Part shown: positions 1 to 64,000 of the stretch, in pieces | How the letters are laid out: each line of letters starts with the position of its first letter | How positions within the stretch are numbered: position 1 is the stretch's first letter | Assembly: GCA_026874595.1 (NCBI GenBank) | Contig: CM049315.1 | Location: 68,705,916-68,769,915, forward strand | Direction: 5' to 3' | Origin: Sipunculus nudus | Lineage: Eukaryota > Annelida > Sipuncula > Golfingiida > Sipunculidae | DNA: 64,000 nucleotides | Position numbers and translations under genes: made by a program | The notes under the pieces: model-generated | Database searches by the model: none | Seen by the model: the letters and a program-made list of their open reading frames with translations, nothing else | What the model was told of the DNA's origin: nothing

Positions 1-77
1 TATCCAGTGAGATACTAATTTACTGAGAGAGCACATGAAAGTGTGTCCACTCATTCGGCCATATTGAACCAGAAGTC
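1..77 (-). mobile_element. 5' end of a minus-strand L1-like LINE (partial)
   Basis: This is the copy 1 counterpart of 49652-49728. Read on the minus strand it starts near base 77 with a diverged form of the same 5' end as the LINE at 4885, and it runs out of the window at base 1. Only 5' untranslated sequence is visible. ORF1 of this insertion would lie left of the window, by analogy with 48722-49652. Confidence 0.55.
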
Positions 78-872
78 TCACCTAAACTTGATGTGAAAGT
101 TCTTGATAAACAAATGTCTTCGCTGTAATCTGAAGACAGGCAAATGTGGACAGAGGCTCTTGGGGCAACGTCAGAGATGTTTGGAATACCCGAGCAGGCG
201 GAGCAAGCCACTCACACGGAAGGGAGACCACTACCTAAGAAATCGGACCAGGCAACCCGTGTGGAGGAGGGTCAACTATTTCATTCGCCGTGGCGTACTT
301 CAGTTAGGACACCTATTTGAGCACCGCATGTGGCTTATCGGTTGACCACGTCTTAGGGAATGTGCACATGTGCACCTGTATCAACCACTGAGATTCCGAA
401 GTATGAGGGCCCAGCAAGTACTTACTGCATCTACCCACCTGCTGTTAGGTCACCCAGTCTACATCTATATGGTTACATGCCCCCGGCAAATCCAACCCGA
501 TTGACGACTTTCTCAGAAGAAGAAATGAAAGGAGAGAAGTCTTATCAGCAGTGGAGACACGAGGTACGCAATCTGATCAGACAGAATCTATATCCAGATA
601 ATCACATCGTACTGGCCATCGTCAAGTCGTTGAAGGGACAGGCAGGACAATTCGCGATCCGTTTGGGGGAGGAGGCAACCTCTGCTGAGATAGTCAGGAA
701 GTTAGACAAGATCTATGGAAATGTGTTACCATCTAAGGTCGGCATGGGACAGTTCTTCTCCGCGAAACAACAGAAGGACGAAACTATAGCAGAGTGGAGT
801 TGTAGGCTGGAGGATTTCTTTTCGCGTGGCAACCAGTCGCTTATTTTTGCCACTGCTGGACCAAACATGTAA
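78..872 (+). pseudogene. PNMA/Ty3-type gag remnant (copy 1)
   Basis: The readable core is 360-872. It contains a capsid-like stretch with FSEEEMKGEKSYQQWRHEV, then NLIRQNLYPDNHIV and SLKGQAGQFAIRLGEEA, then KIYGNVLP and an EWSCRLEDFF helix. This resembles the Gag capsid of Ty3/gypsy elements and the domesticated PNMA/ZCCHC12 proteins. Upstream gag-like sequence (about 103-345) is in other frames. The frame stops just after the capsid (GPNM then TAA at 870), and capsid-tail-like sequence continues beyond the stop with more breaks. A minus-strand LINE abuts the 5' side. It is non-coding as it stands; domestication is not supported because both copies are broken differently. Confidence 0.6.
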
Positions 873-1169
873 ATGTCAAAGTTCTTCAAAGGAATTCGAT
901 GGGAGCAGATCCAAAACGAGATTAGTAATAAGGCTGAGAATGCCACATACGAACTTGAGACCGAAGATGGGAATGAACCACGAAAAACATTGCACCGCAA
1001 TCTGCTTCTTCCGATAGGATATTTGTCTCAGCACACAGCATGACACACAGGATACCAAGAATCAGACAGTTAAACCAACGCCAAAACGTTCGGTTAAAAA
1101 CGGAAGGGTTGATGATACTCTTAGCTCTGAGGAGGAAGATTCTTAGGAGGAACCTGTTATTTTTTTTAT

Positions 1170-1700
1170 GCCACAGCCAAAACCTAGAAGAAAACCGTTT
1201 CCTCAGCGATTTCTAAACTCAAACATTGCAGAAAAGCCAAAACCGACCCCAAGACAACATTCAGCAAGTGAGGCAACGGCGGTTTCAAATGATTGTCATG
1301 AGCTGACTGATAGGACACCAAAGTCAATAGAAAATGAATGACCTGAAGTTTCGCGGGATGCTTTGGAGATTGGTGCTGCCACTAATGCAGACGAAACAGT
1401 TTATACTGACAAAATCGTGGCAGACCTACCGCGTACTTCAGACCAGTCTGTTCCCAGTATGCCAAGACGTTCAAGCCGTACCAGAAAGACGCTAATGTGG
1501 TATGATCCTTGTTCCCATCAACAAACCTGTTACTCACCAAACCAAGAATCCCAAGAGAATTCTGCCATTCGAAACCGAATAGTCAATCTAAAGAAGCTAA
1601 TAGACGCCCTTTCTCCTTTAATGTCATTACATTATATGACATGTATTTACTTAGGTTTCAGCAAAAAACAGTAAAGAATAGAACAATTTATGTAAGATAG
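1170..1700 (+). pseudogene. Probable gypsy pol C-terminal tail remnant (copy 1)
   Basis: The reading frame around 1363-1674 has a polar, Ser/Asp-rich stretch followed by PSMPRRSSRTRKTLMWYDP. A basic RRS(S/T)R motif followed by an aromatic is typical of the end of Ty3/gypsy integrases, just before the 3' LTR. It lies only about 500 bp after the gag capsid remnant, so protease, RT, RNase H and integrase core would be missing. That suggests an internally deleted element. Copy 2 has the same arrangement at 50854-51330. The assignment rests on one short motif; the other possibility is the variable tail of a Gag-derived protein. Confidence 0.35.
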
Positions 1701-2956
1701 GCCCTATGGTATATTGATTTTATTGATATATTCATATCACATGCGTTATATTATGAAATACCTTGGAGAGATATGATAAACCTATGATAATTTTTTACTA
1801 AACAGCGTGAGCGTACTTAACCACATAATGTTTAAATCGCAGAAGTACTAGTATAATTTATGATATCATCATTCATATGTCAAATGGTCATGGTACACTG
1901 TCGTATGCTTTTGAAGACCTAGGATTATTTTATATTGTAATGTATTTGTAATGTGTAAATATCATTATATGCAGGCAACTATCATGTAAGTGATGTTATG
2001 AGATAAGTAACTTGCTGATGAAATTGCCTGGGTTAGTTGATGCTGTCTCCTTCGAATTGATGTATACACATACATGTATCATATATTGTTGCGTGTAATA
2101 CATAGTTAGGTGATACGTAATCCTCTGATCCCAACGACACATGGACTACAAGAACAATAGGCATTACAAGACCATAGAACAAATCCTGTAAGCCAGTAAC
2201 ACCCACCAGGAAACTACTACCAGGCTTCATTTACACCTGAAAAAGGGGGCTGAACCCCCGAAAGCTTGTGTCAAGAGTGACAACACCAGCTAGTCTACAT
2301 AAAGGTATCATATATCTACTTCACTTACTTATATATACAGACTAGCACGGCAATTCAAACCTTATATAGTGTGTCAATGTTAATTCAATATATTGTCATA
2401 ATAACGGTAATATTATCATACACGTACTATTTCGCTAAATGTGGTCCAAAAGGTAAAATATTCTATGACCAAATGTGGTCGTCTGTAATATCGTATACAT
2501 TAGAGTATGTCAGTCTTTATATTTTCATTATACTGGTAATATCATCATAGATATTATTACATGCTTATTTTGCTAAATATGGTCAGAAAGTTTGATTTAT
2601 CAACCAAAGGTGGATATCCGATCAGCTATAATGTTCTCAATGTGTAAACACATTGTAAGTGCCGCACATTATGTTAGCGAAAATTAACTGTAAATTCTGA
2701 AAACTGAGTATGTTGTGTGTGTATTTCCTATTGTACATTTGTCGCCGTTTTAATTGTATATATGACTTGGCAGGCAACTATTGAACTGGAGAGTTCAATG
2801 TCATGTGTTTCTCTCTTTCAAGCGCATTAAACCTGTATAGCACATTCTGTGTTGTGCTTCGGATGGTGTTTGTGACTGAAAGACGTGATCTGTATGTACG
2901 GCCCACTTCCCCTAGCAATTGTTCTTAACAAACCCCGGTGTGACAACTACTGTTAC

Positions 2957-2958
<2 letters not shown>
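1701..2958. other. Non-coding duplicated stretch with a hairpin motif
   Basis: No gene seen. AT-rich sequence shared with copy 2 (51331-52588). At 2235-2263 there is a GGGGGC-TGAA-CCCCC hairpin followed by GAAA and preceded by CTGAAAA. It resembles the 3' structured ends of some retroelements (see findings). Confidence 0.6.

Positions 2959-3013
<55 letters not shown>
2959..3013. repeat. (TA)n microsatellite
   Basis: Uninterrupted TA dinucleotides. The homologous tract in copy 2 (52589-52672) is interrupted and has gained a GA tract. The ORF that crosses it is an artefact of the repeat. Confidence 0.97.
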
Positions 3014-3015
<2 letters not shown>

Positions 3016-4339
3016 AGTGGCGTTTTACAAAAGTACTAAAATATATTACGACACAAGAGTTAAAATTTAATCGAAAAGAAACATTTTCAATTTTCGTATA
3101 AAGTAAGCAATATTTCGCTTCATTTAACATCATTAGGAAGTTTATTGAAAAGAGAACATCCAGATGATGAAAATGCCAAATCAACAAACATTATGTTAGC
3201 ATTCCTTTTCCTTGACTTTCCTGGACTTCAAGCTGGATTTCTATGAAAAACCTAACTCACCAAATTCATTTTCTTCTCAAAAACGTTATTCTACTGCAAA
3301 CAAAAATTTTATTCGAAACATTGTAACTGAAAAGCAAAGCAAAATGAAACTAGAAAGTTGGAATTAATAATGTTATATTCAAAGAACCATACACTGTTAT
3401 TAAAGCATTTATCATGTGTATAAGATTATCGCACAATAACAACAAATGACTGTGTACTTTGTTACCTGTGCAAATTCATGTCCTTGTGTAAAATTATATA
3501 TTAGTTGTGTATTACTGCGGAGTAACAAGTGGCCTTTCATAAATGGTTGGTGCTACATGTTAACATTTTGTCTATCCATGTTATGCATCATCAACTTGCA
3601 TGTGTTTACAAAAGAACAAATGGAAATAAGATTTTACCTACAGATACAACACTACTTAATTGAAAGTAAAATAAAAATGAAGTATGAAATTATTGAATGC
3701 TACCTAATGAGATGTAAAAGCTATCCTACCTGATAATTAACTGCATTCATCATAGCCATTAAATATTCCCTGACTTACATAATCATCATAAAATTCCCTG
3801 ACTTTTCCCTGTCCTTGAAAACATAATATTTTCCCTGACCGCTGGCAACCCTGTACGCAGTTAGAGCCCCGCAGTTTCAACAATATACTATCAGACAACA
3901 CCTACCATGTTTTTTTTTAATTATAGTTTACTACGATATCAGTGCAACAGGATAGGTGAGCGCTGCACATTTCCAAGTTAGGGTTACCTGCTCAATATAA
4001 TTGCCTACTGAGTGGTGCTCAGTGGTGCCATCACCACCGCGCCCCATGCTTCAGACCGTTTCCAAATCAATCCCAACACATGGGCCTTGGGAATCCATAA
4101 ATTAGCAAATAAAGATCAGAATCGGATTCTGCGACCCAAAAAACCCTGAAATTGTTGTATTATTTTTATACCATTTAATTAATTAAGCTTGGTGGATTCT
4201 AGGACTTCTTGTGGCCATTTTTGGATATTCCCAAATTTTACTACTTTCTCCCAGTAGAATGTCTAAGGACTTTTCATATGTTCAGAAGCATATCTTTAGG
4301 GGTACAAAACAAATGGGAGAGCTTTTGTTGCAATTCATG
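3014..4339. other. Non-coding duplicated stretch
   Basis: No supported gene. About 160 bp near 3285-3446 is present here and absent in copy 2. Near 3860 the sequence jumps over the block that copy 2 carries at 53372-56144. The small ORF at 3446-3733 is frame-disrupted in copy 2 and is not supported. Confidence 0.6.
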
Positions 4340-4403
4340 AGAGGTCATGTTACAACATGACTGTACCTCGAGGACGCACGCGGGCTCCCACAGACGCCAT
4401 TTG
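4340..4403 (-). pseudogene. Relic of a discoidin-domain exon (copy 1)
   Basis: Read on the minus strand from an acceptor-like AG at about 4404, the sequence encodes ANGVCGSPRASSRYSH and then hits a stop. The intact exon at 31468-31706 starts GNGVCGRPSAA in the same phase and later has FRASSNYSS. The relic therefore looks like that exon with an internal deletion and later decay. The upstream flanking sequence is also related to that at 31707 onward. The same relic is present in copy 2 at 56640-56691. Confidence 0.5.
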
Positions 4404-4965
4404 CTTCAATGGTTGATAAAAAAGCAGATGCATGAAGAGCTGCATAAACCGGTCTAGTGAAGATTACGAAGAAGATAGATTTACATTATTTTATATGACA
4501 GTATCATCTATATGTTTATAAAGTCAAATTCACCAGACAGCATGATCCTGTATTCCACTTTCAAAGAAAGAAAAGGAAAACATTAAAATATATCGAATGT
4601 TTCCGAATACTCTTTAAAACACGTTTTTAGTTTGGATACTGTATGCGTTCTCTGAGGGGTATCTAAAGTCAAACTTACAATACCGATCGGCCTTGAGATC
4701 CTGGATTGTTATGAACGTATTTCTCAGTGTCAAGTTTAATATACTTTACTTTAAATCCCAGAACAAAACCATTTATTTTCATCGTCGCTGAAGTAGTCGC
4801 AATACAAATAATCCCTATTGAAAAATTAAGATATTGTTATTTAAAACTGACCCAGTATGTAGATTGCTTCACCTATAATTATGAGACATCCGGTTAATGG
4901 CGACACCTAGATAGACGTGTTTCAACAGCGCTCTGACTATTAGTGTCAAATTATTGGAATAACTG

Positions 4966-5804
4966 TTGCCAGAGGATAAAATGTCAGCACAACGCAGACA
5001 AAAAGCAAATGAACAAACTGTGGATAGATATTTGCTAAGAAAAACGAGCCAAATAGTGTCTGAGCAAACGGAAATAAGTGGTGACGTTAACACTGAGGAA
5101 AACATGCCTGAGGTGTTTAATGAAGCGTGCTATAGGAACATCATGGACGCAATTAGAGGCTTACAGACTCAAATAGGTGAGACACGAGACTTTATCATTG
5201 GTCATATCACTAAAGAATTTGACAGTAAACTAAAAGTGATAGAAACAAGTTTAGAAAATGCCCATGAAAACATAGAAGATTTAAAAAGAGAAAACAAAAG
5301 TCTTGCACACAACTCCAGGTTGAACGTACTGCACGAGAAGCAGCTGATAATAAACTTTCTGAAACCAAAAAGGACATAACAAACCTAAAACGTCACACTC
5401 GGGAGTTTAATATACGTGTCCCCGGTATCCCTGAAGAACGCGGTGAAAGGGTGAGAGACAAACTGGTAGATTTTATACATGACCATGGTTTAATGAATGA
5501 TATGAACAAACAGGAAATAAACAAAGAAATCGAATACACTCACAGAACTGGACAAAAACGGAATGGTAAGGTGAGACACATAATTGCAAGACTGCACAGT
5601 AGAGAGAGGAGGAACCAGTTGTTATTAAGGGGAAAACGACGAGGAGAGGAGGGCCGTAATTTAATTCAGGAGGATTTTATCCAGGAGGACTTTGAAAAGC
5701 GAAGAAAAGCGCTGCCGCTGATGCGACAAGCTCACACAGATGGCAAAAAATCCTGTTTCATTAGAGGAGAACTTATTGTTGAGGGGCAAGTAATACCCAT
5801 TTAA
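4966..5804 (+). pseudogene. LINE ORF1 (L1 ORF1p-like RNA-binding protein), frameshifted
   Basis: In L1-type elements ORF1p is a trimeric coiled-coil RNA-binding chaperone that packages the element RNA. The first part (4966-5379) is Lys/Glu-rich with a heptad-like coiled coil around 5190-5330. The second part (5451-5804, extending back to about 5330 in the other frame) has the RRM-like core HTREFNIRVPGIPEE, then THRTGQKRNGKVRHIIARL and a basic C-terminal domain ending GELIVEGQVIPI. The two parts are in different frames, with the shift near 5330. The order and motifs match L1 ORF1p (transposase_22 family). It is upstream of ORF2 in the same element. Confidence 0.85.
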
Positions 5805-6742
5805 CTAATTCAGTGCCCACACACAGGTGGACTCATGTATTAGAAAATGAATAATGGTCTCCAAGAACTTCGTGTGCACTAACCACAAAGATTAGTGATG
5901 TTTTATTTGTTAGATAAAGGTAACCAAGGGTTTTCATAGGTGATATCACCAGGGACAGTGCGCGACCGCGGGAAGTATTGGGGCGACCCCTGTTGGTCGG
6001 ATTGGGGATCAAGTTACAAGTGACTTGTGTGTGCAAACACCTGGCCAACAATTCCTATATTAGGTGTTAGTAAATCTAGACTAAGAACGCAGTAGAACCA
6101 AAATGTAATTTGCGTAAGTTTATTATTTTTCTGTTTCATACTGTTAGTAAATGCCATATATACTCACATTTTCGGTCAGGATTTGTGCAACAAAAGCAAT
6201 TGTCATTTAAATAATTTCTTGAATCTTATCTCCTTCTTTTACTTTCTTATTTAAATAGTTTTATGCATTTTTAATAGTTATTCAGGTGCTATACAGCAGC
6301 AGTTAAAATGAAAATAATGGTGTCAGGAGCGTTGTGATCTATAGTCGTCATACCACATTAACTGTCACTACCAATTCCTGGTATTGTAATTTCTTTTTTT
6401 TTTTTTACACTGCTAGGTAAACTGATTGACAGTTGACAAGGTATTATCATTAATTATAATTATAAACAAGATCAGTATATCTTAGATAAGGTCTGTGATA
6501 CTACCTTGTCTTTGGAGTATATAACCTATGTGGTTGTGTTCTCCAAGGAGCTGTTGTTTTGTACCACACTCACTAACAAACATGTGGGTGCAGCAGATCT
6601 CCAATGTACATTTGTTGTTTGGTTCAGTTAGGTTAATACTCATGATTGGATGGGGTCATTTAGCGGTGGGGGTAGGTCAGGAAGAGATTTTTTTTGTTGT
6701 ATTTAGTTATTTCACTCCACATAATATTTACTATGTTGTTAC
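5805..6742 (+). other. LINE inter-ORF spacer
   Basis: Non-coding sequence between ORF1 and ORF2 of the LINE. The ORFs seen here (5833-6051 minus, 6528-6779 plus) have no recognisable content. Confidence 0.6.
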
Positions 6743-9700
6743 ATGTTTTGTATGTCAAACACAACACTTAAGCTTTTAAGTTTAAATGTTCGGGGTCTCA
6801 ATAACCAACTGAAAAGAAGGTCAGTATTTAGATGGGCAAAAAAAGAATATTGTGATGTACTTCTTCTGCAGGAAACTCATAGTTGTAAAAAAATAGAAAG
6901 TATCTGGAGGAGTGAGTGGCGCGGACAGGTTTTTTACTCGCATGGATCTTCAAATAGTAGGGGAACAGCAATATTGATGAGACAGCAATTAAACACAGAT
7001 TGTGTCAAGTTATTATATAGCTCTAAAGATGGTAGAATTTTGGCTATAAAACTGATAATAGAACAAACTTGTTATGTAATTATGAATGTTTATGCTCCTA
7101 ACTATACTTCAAATCAAATTTCTTTCTTAAAGAATCTCAATAGAATCTTGCAAGAATATGTTTCACTAAATGACATACTTTTCATTGGAGGTGATTTTAA
7201 TGTAGCTCTCAATATAGATTTAGATAGGAGAGGTGGTGCTTTATGTTTAAAAGACTGTGTAAGGAAAGCTGTAAAGAAAATAATGAATCAATATAATTTA
7301 TTGGATATTTGGCGCACAAGGAATCCATTTAAAAGGGAATACACTTGGAGAACAAAAAGTGAAAGCATATCATCCAGGTTAGATTATTGGCTTATAACAG
7401 AACAGTTTCAGGATTATGTAGTAGATGCAGATTTATTCCCATATATCAAATCTGATCATTCCTTTATAAAGTTGGTTATATGCACCGATCTCCTTCACTC
7501 TACAAGGGGTAAAGGATATTGGAAATTAAATAAGTTTTTACTAGAGGATGACCAAATAATCATAGATTTAACTGAATCCATACATACCTGTTTGGAAGAA
7601 TAGAATGATAACAAAGATTATATTAAAATATGGGAGTATATAAAATATAAAGTAAGAAATCTATTTATCAGAAAAGGTAAAGAAGCAAAAAAGTGTTCAA
7701 AAGCAAGAGAAGATGACTTATTGGATCAGTTAAGAAATCTTCAAAATAACTTAGTAAATTTAGATGCAGAGAGTGAAAAGAGAAAAATGGAAAATATACA
7801 AAAAATAAAAGCTGAGTTGGAGGAGATAGATAATCATAAAACACAAGGACTGATACTGAGATCAAAGGTCAGGTGGTTCGAGAAAGGAGAAAAGAGTAGT
7901 AAATATTTTTATAACTTAGAAAAGCATAATGCAGTCAGAAAATGGGTGAGAAAATTAAAAAAGGAAGATGGAGAATTTACTGTTAATCCAAGTGAGATAA
8001 TAAGTTTGGAAAAAGAATTTTATTGTAAGCTGTACTCATCAAATTATAAAAAGTCACTTGAACAAATTGAAGAATATTTGTCAGATATTAAGACTCCACT
8101 ATTATCACAAGAAGAAAATAATTTTCTGTGTAAACGAATTACCATTAGATGAATTATATAATACAGTTAAATCATTTCAAAATAATAAAAGCCCTGGAAA
8201 TGATGATTTGCCTATTGAATTCTATATGAAATTTTGGCCACAAGTAGGTCCTCTGTTAGTGAAATCTTTCAATAAGTCATTTGAGGAGGGTATACGTTCA
8301 GTATCCCAGAGGCAAGCAGTTATAACTTTATTAGATAATAATAAAGACCGTACCTTGTTAAAAAATTGGCGGCCAATATCACTCTTAAATACAGACTATA
8401 AAATTTTATCCAAAACACTTTCTGTTAGACTTTCCAAGCTTTTGCCAAGAATTATACATTCTAATCAGACTGGTTATGTGAAAAATAGATTCATTGGTGA
8501 AAATGTCAGATTTGTTCAAGATTACTGGATTACACAAAAGAAAAGAAAATTCCTGGTATGGTAATTGCATTAGATATGGAAAAAGCCTTTGATTCTTTAG
8601 AATGGACCTTCATGCTGGAAACACTGAAAAAATTTAAAATTAGAGAAACTTTTTTATCTTGGATAAAGCTGTTATACAATGATATAAGCAGTTGTATAAT
8701 TAATAATGGTATAACATCTGGCTATTTTAAAGTTGAAAGGGGTGTCCGACAAGGAGACCCTCTGTCTCCCTACCTTTTTATATTAGCTATAGAAGTTCTA
8801 GCAATTAAAATAAGAAATGATACAGCAATTAAAGGAATTAGAATAGGGGATGAACAAGTTAAACTTCTACAATATGCAGATGATACAATTGCAATTCTTT
8901 CAGATAAAATATCAGGTAGTAACATTTTTAAAACATGATAAATTATTTGGAGAATTTAGTGGACTGAAATTAAATTTAGAAAAATCAGAAGGCATGTGGA
9001 TAGGCAAAAATAAAAATAGTAAGTTGAAACCATTTGGTATTAACTGGCCAGATAAACCAACAAAATTTCTTGGAGTATTTATATCATATGATAAACATAA
9101 ATGTGAAGAGCTAAATTTAGAGGATAAATTAAAACAAACTGAAAAGACTTTGCAGCTCTGGAATCAAAGAAATTTAACAATGCAAGGAAAAATTCAAATA
9201 ATAAAAACATATGTAATATCTAAATTTAATTATTACTTTAGTAATAATAGTATATCAGAAAAATACGTAAATAAACTTAATAAAATTATATTTTCCTTTT
9301 TATGGAATGGTGGGAAAGAGAGAATAAAAAGATCTGTCTTAGTGCAAGAAATAGAAAAAGGAGGTTTGAATGTTCCACACCTTCAGTCACTCTTTTTGGC
9401 ATCAAGGGTGGGCTGGATTAAAAGATTTTTTGAGTGTGAAAACAGACCCTGGAAAGCTTTATGGATTTATAATCTGGAGAAAATTTGTAGAGATATGGAC
9501 ATGTTATTTAATTGTAATTATGAACCTAGCTTATTAAACTTAGAAAATGTTAATAAATTTTATAGAGAGGTCCTACACAGCTGGTACCTCTTAAAGTTAG
9601 ACTTCTATGCAGAGGTGAACATAAAAGAACAGTATGTGTGGCATAACAAGCACTTTATCTTAAATAAGAATACATTCTATTGGGAATCATTTTATAAAGT

Positions 9701-10550
9701 AGGAATACAAAAGGTACAGGATTTATTTGATGTACAGAATCATGTCCTATCTTTTGAGTACTGGAAATCTAGAGGGTTAAAAAGTGTATATTTTATTGAC
9801 TGGTACAATCTAATTTCATTAGCCATAAAACAATGTAAAGTGACTCATGATCAGATAAGTACAATTGTGAAAGGAGACAACGTGGAGTCTGTTAATCATA
9901 TATTAAATAGTTTACAAATTAAAATCCAGAAATCTATTGTGCCATTAAGTAAGTTAAAGTCACATCAGATCTACCAGGTATTAAGAGATAGGATATGTTC
10001 TGTACAACTGACTAAGCCGAAGATATCAAAATATATAACCAATACATCAGAAGATGTATTTATACTTTACCACACAGAGTTTTGTATGATACTAAATCTA
10101 GGATATTTCAATAAATTTCTTAATAATATTTTAGTAAACAATTATTGGCTCATGAAATGGAAAATTCAAGATTTTGATTATTGTACGTTTTGTGAAGGAG
10201 AAGTGGAAACAATTAACCATTTGTTTTGGGATTGTAAGATAACTAGGAAATTTTGGATGGAGTTGAAGACTTGGTGTACCGATCAGTTAATGGAATTTAT
10301 ACTTGATAAGGAAAATGTCTTTTATGGTTCTGCTAAGGATAGTGATATGTATAATGTAATTGTCATACAGGCTAAAAGGTACATTGACCAGTGCAGAAGC
10401 AATAAACAGAAGCTGAATGTTCATAGATTTCAAAACTTTTTATGGGAATATGTAAGAATTGAATATAAAATAGCAGAAAAGAATAAGAAATTAGAATACT
10501 TTAAAAAACGATGGTCATTGTATTTAATTAATCATGAAATGAAATGTTAG
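6743..10550 (+). pseudogene. LINE ORF2 (APE endonuclease plus reverse transcriptase), one stop and three frameshifts
   Basis: ORF2 nicks target DNA and reverse-transcribes the element RNA at the nick. The N-terminal APE-type endonuclease (6743-7603) shows LSLNVRGLN, LLLQETHS, FIGGDFNVAL, SRLDYWLI and SDHS. The RT follows with NKSPGNDDLP, NWRPISLLNTDYKILSK, ALDMEKAFDSLEW, GVRQGDPLSPYLFIL and the YADD catalytic box near 8874. The C-terminal region has a Cys/His motif (CTFCEGEVETINHLFWDC near 10180), as in L1. An in-frame TAG at 7601-7603 and frame changes near 8135, 8540 and 8930 break it; at least the last two lie in A-rich runs. Start is the ATG at 6743, with 6752 an alternative. Confidence 0.92.
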
Positions 10551-10770
10551 AGAAAGGCTATATATTTAATTTAATTTTTTTTTATTTATTTGGTATCTAG
10601 ACAGTTTGGTGAATTTAGAATTGTTCATATGTTATAAATTTTGTCTGTTTCATTTTAATATTTGTATCATATTTGGTGTTTCTTTGATGTATAATTTGTG
10701 GAGTGAATAAAAAAAAAAATAAAAAAAAATTGAATTGAAAATAAGTGAAAAAAAAAACAAAAAAAAAAAA

Positions 10771-13700
10771 TCAAAATAATTATTATTACTCTGAGAATCA
10801 ATTCATTTGTAGCTATGGTGCTATTCATGTAATTACACCGTGCACACATTGTATTTCCCCGAGCGATACATTCCTTTGTATATCTAGAAGTGTTTTAACA
10901 CCATAGGAATGAAACTTTAAGAGTATGTCACCACCTGCAAGAAAGATATTTACCATGTTGAATTCGAGAACTAACTTAAATTTTCTTTCCTTCAAATAAA
11001 ATGATTCAAATGATCTGCAGCATCTAAAATAACGTTAAATTTAATATCCCCAACAATATAGCATACAATTTATATAATTTATATATATTAACTTATAAAA
11101 CAAAGTTACATTCCGTCAATGGGCTCAAGAGACCTTACCGTTAATAGCAGATTCTGGTCTGCTGGAGTTCTTATTTTTGAGGGTCACATTAAAACCGAAA
11201 ATGCAGATGCATTATTTTTAGAGGCTTCATGCATGTAGAGGTCAAGATCGAGGTCAGGATATCAGCCCTGAGCCCGTCCTGCCCTACTCGGTCCACCAGG
11301 GAAACCAGAGGAAGGATCGGCATTCTAAATGCCAAAGACACTTATTCAGTGGCTAAGAAGTTGCTTGGGGACATTGGCAGTCATAGAAATCCAACGTGGG
11401 AATTACAATGTATGAGCTAGGATGTGCTGCAGGATTATTACTAGAAAGGAGGCACACCAATAAGGACAGGGTGGGTTTGAAGGTTGCTCTCCCGGTCACG
11501 TGCACCGAATAACCAACAGTTTCAAGACGAAATCAGGTGTACATACATTGTCACTGAAATTCCGCCATCGTCAGATGCTGTCTGGAGGTGTGTAATAGGA
11601 GCCAGATACACACTAGTTAAAATGCGGTGCAATATATTGCGCCACACATTTCTTGAAGCATCGATTGCCACATTTTCTTGAAACATGGCCGACCGGCAGT
11701 TAAACCAACGCTCTCCTAAACAATACCGTGAAAATGTCCGTCCGCCTTCACTCATTAATGCCGGGTGCCTGCCCCATAGATCAGCCCGTTGATTGTGTGA
11801 CTAGAGCTTCCGAAACGGTATAATTGTTTTATATCATCTCTGTTTCCTTCATCCTACCAAAACCAAATAATGCACATATATCCAACTTGATAATGCACTT
11901 CTTTACTGCGATATATATGTGTGTGTATGTGTATGTGTGTCATGACTATGAAATCGTGATCCCAAACCGTAATGAATTAACGGCTAATAAGCCAGACCTG
12001 TAATGAATGAATGGTTTATAGGCACGAGTCCTAGTGAATGAACGAGTAATATATCAGAGCTGTAGAGACTTAACTAGACACTAGACGTTTTGTATTTTGA
12101 TAAGCCGGTGTAATCGCGAAAGTTCAAAATGCATATTACCACAGGACTTCATTGCGAGGTAACCTATCACAAATAATTTAATAATGTATTCAGTAGCTAC
12201 ACAGAAAACCATGTTGACCCCTAATCATGGTAGGCTCTCATGAGTCACTGTTCTAACCTCGTCAGAAGGTGTGTGCGAGATAGATATTTTGAAACGTAAC
12301 TAGGGCTATCGAAGTACTGCCACCATGTTGTATAATATCTTCTAAATGATTAAAGGGACATAATCAGGAGCTTAATTATGGCTAGTCTTTCACACTATCA
12401 GTTCAGTTTTGCTTTATACAAATGTTCCCCAGCAAAACCATCCCAGCACACGCTCTTATTTCCTCGCATACGGCTGTTTAAGACCATGTTATGGCTCTGC
12501 TTGTTAGTAAACATAAACCGGTTACCATAGCAAGGCTGCGTGACCGGAGGCCCGAATAAGAGGGACAATTTAACACGCTGTTTCAGCCAGCAGAAACATG
12601 TATTGCATTTTTTGGGCCAAGTGATTCCGGGCATCTCCTGATTGACACGTGTTCGACGATAGACACGGCCAAACGCGATGTTTTTCATCACCTTTCATCG
12701 CGCCCGGTCCACTGGTTTTAACATTTGTTAACAGGAAAAAAGGAAACGGTTTCAGGGCAATATTTTGGCAGGTAAAGATTTATTTTAAAGGGAAGAAGCT
12801 ATTTTTCGTGTTAACTCAACATGCTTTATAGGTGACTGGGCGCCTTTAAGACATGTTACCTCTGTTGTGTTATGACGGCTTATAGCCGTGTATGCCGGAT
12901 ATCCCGGGGAACTTTTTCAGTAATCATATAATACGTGACACCGAATGGGGGCCACTCAGTTCAGTCCATATCATGTTGCATAATAATGTAAAGTGCTGCG
13001 AATAAAATTTGTTACTCAAGTGATTAACTACAGAACAACCTCAGGTGTATAAGCGAAAACCAAATATGGTAATGAATGTTGATGTCGGGATCTCAAAGAA
13101 ACAAAGGCTATATTATATATGTTGTTATAATAGTTAAAGAAATTTTACTTCACGATATGCTCATTACAAGAGAATATGTTATTTGAACGACATACATAAC
13201 GTCTAACGATGATACGTGTTGATATACGCAATACGCATCGGTATAGATCTATTACTAGCAAGTACGATATAATATTTGTCTCCAGGGTTTTTTTAGCCAT
13301 GTTGGCCGACTGGTCTGGTGTCGTGGTGGACGTGACGACAGATGATAGTCCGTCGTGTAGTGTCGTGATGGACGTGCCACTCGATAAGTGCATCACCCTT
13401 AGGACAACCAAGAAGACAGAAACATTATAGGCGAGGACATACTATTTTTGTTCTAAGTCGCTTCAGACTTAAAGGCTTGGTGAGCCCCGCCCAATCCTCA
13501 CCTTGGTTGTTGCTTTGCATCAGACACAGATAAACATGTGTTCAGTAATACTAGAAACACGCATCCCAAGCAATCACTAGATGCCCCCCCCCCAGTTGAA
13601 AGAAACTGAACAATATAAGCGGATTTGCCATGGAGTGAAGTGTGCCTTTGAAAATTGGTTCAAGGTGAAAAATAATTATTTTGTGCATGTTTTCCACCTG

Positions 13701-16290
13701 TGATAATATTACTCCAGATCCAGCGCAATCGCTCGTAAAAATAAGGCGGAAAAATCTTGTTGATTATTCGCACTGGGACATGTGCCAATGCCAAAGAAAG
13801 AGTTACAAAATATAATTCCAGACTTGTTTTATCAACTTATTTATTTGACATTGATTGTATAATAGTTATAATCACTGATGTTAGGGAATCTCCATGGCAC
13901 AGATTAAGGCGTTCGAAAGTGGAGAGAAAAGAGGACCATGAGAAGAACCGCAAGCACAACCCTCTGTCATAACCACCCCGGGTATCGGACCCGAATCGAT
14001 GTGGCAGGCAATGGGCTTCACTCTGCTCAGTATCCCAGCGGAAAAGTTGTGTTTTAAACTGGCTGTGGATCTGGATTTTGAAATTTATCTTTAGTGTTAC
14101 AATTTCACTGAAAATGAAAGATAATAGTTTTAAAACAACACTGATATCCTGCAAAAAGGTGACAAAATGCTGATAAAGTTTGTTTGGATACATTCTGCTT
14201 TCCCTTAAAATATTATATATTTTAAAGCAGAATAGTCATTAAGATCAGGATAATAATTGTGACCGACACACAGCGAACACTAACATACGTCCAACCTGCC
14301 GTCTAGTACAGGTGATAATACCAGACAGACCACAGGTATAGAAAAAGACATTATTGACCTGTTGAATTAATGACAGCTTTACTATCGGCAATCTAACCAC
14401 TTTGTAAAGAGTTACAGTATACCACTGCTAGCTCTAGCAATTTACAGGCTTAATTTCAAAATCACCTATGCAAATACAACACTTAATATACATGACGAAA
14501 TGGAAGATATACACTGCGCATGGGCTCAAAGATGAAAGACCAACATGTATATACATTAAAAAGTGAGCGTGGTTTATTATCCTGTCCACAAGAAAGACCT
14601 CCTGTTCAGCTTCAAACATTGCTAATAAAAGAAAAAAGTGATATGAGTAATTTATATTTTTTTCAGAAACTGAATATCGGGTTAATGTGATTTAAATATA
14701 TATATACACGTCAAAATATACTTAAGCAATCCTTGCTACGAATGGACTGCTCAATTGCTTTTTTTTGAGTAAGTGGTTAATGTGGAGTCCCTGCAGATAC
14801 ATACGGTTATACACTCTATACACAAATTTGCATATTCCTATTGATTAATCTTCAGTACATCTATGTTTATTGACTATTAGACCATTGTAAACCATTACTG
14901 TCCCATTCAATGCATTTTTTTTGCAACCAGGAAGTGCAGATATGTACATACACTTACAGACCCGATGAATTATATATGATTGCCGCAAAATACAAGATGG
15001 TTTTAGATGGCTGTGTGTGCATCATTTCTCTCTGGACTAAGTATTGATGTTACCGGTGCTTCGTGCCTGCAAGAATGGTCAATTGAGATAAAAGGCCTTT
15101 CAACATACAAAGTTATGTGAACACTGGTATGTTTCAACAATAGGCGTTATTTTTATTCCCTTTCCTTTCTAAGAGTAACAGATCGTTTCGGGCTATAATC
15201 TCAATTGACCCATCAGGGGCCGGAGACGCAACAGATTCAGGAAAATGTAAAAAAAAAAAAAGCAAATGTTGCTTCCTTGTCGGCGGCTACTGCAAGCCTT
15301 GTCAATGACGAACAATGCCGCAGCACGGACTTCTCTCTGGCGCTTGTTTATTTTTTTCAGGAATAACTTATGCCACGAGATCATAAAAATTAGCAATGTA
15401 TTAAACATAATATATGAGTTCATGTTAACGAATTTTGAAGGCACTATTTCAAATATTTTAATACCTCCATCCTCCATCTTTTATATAAAGACCATAAACG
15501 AGACGCACGAGATTTCTTTACAACAAAGTGACAGATCATTTACAACACAGAATATACATATCTAACCCAGTCCAGACTAAAATCTTTCTAAGGTATATTT
15601 TCACTCCAACTAAAGTTCACAAGACTTTGTTGTTGTTACTGAATCTGTAAAGTTTACTTGAATAAACGGTTTTAAAAGTAGTGGGATAATTCCTAAAAAT
15701 TAGAATGTTTACCTCTTGAATAAACCCTTTAAATATATACGTATTATATATTATTTAAAGTATCTTTAAGTAAATGAAAATGGCCGTATATCTCGAATAT
15801 CTTTTTAAGTAGCTTCTAGTATTATTAAAAGTAAAACTATATTAAACATAAGATAGTGTCAGAGCTGTTGGATTTTAGTTGTTGCACTAATCAAGAAAGA
15901 ATTCCAGAACAAAGGCTATGGATGGGAATATGATGTATATTGTAATGAGTAGGTCAATGAACTGTAGATGGCAAGGTCTGTTAATTGAAGCTGGAGTTTA
16001 CATTTTGATAAGATTAATAATTTCATACCGAATCTCGCTTCCTCTTTCAATTTTTACATCAACAGGCCTCATAATACCCAGGGAACTTAACCCGCAGTAA
16101 GACATTTGAGCGAAGATCTGTGTCTAAATTAGTTTTGTTTTTGTTTGTCTGTATGTGATCGAAATGGGTTTTTCAACGTCGAAATTCCTCTGGCCTCACT
16201 TGTGAAATGCAGGCCACATGTGGCATCATATCGATCAGCTCATCGTCTGTAATGGTCCTCCTAGATTTTCGTAAGATTCAGCCGCTTGAA
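10771..16290. other. Non-coding duplicated stretch
   Basis: No gene supported in 5.5 kb. It is colinear with copy 2 at 57188-62783. ORFs at 11229, 11522, 12398, 13145, 13757, 13837, 15193 and 15266 are either not open in copy 2 or differ at many residues, with no family match. Intergenic or intronic sequence with short GT-rich tracts (about 11910-11940). Confidence 0.6.
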
Positions 16291-16449
16291 TCAGACTTTG
16301 CACCCGTACAACTCAAAACGAACACACACTTGACCAATGGTACCGATGCACTTGTAGGACTCAATCCACACGCGAAGAAATCGTGTTTTGATGGGAACTG
16401 GCAGGGCAACCTTTACTACGCTTGTAGCATTCACATTACCGTCAAATAC
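16291..16449 (-). CDS. F5/8 type C (discoidin) domain, last exon, copy 1
   Basis: The minus-strand exon opens after a good acceptor (TTTCAG, intron side 16450) and reads VFDGNVNATSVVKVALP, then a stretch with FLRVWIESY, and ends RFELYGC-K-V with TGA at 16291-16293. FDGN followed by P.P...R(F/Y)LR(V/I) and a closing (E)LYGC is the C-terminal strand pattern of the discoidin/F5/8 C fold, a carbohydrate- or lipid-binding module of secreted proteins. The phase 0 acceptor matches the donor of the exon at 16908-17012. The plus-strand ORF at 16207-16458 is its shadow. It is intact here, but copy 2 has a nonsense codon. Confidence 0.75.
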   Translation of the reverse strand, partial: VFDGNVNATSVVKVALPVPIKTRFLRVWIESYKCIGTIGQVCVRFELYGCKV

Positions 16450-16907
16450 CTGAAATAATGCACAACTTATGCCCAATGCATGACTTAATTTAACATATTT
16501 TAACATTTATTTCATATTAGGGGGATGAGTGGTTAATAAATTCCTTTTACTTGCTGGTGTTACATGTTCACAAATTAATTGGGTCTGGAGCAGAAACTAA
16601 TATATAACAATGCGGAGCTACATTGTATACGGGAAACATAAACGCATTTTTTACCCTTTTATTCAGTTTGGCACATCTTATGTGTGCCATCAGTGTTACT
16701 TTCTGTTGCAATATTAATCCATTTCATCCCAGAACTGCCAGGTTTTCCAAATTTCCTTGCTTCAGAAGAGCGACATATCTTTTCTTCATTTAGTAATACT
16801 TGTACATATTTTATATATACATGCATATATACATATCAATATTATCGCGAGGGCTAATGTATTCATAAAAGTGTTGCGTATTTTTTAGACTGTAAAAGTG
16901 TCATAAC

Positions 16908-17012
16908 CTTTTTCTCTCCATTGATAAGGTAGGTGTTCCACTTCATTCCGTCATCACCATAACCAAGACTGAAACTTTGAACCCAGTATTTGCGGGGTGA
17001 ATGTTCCACACC
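16908..17012 (-). CDS. F5/8 type C domain, middle exon, copy 1
   Basis: A 35-codon exon on the minus strand, flanked by a TTGTAG acceptor and a GT donor (GTTATG, not the best consensus). It encodes GVEHSPRKYWVQSFSLGYG and then DDGMKWNTYLINGEKK. The pattern (Y/W)V.SF.L.Y.DDG..W..Y is the centre of F5/8 C domains, and the next exon begins with the expected FDGN. All junctions are phase 0. The upstream exon at 31468-31706 ends in LAIQ at phase 0, exactly where this one should begin. It was found by reading conserved spacing, as it is too short for an ORF scan. Confidence 0.72.
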
Positions 17013-17487
17013 CTACAATGTATAAATGAAACTCTTTACAACAGACAGTAAATGGTAGCAAGATCAGCTTACACGACCAGTAACATCGTCAAGCAAGCAG
17101 GTTCAGAGGGACCATTTATTTGTTGGTGAGGGACTTTTGCATCATACGAAACATTTGCTTCCAAGAAGCCACTGACTACTGTATACTACTAAATAATCAA
17201 TATTTTCTGTTCACTACGTCGTCAAAGTAGCGGTGGAGGAGGTACAATCTTAACTTGACAGTAGTTTTTTTCCTACCTGCATATATGTGGCGTAGGTATC
17301 CAGGATATTGGACCCCCCACTTCAAAGGTCTCAGAGTAAAATCTAGAACCTCCATCCCACCCCGTATAAAATCATATAATGTGTTCGTGATAAGGAAACG
17401 AATATACATTGGGACAGAATCATTATAGTATCATGGAATTAAGCAAAACATTGAAAGTGAAAACAATTAGTGAATGATACAATACAC
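17013..17487. other. Non-coding stretch (probable intron)
   Basis: Lies upstream of the middle discoidin exon on the minus strand. An ORF at 17197-17409 recurs in copy 2, but no acceptor or family match supports it as an exon. Confidence 0.45.
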
Positions 17488-17490
17488 TAA

Positions 17491-17889
17491 TGGGCTGTCC
17501 CGCTTAGGCGACTCTACAGGCGACTACAGGCGATCAGATTGTCGTCTTTTGGTCGCCGATAAACAGGGGACTGGACCTCCGCTACGACAATAGTCTACGA
17601 CAAGCTACAACAGGTTGACGACTGACTGACGACAAGCTACGACAAGCGCCGACAAACAGCGACACAATCGCCGCGACGAAGGACAATCAACTACGACAAC
17701 GTACGACTTCAATGGCGACAACCTACGACCGCATCTACGCCTATAGAAGACATGCTTCGCACACTGGCGTCAAAAAAGTTGTCGCCTGAGAATTTTGAAT
17801 ATGTTGAATATTCAGCGGCGACAGGTGAGAGGTCACGCGTCTTTTGGCGACTTCGGGCAACTAAGAGTCTCCTAAATGGAACAGCCCCA
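17491..17889. mobile_element. PIF/Harbinger-like MITE with TAA target duplication
   Basis: A 399 bp element with no coding capacity. The left end reads TGGGCTGTCCCGCTTAGGCG and the right end, inverted, TGGGGCTGTTCCATTTAGGA, both continuing GACTCT. TAA flanks it at 17488-17490 and 17890-17892. TWA duplications and G-rich GGGCTGTT-type ends are usual for PIF/Harbinger MITEs. The interior is rich in CGACAA-type short repeats. It begins right where the visible match to copy 2 is cut off by the window end. Confidence 0.75.
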
Positions 17890-17892
17890 TAA

Positions 17893-19224
17893 GTTTATCC
17901 TTTGGGCACCGGGCCCATTTTGGCTGGGCGAATTTCAAGTTTGCCTGAGGCATCTTCTACGGCTTTCACTGCGTAAAAACCCCTTCACACTCAGCCACTT
18001 TCCACCTCGTCCTCCAAAAATCTTTTAGACGCAGTTAGAACCTACGATAATGTAGTCTGAACGTAGTAGAAACTGGTAATTGTGTGGTATAGTCTCCATG
18101 GACGTGGGAACCAGGGCTGACATTTGGATATGATCAGGATGTTGTGGCACTTAGGGCGTGATTAAAAAAGCTGAGTGAGGGGGCAGTAAGAAGTTAATCA
18201 AGAACGTAGTCATGAGAGTATTGACGTTAAAATGATGTCATTAAAAACTTGTAGGAACTTCACTGGCGTTGTAGAAGATGAATCGTACAGTCGATTGCAT
18301 AGCATTCTCACTGCGTTGTCACTGTCTTTGTCTCCGCATTTCAGTGATCTCTCCACGTTTTTGCTATGACGACGGTACGTCTACGCCACGTGATAGAATA
18401 TTGCTTTACGATTTATATGTTTATTCTCTTCATTCCACGTCTATGGCACTCTTGTCACACCTAGAGTATATATACTGGATCCAATTCCTCAAGTATGGGT
18501 ATGAACACACAGCATAAGAAGTTCTTCTGCAAATTGCTCTGCTTCATGAAAGATCTTTACTTGATGCAATAGTATCTGTATTTATGTCGGTGAGAAGTAA
18601 CAGAAAAGAAGAGAACCTCTCTCGGATTCCTTGCAGTTGCGGCATAGTTGTAGACTGTAATTGATTATCTTAAATACAAGGTTATCAGGAGGAAAAAGAG
18701 ACGAGTCGATTCTGGATTCAAAACTAATATAGGCTGCACAGACGTCCTACCGTTCCGCAATTAAACAAACTTCAATGGTCTGCTTTAATATGCAAGTCGT
18801 TACATATACCCTCTTTTGAGAAGGCTGTTTTAGTATCCTGTAGTATCGAAACTCAATTTAAGGACCGCTTCCTGAGCGCATTTTATTTGGGTTATGCTCC
18901 CCGAATGTGTTATGTGGATAAACACAGTAGTTCATACAGCAGTCCTACGAGTTGTGTCTACATTACAGTTCTGACTGCAGGAGGTTTTGATTTTAGAACA
19001 AGGTTATTTAAATAATTACACTAGGAGTCGCACTTTTGGTGACCTGAGTGGTGGTTTGTACAACTCAGACCACCTCCGCATCTTCCCGGACGAGCCCCGA
19101 TACCATATGTTTTGTCTACAAACCTTAAGCCTAAGTTTATTTTTATCAGATGAAAATGGATTACGGTCGATTTCAGATTCGAACCCTGGTGGCGTTCAAA
19201 TCCAGTTAGGTCCGCCTTTCCAGG
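17893..19224. other. Stretch without supported genes
   Basis: Lies between the MITE and the gypsy element, probably inside the long intron of the discoidin gene. The ORFs at 18278-18517 and 18987-19253 show no domain. Confidence 0.5.
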
Positions 19225-19323
19225 TGTTATGTCATGTTCCAATGAATAAATAATCCAGATGGTGTACATGTCTGTATTTATTTTGTCTGACACAGGATAC
19301 ATATAAGCACTTGTAAACACGAT
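19225..19323 (-). repeat. 3' LTR of gypsy element (truncated)
   Basis: About 100 bp match the start of 30853-31014, including CCAATGAATAAATAATCCAG and ACATATAAGCACTTGTAAAC. The match stops near 19323, so about 60 bp of this LTR is missing on the internal side. No clear target duplication is visible. Confidence 0.75.
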
Positions 19324-20007
19324 TGTTTATCAAAGGCTTTTCGATGTTCAGGTGCCCATCAAGTCTACATCTTTCTTTGTCAAGTCTCAAAGGGGTGCTG
19401 TTAGCAGGGACAAGATTGGGACGAATCGACTGAGATAATTCGCCTTTCCAAGAAGTGGTTGTACCTCACTGATGTTTTTGGGTGGTATTATTCATTTGAT
19501 ATAGTCAACTTTGATATGCCAATACACCTTTGTCAGATATGTAGTGCCCAAAGAATTTGATCTTGTTCTGGATTACTGTACATTACTCTGGCTTAAGTCT
19601 GAGTCCGACCTGTTGTGTACGCTGTAACACATATAAAGGTTTCTGGCATGGTCCTCTTCAGTCTTTCCAAACACAACTATGTCATCAGCAATTCCAATAA
19701 CGCCAGGCAGATTGTCGAATGTCTTTTGGAAAATGTCCTGAGCTGAAACTAGGCCAAAGGGAAGTCTTTTGAAGCAGTACCGTCCGTATGGAGTATTGAA
19801 TGTCGTCAGCAATTAAGAGTCTTCATCGCGTTTAATGTTCCTGTATCCAGATCTAGCATCTAGTATGCTGAATATCTTTGCACCTGCGAGTTTTGGCAGT
19901 ACGTCGTCAAGGGTCGGTGTGTAGTGGTGTTCTCGTCTGACTCAATTGTTTAGTTCACGGGAATCTAAGCATATCCTGAGATCGCCATTCGGCTTTTTGA
20001 CATATAC
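19324..20007 (-). pseudogene. gypsy reverse transcriptase core (part 2), broken
   Basis: On the minus strand this reads through LDSRELNN, TPTLDDVLPKLAGAKIFS, LDARSGY, TFNTPYGRYCFKRLPFGL and GIADDIVVFG, which contains the catalytic (x)xDD box. The hinge NKIKFFGHYIS and PLLGKANYLSRFVP follows. These are Ty3/gypsy RT motifs in the right order. Stops (for example near 19815) and frameshifts interrupt it. The 5' part of the RT lies right of the 819 bp insertion at 20008-20826. Confidence 0.85.
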
Positions 20008-20826
20008 CAAGGAGATTAAAGACTGGAGTATCAAGTGAGAGTCCGGCCGTGTCGAATGTTGCTGACGGGGGTCATAAAACTCGCTGCTCAAAGGCACGCT
20101 GATATGCTGCTGATAACCCCGGCGCTAATTCATACAGCGCGAGAGACCCCCCTTCGGCGTGACTTCGTAACATCTCGGTAATTCCCGGCTGCGGTAAACA
20201 TGGGCAATAATACGAGAACAACGCCGTCAGTGACAGAGTGGGCGATGGCTCACTATTATCCATCAAAATGAAGTCATCCGTTCATAAACCTCAAAATATT
20301 TAGTTATCGACGGAACGGAATGCTATAATACAAGGCTAATTATAAATATGTGTCAGAAGGTTGGGAACTGATGTAATTTTTAATAATTCCGAAGTTATTC
20401 AGGGAAAATAAGGTTTACTTTTACCAGTCGTCCGTCATTAATCACGGCAGAAGTTGATGCAGATGCCCGCATCTATCCAAAATCGATCCAGTGATTTCTC
20501 AACACGAGACTTCTCTAGATATATTTGTAACGCACAATTCTTGACAAAACAAACCATTTTTGTATTTATAATTCCGGTCAATGTCATTCCAGTGATATGC
20601 CGCTCAGTTACTGGATATATCGCTCTCCGCTTCAGCGGGCTACAGCGGACCGCGTAAGTAACATCTAGCAGACTCGCTTTATCAAAGGCCGTGCCGCCGC
20701 TGCGCCTGACCGCTGCACAAAAGGCGCACAATAGAGTTAATGGGCTTATCAGGTCTTAATTGCAATTAGCGCACCACTGACACTCGGGACTTCTGACAGT
20801 TGATACTCCAGTCTGTAATCTCCTTG
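20008..20826. mobile_element. 819 bp TIR element inserted in gypsy RT
   Basis: The ends are inverted repeats: CAAGGAGATTAAAGACTGGA on the left and, inverted, CAAGGAGATTACAGACTGGA on the right, both continuing GTATCAA. A 7 bp duplication CATATAC flanks it at 20001-20007 and 20827-20833. RT motifs lie on both sides, so the insertion splits the gypsy pol. The internal ORFs (20072-20266, 20438-20731) are unrecognised. The TSD length (7, possibly an original 8) would fit a hAT- or P-like nonautonomous element. Confidence 0.8.
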
Positions 20827-20833
20827 CATATAC

Positions 20834-21147
20834 TAAGCTTTTGACCCAGTCAGTTGGTCCATCAACCTTTCCAATTATGTCCAAGTCTGTCATTTAGTTC
20901 TTTTCTTAGAGGATCTGTCAGTGCCTCAGGCACACGTCTGGGTGGTTTGATTATAAGTTCGGCGTCTGATTTTTAGCTTTATGTTGTATTCGCCTGGGAA
21001 CAATCCAACCCCTTTAAAACATTCAGGAAATATGTCCATAAAGTCTTTTTCGGGATCACCACTAATACCGTCAAGGTTGTTTTTGAGTTGTCTGGGCTGT
21101 CATTGTGTACCACATATATTTGACCTTGTTCGTGGCATGTTCTACAG
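20834..21147 (-). pseudogene. gypsy pol linker and start of RT (part 1), broken
   Basis: The minus strand reads DFMDIFPECFKGVGLFPGEY, then PPRRVPEAL and, in another frame, IIGKVDGPTDWVKSL. This is the protease-RT linker and first RT block of Ty3/gypsy elements. There are frameshifts between the blocks. It is separated from the protease by the 7.3 kb transposon. Confidence 0.75.
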
Positions 21148-21150
21148 TCT

Positions 21151-21300
21151 TAGTCTGGGAGCCAGTGATGTGAATTTTCAGATTTGTTGCACCCCCCCTA
21201 CAACATTTGACACCATATTTTATCTTATTCTATGGGTTTTTGCGATTAAATGAGCCCAGGTGTCACTTTATAGCTTCACCTTTAAGGAAGTTACAGGACT
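21151..21300 (+). repeat. Left terminal inverted repeat of the 7.3 kb transposon
   Basis: Matches the inverse of 28310-28473 in three blocks separated by diverged sequence. The innermost shared block is TTTAAGGAAGTTACAG, near 21280. Confidence 0.85.
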
Positions 21301-22954
21301 CTGAAGTTTGGTAGTCATTTAACAAAAAGAACACTTAAATATGATCAACGCTGGCTTGAGAGTTTTGTTATGTTACATAAATGGTTTAATTTGATTAATC
21401 ATACCTATACTGCCAAAGTCCTAATTATATTTTTTCCTTAAATGTAATATTCGCTTTTTGTTTTGATCATAATTACAAAAAAAAATACAATTTATTGTAC
21501 AAGTTGCCATTAATAAAAAAAGCTGATGATATTCTTCAATTAATAGTGAATGATAGTAAACAATTTCAGATCAATAGTTCATTGGTCAAAACCTATTGTC
21601 TGCATATCAAATGCGACTGGAATTTGTTCGTTAATTCAAAATGTTTCTAGTTTTATATATATTTATATATTCATGGATTTAATTAAAAGAAAGCATTTGA
21701 CAGTGTAAAAGATAGAATCTTGGGCATAGCTGTTGTACAATTCCATACTTACGCGGTAAATGAGACAAGTATTGCAATTAATTAGCACATTCTACATATA
21801 TTCATTTGAAATATCCTTTATTCTATTTGATATACACAAAAACCTGATGAAGGCAGTAAATCTGTCTATGCAAGCCAACAATCTCCTTTGTAAGAAAATT
21901 AAGCCCAAGAAATTCCTTTATTTCAGAATGATCACAAATGTTTTAGCCCAATAATCAATTTGACAAAATTTGTATTACTTGCCAACAAATGAGACTGCTA
22001 TGTCATTTAAATTTGTTAAATCGTTCGTGATATCGACAGATTCTGTTCCTTGATTTTATTCTACAAAAGCTTTTGACAGTGTAATGACCAGGACTAAAAT
22101 TGATCAAAACAACAAATGTTGAACATTCTGAAACATTTACTTAAATTAATCATTTAGGTTTAATGCATATTTGTCAAATTATGGAAATATTTCATGCCAT
22201 TTGCTTGCACTGCTAATTCTGTTTAATCATTATCTTGTACCAGTGCAACCATGTCTATCCAAGTGGATTGCCTGCATGAAAACCTATAACATTAGGTCAG
22301 CTGTCTTTTTCCGCATTGAAGGTGACAGTAGCCTGAATGAGGGGTCGCTTTTTTTTATTTTAAGTTATTTTGCAATTTCAGCATTACTTCGCCGTGACTT
22401 AAGTAGTTACACATCAAGATCGGTAATCTGTTTGTGGACCGTTCATGAAGATAATTTTAATTCAGGGAAATCATGGTCATTTTTCCTTGAAGCTCTTCCA
22501 TCGAATTATTGCTCTTAGTTTTTTTCTCATTTGCACAAATACAGGTCCCTCTGCTAAATTCCAATAAGGCATTTGATGCGAACAAGGAAAAAAGTTTTTA
22601 GCACCCCCAGCTAAAAGCATGTGGTAAAACATGAATGTTGCAAGCTTTGATAGATAACAAGGCTACACTGAGTAACCGCCACAAGCATGTGATACATTTT
22701 GATACATTGTGCAAGCTGATTTGATTCATAAAAAGTGATTGGATAAATTATTTTTTAAATAAAAGAGAAGAATCATTCTTTTATACAAATAGTCTTGGTA
22801 AGCAATACACAATTTAAGTCCTCTGGCTAGTTGTGATCAAAAGCTTTTTTTGATCCGCCAATTGGTTAACTCTCACATTGAAAGATATGCATTAAAGCAG
22901 ATATATCATTTTGTAATTCCACTGCTATAAAACACTATATCCATTGTAACCAAC
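21301..22954 (+). other. 5' non-coding part of the transposon
   Basis: About 1.65 kb of AT-rich DNA before the transposase-like gene. The ORF at 22171-22518 has no recognisable domain. Promoter elements could not be identified with confidence. Confidence 0.5.
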
Positions 22955-25900
22955 ATGGCAGAATCATCCCTTGAACTTTCAGGTTCCAAAAGTAAGAAAG
23001 CAAAATTTCTTGACATTTCGAAATGTATCTTTTGTCAAACCACATCTAAAGACAAATTATCATGCGCATCAGTCCAAGGAATAGCACGTTTGCGAGAAGT
23101 GACTGCCATTAGACAGGACGAAACATGTAAACGTTTACAAGAACAATGGTCATCGGTAGAAGAATCTGCAAAATGGCATCTGAATTGTTATAAGAAATAC
23201 ACAAGGAAAACAAATGTAGACAGATATTTGCAGAGGCGTCAGCTGCCAATATCAGTGGAGATCAAAGAGGCAGGCCCTTCCTGCTCCAAGGAATATGTTA
23301 CATCTCCAGTCAAAACCAGAAAAACGTCTGGCGTATCCACAGATTGGAGTAAATGTGTAATTTGTCAAAAAACATATAAAAAAGGTGATTCCTCTTTGTC
23401 ACAGATCCTCACTGTTTCCGCGTCGGAATCATTACGGCATGCTGCAGAAACAAAGAAAGACAGAGCAGTTCTCTTACGAATAAGGGGAGAGGACTTGATA
23501 GCTGTAGAAGCTAAATACCACCGTCCGTGTTACATGAATTACACGTCAAAGACAAACTTAATGACAGCACCAGAGAATGACCCACAGGAAGATGATAGTC
23601 AGCATAGGGAAGCATTTGCTGTTCTGTTGAGGGAAATAGATACCAAACTGATGGATCAAAAACAGGCTTTCACCTTGACAAGTTTGCTTGAACGATACAG
23701 GGATATCTTAACAGAAAAAATGCCCGGAGAACAGAAGTACCGGGGTGAAAAATTAAAAAAACAGACTGAAAAAGTATTATTGAGAAAAAATTGTGTTTCA
23801 AGCCCAAGCTGTTCCTAAAAAGTCTGAAAAAGTCTGAAAGTCTGTTTAGCAGCTCTATAACACTAGGTGATGCCGTCCAAGCAGCAAGGCAGCTGAATGA
23901 AGATCTTGAAGACATGAAACTCGAGACCGATATCTTCGGACCACAGGAACATGACAGCACAGAGGACCCTCAACAAATATTATATCATGCTTCACAAATA
24001 CTCCGAACAACCCTTAAAGGTTGCACTGGGATAAAGACTAATCCAGTTCAATGTGATGACATTTCTAATGAGTCTGCACTGGAGATAATTCCAGACAGCT
24101 TGTACAATTTTATATTGTGGTTGCTGGAATCAGACAGGGGTCACAGCAGCCTATCCCTGACAGCAGGCGAAGGCAAGAAAAAAGCAAGCAGTGACCAGAT
24201 TGATAGACAAGTGTTATCCATCAGCCAGGACCTCCTTCATGCTTTCTCAAGGGGCACCACGCGGGCACCAAAACATGTTGGCATAGCCATACTAATACGC
24301 AATATGACTGGAAGCAAACAATTTGTAACTCTTCTGAACAGATTTGGCCACTGTTGTATTTATGATGAGCTTGAGAGAATTGATACTGCTATTGCCAACG
24401 ACCAGCTGAAGAAAGGAGAAGCAAATGATGGTGTGGTACTGCCATCAAACATCATACCAGGATCGTTTGTGCAGGCAGCGACAGATAATGATGATCTCAT
24501 TGAGGAAACCCTTGATGGCAAACAGACTACACATGCGACAACACTAGTGCTTTACCAACGGCAGTCATGTGAGCAAAGAAGAGTCCAGGGGCAATTTGCT
24601 GAGTCAGTTTGTCTTACCAGCACACGTTCAAGATCTCTATCGGGTCAATGTCCAGGACAAGAGATTTTAAACTTCAGTGTGTCCGGCAAGCATCCCAAGG
24701 CCAGCAGATTTGTTGGGGAAAGTCTCTCTGGAATGGTATAGCCAGGCTACCAGGAATGCTGAAGCAAAGAATATTGATGAAGCCTGGATGATTTGTCGAC
24801 TTTGTCCACAAAAGCTATTCCAAGTCAGCCTTCAACCAAAAGCAAATCAGTCAGTACCTGGATGGACCCCTTTCAATGCACTGTTGAGCAGCAAAAATCC
24901 CCCAGTTACCAAAATCGGTTACTGCCCAATGATACCAGAGCCCCAACACAGTATTCGACAGTCTTTACCGTAATGAAAACGGTCCAGACGATGATGAAAT
25001 CACTTGGACAAATGACAACAGTTATCACATTTGATGAAGCCATATATTGTAAGGCAAAGGAAATACAATGGCGCAATCCAGATACTTTCCAAGGCTTTGT
25101 CATAAGATTAGGTGGTTTTCATATGGCCCTCACTTTTCTAGCATCAATTGGAAAGTTGTATGATGAGAGTGGACTTCAAGATATTTTGATAGAATCTGAA
25201 ACATATGGTAGCACAACAGTGCGTCAGCTAATGAAAGGCAAATCATACAACAGGGGAGTTAGAGCTCACAAACTTATGCTGGAAGCAATGATGCGACTGA
25301 GATGGAAGGCAATGGGTGATTGGATGAAAACAAGTGAGGTACATGCAGAATTAACTGACCAGGAAGAACTCATCCAGCTTATTGAGAGATTCTGTGACCT
25401 GCTTGAGAATGACTATTCAGAAGACATCAATATTGCTTTCCAACAAATTTTGCATAAAATGCCTTTCATCCAAAACATTCAAGATCAGTTTTGCAGGGAA
25501 GGGGAATCATCACTTACCTTCAAATTCGGGAGCAATTATCTTGATATGATATGTTGTCTACTTGCCTTTATAAGGGCAGAGAGAGATGGAGATTGGGCCC
25601 TTCACCTAGAGTGTGTTGCAAAGATGATACCATATTTCTTTGCAGCCGATAGAATTAACTATGCACGCTAGGCCTGCGTTTATTTGGCAGATATGCAAAG
25701 GCTGGATGTTACTGCTCCAGATGTGTATGAACAATTCTGTCAGGGAAATCATCCTGTTAAAAGGTCACGCCAACGATTTAACCAAGTCTGGAGTGACATG
25801 GCATTAGAGCAAAGTGTTAACAGGGACAGCAAAACAAAGGGAGGTATAATTGGAATCAGTATGCACCCAGGAGCGCTTAACAGGTGGTTCTTGACAGCTC

Positions 25901-27840
25901 ATGAGAGAGCTGCTGCTACATCAGCCATAAAAGTGATGGCAGGACTCAAAGAGAAAAGTGATCTTGGAAAACACAGCCACAAGGAACTGGGCTCTAAGCG
26001 AAAAATGAGAGATGAACATGATATCCAAAAAATAGTGGACACAATTAAAGGCCAAATGATTAATCCATTCATACTTGTTCAACCAGCGGAACAGCTGTGT
26101 AACATTGCCACAGGTGTCATTGCACCAGATACAACAGCAAAAGACTTGACATCTTCTTTTCTCATTGGACAAAAGGCAATGAATGTATTTGTGGAAGACA
26201 GATTGAAAACAGGAAAAGTTCCATTCTTTGACCCGATTCGTAAACTAAATATTCAGAAGTTTTCAAATGTAAGTGCCAAGAAGAGTAAAAAGGACAGTTC
26301 AACCGCTATGAAGCTTGCTTCGGTGAATGAGGACAGAGAACTTTTCAGCCGAATAGTAGTTGTTGCAAAAACAAGAAATGTTGACCTGAAACAAGTTTTT
26401 GTACACGAGCTCTCATCAGTGCCATATTCATTGGCACATGCGGATGAAAGACTAAGGAAGGCTACTAAGAGCACACTTTTAGGAGAGTTAGAAAGAGAGG
26501 TTTCAATGCACTGTGATATGCCTAATACAGGATCAACCACCTGGATTATCGATGGGATGGCCATTCTTCAGATGGTAGGATCTCGAGGAGCAGTCAACTT
26601 TGGACAGCTCAGTAAAAATATATTGCAGCTGATAATGAAGCCATTCAAGTGTACAGCATGCAAACGTTTAGATGTTGTATTTGATGCATATAACACAGAG
26701 CACTCGATAAAGAGTTTCGAGAGAGCAAGACGCCAAACATCTGACAGCATTGAAATGTGTATTTACAGCAAAGATACCCCACTCCCAAAGGATTGGAAGC
26801 GCTTTATGTGCAGTCCCAAGAATAAAGCTGCTCTTACATCATTCCTCTCTGAGAACTGGTGTGTGGCTGCCCCTGAGTTGATGAAAGAAGGTCAAGTTTT
26901 GATACTTGCTGGTGGTTTCAGTGACCCCACACAGTCAAGGGCATTGACAACGAGAGAGGTCAGAACCCTTGCTCACCTATGCAGCACACAGGAAGAAGCT
27001 GACACAAGGATACTTTTGCATTCAGCAGATGCGGCAATTGGCTCAAATACTATTGTAGTGTGGTCACCTGACACAGATGTGGCTATCCTTTGCATACACT
27101 TTGTCAGAAGCCTGAATGTGCAGATCTGGTTCAAAACAGGGGTCAAGGACAAGCCTAGATTCATTCCCATCCATGAAATAGCAGGCAAACTGGGTGACGA
27201 GATCAGTCAACTTCTACCAGGGCTCCATGCCCTAACGGGTTGTGACTCAACAAGTGGACTTTTCTCAGTTGGCAAAGTAAAACCCCTGAAATGGGCAAGG
27301 CAAAATATTCAACAAGCACTTCCTCTGAGGGAACTTGGATCATCAAGGAGTGTTACAGAGGCTGCAGAACATGCCTGCTTTTTGCTAGTGTGTCAGATGT
27401 ATGACAAAAAGTGCTGCAATGAAGATGTCAATGGTCTGAGGTACCGACTTTTTTGTCGGAAGCGAGCCAAAAATGAAGATTTGCCCCCCACATCTGACAG
27501 CCTCAGATGTCATATTGCTAGAGCAAACTACCAGTGCCTCATTTGGCGACATGCACTGGATGCGGAGGCAACGATTCCGTCTCCAGCCGGAAATGGATGG
27601 GAGATATGTGATGGGAATATTCAGCCTGTACTCATGACACTTGACCCAGCACCGAGAGCACTTATGGAAGTCATCACTTGCAACTGCAAAACTTCACACT
27701 GCTGAGGGCGCTGCAGCTGCTCTTCGGAGGGTCTTATTTGTACTGCAGCATGTGGTTGTGAAGGTGAAGAAAATTGTCAAAATCCTCATCGTAGTCAGCG
27801 CAGGCTTATAAGTGACTCTGATTCTTCAGATCAGGGGTAA
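22955..27840 (+). pseudogene. Transposase-like protein: two CxxC...HxxC modules, central domain, XPG/FEN-like nuclease, CXC tail
   Basis: About 1600 codons, starting MAESSLELSG. The N-terminus has two repeated modules: C24/C27 with H75/C78, and C134/C137 with H189/C192, each closing H-x2-C-Y-x2-Y-T. The middle has ATDNDDLIEETLDG (about 24480), VITFDEAIYCKAKEI (25021), RLGGFHMALTFLASIG (25108) and DMALEQSVNRDSKTKGGIIG (25795). The C-terminal part resembles XPG/FEN1 nucleases: IIDGMAI (26551), VVFDAYN...ERARR (26683), EEADTRILLH (26992), SPDTDV (27067) and HALTGCDSTSG (27241). Family members with these motifs are common in cnidarians and molluscs. This copy is broken by frame changes near 23790, in 24560-24740 and near 24940, and by stops at 25669-25671 and 27703-27705. 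Confidence 0.85.
27706..27840 (+). pseudogene. Cysteine-rich (CXC/tesmin-like) tail beyond a premature stop
   Basis: The frame after the TGA at 27703-27705 stays open for 44 codons to TAA at 27838-27840. Together with the last residues before the stop (CNCKTSHC) the spacing is C-x-C-x4-C-x3-C-x-C-x6-C-x3-C-x-C-x5-C-x-N. This is close to one CXC repeat of tesmin/TSO1 (CRC) proteins, a zinc-binding DNA-contact module. The stop therefore truncates a recognisable domain. It is listed apart from the gene because it lies outside the open frame. Confidence 0.6.
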
Positions 27841-28309
27841 CATGGAGTTTAAGTTACCTGAGGTGTTTTGCTTAGATTATATTCCTGTACTCCAGGTAAA
27901 GTGCACGTGTTAAGATATTTCATTATATTAGAGAATCTTGCTGTGCTAAGGTTCAGCAATATTTGTAACACTTGATCCATTATATTCTCTCAAGTGTGTT
28001 GCAAAGAAATGTTTATTACCTCTGTTAAATGAAGAGTAATTGAAAGAAATTAAAATAAAAAGCATAAAAAATGTAAGACAACTACATTGTTTTAGCACGA
28101 AGTGTAGGAAAAAAAGTAAAAAAAAATTAAAAAAAAATGAAAAAAATATGTTTATTGTTTGTTTAGTAATGTTAAAACATTCTGCAAAAATGTTAATTTG
28201 CTTTTGTGCCAATTTCAGTTTTTTTTTTTTAACTGAAATGGCTTACGTGATATTTAACATGCTGTATCGTTATTAGCTCCAGCCAAAAATAGATCATTGT
28301 ATAAAAATT

Positions 28310-28473
28310 ACTCTAACTTCCTTAAAAGTGTCGATAGAAAGCGACACCCGGCCTCATATGAAAGCTGAGAATCAGCTCTATCAAATGGTACCATCAAACT
28401 AATGTTGTGGGGGGGGGGGGTGTGCAACAAACTCTTATTTTAAGGCCCCTTCTGGTATCTGGCTCCCAGACTA
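28310..28473 (-). repeat. Right terminal inverted repeat of the 7.3 kb transposon
   Basis: Inverse of the left end. It includes a long G run (about 28408-28419), which accounts for part of the length difference from the left TIR. The stretch 27841-28309 before it is A-rich and non-coding. Confidence 0.85.
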
Positions 28474-28476
28474 TCT

Positions 28477-28877
28477 CGTTCGTCTTCACAGTTCAGCTGG
28501 ATTAGTCCGAGGTTCACGCATGATCTTAGGCCTAAGATTGCTGGACCTTCAGCCTCAGTTACATGAAAATCAATGGTGAGTGTCTTGTCTTGGTGTGAGC
28601 ATTGAAGTTCACATCGTCCATGTTGTTTTATCTGTGTCCCACCATAGGCGAGAAGCTTGACCTTTGGTGTTTGTACCCCAGCAGGTTGCCCGTTGCTTGT
28701 CAGTTGGTTTGGAAATAGCACTTTATACAGTCTTGCTGGCGTGATGTTTGACCGTGCCCCAGTAACGAGTTTACATCTCACAGCAAAGGTTCCTTTTTCT
28801 GTATTAATGTCGATATTTGCAAATACCTGATCACGAGGCCCCCCTTTGAATATGGTCTGTATTGTAATACCTTGCAA
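28477..28877 (-). pseudogene. gypsy aspartic protease (retropepsin), active-site mutant
   Basis: Minus-strand frame with FKGGPRDQVFANIDI, then the active-site region KLVTGARSNITP, then KLLAYGGTQIKQHGRCEL and the closing AILGLRSCVNLGLIQL. Retropepsins need D-(T/S)-G; here the Asp is Val, so this copy cannot be active. The frame ends just inside the inserted transposon. It lies between gag (29100 upward) and the linker/RT at 21147. Confidence 0.8.
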
Positions 28878-29099
28878 TGCCAGTGAGCTAGAGCATTATT
28901 CATTATTCCCAATGTGCTCAACATCAATAGTGTCAAAAACAAATTCCTTAAAGTCTTCATTAATTTGTTCAGTGTCGTCTTATTCATTAGCAATTTCATG
29001 CACCCTCCTGTCAGAAGAACGTGGCTGTCTTTGTGTCTGTCCATACTGTCTAGGTCTAGATTGTGACCCCAGTCTGTCGGTTTGATACCTCATTTATAA

Positions 29100-29863
29100 T
29101 TGGGTTTGCTGATGTTTTTTGATAAACACATTTTGCCCCAGTGACCTAATTTACCACACTCATCACATGTGGATCTTGCTGCTGGGCACCTAGCCCCACG
29201 TGGATGTCCTTGTCCACGATTACAGCACTGTCCTGTCTTGTGTGGTGCTGGTTTGTCTAAAAAAATGTTTTGTGGATTGACTATTGTCCCGTCTGCTTTG
29301 AATCAGATGTACCTTTTTGTGTACTTAACATCATTCATTTGTATTTGTGTAGCCTCATATGAGCTGACTATACCCAATGCACTGTCAAGTGTAAGCGATT
29401 CGTCTTTAGAAATTAATTTTCTTTGTACATCGTTATTTCTGACCCCAGCTATTAGAGCGTCTAAAAGTTGCTCTTCAGTGTCTGTGTAAAGGCAGTCATC
29501 AGCTAGAATTATAGCTTTCGTTATGAAAGCATCAACTGTCTCAACAGCCTCTTGTTTTAAAGCACGAAACTGAAACCTGGCAACTCAAAAATTTGATTTT
29601 GGCTTTACATAGTCCCAAAATCATTTCCAGTGCATGTCTAGTTTCTTTTGCTGTGAATCTGTAAGTTTCTAACTATTCCTGATGTCTCGGCCTTCCTCGC
29701 CTACCCATAGCATTAGATACTGTACTTTAACAAGTTCTGACTTCTCTGCAAGTGGTCCATTGATTATAAATTCTAATATTTGTTTAAACTTTCTGAATTC
29801 TTCTGCAAGGTTAGGTGCTTTCCAGTCTAATGATGGTATGGGTACACCTGAAAGCTCAGCCAT
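29100..29863 (-). pseudogene. gypsy gag with CCHC zinc knuckle, broken
   Basis: The minus strand starts MAELSGVPIPSLDWK at 29863 and continues through a capsid-like helix region (FRKFKQILEFIINGPLAEKS). Further on, near 29130-29170, is the CCHC knuckle CDECGKLGHWGKMC. Several stops and frame changes separate the parts. Gag forms the particle and its knuckle binds element RNA. Confidence 0.75.
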
Positions 29864-29937
29864 TGTTATTCAAGTAAATATTTCAAGTACAAACAGTTAC
29901 ATGCAAGATACAATTTCCTGTGATTAAAAAAAGTTAT

Positions 29938-30411
29938 ATAGTCCTTTATCTCTTGTAATCCAAAATACAAAGTTCAATGAATATAGTTCACAGCAACTGA
30001 AGATAGGTAATCCAAGGAAGATTGGTCCATGAATGTATTCATAATAGCTGTATATTTCGCTGTTCCTTTATTCAGTGAAACAGGTGCTTGTCTCACATGC
30101 TGGTCTCATGATCTTGATCTTGTGTTATTGTTGTTGTGGATGGGTTAAAGTTCTTGACCTGACACACTTGTTAAATAGTCCTTTATCTCTGGTAATCCAA
30201 AACACAAAGTTCTATGAATATAGTTCACAGCAACTGAAGATAGGTAATCCAAGGAAGATTGGTCCATGAATGTATTCACAATAGCCGTATATTTCGTTGT
30301 ACCTTTATTCAATGAAACAGGGGCTTGTCTCACATGCTGGTCTAATGTTCTTGATCCTGTGTTATTGTTGATGTGGATGGGTTAAAGTTCCTGACCTGTC
30401 ACACTTGTTGT
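29938..30411. repeat. Tandem duplication, two units of about 236 bp
   Basis: The unit starting TAGTCCTTTATCTC (about 29939) repeats at about 30176 with a few differences and ends near CACTTGTT in both. It lies in the untranslated leader of the gypsy element, between the primer-binding site and gag. Confidence 0.9.
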
Positions 30412-30834
30412 TAGTTGCTACCCCTTGTCCCTGTTTGTCCAGAAAAGGAAGCGGGGAGTTTGACCTTCAGGTCAGCTTAGCTGTTTCTGGAACAGGGTTG
30501 TAGGAGGCTGGTGTCACTGACTGGTAAGTAATTTTAGGAATGTCTACTATATGCTGTGCTTTGTCACAGAGCATGTGGCCTGATAACATTGACCAACCTG
30601 TTTTATTTTAGTCTTTCATTTACTTGAAAAGTTTACAGATTGTATGTTTGGCGTACATTTGACTGTAGAAAGTATTTTGGAACATACATACAAATCTGCT
30701 GTTGTCTCTCAGTTTTGACTTCTTGTACCCAGCCACAATGTATTTAATCCTTTGCATTCCAGTCTACTGAATATTCGCTTATTACTTTGTCCATAGGATC
30801 AATAATCTGTGCTGAACCACATGTTTTATGGTGA

Positions 30835-30852
30835 GTAGCACTTCTGACATCA
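30835..30852 (-). promoter_or_regulatory. Gypsy primer-binding site (tRNA-Leu-like)
   Basis: Directly next to the LTR, the minus strand reads TGATGTCAGAAGTGC. It resembles the TGGTGTCAG(A/G)AGTGG sites used with tRNA-Leu in many Ty3/gypsy elements, with mismatches. Confidence 0.5.
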
Positions 30853-31014
30853 TGTTATGTTATGTTCCAATGAATAAATAATCCAGATGGTGTATATGTC
30901 TGTATTTATTATATCTGACACCGGATACATATAAGCACTTGTAAACACGACTGTCCAGTCGGACGGTGTAGCATAGACTGCCCCTACAGTACTTGGTCAG
31001 TGACTAATGTAACA
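30853..31014 (-). repeat. 5' LTR of gypsy element
   Basis: About 162 bp. On the plus strand it begins TGTTATG and ends GTAACA, giving TGTTA...TAACA termini. The first about 100 bp match 19225-19323. It is short for a gypsy LTR. Confidence 0.65.
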
Positions 31015-31467
31015 GATACACATGCATGAGGTTGTGGTATATGCATGAGGTCATATTATAACAACAGGCACTACTATACAATATGGACACAATCAAACTA
31101 TTAGAAGTAAAAAAGAGAAGGAATTAATGGGAATATCTTAGACCCAGTGGAACTCTGGCAGGAAGGTAGAAGGGACGTAGTACTAATTTAAAATCTGCAT
31201 TTTCATCCATGTCAATGCTCGTAACGTAGGACACAGTGTGACTTACATGGTCATTGTCGGAGTACTAGGAGGCCTTACAGTTGGAAATCGAGGAAACTAG
31301 GGCTTCTTTTTTAAGTAGTTTTGGATAGAAAAATTACTGATTATTTATTCTAACATCTCTTAACCATGACACAAAAAGTTATTCTTTCATCAAAGACCCA
31401 AAAGCAACAGAAAAGTAGTTATCGTTGAAAGCCTCGTGAAGTTTATTTTCAGTATGTGTAAGTTTAC
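31015..31467. other. Non-coding stretch (intron)
   Basis: No feature seen. It follows the donor of the discoidin exon at 31468-31706 on the minus strand. Confidence 0.5.
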
Positions 31468-31706
31468 CTGTATCGCCAACTGCTGAATAATGTAGATCCG
31501 GCCCAGGTTAACTTGCCACCATTCCACTCCGGTCTTGACGATGCGCCCTAATCGTGTGCACCACGCATTACAAGACTCGCAGATCCGCCCGTGTTTCGCA
31601 TCCCATGCACTGGAGTAATTACTACTCGCACGGAAAGCGGAGTCGGGGATAATGTCGGGGTCGCCGATTCCCAAAGCCGCTGACGGTCTCCCACAAACGC
31701 CATTAC
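31468..31706 (-). CDS. F5/8 type C domain, N-terminal exon
   Basis: Minus-strand exon with acceptor CATTACAG (intron side 31707) and donor CAG/GTAAAC (31467). It reads GNGVCGRPSAALGIGDPDII, then FRASSNYSSAWDAKHGR, and ends GVEWWQVNLGRIYIIQQLAIQ split over a phase 0 end. The W-W-x-V-(D/N)-L-G-x-x-Y-x-I motif is the hallmark of the first half of discoidin/fucolectin F5/8 C domains. The phase 1 start means an upstream exon must supply one base. The next exon by sequence logic is 16908-17012; the nested TEs at 19225-31014 would sit in the intron between. Confidence 0.78.
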
Positions 31707-32251
31707 CTGTAATGGCTATAAAATGGAGATGCATGGGGAGTATTAGTTATGGCAAAATACAGTTATGATTAAATACAATATTGTATGATAAGACCATATG
31801 TATATTTATATAATCAGCTCCATCATACATACATAATACTTCATACACGTTTTAGATCCGGCGTGTGTCTCGAGTCAAATTTGTAAAATTTACAACACTG
31901 ATTGAGTGTTATAAATGTAAAGCTGTGTATCAAATTTAGAAGCAGGCCTACATCATGATACCAAGCTCGATATAATTTAATAATTCATTTTATTTATAAC
32001 TGACTCAGGTCGTAGATGGCTTCACATATTATTGCGAATATTATTAACTGAATGCTATTGAATCAACGTTAAGAAAATTATCATGCTGAGAATCAGTTCA
32101 TTTGTAGATACGGTGCTCATCTCGCATTACAACCCTGAACACTATTTGTAGATCTAGAAATGTTAGCATCAAGGGAATGATAATTGTTGATTATATCACC
32201 ACCTACTGGAACGATATATACCAATTTGAATTCAAGAACTGAGTTTAAATT
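31707..32251. repeat. Third, older copy of the duplicated segment (part 1)
   Basis: Runs colinear with 4404-4884 plus 10771-10980 of copy 1 and with about 56692-57410 of copy 2, but with much more divergence. Shared landmarks include the TTTATAACTGAC block (about 31995), CTGAGAATCAGTTCATTTGTAG (about 32090) and ATCACCACCT. It has no LINE at the copy 1 site, so the LINE is the derived state. It breaks at the TIR element 32252-36577. Confidence 0.75.
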
Positions 32252-32653
32252 AGGGAGTATCTAAACTGGCGGCAGGGGAAATTTAATTACCTAGCAGGTA
32301 GTTGAGATACCAAGCTCAACTGCCCGTGTGCTCTTATGTGGGTAAACACACACACACACATACGTACATGTGTTTCATGTCAAACGGAGGCAATGGTCGA
32401 TGACGTAGATACTGGGAATTTGTTATTTTAGTTAGACACAGTCACTAATTTTCTGGTATCCAGAATGATCTTCGGGATATATATGATAACCTTTTTTAAC
32501 CTGCAAGAAATTTTGAAAATGAATTTTTCAGTCAAATTGGAGACATGAAGACACACAGTTTGAATGTCTTTGATTGGGTATCGTGTCATTGAAGAAAGTT
32601 TTTTTCACAGCTTCCGCTCCAGTCGGCTGGTATGCCGTGTCACTAATGAGTAA

Positions 32654-32657
<4 letters not shown>

Positions 32658-32706
<49 letters not shown>
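32658..32706. repeat. (TA)n microsatellite
   Basis: Pure TA tract inside the 4.3 kb insertion. Confidence 0.97.
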
Positions 32707-32712
<6 letters not shown>

Positions 32713-32916
32713 ATGGAAGTCTTAACGTTCACTTCATTTGCGTGGTCCTTATTAGAGTATTTGTATGGTACGGCTACTTTCTCGGAAACTCTTTTGTGTA
32801 GAGTGTTTATGGTTTGCGTTATATTTTTGAAGGAGAAAGCCTCGCTCACCTGGCTTATCCAAAGAATTGCTCAATCTGAGTGTTATGCAGATTGTTAGCC
32901 GATTACCACAGGGTAT

Positions 32917-32919
<3 letters not shown>

Positions 32920-32975
<56 letters not shown>
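32920..32975. repeat. (TA)n microsatellite
   Basis: Pure TA tract flanked by GGTATTGCA and TTGCATAAGC, so the tract sits inside a short TGCA palindrome. Confidence 0.97.
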
Positions 32976-32977
<2 letters not shown>

Positions 32978-34365
32978 CATAAGCAGGCAGGACGGGAAAG
33001 TCTTTCCGTTGTCTTGGACAGTTTGTTGTCCGCCTTACTGAGTTGTTCACAGGAAGGAGTTTAACTGAACTATCAGTTTGTTAGCAAATGTAAAAATAAG
33101 ACCCTTAACCCTTTATCGTGTTATTTAGTTGATGTATAGGGTTTCAGTTTTAGTTCTAGCTATAGCCAAATTACAAATTTTACACTATGGGGGCTTACTT
33201 TGCATATAAAAATTTGAATACATATGAAAGCCATTTAATTAATAAAAAATATAGAATAATTATATTTGGTATTATCTGTCCACAGGAGAAATTTAAGCAA
33301 AAAGTGAATGACCTAGAATATCGGCGTAGATTTGCTACAGCCAAATAAATTTTTGCATAAAATTTGCAAATAAAAATCAGATTATTCAAATAAGATATAC
33401 AGTTTGTACCCAATAAAGATCCCCATGTTATTTCTTATTATTTGTTTTTTTTTCTTTATCTATGTGCATAATCAATAGAGTTTTGGCTATTTCTTTAAAA
33501 TTAGGCATGTCCTAAAACTTTCAGAGGTTACAATGGAAAAGGGATAAAAATGGAACTACAACCTAGTTTTGTGAAGAGGAATAGTACCTCATCACGAAAA
33601 ACTGGATTTTGAATTGTTATACCTTCAGTTGGGGTATGACCCCCAAAAACCCTTTCTGCCGTACGTCTAATCGTGAATGGGCTGGTCCGTTTCTTAAGCG
33701 CTAAACGTACCAACTGGTTCTTCGAGGGGGTCAGACGTGTATGGCCGCACACTCATACCCACACAGCTGGGGTTTTTATCGCCAAAATGGGAACCGGCCC
33801 CGATTTAGCTGATATCGCTGGAGAGCAACCCATTTTCAACGAGAAAGCCATAAGTAATTATAATAAATGTGAAGAAGATAAAACATCTTATTTTGTTATA
33901 TTATATGGGAAGTTTTACATCTCATGATGTATTAGGTGTGATTTGTTAAGGATTCTTCTACTGTATTTGAAGTGTAACTTTGAGACTGCAGCTCAGGGCA
34001 TATGGGCTGCTTGCGTGTAGGCAAACAAGCAGTGAAATTTGAGAAATCGCGAACAACTCAAGAGAGCCAAATCAAAACATAAACTGTTTAAGGCCAATTA
34101 AAGGATAATTTAGACTTGGTTTCAATTGTGTTAATACTGTTTCTGTGCACTCGGGCGTGACGCACCTGCGATACTCGCGGGCAGTTGCTCACGCACCTCA
34201 AGTTACCTAGGCCACGTCTTCATGCATTGCTAGCATTTAGCACTTTGCGCTTGTCAACTGCTTTTGAGTGTTGTGGAATTTTCTACGCCCATTTTTTAGT
34301 AAACATTCTACTGTTTATTATTTTTAGTCGTCACTTGTTTTTATACGCATACCGCACAGCATCAC
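32976..34365. other. Non-coding stretch inside the 4.3 kb insertion
   Basis: Nothing recognised. The ORFs at 33528-33752 (minus), 33673-33927 and 34185-34427 (plus) show no family motif. Confidence 0.45.
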
Positions 34366-36183
34366 ATGATGGCAGACGAAGAAAAGGATGTCTTCAAAAC
34401 CAACCAAGAAAAGTCGGACAATTTTGATTTGGGCGCATGGGCCGCCATTGTTGGTTCGACAAAGAAGACCATCGCGGTTTTGCTTAAGGAAGACCTTACC
34501 TCCGTAGACGTGCTAGGATTACTAAGTGAAAAGGACGTCTTAGACCTGTCCCTAACGCTGGGCCAAAGGAACTTTTAATGGCTGCTTTAACGCGTTTAGA
34601 TAATAGCAGTATTGAAACAACCCCGTAAAAGCGTAGCTTACCCTTTGGAAAGCCAGTCTGTAAGAGGACCTGCAAGCCTGACAATTCACGACATCAGGGG
34701 ACAGAATGTCCATTTAAAATCGACGTGGTCAGGTCTTTGATGATTTCTTTGCCCAAGACGCAAATGTACCCATTGCAAAAGATATTTTTATGCAAGCAAT
34801 GATCCCTGGCCATACAGCGAGGCACCAAAGGACCCTTTAGATCCAAGATCAATTCTGACTATTAAAGCAAGTAAAAACAATGTCGTGCATATCTCAGAGT
34901 TTTTGCCAGAACGTATTAGAAAACGGTATTAGGGGCGTATAAGGGGCCAGGCTTTGTATGCTCAAAGCAGCACATTTGTTATGACGATCACCCATACAGT
35001 GGTATTACCATAGAAGAATGGTCTGCAGCAAACTGTCGCCTTATGTCGCATCTACTCCATTCTGGAGATCTTCATGTTACAGACATTGATTATTATCTGG
35101 CTTATACCACACAAATCGATGATCTTCTAAGTATAATTGGGATTCATTATTAGACTGATTATCAGTACAGGGAACGTCAAGCAGAGAATGGTTTTAAATG
35201 GGGCGCCCTCACAGCGAACATGGAACTGCAACAACTCTGGCAGGCTAAATACAGTCATTATATAATTCAGAATCGTTCAGGCAGTTCCAAATACCCAGGT
35301 TCAGTACAGGAACAGAGGAAACCCGAGTGTAGATTGTTTAAAATTCGGAAGGAAATTGCCCTTTTGGTGATTCGCGTAAATTGCATGTAAATAATGACAA
35401 TAAGGGAGCTGTTGCAGAAGCACGATTTTCTGTCTCAAAAAAACGATATGTAAATACCAAGGGATCGTTAATGTTAGCAGCTTGGGAGCAGTTGTTGTCA
35501 AATCATGACCAAGACAGACCTTATATTTTGCGTGGGGTACGCAAAGGCTTTCATATCCTCAGTCAGCCCGTTGATGTTAACAAAGCCGTTGAGATTGATA
35601 ATTATAAATCGGCAACTGCGCCCTCTATTGTAAAATCGGGTTGAAGCCCAAATAATAGAAGATTTGGACAACGGCCAATATCACATTGTGAATTAAGCAC
35701 ACCCATTGTCTCAGCATTAGGGACTGTTCCTCAGAAAGGGTCTTCAAAGTATCGTATAATTCATGACTGTAGCAGACCACCTCGGGAGGCGCTTAATGAC
35801 TTTGCGTATAAAGACCCCTTCAAATATCAATCAGTTCAAGACGCTATAGATCTAGTCACGGAAGGTTCGTTACTTTCCAAAGTAGATCTCTCCAATGCTT
35901 ACTGCATGGTTAAAATTCACCATGAGGATTATGCTGCCACAGGCCTTAAGTGTACATTTTCAGGGAATTCCAGATCCACATGCATGATTGATAAACGCTT
36001 AACCTTAAATGAGATTGTGGAAATAGGAAAGATTTATAAAACGAAAGATTTGGCAAATTATTTGAAACGAGTGCCTACCAATCCCATAGTGAACAATGCT
36101 GCCAATACCGAGCTTGGACGTTATGGCGCTATCAACATGTGGACTTCCAGCAAGCGCGCAGAAAATAAAGAATTGACATCACG
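34366..36183 (+). pseudogene. DIRS/Ngaro-like retroelement relic (gag-like and start of RT)
   Basis: The first frame (34366-34578) has a SAM-like ending (DLTSVDVLGLLSEKDVLDL, then LTLGQR). Several broken frames follow, with gag-like EWSAANCRLMSHLLHSGDL and DIDYYLAYTTQIDDLL (about 35015-35130). Then come YILRGVRKGFHI (35521), VSALGTVPQKGSSKYRIIHD, CSRPPREALNDFA, KYQSVQDAIDLV and LSKVDLSNAYCMVKIH (about 35870-35920). The last blocks match fingers and palm of DIRS/Ngaro-type RTs. The RT ends before its catalytic YxDD, at a (TA)n tract. No tyrosine recombinase is visible, so the clade call rests on RT and gag style. Confidence 0.65.
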
Positions 36184-36186
36184 AAA

Positions 36187-36188
<2 letters not shown>

Positions 36189-36236
<48 letters not shown>
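36189..36236. repeat. (TA)n microsatellite
   Basis: Pure TA tract where the DIRS-like relic ends. Confidence 0.97.
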
Positions 36237-36238
<2 letters not shown>

Positions 36239-36585
36239 CTCTGAGCTTTTCAATGAAAATAATACAGAAAGAAAAAAAGAAGCGTATCCTCAATACGTAT
36301 AGGATATCGCTTTTAGTGTATCGCAATACGTATTTTATCCGAATAAGCTGACCGTTACTCAGCCCTAGATCTCACGGAGGGTAAATTCTCAACTAATCAG
36401 AACATCTCAAACATCTTCACACCACGACTAATTAAAGCCCATAGCAATGTTAGGCCTTTCTAAACTGCACGCAAGGTAAAGGCCTGTTTAAACTACTAGC
36501 AAGGTATATTTCCCCTGCCGGGAGTTCAGCAAATATAGAATACACAGCCGGAACTGCCCAGCAAATTAGCCACTCCCTTTAAATT

Positions 36586-37541
36586 GTCATTCCTTCTATT
36601 ATAATAATTTATACATCCCGCGGTTTCTTAAAATAACGATAAATATAATATACCCTACAATATAGCATACATATAAAAATGTATTATAAAATTATATAGT
36701 TCATATATTCTGTAAACATATTAGTGAATAATATATGTATATATTATATATTCAGGCATTTTACCAGGGACATCGAATCGTCCTGTTCAAGCTGTATTTA
36801 AACTTGCGTGCCCACAAAGGTCACAATTCAGGTAACGACATTAACCAGTCCATTTCGATAAAGTTTAGCAACAGGTTGCCACTGTTCTGACGATCATGAC
36901 GTGTAAAAAGAGAAACGCTCTGTACAATGCAATGTGTGGAACAAACACTACACAGTTCTTCATAATGTGGCCATTCGGATTTCAAAGGCGCTTTCACTGG
37001 AAATGTTGAAATATTTAATAGATGTTCATGTTTTAATATGAATATCCAATGGTCTACTGACAACGAATTGACACCTCCCTTTAATGTGACAAAACATATG
37101 CCGAGGCATTATATGAAGTGATTTGTCGGGAATATTAAGGATGCTTCCAATGTAAATATACATATCAATTGTGTACGTCGATTTTTTTACTATAGGTATT
37201 CCAAAATCATCGCATGCCATATTGAAAGTGACAGGCTATGATTGCCATTTAGCAGAAAAACCCTTTTCCTGATGTTCTTTTTATTTTCTTACAGGCTTTT
37301 TTGCTATGTACTTTCTCTTGTGTCGTTTATTGTCAGTAACTAGATGAGATCGGCCGTTTATTTTTATCTTCAATGGAGAAAATAGTTTATTTCAAAGGGT
37401 TTTTACTGATGAAGTTATCGCTATTCCGCCGTATTGACATCCTGGATATCAGAACAAAATTTGATAGCGTTATAGGAATAGCAAATATTTTAGGATGACT
37501 TTCATCATATCAAACATAGTATTTATATCGAGGTATCAGTA

Positions 37542-37543
<2 letters not shown>
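36586..37543. other. Non-coding stretch; first 100 bp belong to the third segment copy
   Basis: About 36586-36690 is alignable with copy 1 at 10980-11090 (TTAAAATAACG, CCTACAATATAGCATACA). Beyond that I see no relation to copies 1 and 2 and no gene. Confidence 0.55.

Positions 37544-37613
<70 letters not shown>
37544..37613. repeat. (TA)n followed by (GA)n
   Basis: TA tract to about 37586, then GA to 37613, abutting the inverted-repeat element at 37614. Confidence 0.95.
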
Positions 37614-37819
37614 GTGAATGAATAGCCATGCTGGTTCGTTGTACGAAGAAATGGAACAAGAATACACAGAAAAGTCGGTTCACTGCCGATGGGAATCGAA
37701 CCCATGACCTTACGATTGCCGTTCGCTAGCTCTATTACTGAGCTACAGCAGATCCCCGACCCCTCTGTGTATTTGCACATATTTCTTTGAACAACTAACC
37801 AGCATTTCTATTCATTCAT
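37614..37819 (-). mobile_element. tRNA-like core inside about 60 bp inverted repeats
   Basis: The left arm begins GTGAATGAATAGCCATGCTG and the right arm, inverted, ATGAATGAATAGAAATGCTG. Both arms contain AATACACAG and a GTCGG block next to the core. The core (minus, 37683-37751) has a 6 of 7 bp acceptor stem (CTGCTG/CGGCAG), a GCTC/GAGC D-stem, an A-box-like TAGCTCAGTAA and a B box GGTTCGATTCC. It is a SINE- or MITE-like repeat, not a normal tRNA gene: position 33 is not T and no CCA-type context exists. Confidence 0.7.
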
Positions 37820-37958
37820 GTATCTGTATACTATATGCCTCACACCACATAAGGCCACCAGTTCTCCCTGCTGTTTGCAAAGTTGCTGTGCCAACACATG
37901 TAGTGGGTAGTACTCTGACGTCACGGCAGTGAAGTCAGATCGCTGGTTCTATAAAAGT

Positions 37959-38088
37959 GTGCAAATACACAGGGGGGTCGGGGATCTGCTGTAGCTCAGT
38001 GGATAGAGCAAACGACCCGCTGTCGTAAGGTCATGGTTCGATTCTCATCGGCAGTGAACCGACCTTTCTGTGTATTCTTGTTCCATTT
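37959..38088 (+). mobile_element. Second tRNA-like repeat, opposite orientation
   Basis: The core 37986-38054 (69 nt) matches that of the element at 37614-37819 with several changes, including a different anticodon loop. It has TAGCTCAGTGG and GGTTCGATTC boxes. The flanks AATACACAGG-GGGTCGG and CCGACC-TTCTGTGTATTC are inverted around the core. It runs into a TA tract on the right. The outer arms are shorter than in the first element. Confidence 0.7.
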
Positions 38089-38093
38089 ATATA

Positions 38094-38129
<36 letters not shown>
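38089..38129. repeat. (TA)n microsatellite
   Basis: Interrupted then pure TA tract at the 3' side of the second tRNA-like repeat. Confidence 0.93.
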
Positions 38130-38133
<4 letters not shown>

Positions 38134-39902
38134 GATTTTAGAATTTTAGAGGTACTGTTATTCATGTTGAAAACAACATATAAAAGGTTTTATAGTTGTT
38201 ACGGAGTGCTTGACGCACGCGTTACAAGCGTGGTCGTCAGGTAAGGGGTCGGTAAACAGTGAACATATATTTGAAAGAAATATGCTTGCGAATTTACCTA
38301 CCTGAGCCACTTGGTTTATCTGATATCTGGAAAAGGGAAAATTAAAAGGGGTCATTTCCTCTAACCAACGAATTTAAAGCATTATTTCAAAATATCAAAC
38401 TATAGGCATTTGAAGTGAAAAAGCAATCATCGGTCACAAAGTTTGCATTACTTAGATTCTAACATTTTGATTTCTAATGCAGAATCAGCTATTAAATTCC
38501 TATCAATATCTGTTATTTTTATTTATATATTTATTCAAATCAATCAGTTATACTTTCTAACGATACCAGAAAACAAATGATGTCATAATTGGTCCAATTC
38601 GTGAATCAATATTTTGGTACGATTTTTAAACAGGTGGTACGTGGTCCATGACGCGCAGCTGAAATTGTCATACTGATCATACGTTATGATATGGTGAAAA
38701 AACAATTATTAAGGAACCTTCACCAATGGAAAGAATGACTGGCAAAATGCTCAAAAATCCAACAGCTAGGATTTGTGCGATGTCTCACTATCCAGGTGCT
38801 CAGAATTAGGTTTTTTAGCTTGTAGCTAATAGAATATGGATCATCATGACCTAGTGCTGAAGGACATTTGCAAAGGATCTTCTTGAAATTTAAGTAAGAA
38901 GGTTTCATACGTATGATTTGTGTCTTTCACATTGAAAATTAATGCTTTTTTGTCAATATGTTCATAGTGACAGTACAGGTCACAGTGACCACATTGACCC
39001 AATATCAGGAATCAAAGAGGATTTGCCAAGGAAATCCCTTGATCTCATATTATAATATCCTAGTTTTAAAATTTTTATTGAAATGTATGACTTTTAAGAG
39101 CAAATGATCATACTTCTGGTTAGTCGTTCACAGAATATAGTCACCAAGACCTAGTTTCAGGTTTCGAGGGGATTTGTCAAGATCTCCCTGGTTGTTGCTA
39201 TGGATGATTTTAGGCCTAATGTATACAATTTCAGCCTAACTGCCTTACATGGTGCTCAAAATCATGTTTGCAGCATATACAAATGCCGTATACCGTGATC
39301 TTATTTTAAACTTTCCGCGGAGATTTACCCAAGACATCACTGAATGTCATGTTAGAAATTTCAAGGCCAAATGGATACAATTTGTCCTCCTTCTGACTGT
39401 CTGGGTGCTCAAAAGCATGTTTTCGGCTCCTAGTTTGAAGAATATAGGCCACTATGACCTTTTATGGACACGGTAATTTCTTACTTCAACGGTATTGCAG
39501 CGACTGCGAGATGATTTTTACTAAAATACTACTGCCTAATATAATTATGATGGATACCAGTTGGGAGCTTTAGTTTGAATTGTTCATAAATCATGCAGTA
39601 GTCAGGAAGACAAGATCATGAGCAGAATACTGTGTAAAGCATGTTACAGAAAAACATTGGCGCGTTTAATATAGGATATTTAACTGAATATGCCTAATAT
39701 TATAAATGTAATTCTTATATTATTTTAAATGTGTAAACAAAATAGACTTAGACTATGGACAATAGAGCTGTTTCTACATATTTGGATCGGATCGCATTTA
39801 GAAGAGGTCTTCTGTCAGACTTCCATCTGATAACCAATTCTCTACCCAATTATCTGTACTTAACTCATTAATCCATTGACTTCCTCGCTTCTTAATCATT
39901 TA

Positions 39903-39904
<2 letters not shown>
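38130..39904. other. Stretch without supported genes
   Basis: Short ORFs only (38158-38355, 38720-38908, 39249-39476), without recognisable content. Could be intron or intergenic. Confidence 0.5.

Positions 39905-39960
<56 letters not shown>
39905..39960. repeat. (TA)n microsatellite
   Basis: Pure TA tract directly abutting the hairpin MITE. Confidence 0.97.
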
Positions 39961-39962
<2 letters not shown>

Positions 39963-40153
39963 CTCTGAAGAAAAACAACACTGTAAATTCACAACAGTCT
40001 GTTTCACGGAATCTCGTGATCTCGTAATCTAGTAAAGTCTTGGCTTTTCAGACCACGCCCTCAGCTTCATTCTAACCACATTCACCTGATGATAGGGTCG
40101 CATCCCGTGAAACGGACTGTTGTGAATTTACAGTGTTCATTTTCTTCAGAGTT
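39961..40153. mobile_element. Hairpin MITE of about 193 bp with about 50 bp inverted ends
   Basis: The left arm AACTCTGAAGAAAAACAACA, continuing through CTGTAAATTCACAACAGT, is matched inverted at 40102-40153 with few mismatches. Both ends are flanked by TAT/ATA. There is no coding capacity. A spurious ORF reads from the neighbouring exon into its right arm. Confidence 0.85.
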
Positions 40154-40243
40154 ATACCGGTCTGGCCTAGTCTGTAGGTCATAGGGCACTTTACAACGGA
40201 GGGTAACTCTACCTTCTATATATATTATATATATAAAACTTAC

Positions 40244-40537
40244 TTTGATATAGATCTTTTCCTTCCCACCTCCTGGGTTTATGCAGCTCCGACAAAGTTT
40301 GCAGATGTTTGAGACCTGATTGTACACCCCGCCGGAACACCAAGCACGCCTACCGCAAATAGCCAAACACGTGACTTTGTCACTGACCTTCTGTTTTACA
40401 GGAACACAGTCCAGTTCCACAAGATCTCGTCGAAAGATATCTAGGTAGATGTGAGCACAACAAACGCTGAAGGCAATAGCATTTAAAGTCAGGAAAAAGA
40501 CGATCACGTGAATCAGAACCATAAGTGATTTAATCAT
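40244..40537 (-). CDS. First exon of a secreted Cys-rich (PAN/apple-like) protein
   Basis: Minus strand. ATG at 40537 opens a hydrophobic signal peptide (MIKSLMVLIHVIVFFLTLNA, then IAFSVCC). A Cys-rich region follows: LDCVPVKQKV, VTCLAICGRRAWCSGGVY, and ICKLCRSC. Cysteine spacing and the C-x3-C..C...Y.....C.LC pattern recall PAN/apple modules of secreted molluscan proteins. The exon ends ATCAAA followed by a perfect donor GTAAGT (40238-40243), so the longer open frame to 40082 is not coding. The donor phase is 0, which does not match the phase 1 acceptor at 31706; either an exon lies between or these are separate genes. Confidence 0.55.
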
Positions 40538-41939
40538 CGCGGCGGCGGTTGTTTAACCAATTTCATACGGGACGAACATCGCACTGACTTTGCCCATGTA
40601 AAAGTATCGTTGTCAGTTTTATCAATGTTCCGATCTCATGGACTGATAATGCTTAAATGGAACAAAGGAAGTTAATACACATCATTATTTTTTTTTTATT
40701 TTATACTTAGTGCTACAAATTCATGTGAGACAGATGTACATTTGTATTGTTATCCCGAGAATTGTTCCCCCATGGAAACCCCATATATCAGCAATTTGAG
40801 CACTGAAATTTTCAAGTATCCTGCATTTAAATATCCGCTTAAGTAGCAACATATCAATCATTAATATAGTAAATATGTACAGATAGGACTCGGGGTTGTT
40901 TCATGTCTATTTGTAAATTGATTAGGTCGGAATGGCGACTTTGGAGAAAACGTTCAAACTGTATATCATGCACTTTTATTTATCTCTGTTTGGGTACCTT
41001 GTTAATTTTTTTGTTGTTGTTCATCCACAAATTATTTTCATGAGATTTGATGGAGCACTATCAATAAATTTTAGTAGGAGGTTTGTTTAATAATCAAGGA
41101 ATAATTGCTAGAATATTTTGGCGGATGTCTGAATACAGCTTTTCTATTACAATAAAGACAGATACTTACAGTTTGCTTCGACTTTATTGAAAAAGAAATA
41201 TTTCTGTCGTTGTGTCACCTCTAAATTAATAAATGTAAAAAAGTCTAATCTTTAAAGGTGAGATTCCGAACCTGAGACATATTTTTTTCTTTATAAACAG
41301 TGTCAGCCTACTATACCCATAGCAAACCAGAAGACCATCAGACGCAGATCGCTTGCTCGTGGAATTGTTTATAACCATGGAGTACTGCGTTTTAGGCGCC
41401 TTTCCCCTTTATCCGTATTTCTGCTTGGAAAACTGTGGATGGGTGACACGGTTTCATCTATTTTTTTTCTCTGGTGGCAATACAAGTTCTTGATATTGTT
41501 CATAAATGCAGTGGAATGTAAAGGAGTTCGTCCATGGACCAGGGAACCATTACTTAAAAGTTGAGGGGGGATCGGTAACTGTTTGTATAGGAATGGATTA
41601 GGTTTAAGACAATTAATGAAGATATGCTCTCTGTGAATTAATATCTAGCCGTTTAGTGGAATACCAAAATACTGTAAGCAACATGCTCAATCGAAATCTT
41701 ACCTTATGTGATAAAAATATAAAATGAGTTTTATTTGTCTGGAATAATCAATACATGTCAAATTTGGAGAGTCAGTATAGCAATATTCGTACTGGTACCA
41801 GGTGTAACATAAATAGTGTGATACAAGTTCCCACATCTAACATGCAAACATACGAATTAATTGGTATTATTGGAGAGTAAGGAATCAATCTTATTCGAAT
41901 TTCACTTGAAGAAGTAAAAAACATACTATAAAAAAAAGG
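40538..41939. other. Stretch without supported genes
   Basis: Upstream region of the secreted-protein exon (minus) and flank of the LINE at 41940. No promoter motif can be assigned with confidence. Confidence 0.5.
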
Positions 41940-42716
41940 CTTGGTTATGTTCTAATCTCGAGTTATTTGAATAAGCAGGTCATACAGGTTAATATAATTC
42001 CAGCAATTTTAACAGATCATTCGGCAGTGAAATGTAATATGAAATCACCCAGTGTTTGCAAACATGGCCCGTCCTTCTGGAAATTAAATGTGTCCCTCAT
42101 GGAAGATCCAGTTTTTTGTGTCACCAATGCAAGAAAACATAAAAAAAGTAGAAGGAGCATTATGAAAATAAAAATAGGGAGACAGAATGGTGGGAATATC
42201 TAAAGTTAAAAATTAGAGAATATTCAATTTCATATTCAAATAGAAAATGTAGACGTAAAAAGCTAATACTGAAAAAAAACCTAGAGAAAAGTTTTAAGGA
42301 TGTAAAATTCAACTCGCACAGCAGTAATAATCAAACTGAGATCGATCAAATATGTCGAGAAATAGATAAGCATTGTGAGAGAAAAGTAGATGGCTCCATT
42401 ATAAGATCTAGAATCACATGGTTTGAGGAAGGGGAGCGTAATTCAAAGTATTTTATGAATCTGGGAAAGAAAAAACAAAACCAAAACTACCATAAGAAGA
42501 TTATTGTGTAATGGAAAAAATATAACAGATCAGCGAAAAATTATGATAGAACTGAAGAGGTTTTTATGAAGAAAAGTACACTTGTACAGGTACCTTTTCA
42601 AAACAAGAATGTTCACAACTTCTGTCAGAGTATGATACTCGAGTCCTATCAGATATGCAAGCAGCTAGTTGTGATGGACTGATTTAAAAAAAGAAGTCTT
42701 GTCAACGTTGAAATAA

Positions 42717-43450
42717 ATGAAAAAAAATATTAAAACTCCCGGGAATGATGGATTTCCAAAAGAATTTTTTTATCTCGTCGGGAAGGATCTCGTTAATTGT
42801 TTGCCCAGATGTTTTGAGGAGGGTAAGCTAACTACAAGTCAAAGGCAAGCAGTGGTTAATTTGATAGAAAAACTAGTTAATGATAATCGTTTAATCTCAT
42901 CATGGCGACCAATTAGTTTGTTAAATGTCGAATATAAGATATTAAGTAAAATTTTAGCACGGCGCTTAAATGTTGTCCTTCCTAATCTGATTAATGAGGA
43001 CCAGACGGACTTTGTACCCGGGGGAACCATTTGTGAAACGAACCATTTAATCTGTGATATCTTAGATTATTGTATCAAAGAAAATAAACCTGATATCTTG
43101 TTTGCAGTTGATTTTTCTGCTGCTTTCGACTCCATAGATCGTAACTATATGTTCAGTGTTTTGGAAAATGTTGTCTTCCAGACAGGTTTTATTAAATGGG
43201 TACAACTTCTTCATAACGATATCAAAAGCTGTATAATAAATAATGGATACCCCACAGGATATATCGGATTAGCAAAAGGTAACAGACAAGGAGATCCCTG
43301 GCGTCATATTTGTTTGTCATGGCCATTGAGATCCTAGCAATAATGGTACGTAAATCTGTGTCTATCAAAGGGATAAATATTAACTGCTTTGAAATTAAAC
43401 AGTGTATGTATGCATACGATACCACATTTTTGGCAACAACGGTGGCTTGA
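42717..43450 (+). pseudogene. LINE reverse transcriptase domain
   Basis: Shows TPGNDGFPKEFF, SWRPISLLNVEYKILSK, AVDFSAAFDSIDRNYMF and GNRQGDP. After a frameshift near 43300 it continues AIEILAIMVRK and YAYDT at the catalytic box, where one Asp is replaced. Non-functional on that count alone. Confidence 0.88.
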
Positions 43451-43539
43451 GGCTGCTTGATATTGATACAATAATAGAAACTCAAAGATTTATGTGAATA
43501 AAGAAAATCATCACAGGTGACACGACAATACACATAATA

Positions 43540-44618
43540 ATACCTGATCTTTATTTAAAACTCGTAGGTGGATTTAATAGTATCAGAGGTAACTTGGATC
43601 CTGAAATTTTAAAAATAGGAATATTATCTTTTTATTTACGTTGCCTTAATGTATGGCACTCTGTTACCTCCGGGGAACCATTAAGTAAAGAAACAATCTT
43701 GACACAACTGCTACCGAATAACAGATACATCAAGAAAGCAGGTTAATCAGTGTATTATTATTTTCTTGATATTCTTGGTATAAAATATGTTCCTGTTGTG
43801 TACGATGACAGAGGAAAAAAAAGTTAATGAAGTTGTAGCAAAAACAGTTATGCTTACAACACATTCTATATCCACTGGATAGCTCCGCAAAGGGCTATTC
43901 CACGAAAATGGTTTCAGGATAATGATTTAAACAGATATTTTGAGGTTAATAGTGCTTCGGTATTAAATAATGTAGTTATATCCTACAATGACGTGGTTCT
44001 AGATTTAGACAAACTCATATTCAGAAGTGTCTACGACAAAATAATATCATGTAAAATTTCTGAACCTGTCTTCAAAATAAAGTTACCAAACCTTTATAAA
44101 GACCTAAACTTGAAACGAGCAATTAATTACTCTTACAAGACCACTCTGTACATGTATCTAGGGAAATTTCAGTTCAGAGTTCTGCATATCATCCTCGCTG
44201 TTAACGAAAATCTATTCAGATGGAGGATAACAGACACAAACAGATATTCTAATTGGTTAATTGAAAATGAACCTATTGATCATTTATTCTGTGATTTCAC
44301 ATTTCATAAAACTGTTACTTGCAAATTTTGTCTTGGGCAAAAAACTTTGGATTAGAGATGCCAAGCCTCGGTCGTCAACGTTTATACACTGGAGCAGAAA
44401 AATCAGAAAATGATGCCCTTGTAAATATGTTGATGTTGGTCTACAAGATCAGCGTTTAAGTAATAGGAATAATCTGGCACTTCTTTCATTGGATCAGTAT
44501 GAGACAAAACTGACGAGATTTGAATATCTTGAACGCAAACTGGCGGAAAAAAGGCACAAAAGTACTATATATGAAATAAAATGGAAACCAATTCCTCAAA
44601 CTATACTAAACAAGAAGT
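43540..44618 (+). pseudogene. LINE ORF2 C-terminal region, fragmented
   Basis: Frames around 43555-43745 and 43993-44355 carry the post-RT region. Near 44200-44340 it keeps FRWRITDTNRYSNWLIENEP followed by DHLFCDF, aligning by position with the Cys/His end of the 4885 element. Confidence 0.65.
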
Positions 44619-45280
44619 GATGTATATTATTAAACGACTATCATTTTGCAATATACAGCTAGGCGGTGACCCTTTTGGCTTCATGGGTGTGTATATAATG
44701 TGATTTTTATTTCAATTTTATGTGAATATAGTATGAAATGTAAACATAATAGGAAACGTCAGTTGTTGTATTGATTTCACAATTCGATCTGTGAAGTACC
44801 GTGAGACAAACTTATTAATTTTTAAAAATAATAATGATTTGAAATAATGGAATATTCAGTGATATACATTAACGTAAATACATGAACTGGGAAGCAGAAA
44901 GTTTTATATAAATATATATTTATGTATTTGTATCAATGTACCTGCCGGACACTAAATTTTATACAGGTAATTTGGGTTTCGTAATATCTAAAAGTCATAA
45001 AAATTCTAAAACTAAATGAACCTTGACAGATTTATATGGTATTCGCATGTAAAACATGGAATTGTACTTGTTTATTGGTTTGTAACTCACTGTTGTAAAT
45101 TTTATAATAGTCTCTGATGTCATTGATGAAACCAAATTTAAAAAAATAAAGAACAAGTACAAATCTGAGACATCATAGAGATAGAGAAAAAAATCCCAAT
45201 TTTGTAGAAAAGTAAATATTATAGCCAGCCACACGTGACACCCCCACCCTCTGAAGTTTGACAACGTTTTGCTTAGATAT
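44619..45280. other. Stretch without supported genes
   Basis: Lies between the 3' end of the LINE and the truncated end of the second gypsy element. It includes 3' LINE flank and AT-rich DNA. Confidence 0.5.
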
Positions 45281-45721
45281 TTAAGGTAAGAGTAGTAGAT
45301 GAACAGAAATATCGTTATAATACATTTTTTCAGGTTCTACTTTTTTAGAATAACTTGGAGTTTTTGAAAAAGTACTGTGAGTTCCAAACAATGTATTTTG
45401 AGTTCCAATTAAAGGCCACTTGACAAAAGGTTGAAGTTTCTCTGACCATGCAATTTGATAAGCAAATTCAATAACCAAACCAGCACCTGCACAACAATCA
45501 TTCCCTAATAACATTGGAGTTTGGAGATGTGGAGTTACAATACATTCAGTTTGGTGAGAATATCCAACACACTCGAGATCAACTAGAACATATCCAATAG
45601 CAGAGAACTCTGATCCTTCAAACCACCTCAAAACCTGATTCCTCTTCTTAACAATGTTGAGCCCTAAATCATGACACAAGTCTTCTCTGATCATTGAAAC
45701 AGAAGATCCAGATTCAACCAA
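45281..45721 (-). pseudogene. Retropepsin-like protease of second gypsy element
   Basis: Opens with VESGSSVSMIREDL, where retropepsins have D-(T/S)-G-(S/A), and continues to the LLGNDCCAGAGLVIEF segment that matches the second hydrophobic-Gly motif. The catalytic Asp position is Glu, which should abolish activity. It lies downstream of gag in the same strand, in another frame. Confidence 0.7.
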
Positions 45722-45914
45722 ACTATAACATTCCTGACCATTTACTTTTAAGTGTTATTAAGGGTCCATTTTGGGAAGTGGGTGGAAATCTATCAGATGA
45801 AAATACAGAACAATCCTTACTCTGCAATTTCGGAATAAACTCTTTAGTATGAACACTGAATTTTGGAATAAATTCTTTGGCATGAACATTTAATGGTTTT
45901 GAAGAATGGCATGG

Positions 45915-46226
45915 TCATTTGTCAGTTGGTTCAGCTTTTACAGGTGAATTTCTTTGCTTTTGTTTGTTAGGGCAATTTCTTTGAATATGACCTAATTCAC
46001 CACAGAGAAAACATGCCGAAGAGAATCTTCCTCTGCCTACTGATTTATATTGAAAATTATTCTTTGGAATAGCCCCAGAATTAACTGAATTTTTGGTATC
46101 AGAATCTTTTTGATCAGATTGTTTAGGTTTAAATCCAGGTCCCTTGTAAGCATAGCCTGTTTCAGGTCTTTTGAATGTCTTTTCCTCTCTCAGCAATTTT
46201 TTTCTGCAGAACATGATCATCTGCAA
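45915..46226 (-). pseudogene. Nucleocapsid with CCHC zinc knuckle
   Basis: Minus-strand frame rich in Lys, Gln and Asn, with CFLCGELGHIQRNC near 45990 matching C-x2-C-x4-H-x4-C. It is the RNA-binding end of the gag at 46403-46942. Intervening sequence 46227-46402 is in another frame. Confidence 0.85.
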
Positions 46227-46402
46227 TACCAGCTAATTCTCTGACTGTTAACCCTTCCTATTCCACCAACTGAAATTTCAAATTGTCATCAGCTACAGAA
46301 TGTAACATTTGGTCCATAACCAGTTTATCAAATATAGCTGTGACTTCCTCATCTTCCATTAATCTATCACTAGGTTGTACCCCCATTCCTAAATTTAAGG
46401 CG

Positions 46403-46942
46403 CTAAGCACTAGGAGTTAATTGATATCTGTGCAAGATAGCATGGATCACTTTATCATAATCCCTTTGTTCTTTCTGGGAAAGTGGATGGAAGGCCTGCT
46501 GAGCATTTCCAGTAAGATATGGTTCTAAATAATGACTCCATTCACTTTTAGGAATTTGATATCTATCGACCAAATTCTCAAAAGTTTTGATCCAATAGTG
46601 GATATCATCTCTACCTGTCAGTTTAGTCATTTCTTTGATCTTAACATGGGATTGACTACCTGCTTGTTTAACCATCATCTTCTCAAGAAGATTAATAAAT
46701 CTATCATTATCCTCTTTCCTATGCTTTTCCATCTCACTAAGGACAGACTGGAAAGAAACATCTGACATACCCTTAAGAGATACTCCAGGCTCTTTCATGT
46801 CAGGAATCTCTACTAAAGCATCTATATGCTCTTCCTTAGTATTCAAATCAGACAATTCTAAATGATTATGTTCACACAATTGAACAATATAAACTTTAGT
46901 ATATCTACGCAAAATAGCTTTCTTTTCATCTCTTGAAGCCAT
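46403..46942 (-). pseudogene. Gag capsid of second gypsy element
   Basis: Starts MASRDEKKAILRRYTKVYIV (46942), with a SAP-like N-terminal helix pair, then a coiled stretch (LSEMEKHRKEDNDRFINLLE). Then comes the capsid core: KLTGRDDIHYWIKTFENLV, SEWSHYLEPYLTGNAQQAF. Gag of Ty3/gypsy type. The frame closes at 46403 while capsid-like sequence continues out of frame toward the knuckle. Confidence 0.8.
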
Positions 46943-47063
46943 GATGACATTTAAAAGAAATCAACTATTATTAGTACGGAATTACCTTCTTTTATTTCTA
47001 AGGATAAATGGCTCACTATCTTTTAGCTGCCGCCCAGAAGACAGTTCACCAGAACCACATGAG

Positions 47064-47786
47064 CTATAGCTGCTGGATGCCGCCAAGGCCCCGAATGGGT
47101 CTCCCAAGAAATAATGACACGCCAGCAATCCCACTAATAATAAGGAACATATTGTGAGGAGTATCACTGCCTCTTAAAATCCCATTCCTGCTCTTCCTCA
47201 GAACTAGAACATTTATTGTTCTTAATTGGCAAGCACGGGTGAGTTTATTAAAGATCTTTCGCTTTAACACCTCCCCTGGATGTACCCCATCCCTCAACAA
47301 TGAGAAATTTACCTTTCTGACTACCTTCTCATAAGACTTCCCTGGCTTGCCTCTTTTCTTGATGGAAGGGCGTGTTATGTCTTTAATGGAATTGGCAAAA
47401 ATAAAACCGGACTGACGGGCTTGAGAGGTAATGAAATGATTGATAGTGAGTATATCCAAATCTAGAGTTTTTTGCTGGACTTCAAATTGAGCATCAGTAG
47501 AATTTAGTAAACTGAGCTTTCCAGTTTGGACATTATGTTGACAGGCAGACTTAATATTGACGGGAAGAATGGTGTTCCAAATGATAAAATAGCCATGTTT
47601 TTTGACATAAGAGTTGATATCACTAACAAGATTCTGTACACGTGTAAGTCTATGAGGGTCAGGATTGTATATAATTTCTATGCCATTGGGGAGTAGTTCT
47701 CTTGTTGACGAAATCACAAATACCAGCAGAAAAAATAATAGTAAATTCCGTTTTTGTATTAGAATGTGTACGACCCCGAAGTTCAT
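47064..47786 (-). CDS. Leader ORF upstream of gag: membrane-anchored, SGNH-hydrolase-like
   Basis: 240 codons on the minus strand between the LTR and gag. The N-terminus has a hydrophobic segment (LLLFFLLVFVISS). The body includes VQNLVSDINSYVKKHGYFII, WNTILPVNI and, near 47277-47291, LLRDGVHPGEVLKRK. D-G-x-H with upstream strand/helix blocks resembles the C-terminal D-x-x-H block of SGNH/GDSL esterases; the N-terminal GDS block is not visible, so the domain may be incomplete. The end of the ORF is hydrophobic too (MFLIISGIAGVSLFL), and an overlapping frame (46982-47167) also codes a membrane-like segment. Confidence 0.5.
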   Translation of the reverse strand: MNFGVVHILIQKRNLLLFFLLVFVISSTRELLPNGIEIIYNPDPHRLTRVQNLVSDINSYVKKHGYFIIWNTILPVNIKSACQHNVQTGKLSLLNSTDAQFEVQQKTLDLDILTINHFITSQARQSGFIFANSIKDITRPSIKKRGKPGKSYEKVVRKVNFSLLRDGVHPGEVLKRKIFNKLTRACQLRTINVLVLRKSRNGILRGSDTPHNMFLIISGIAGVSLFLGRPIRGLGGIQQL

Positions 47787-48179
47787 GGAACAAAGAATTC
47801 AAAGTAGCCCCGCCCCTACACACTTCAACAACGGAATCCTCAGGCGAGAGCCGCGCATTTGCCCGAAAGTAGTCGGCTAATCCCCTCCCCCTAGAATCAG
47901 AGAGGAACAGAAAGTGGACATGGAGGGACGAGAAAACAACCAGAAATCAGAGAGAACGACAAAAACACCCGAAGACAGGCCAAAAAGGAAACTAACTAGA
48001 AAACAGAGGAAAATCACTTAGCTGAGGTAATGAAATGATTGATAGTGAGTATATCCAAATCTAGATAAACAACAGGAAAAGGAAGTAACAAGAAACAGAG
48101 AATGATGGGAAAAAAAACCGGAATCCAAAGGTGTTACCTCAAAAGCACATGGCATCTCCAAGTGAGTCGGCAGCCGGCG

Positions 48180-48192
48180 ACGTTGGGCGCCA
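48180..48192 (-). promoter_or_regulatory. Primer-binding site complementary to tRNA-Lys
   Basis: The minus strand reads TGGCGCCCAACGT, identical to the first 13 bases of the tRNA-Lys(CUU) primer site known from retroviruses and retrotransposons. It starts four bases inside the LTR edge. Confidence 0.7.
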
Positions 48193-48196
48193 TTTA

Positions 48197-48519
48197 TGTA
48201 GTGGTGATCTTGTTGCCACAGATAACGAACTCCAGCAACGGTTTAGAGATGTTTTATTCGCCCCGGCTCGAGTACCAACTGACTAACATGTCCACAAAAA
48301 CTTGGGACATTAACTACGCGCATGCGCACTAGCTATAACAATAAACAAAAGAACATGTGACATTTAAGCCGCTGTTAACCCTGCTCTACCAGTTTCGATG
48401 AACACAGTCCTACCACTACACTGCCGGTAGATGTCGCTATCAGCAGAACACGAAATAATTCACTGGTTTACATGTTAATACTACTGTTTGACTCTAGATG
48501 TCGCCACAATTCATTACAT
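48197..48519 (-). repeat. LTR of second gypsy element
   Basis: About 323 bp, with plus-strand termini TGTAGTG and CATTACA (imperfect inverted repeat, TG...CA). It sits next to the primer-binding site. No second LTR is found in the window because the 3' half is missing. Confidence 0.65.
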
Positions 48520-49728
48520 AGTCTCTCCTAGCCATAATAAATTTAACTCGTCACGAATTCCAGAATATAAGACGGGGGCCAGACTGTTCTAATTGTCACT
48601 CTCCGCCTTGGTGACAAGTCTTGGAAGTAGAGAGAATTCAGCGGGAGAACCACGTGTCATCTGTTGACGGAAGAGGCTTAGTGACAGCTGCGTTTGGCAT
48701 AATCTGCCCATGTTACGGTATCTAGGCATCGTTGATAGGGACCTGTTTGCCGTTAATTTTCAGCCGGCCGTGCCAGAACCGTACTTTTTGTTTGTCCGTG
48801 AATGCCTGTCTGATTTGTGGCCCGGCTTTCTTCTTCAAATAATAATCTTCCCTGACCAAGTCTTCTACAAAGTGTGCGGCGTTTCCGTCCTCTTGACCTC
48901 GTTTCTCTCTTTGTGTTTTTAGTAGTGTGTTTCGTACCGGTCTTGCATAGAATCTCTCTATAATATGTCTATGGCCCTCAGATTTTTGTTTACCGGTTCT
49001 ATGAGCGTTTTCAATAGCTTCCAGCCCATTAATTGTTTCAAAATCATCATTCAGGAGTTTTTCGTTAACAATATGCTCTGTCACAATCTTTTTACAGTCC
49101 TCCTGTTTTTGTTCTGGGATCCCAATGAGTCTCAAGTTAAACTCCCGGCTAAAAGTTTCCGAGTCCAATAACTTTTCCTTTAATGAAGAAATCTGCTGAT
49201 TTTTCTCATTGTTTTCTGATTTCAGTTCATTTACTTCAGATTTCAGAGCTTTATTTTCTGCTTCAATTTTTGCCAATTTAGTCACTGTTTCTTTAAGGTC
49301 AGCCTGTGTAAATTCAAGACTTTTCACTACAGATTCAACTTTTGAGTTCAGTGAAGCATAATTAGTTTCTGCTTTCTAGACCACTTCTAATATGTGAAAT
49401 CCCTTCACCAAGTGATGTTTTAAAGTCATTCAAAGCAGTCTGCATTACCTCTTGAAGTTGGGTGCACTTAGCATCTACAACGTCCATTATTGAACCACTT
49501 GCGTTAGAGGACCCTGGTTCTCGCCCGTTTTTCTGTGAAGGGTTGGACTTTTTCTGCCCTTGTTTTAAATATTTCTCCATACTTGGTTGCTCCAAAGATG
49601 ACATATCACTTTTGCTTATTGACCGTGTAGTAATTTGAGACACCTGTGACATATCCAGTGAGATACTAATTTACTGAGAGAGCACATGAAAGTGTGTCCA
49701 CTCATTCGGCCATATTGAACCGGATGTC
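48520..49728 (-). mobile_element. Minus-strand L1-like LINE, 5' UTR and ORF1
   Basis: The 5' end near 49728 reads GACATCCGGTTCAATATGGC on the minus strand, nearly the same start as the LINE at 4885 (GACATCCGGTTAATGGCG). ORF1 covers 49652-48722; about 200 bp of inter-ORF spacer follows and stops at the gypsy LTR. ORF2 is absent. The same insertion exists in copy 1 (1-77), so it predates the duplication or allelic split. Confidence 0.8.
48722..49652 (-). pseudogene. LINE ORF1 (L1 ORF1p-like), one frameshift
   Basis: Starts MSQVSQITTRSISKSDMSSL at 49652. After a frame change near 49365 it continues through a long coiled coil (KLAKIEAENKALKSEVNELK and NEKNQQISSLKEKLL, about 49280-49150). Then comes the RRM-like block REFNLRLIGIPEQKQEDCKK, then NAHRTGKQKSEGHRHIIERF, and a C-terminal domain ending LKINGKQVPINDA. 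This is the same architecture as 4966-5804, though the protein is longer. Confidence 0.85.
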
Positions 49729-50362
49729 TCACCTAAACTTGATGTGAAAGGTCTTGATAAACAAATGTCTTCGCTGTCAGCTGAAGACAGGCAAATGTGG
49801 ACAGAGGCTCTTGGGGCAACGTCAGAGATGTTTGGAATACCCGAGCAGGCGGAGCAAGCCACTCACATGGAAGGGAGACCACTACCTAAGAAATCCCACC
49901 AGGCAACCCGTGTGGAGGAGGGTCAACTTCAGTTAGGACACCTATTTGAGCACCGCATGTGGCTTATCGGTTGACCACATCTTAGGAATGTGCACATGTG
50001 CACCTGTATCAACCACTGAGATTCCGAAGTATGAGGGCCCAGCAAGTACTTACTGCATCTACCCACCTGCTGTTAGGTCACCAAGTCTACATCTATACGG
50101 TTACATGCCCCCAGCAAATCCAACCCGATTGACGACTTTCTCAGAAGAAGAAATGAAAGGAGAGACGTCTTATCAGCAGTGGAGACACGAGGTACGCAAT
50201 CTGATCAGACAGAATCTATATCCAGATAATCACATCGTACTGGCCATCGTCAAGTCGTTGAAGGGACAGGCAGGACAATTCGCGATCCGTTTGGGGGAGG
50301 AGGCATCCTCTGCTGAGATAGTCAGGAAGTTCTATGATCTATGGAAATGTGTTACCATCTAA
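49729..50362 (+). pseudogene. PNMA/Ty3-type gag remnant (copy 2)
   Basis: Counterpart of 78-872. Here the N-terminal frame (49744-49974) is better kept: MKGLDKQMSSLSAEDRQMWT and GIPEQAEQATHMEGRPLPKK. The capsid frame (49946-50362) then reads the same core as copy 1 but shifts out of frame near 50330, where copy 1 reads KLDKIYG. Capsid-tail sequence continues out of frame to about 50640. Confidence 0.6.
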
Positions 50363-50853
50363 GGTCGGCATGGGACAGTTCTTCTCCGCGAAACAACAGA
50401 AAAACGAAAACTATAGCAGAGTGGAGTTGTAGGCTGGAGGATTTCTTTTCGCGTGGCAACCAGTCGCTTATTTTAGCCACTGCTGGACCAAACATGTAAA
50501 TGTCAAAGTTCTTCACAGGAATTCGATGGGAGCAGATCCAAAACGAGATTAGTAATAAGGCTGAGAATGCCACATACGAACTTAAGACCGAAGATGGGAA
50601 TGAACCACGAAAAACATTGCGCCGCAATCTGCTTCTTCCGATAGGATATTTGTCTCAGCACACAACATGACACACAGGATACCAAGAATCAGAGAGTTAA
50701 ACCAAAGCCAAAACGTTCGGTTAAAAACGGAAGGGTTGATTATACTCTTAGCTCTGAGGAGGAAGATTCTTAGGAGGAACCTGTTATTTTTTTTTATGCC
50801 ACAGCCAAAACCTAGAAGAAAACCGTGTCCCCAGCGATTTCTAAACTCCAACA

Positions 50854-51330
50854 TTGCAGAAAAGCCAAAACCGACCCCCAAGACAACATTCACCAAGTGA
50901 GGCAACGGCGGTTTCAAATGATTGTCATGAGCTGACTGATAGGACACCAAAGTCAATAGAAAATGAAGGACCTGAAGTTTCGCGGGATGCTTTGGAGATT
51001 GGTGCTGCATCTAATGCAGACGAAACAGTTCATACTGACAAAATCGTGGCAGACCTACCGCGTACTTCAGACCAGTCTGTTCCCAGTATGCCAAGACGTT
51101 CAAGCCGTACCGGAAAGACGCTAATGTGGTATGGTCCTTGTTCCCATCAACAAACCTGTTACTCACCAAACCAAGAATCCCAAGAGAATTCTGTCATTCG
51201 AAACCGAATAGTCAATCTAAAGAAGCTAATAGACGCCCTTTCTCCTTTAATGTCATTGCATTATATGACATGTATTTACTTAGGTTTCAGCGAAAAAACA
51301 GTAAGGAATAGAACAATTTATGTAAGATAG
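50854..51330 (+). pseudogene. Probable gypsy pol C-terminal tail remnant (copy 2)
   Basis: 158-codon frame, longer than in copy 1, where a TGA (about 1339) interrupts it. It contains VPSMPRRSSRTGKTLMWYGP and ends EKTVRNRTIYVR. The same caveats as for 1170-1700 apply. Confidence 0.35.
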
Positions 51331-52588
51331 GCCCTATGGTATATTGATTTTATTGACATATTCATATCACGTGCGTTATATTATGAAATACCTTGGAGAG
51401 ATATGATAAACATATGATAATATTTTACTAAACAGCGTGAGCGTACTTAACCACATAATGTTTAAATCGAAGAAGTACTGGTATAATTTATGATATCATC
51501 GTTCATATGTCAAATGGTCATGGTACACTGTCGTATGCTTTTGAAGACCTAGAATTATTTTATATTGTAATGTATTTGTAATGTGTACATATCATTATAT
51601 GCAGGCAACTATCATGTAAGTGATGTTATGAGATAAGTAACTTGCTGATGAAATTGCCTGGGTTAGTTGATGCTGTCTCCTTCGAATTGATGTATACACA
51701 TACATGTATCATATATTGTTGCGTGTAATACATAGTTAAGTGATACGTAATCCTCTGATCCCAACGACACATGGACTACAAGAACAATAGGCATTACAAT
51801 ACCATAGAACAAATCCTGTAAGCCAGTAACACCCACCAGGAAACTACTACCAGGCTTCATTTACACCTGAAGAAGGGGGCTGAACCCCCGAAAGCTTGTG
51901 TCAAGAGTGACAACACCAGCTAGTCTACATAAAGGTATCATATATCTACTTCACTTACTCATATATACAGACTAGCACGTCAATTCAAACCTTATATAGT
52001 GTGTCAATGTTAATTCAGTAGAGTAAGTCAGTCAATATATTGTCATAATAACGGTAATATTATCATACACGTACTATTTCGCTAAATGTGGTCCTTAAGG
52101 TAAAATATTCTATGACCAAATGTGGTCGTCTGTAATATCGTATACATTAGAGTATGTCAGTCTTTATATTTTCATTATACTGGTAATATCATCATAGATA
52201 TTATTACACGCTTATTTTGCTAAATATGGTCAGAAAGTTTGATTTATCAACCAAAGGTGGATATCCGATCAGCTATAATGTTCTCAATGTGTAAACACAT
52301 TGTAAGTGCCGCACATTATGTTAGCGAAAATTAAATGTAAATTCTGAAAACTGAGTATGTTGTGTGTGTATTTCCTATTGTACATTTGTCGCCGTTTTAA
52401 TTGTATATATGACTTGGCATGCAACTGTTGAACTGGAGAGTTCAATGTCATGTGTTTCTCTCTTTCAAGCGCATTAAACCTGTATAGCACATTCTGTGTT
52501 GTGACTGAGAGACGTGATCTGTATGTGCGGCCCACATCCCCTAGCAAATGTTCTTAACCAACCCCGGTGTGACAACTACTGTTACATA
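51331..52588. other. Non-coding duplicated stretch with hammerhead-like motif
   Basis: Matches 1701-2958. At 51867-51893 is CTGAAGA, a GGGGGC/CCCCC hairpin, then GAAA. No gene seen. Confidence 0.55.
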
Positions 52589-52653
<65 letters not shown>

Positions 52654-52672
52654 AAGAGAGAGAGAGAGAGAG
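52589..52672. repeat. (TA)n with interruptions, then (GA)n
   Basis: Homologous to the pure TA tract at 2959-3013, but interrupted and with a GA tail. Confidence 0.95.
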
Positions 52673-53371
52673 TGGCGTTTTACAAAAGTACTAAAATATA
52701 TTACGACACAAGAGTTAAAATTTAATCGAAAAGAAACATTTTCAATTTTCGTATAAAGTAAGCAACATTTCGCTTCATTTAAGATAATTAGGAAGTTTAT
52801 TGAAAAGAGAACATCCAGATGTTGAAAATGCCAAATCAGCAAACATTATGTTAGCATTCCTTTTCCCTGAATTTCCCTGGACTTCAAGCTGTGTTTCTAG
52901 GAAAAAAACTAACCAACCAAATTCATTTTCTTCTCAAAAAATGACTTTGTACTTTGTTACCTGTGCAAATTCATGTCCTTGTGTAAAATTATATATTAGT
53001 TGTGTATTACTGCCGATTAACAAGTGGTCTTTCATAAATGGTTGGTGCTACAGGTTAACATTTTGTCTATCCATGTTATGCATCATCAACTTAGATGTGT
53101 TTACAAAAAAACAAATGGAAATAGGATTTTACCGACAGATACAACACTACTTAAAAGTAAAATAAAAATGTGTATGAGATTATTGAATGCTACCTAATGA
53201 GATGTAAAAGCTATCCTACCTGATAATTAACTGCATTCATCATAGCCATTAAATATTCCCTGACTTACATAATCATCATAAAATTCCATGACTTTTTACG
53301 AAATTTCCTGACTTTTCCCTGTCCTTGAAAACATAATATTTTCCCTGACCGCTGGCAACCCTGTACGTAGC
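52673..53371. other. Non-coding duplicated stretch
   Basis: Homologous to 3014-3857 of copy 1. No supported gene. Confidence 0.55.
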
Positions 53372-53716
53372 GACAGCCTGTCACCCCAAACGTCGATTTT
53401 AGATATACGGAAGACGATGGGGTGACAGTACAAGCTATTGGGTTCGCATCAATTCTAGTATGTGCAGATGTGCACGCCATTTCTGACACTACTTTTTCAT
53501 CTTCATCTACTTCTCGAGCTGTCATTTTCCTGAGTTAAGACAAAAAGTGACGTTATTCTGTTGGGGAAAATAATAATTATTACATCTACGGTTGACTTAC
53601 GTGTATTCGTGCAGCAGTTTTTAATACCGAGGCTGGTTTTACTCGAAAAACTCGTCTCCACGTCTGTTAGCGGGAGAACCATAACTTCCGGTAGGGGATT
53701 CCCAAACGGCTATGTG

Positions 53717-55354
53717 TAAAACTCGGAAGTCCGAAGTCGGAAGCAAGGATTTTTTAAAATAAAGCAATGATCGAAGCATAATTAAAATGCTACTACATCA
53801 ATGGAAAGTACCATTTTATTTTTATTGATAGAATAAGGTTTTTTTCTATCATAATGCAAAAATCAAAGTTATCCATCCCAAGTTATGGACTATTTTTTTC
53901 TCGGAAATGCCCGGTTATGGTCCTGATGTGTAAAACTCGGAAGCCAGTAATGGCTAATGCATTGGTCATCATATTGTCAGCAAACGTGTCAAGCATTTTC
54001 AATTATTTCAATATGACATATTTTACATAAACTCAATCTGTTTTTTAACATTCATGATGCTGTTTTTTTATAATATATTATATTGATATTTTATTTCATT
54101 TTGTAAAACAAGATTATATTAACTCATCAATATTTTACGCTTTTACCGTATGTTGGGGGAAAAAGTTCAGTAAATGTTTAAAAATAAATAGTCACAGAGC
54201 AAATGTTATAGATATAAAACATTCTGTTTAATTATAGAACCTGATACCAGCAACTATTAAGTTCTGAGAGAAGGATGTCCGAAAACGCACGGTACTATAC
54301 TGTATCGAGAATTCCGACTATAGTCCGGTCAATTTTGTTTTCTGAGGATAAAAATATAAGGATCAAATAAAAATAGTGTGTATACACGGAATATTCAGAT
54401 GCATGGATTTTTATAAAGATCAAAATATATTGAATTTTCATATTTGTTCAACGTATGGGAAATATATCACTGTTTTTATTTTGAATGACATCGTAATTTA
54501 TAACTATTTTTAATGCCGTATTAGGGTTTATTATACCATATTTATTATTCAGTGGTGCATCCATAGAGGGCGCAAGCCCATTCAGACGTAATATCTCTCA
54601 TTTTATCGAGTTCTTTTCCAATAAATTCGTAATCAATTTTCATTTCTTTTTCAGATTACTTTTTTATTCCCCAGCAAGTTCATTATTATATTTTTTTACT
54701 TTACAATTCATAAGTTGGTGATTTACTCCACTATGAGAGCATCCAAATATATACTAGTATATTGAGGAATCGCCCCCCCCCCCCCCATCGCATTACCGTG
54801 CGAGTCATGCACGGTCTCCCCACAGAGCTCAGCTCGGGGTGGGATCGACCGTGAAAAATCTCACGCCTCCTCGGCTGATACTCAGACTCACGCACTGTGA
54901 GCCTGGGCGCTCACAGATCACAAAAGTCGGTAAAATGCAAAGATTGTCATAAGACTTAAACATATCAATTATTTTACAATGAGTACTACCTTTAAATAGT
55001 GACAATTTGCAAGTTATAAATGTATAGACGCGCATTTCATCATTGACATTAACATGTTACGAACTTTTGAATATTTGGACTTTACAGTTTATACCGTAAT
55101 TTTATAGAAATATAAATATTAAAGCCAAACAACCTCAAGTTTGAATATATTGTTCAAAAACATGTAGGAGAAAAGTTGCGGAAAACAGAAAATCCTCATA
55201 ATCATTTGTTTAAGGTGCCTCAAAATGTCCTCTTTACATTGCATATTTTAAAAATTAATCCCTTTCCATACATTCCCCATGTAATTATAAATATCTTTAA
55301 CAAAAATATAGCTCTAGATGGGGCGAAATATATTACGTGAAAATACACCTACAC

Positions 55355-55400
<46 letters not shown>

Positions 55401-55853
55401 TTTACAAATAAAAAAATTTATAGTTTTTCAATTACGTATGTATCATGTATATTGTATTATACACTAATTAAAAGCAGAATCATGCATAAACAATTTTAAT
55501 ATATGCATGCAACTATAATTATAATGTAACTGCATTTGGGCTGTGGCTCTAACTGACCACAAGTTAACCAGTGCGTCTCTGTGACTTCCGAGTTATACAC
55601 ATTGGATCACATCCCAGCACTTCTGACTGACTTCCGAGATTGCTTCCGAGCACAAAATCATCCATAACTTTCAGATTAAAGAATGGATCACTATTATTCT
55701 TCACAGAATGATAATGAAGATCTTATTCTATCGGGGAAAAACAAAACGGTTTTGAAGCGTTAGCATTTTGTACATGCTTTAAACTGCTTTATTTATAAGA
55801 CAATTCCTTGGTTTCCGGCTTCCGGCTTCCGACTTCCAAGTTTACATACACGA
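53717..55853. mobile_element. Foldback-type element with long imperfect inverted ends
   Basis: The left 250 bp and right 280 bp are inverted relatives. They share TGTAAAACTCGGAAGT versus GTAAACTTGGAAGT, AAATAAAGCA, ATAGAATAAG, AAAGTTAT and a second ATGTGTA(A/T)AACTCGGAAG. The interior (about 54000-55540) is AT-rich, without coding capacity, and includes a TA tract at 55356-55396. It is a non-autonomous DNA element; the exact ends and any target duplication are unclear. Confidence 0.6.
55356..55396. repeat. (TA)n microsatellite
   Basis: Pure TA tract inside the foldback element. Confidence 0.95.
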
Positions 55854-56144
55854 CCGCGCCATGACACATTTAGTTTTGAATGAGAAGTATCGCTTCACGT
55901 GAATCGGTGCCACAGTGATGAAAGGAGGTAATAAATGTAATTATTTTTGTGAAACAACAGTTCTTCTTCGATATTAAGCACATATAATACGACTTTATAT
56001 GCCTGTGATGCCAAATAATACCAGACAGTAAATATTTTGATCCGACCCTTAGAATGGGCGTTCTGTTGTGACTGCCATCATGACTCCAGGCCCTATCAGT
56101 TTATTTCCGAAGGCCTGAATGTCATGTTGTCATGGCTACCCTGT

Positions 56145-59100
56145 ACGCAGTTAGAGCCCTGCAGTTTCAACAAGTATACTATAAGACAACACCTACCATG
56201 TTTTTTAATTATAGGTTACTACGATATCAGTGCAACAGGATAGGTGAGCGCTGCACATTTCCAAGTTAAGGTTACCTGCTCAATATAATTGCCTACTGAG
56301 TGGTGCTCAGTGGTGCGATCACCACCGCGCCCCATGCTTCAGACCGTTTCCACATCAATCCCAACACATGGGCCTTGGGAATCCATAAATTAGCAAATAA
56401 AGATCAGAATCGGATTCTGCGACCCAAAAAAACCTGAAAATGTTGTATTATTTTTATACCATTTAATTAATTAAGCTTGGTGGATTCTAGGACTTCTTGT
56501 GGCCATTTTTGGATATTCCCAAATTTTACTACTTTCTCCCAGTAGAATGTCTAAGGACTTTTCATATGTTCAGAAGCATATCTTTAGGGGTACAAAACAA
56601 ATGGGATAGCTTTTGTTGCAATTCATGAGAGGTCATGTTACCACATGACTGTACCTCGAGGACGCACGCGGGCTCCCACAGACGCCATTTGCTTCAATGG
56701 TTGATAAAAAAGCAGATGCATGAAGAGCTGCATAAACCGGTATAGCGAAGACTATGAAGAAGATAGATTTAGATTATTTTATAAGATAGTATCATCTATA
56801 TGTTTATAAAGTCAACCACACCAGACAGCATGATCCTGTATTCCACTTTCAAAGAAAGAAAAAGAAAACATATATATCAATATATCGAATGTTTCCGAAT
56901 ACCCTTCAAAACACGTTTTTAGTTTGGATACTGTATGCGTTCTCTGAGGGGTATCTAAAGTCAAACTTACAATGCCGATCGGCCTTGAGGTCCTGGATCG
57001 TTATGAACGTATTTCTCTGTATCAAGTTTAATACACTTTAAATCCCATAACAAAACCATTTATTTTCGCTAAAGTAGTCGCAATACAAATAATCCCTATT
57101 GAAAAATTAAGAAATGGTTATTTATAACTGACCCAGAATGTAGATTGCTTCACCTATAATTATGACCTGAAGACCTTTAAATCAACATCAAAATAGTTAT
57201 TATTACTCTGAGAATCAATTCATTTGTAGCTATGATGCTATTCATGTAATTACACCGTGCACACATTGTATTTCCCCGAGCGATACATTCCTTTGTACAT
57301 CTAGAAGTGTTTTAACACCATAGGAATGTAACTTTAAGAGTATGTCACCACCTGCAAGAAAGGTATTTACCATGTTGAATTCGAGAACTAACTTAAATTT
57401 TCTTTCCTTCAAATAAAATGATTCAAATGATCTGCAGCATCTAAAATAACGTTAATTTAATATCCCCAACAATATAGCATACAATTTATATAATTTATAT
57501 ATATTAACTTATAAAACAAAGTTACATTCCGTCAATAGGCTCAAGAGACCTTACCGTTAATAGCAAATTCTGGTCTGCTTGAGTTCTTATTTTTGATGGT
57601 CACATTAAAACCGAAAATGCGGATGCATTATTTTTAGAGGCTTCACGCATGTAGAGGTCAAGATCGAAGTCAGGATATCTGCCCTGAGCCCGTCCTGCCC
57701 TTCTCGGTCCACCAGGGAAACCAGAGGAAGGATCGGCATTCTAAATGCCAAAGACACTGATTCAGTGGCTAAGAGGCTGCTTGGGGACATTGGCAGTCAT
57801 AGAAATCCAACGAGGGAATTACAATGTATGAGCTAGGATGTGCTGCAGGATTTTTACTAGAAAGGAGGCACACCAATAAGGACAGGGTGAGATTGAAGGC
57901 TGCTCTCCCGGTCATGTGCACCGAATAACCAACAGTTTCAAGACGAAATAAGGTGTACATACATTGTCACTGAATTTCCGCCCTCGTCTGATGCTGTCTT
58001 GAGGTGTGTAATAGGAGCCAGATACACACTAGTTAAAATGCGGTGCAATATATTGCGCCACACATTTCTTGAAGCATCGATTGCCAAATTTTCTTGAAAC
58101 ATGGCCGACCGGCCGTTAAACCAAAGCTCTCCTAAACAATACCGTGAAAATGTCCGTCCGCCTGCACTCATTAATGTCGGGTGCCTGCCCGATAGATCAG
58201 CACGCTGATTGTGTGACTAGGGCTTCCGAAACGGTATAATTAACTGTTTTATATCTTCTCTGTTTCCTTCATCCTACCAAAACAAAATTATGCACATATA
58301 TCCAACTTGATAATGCACTTCTTTACTGCGATGTATATGTGTGTGTATGTGTGTGTGTGTCATGACTATGAAATCGTGATCCCAAACCGTAATGAATTAA
58401 CGGGCAATAAGCCAGACCTGTAATGAATGAATGGTTTATAGGCACAAGTCCTAGTGAATGAACGAGTAATATATCAGAGCTGTAGAGACTTAACTAGACA
58501 CAAGACGTTTTGTATTTTGATAAGCCTGTGTAATCGCGAAAGTTCAAAATGCATATTACCACAGGACTTCATTGCGAGGTAACCTATCGCGCATAATTTA
58601 ATAATGTATTCAGTAGCTACACAGAAAACCATGTTGACCCCTAATCATGGTAGGCTCTCATGAGTCACTGTTCTTACCTCGTCAGAAGGTATGTGCGAGA
58701 CAGATATTTTGAAACGTAACTAGGGCTATCAAAGTACAGCCACCATGTTGTATAATATCTTCTAAATGATTAAAGGGACATAATCAGGAGCTTAATTATG
58801 GCTAGTCTTTCACACTATCAGTTCAGTTTTGCTTTATACAAATGTTTCCCAGCAAAACCATGCCAGCACACGCTATTATTTCCTCGCATACGGCTGTTTA
58901 ACACCATGTTATGGCTCTGCTTGTTAGTAAACACAAACCGGTTACCATAACAAGGCTGCGTGACCGGCGGCCCGATTAAGAGGGACAACACGCTGTTTCA
59001 GCCAGCAGAAACATGTATTGCATTTTTTGGGCCAAGTCATTCCGGGCATCTCCTGATTGACACGTGTTCGACGATAGACTCGGCCCAACGCGATGTTTTT

Positions 59101-62100
59101 CATCACCTTTCATCGCGCCCGGTCCACTGGTTTTAACATTTGTTTACAGGAGAAAGGAAACGGTTTCAGGGCAATATTTTGGCAGGTAAAGATTTATTTT
59201 AATGGGAAGAAACTATTTTTCGTGTTAACTCAGCATGCTTTATAGGTGATTGGGTGCCTTTCAGACGTGTTACCTCTGTTGTGTTATGACGGCATATAGC
59301 CGTGTATGCCGGATATCCCGGGGAACTTTTTCAGTAATCATATAATACGTGACACCGGATGGGGGCCACTCAGTTTAGTCCATATCATGTTGCATAATAA
59401 TGTAAAGTGCTGCGAATTTATTTGTTACTCAAGTGATTAACTACAGAACAACCTCAGGCGTATAAGCGAAAACCAAATATGGTAATGACTGTTGATGTCG
59501 GGATCTCAAAGAAACAACGGCTATTTTATATATGTTGTTATAATAGTTCAAGAAATGTTACTTCACGATATGCTCATTATAAGAGAATATGTTATTTGAA
59601 CGACATACATAACGTCTAACGATGATACGAGTTGATATACGCAATACGCATCTGTATAGATCTATTACTAGCAAGTACGATATAATATTTGTCTCCAGGG
59701 TTTTTTTTAGCCATGTTGGCCGACTGGTCTGGTGTCGTGGTGGACGTGACGACAGATGATAGTCCGCCGTGTAGTGTCGTGATGGACTCGATAAGTGCAC
59801 CACCCTTAGGACAACCAAGAAGACAGAAACATCATAGGCGAGGCATACAATTTTTGTTCTAAGTCGCTTCAGACTTAAAGCCTGGGTGAGCCCCGCCCAA
59901 TCTCCACCTTGGTTGTTGCTTTGCATCAGACACAGATAAACATGTGTTCAGTAATACTAGAAATACGCATCCCAAGCAATCACTGGATGTTCCCCCAAGT
60001 TGAAAGAAACTGAACAATAATAGCGAATTTGCCATGGAGTGAAGTGTACCTTTGAAAATTGGTTCAAGGTAAAAAATAAATATTTTGTGCATGTTTTTCA
60101 CCTGTGATTATATTACTCCAGATCCAGCGCAATCGCTCGTAAAAATAAGGCGGAAAAATCTTGTTGATTATTCGCACTGGGACATATGCCAATGCCAAAG
60201 AAAGAGTTGAAAAATATAATTCCAGACTTGTTTTATCAACTTATTTATTTTACATGGATTGTATAATAGTTATAATCACTGATGTTAGAGAATCTCCATG
60301 GCACAGATCAAGGCGTTCGAAAGTAGAGGAGAAAAGAGGACCATGAGAAGAACCGCAAGTACAACCCTCTGTCATAACCACCCCGGGTATCGGACCCGAC
60401 TCACTGTGGCAGGTAATGGGCTAAACTGTGCTCAGTATCACAGGGGAAAAGTTGTGTTTTAAACTCGCTGTGTCTCTGGATTAAGACATTTATCTTTAGT
60501 GTTACAATTTCACAGAAAATGAAAGAATATAGTTTTAAAACAATACTGATATTCTGGAAAAAGGTGACAAAATGCTGATAAAGTTTGTTTGGATACATTC
60601 TTCTTTCCCTTGAAATGTTATATATTTTAAGGCAGAATAGTAATTTGTTGCAGGATAATAATTTTGACTGTCACACATCGAACACTCACATACGTCCAAC
60701 CTGCTGTCCAGTAAAGGTGATAATACCAGACAGACCACACGTATAGACAAAGACATTATTGACCCGTTGAATTAATGACAACTTAACTATCGGAAATCTA
60801 ACCACTTTGTTAAGAGTTACAGTATACCACTGCTAGCTCTGGCAATTTACAGGCTTAATTTCAAAATCATTTATGCAAGTACACCACTTAATATACATGA
60901 CGAAATGGAAGATATACACTACGCATGGGCTCAAAGATGAAAGACCAACATGTCTATACATTAAAAAAGTGACCGTGGTTTATTATCCTGTCCACAAGAA
61001 AGACCTCCTGTTTGACAGGTATGTTCAGCTTCAAGCATTGCTAATACAATAAAAAAAGTGATGAGTAATTATATTTTATTCAGAACATGAATATCGCGTT
61101 AATGTGATTTATATATATGTACACGTCAAAATATACTTAAGCAAGCCTTGCATATACGAATGGACTGCTCAATTGCTTTTTTAGTTAGTGGTTAATGTGC
61201 AGAAGTCCCTGCAGCTACGTATGATTATACACTCTATACACAAATGTGCATATTTCTATTGATTAATGTTCAATACATCTATGTACATTGACTATTAGAC
61301 CGTTGTAAACCATTACTGTCCCATTCAATGCATGTTTTGCAACCAGGAAGTGCTGATATGTACATACACTTACAGACCCGCTGAATTATATATGATTGCC
61401 GCAAAATACAAGATGGTTTTACATGGCTGTATGTGCATTATTTCTCTCTGGACAGGGTATAGATGTTACCGGTGCTTCGTACCTGCCAGAATGGTCAATT
61501 GAGATAACAGGCCTTTCAACATACAAAGTAATGTGAACACTGGTATGTTTCAACAATAGGCATTATTTTTATTCCCTTTCCTTTCTAAGAGTAACAGATC
61601 GTTTCGGGCTATAAACTCAATTGACCCTTCAGGGGCCGGTGACGCAACAGACTTAGGAAAATGTAAAAAAAAACAGCTTTTGCTTCATCGTCGACGGCTA
61701 CTGCAAGCCTTGTCAATGACGAACAATGCCGCAGCACGGACTTCTCTCTGGCGCTTGTTTATTTTATTTAAAGGAATAACTTATGCCAGGAGATCATAAA
61801 AAATAGGAATGTATTAAACATAATATATGAGTTCATATAAACGAATTTTGAAGGCACTATTTCAAATATTTTAATATCTCAATCTTCCATCTTTTATATA
61901 AAGACTATATACGAGACGCACGGGATTTCTTTATAACAAAGTGACAGATCATTTACAAAACAGAATATACATATCTAACCCAGTCCAGACTAAAATCTTT
62001 CTAAGGTATATTTTCACTCCAACTAAAGTTCACAAGACTTTGTTGTTGTTACTGAATCTGTAAAGTTTACTTGAATAAACTGTTTTAAAAGTAGTGGGAT

Positions 62101-62783
62101 AATTCCTAAAATTAGAATGTTTACTTCTTGAATAAACCCTTTAAATAAATACGTATTATATAAATAAATACGTATTATATATTATTTAATGTATCTTTAA
62201 GTAAATGAAAATGACCGTATATCTCGAATATCTTTTTAAGTAGCTTCTAGTATTATTAAAAGTAAAACTATATTAAACATAAGATAGTGTCAGAGCTGTT
62301 GGATTTTAGTTGTTGCACTAATCAAGAAAGAATTCCAGAACAAAGGCTATGGATGGGAATATGATGTATATTGTAATGAGTAGGTCAATGAACTGTAGAT
62401 GGGAATGTCTGTTGATTGTGGCCGGAGTTTACAGTTTGATAAGATTAATAATTTCATACCGAATCTCCCTTCCTCTTTCAATTTTTACATCAACAGGCCT
62501 CATAATACCCAGGGAACTTAACCCGTAGTAAGAAATTTGAGCGAAGATCTGAGTCTAAATTAGTTTTGTTTTTGTGTGTCTGTATGTGATCGAAATGGGT
62601 CTTTCAACGTCGAAATTCCTCTGCCCTATCCATCCGGTGGTGCAACAGCCTCAAACATTTTTATACAATCAACTATACATTAATGGCCTCACTGGTGTAA
62701 TGCAGGCCACATGTGACATCATATCGATCAGCTCATCGTCTGTAATGGTCCTCCTAGATTTTCGTAAGATTCAGCCGCTGAAA
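56145..62783. other. Non-coding duplicated stretch (copy 2)
   Basis: Homologous to 3858-4884 and 10771-16290. No gene is supported apart from the exon relic at 56640-56691. The LINE-free site is at 57165/57188; the 22 bp at 57166-57187 are those lost in copy 1. The ORF 57938-58171 matches 11522-11755 with about nine residue changes in 77 and looks neutral. Confidence 0.6.
56640..56691 (-). pseudogene. Relic of a discoidin-domain exon (copy 2)
   Basis: Same sequence and same damage as 4340-4403, so the decay predates the split of copies 1 and 2. Confidence 0.5.
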
Positions 62784-62942
62784 TCAGACTTTGCACCCGT
62801 ACAACTAAAAACGAACACACACTTGACCAATGGTACCGATGCACTTGTAGGACTCAATCCACACGCGAAGATATCGTGCCTTGATGGGAACTGGCAGGGC
62901 AACCTTTACTACGCTTGTAGCATTCACATTACCGTCAAACAC
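62784..62942 (-). pseudogene. F5/8 type C last exon, copy 2, with nonsense codon
   Basis: Aligns over its full length with 16291-16449, with the same acceptor. At 62805-62807 the minus strand reads TAG where copy 1 reads GAG (Glu of RFELYGC), ending the domain eight residues early and removing its closing Cys. Other changes are few (TRFLRV versus ARYLRV). The upstream exon in this copy is also broken. Confidence 0.75.
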
Positions 62943-63306
62943 CTGAAATAATGCACAACTTATGCCCGATGCATGACTTGATTTAACATATTTTAACATT
63001 TATTTCATATTAGTGGTATGAGTGGTTAATAAATTCCTTTTACTTGCTGGTGTTACATGTTCACAAATTAATTGGGACTGGAGCAGAAATTATTATATAA
63101 CAATGCAGAGCTACATTGTATACGGGAAACAAACATAAAAGCATTTTTTACCCTTTTATTCAGTTTGGCACATCTTATGTGTGCCATCAGTGTTACTTTC
63201 CGTTGCAATATTAATCCATTTATCCCAGAACTGCCAGGTTTTCCAAATTTCCTTGCTTCAGAAGAGCGACATATCTTTTCCTCATTTAGTACTACTTGTA
63301 CATATT

Positions 63307-63307
63307 T

Positions 63308-63371
<64 letters not shown>
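63307..63371. repeat. (TA)n microsatellite, expanded in copy 2
   Basis: Copy 1 has only a short interrupted TA/CA stretch at the same place (about 16811-16840). Confidence 0.95.
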
Positions 63372-63372
<1 letters not shown>

Positions 63373-63441
63373 ATATTATCGGGAGGGCTGATGTATTCAT
63401 AAAAGTGTTGCGTATTTTTTAGACTGTAAAAGTGTCATAAC

Positions 63442-63536
63442 CTTTTTCTCTCCATTGATAAGGTAGGTGTTCCGTCATCACCATAACCAAGACTGAAACT
63501 TTGGACCCAGTATTTGCGGGATGAATGTTCCACACC
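63442..63536 (-). pseudogene. F5/8 type C middle exon, copy 2, with 10 bp deletion
   Basis: 95 bp versus 105 bp in copy 1 (16908-17012). Ten bases within the DDGMKW-coding part are missing, which shifts the frame. Splice sites are kept. Together with the nonsense codon at 62805 this makes the copy 2 gene non-functional as read. Confidence 0.75.
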
Positions 63537-64000
63537 CTACAATGTATAAATGAAACTCTTTACAACAGACAGTAAATGGTAGCAAGATCAGCTGACACGA
63601 CCAGTAACATCGTCAAGCAGGCAGGTTCAGAGGGACCATTTATTTGTTGGTGAGGGACTTTTGCATCATATGAAACATTTGCTTCCAAGAAGCCACTGAC
63701 TACTGTATACTACTTTATAATCAATATTTTCTGTTCACTACGTCGTCAAAGTAGCGGTGGAGGAGGTACAATCTTAACTTGACAGTAGTTTTTTTTCCTT
63801 CCTGCATATATGTGGCGTAGGTATCCAGGATATTGGACCCCCCACTTCAAAGGTCTCAGAGTAAAATCTAGAGCCTCCATCCCACCCCGTATAAAATCAT
63901 ATAATGTGTTCGTGATAAGGAAACGAATATACATTGGGACAGAATCATTATAGTATCATGGAATTAAGCAAAACATTGAAAGTGAAAACAATCAGTGAAT

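Follow-up and report, generated by a model that had tools for sequence, protein, structure and literature searches.

Boundaries of the element and its insertion site

The stretch of Sipunculus nudus DNA analysed here, in the following called the window, comprises 64,000 nucleotides and carries a transposon of 7323 bp at positions 21151-28473 (window coordinates throughout). The element starts and ends with exact terminal inverted repeats of 15 nt, reading TAGTCTGGGAGCCAG at 21151-21165 on the plus strand and recurring as the reverse complement at 28459-28473 on the minus strand, with TAGTCTGG as the termini. When up to three mismatches are allowed, the 15-nt end is matched twice in the window, i.e., by the two ends alone and in both cases exactly, a number which by itself is within chance and not significant (mean of 0.80 matches, at least two matches in 20 of 100 shuffles). 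Imperfect inverted homology extends about 150 nt inward. In opposite orientation, the two 400-nt ends align over 146 nt on the left (21151-21296, plus strand) and 163 nt on the right (28311-28473, minus strand) with a score of 75, and a block at 21250-21296 is 81% complementary to 28311-28357. Among 489 random window pairs aligned in opposite orientation as control, the 95% point lies at 29, and the highest pairs, scoring 88 and 43, are both AT-repeat matches, the former being the sole pair above 75. Directly outside the ends, a target-site duplication TCT is found at 21148-21150 on the left and at 28474-28476 on the right (no strand assigned). The identical 15-bp outer ends, the inverted repeat blocks reaching a depth of about 150 bp and the TCT on both sides claimed in the initial annotation are all recovered at these positions.

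It had also been proposed that the transposon resides in a host gypsy pol gene. When the flanks are joined (453 nt from the right and 420 nt from the left), a minus-strand frame is open through the junction (...LNCEDERDCRTCHEQG...), irrespective of whether one TCT or two are kept, and 21151-28473 is therefore an insertion, in line with this proposal. Farther out, stops and frame breaks occur in the host frame on both sides. Upstream of the insertion, the host element shows a gypsy-like protease part (28474-28895, minus strand), and gypsy-like pol is continued as a linker towards RT at 20731-21150 (minus strand), the frame being broken farther on; both assignments, and thus the gypsy label, were made by eye, and the host protease ORF gave no Pfam match at E 0.01 or better. 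Because the insertion is clean and bears a short duplication, we infer a cut-and-paste mode of transposition. Apparently, the transposon jumped into an older retrotransposon and later decayed. Outside the insertion, a direct repeat of 102 bp (94%) at 19225-19326 and 30853-30954 was observed, which could be remnants of short LTRs; no matching target duplication was seen around it.

A single degenerate gene

A single degenerate gene spans 22955-27840 on the plus strand, beginning with the first ATG and including the stop that follows the C-terminal reading. Its ORFs (22931-23818, 23770-24741, 24781-25671 and 25672-27705, all on the plus strand) alternate between two frames, and a further ORF at 24671-24973 is probably also part of the gene, having been counted in by judgement from stop density and family motifs. 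The last ORF, in which HALTGCDSTS is located, comprises 677 codons, a length well outside chance, compared to a longest frame of 272 among 200 first-order Markov-simulated elements. The 1.8 kb to the left of the gene hold only short imperfect repeats and ORFs of up to 122 aa, which are within chance length. Some of the frame changes could be due to introns. The gene also bears two in-frame stops, a TAG at 25669-25671 and a TGA at 27703-27705 (both plus strand), the latter within the cysteine cluster described below, so that this copy is almost certainly dead. Hence, the single large gene of the initial annotation is indeed present, but frame changes and the two in-frame stops disrupt it, a fact not mentioned in the title of that annotation.

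Putative zinc modules and a candidate transposase core

The first ORF of the gene encodes two CxxC...HxxC modules, one of 55 residues (23024-23188, plus strand) and one of 59 residues (23354-23530, plus strand), for the first of which zinc binding is suggested by the motif. The center of the protein is occupied by a DUF6589-like stretch (25078-25668, plus strand) representing a candidate RNase H-like transposase core. About 200 central residues match DUF6589, described in Pfam as a family of unknown function, at E 1.5e-4 and 21.1 bits, a weak similarity lying below the curated Pfam cut-off of 27, and reading through the stops brought no gain (E 3e-4, 20 bits). Other Pfam matches obtained with four ORFs (zf-RING-like, RBD_LARS1, DUF7020 and DUF7760; E 0.07-0.24) do not rise above noise. 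Nothing credible resulted from NCBIfam, PHROGs and PADLOC searches, the NCBIfam match to VanL representing noise (17.9 bits versus a cut-off of 750). The initial annotation had pointed to the lack of any familiar transposase domain. As a sign of novelty, this finds no support, since Academ is placed among the DDD/E superfamilies in two studies (PMC9587614; PMC10294476) and the central stretch weakly matches DUF6589.

Nuclease-like part and cysteine-rich tail

Within the last ORF, positions 26551-27246 (plus strand) encode by motif a putative FEN1/EXO1-like nuclease core with seven acidic codons. The seven acidic positions of FEN1/EXO1 appear in order as D26551, D26683, E26995, D27001, D27070, D27076 and D27244, the last being the D of HALTGCD. 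Like the FEN1/EXO1/XPG 5' nucleases, the element has its acids in this order, with the members of the E-x-D/E pair and of the D-x-D pair equally far apart, and it resembles EXO1 in its G-C-D turn. The acids are spaced 44-104-2-23-2-56 in the element, compared to 48-72-2-19-2-52 in EXO1 and about 53-72-2-19-2-61 in four archaeal FEN1 sequences, a difference being the longer gap between the second and third acid (104 versus about 72). A pattern of the seven acids, derived from the nucleases with spacing limits set afterwards and wide enough to include the protein of the element, fits five of the six family sequences; shuffling the element's sequence 20,000 times produced no fit. Of the nine ORFs in the window that reach 200 aa, the gene of the element is the only one it fits. 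Human FEN1 fails this pattern solely at the second hydrophobic position after D-x-D; once this position is left out, all six family sequences are matched, but neither the reversed sequence nor any of 20,000 shuffles.

With hhalign and a profile from six FEN1/EXO1 sequences, a score of 23.46 was obtained, which is not significant (one of 100 shuffles scored as high, and the reversed sequence and a LINE ORF used as controls reached 14.01 and 20.14, respectively), and the alignment is confined to the stretch around HALTGCD. A corresponding hmmsearch resulted in E 0.024 in a set of four sequences, versus 0.52 for the reversed sequence. Pfam XPG did not match the ORFs scanned, a PDB search with the last ORF gave no match at E 1, and the three PDB matches for 26473-27120 (E 1.2-1.9) are all unrelated. 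A single-sequence structure model of 26473-27705 was too poor for a fold search (pLDDT 38.5). Of two attempts at enlarging the FEN1 set, one confirmed no sequence and the other returned four stretches without FEN1 similarity. It is therefore the motif, rather than a significant profile score, that suggests a FEN1/EXO1-like nuclease.

Toward the C-terminus, a tesmin/TSO1-like CXC cysteine cluster is encoded at 27676-27783 (plus strand), interrupted by the TGA stop. Compared with PF03638 (TCR/CXC), it scores 14.5 bits at E 0.045, below the cut-off of 23.5, and its cysteine spacing resembles the CXC pattern. Of the XPG-like nuclease and the Cys-rich domain named initially, an XPG/FEN-like set of acidic residues and a Cys-rich tail with a CXC-like cluster are thus supported at the level of motifs, with profile scores short of significance or of the cut-off.

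Searches for relatives

The collections searched for relatives comprise prokaryote, phage, plasmid and viral sequences, a poor ground for a eukaryotic transposon. No relatives could be confirmed for the last ORF in viral and genome contigs nor for the DUF6589-like ORF in viral contigs; in each case, six exact 8-residue words were used, a procedure by which distant relatives are missed. Scanning viral contigs for the motifs HALTGCD, DGKxTTHxT and EEADTR yielded 2, 13 and 3 stretches, respectively, none of them related, and the best tblastn result over these 18 stretches with four ORFs as queries was E 0.22. The combination HALTGCD...GK was not found in genome contigs, and tblastn with the last ORF gave no match in plasmids and phages. 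Likewise, no paper on HALTGCD or DUF6589 was found among open-licence papers.

Classification of the element

In Repbase descriptions, Academ proteins combine an XPG nuclease with a Cys-rich domain, and AcademX of the Academ superfamily is reportedly due to Kojima. Among other superfamilies, Harbinger elements have the 3-bp target duplication TWA, CMC elements of the EnSpm/CACTA type have termini starting with CAC, and Zator elements combine a 3-bp duplication with the Zator transposase. The TCT duplication found here is not TWA and the termini TAGTCTGG do not start with CAC, at variance with Harbinger and EnSpm/CACTA-type CMC elements.

According to PMC10045372, AcademX and AcademH belong to one superfamily and have target-site duplications of 3 or 4 bp and of 9 or 10 bp, respectively, lengths that seem to be tied to the encoded nuclease and helicase. 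PMC10294476 describes an Academ amplification specific to bivalves, the curated elements averaging 5565 bp and ranking among the longest DDE elements of that study, and a RecQ helicase is mentioned for Academ in PMC3627910. In the open-licence literature, of which mostly listings were available, no text naming an XPG nuclease in the context of Academ or transposons was found. In contrast to AcademH as described in PMC10045372, the element has a duplication of only 3 bp (TCT), and no helicase family matched its scanned ORFs, which speaks against AcademH. With AcademX as described there, the element has in common the terminal inverted repeats (15 exact nt), the short duplication (TCT, from one copy) and a putative nuclease in the protein, whereas it differs in being a broken copy. 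Accordingly, a duplication of 3-4 bp together with a nuclease, named initially as Academ traits, agree with this AcademX description (PMC10045372). The choice of Academ as best superfamily is supported by duplication and inverted repeats, the nuclease motif, cysteine cluster and DUF6589-like stretch being suggestive, and it has the status of a probable assignment by description.

Taken together, the element is likely a full-length but inactivated Academ-type (AcademX-like) transposon that was inserted by cut-and-paste into a gypsy-like retrotransposon. As the 3-bp duplication and the putative nuclease fit the AcademX description, the most likely reading is a decayed copy from an already described superfamily, probably an ordinary fossil.

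The likeness to Academ being one of description and not of direct sequence, the element might instead belong to an unnamed, Academ-related superfamily of TIR transposons that shares the nuclease and the CXC tail but has a transposase core of its own. The sub-threshold DUF6589 match, the only trace of such a core, and ends unlike those of Harbinger or CACTA-type elements would accommodate this assignment, whereas duplication length and inverted repeats agree with the AcademX description and the nuclease motif points to AcademX as well, which makes a separate superfamily unlikely. Still less probable is a non-autonomous or chimeric element in which the inverted repeats of one transposon enclose the nuclease gene as captured cargo. 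The evidence comes from one copy, and the 1.8 kb to the left of the gene show no ORF beyond chance (maximum of 122 aa); against it, the remainder of the element is taken up by a single gene comprising zinc modules, a DUF6589-like stretch, a nuclease motif and a CXC tail, and within the window each end finds its match in the other end alone. Finally, chance inverted ends around a host gene or another repeat, within a rearranged gypsy-like element, are hardly credible. A 3-bp duplication taken by itself would arise by chance in about 1 of 64 cases, but the exact 15-nt ends, the deeper homology with an alignment score of 75 versus a 95% point of 29 and the open junction frame together speak against this reading.

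Proposed mechanism and implications

For the AcademX-like transposon, the following mechanism can be envisaged. The one gene of the element would encode a large multi-domain transposase, which might bind DNA, transposon ends included, through the zinc modules near its N-terminus and the CXC cluster near its C-terminus. The central RNase H-like domain, tentatively corresponding to the DUF6589-like stretch, would be responsible for strand cleavage and transfer, while the FEN1/EXO1-like nuclease domain might cleave or trim the opposite strand and thereby produce the 3-bp stagger seen as TCT. Such a division of labour between an RNase H-like and a FEN-like part, with the DUF6589-like stretch as candidate core, is suggested by the domain content.

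In the initial annotation, the proteins with the HALTGCD motif were described as a widespread family, usually annotated as uncharacterised; they are probably numerous and mostly unnamed. As a tentative and rather speculative generalization, all of them might be transposases of a single type, or descendants of such enzymes, that combine a FEN1/EXO1-like nuclease with an RNase H-like core in one fusion protein; the nuclease, not the DDE site, would then cut the second strand and produce the 3-bp stagger. The element supplies a bounded mobile unit for the HALTGCD proteins and ties this unnamed motif to transposition. It also suggests, in a form open to testing, that a DDE-like core and a 5'-nuclease domain share the work of Academ transposition.

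Other Repeats and tRNA Matches

LINE-like remains on the plus strand (6725–10550) comprise three domain matches, each in its own ORF, namely an endonuclease (PF03372, E = 3.6e-14), a reverse transcriptase (E = 1.3e-8) and a zf-RVT domain (E = 8.4e-7). A second LINE-like reverse transcriptase fragment lies at 42717–43337 on the plus strand (PF00078, E = 3.3e-15), and an L1 ORF1-like fragment at 48722–49375 on the minus strand, its match to Transposase_22 (E = 1.7e-4) falling marginally short of the cut-off with 22.3 versus 22.4 bits. Also on the minus strand, an ORF at 46403–46960 weakly matches DUF1759, a family found among gag-like proteins of retroelements, and does not reach the cut-off (E = 9.6e-5).

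Two Rfam tRNA matches face opposite ways, at 37681–37752 (minus strand, 47.1 bits) and 37985–38056 (plus strand, 34 bits); of this pair, ARAGORN reports only the former, as tRNA-Ala (ggc).

Within the gypsy-like region, the older retrotransposon interrupted by the Academ-like transposon, a tandem duplication with a unit of about 237 bp (93% matches) occupies 29933–30409. Direct repeats of 102 bp with 94% identity lie outside the transposon, one per side (19225–19326 and 30853–30954), and may be what survives of short LTRs that belonged to its gypsy-like host.
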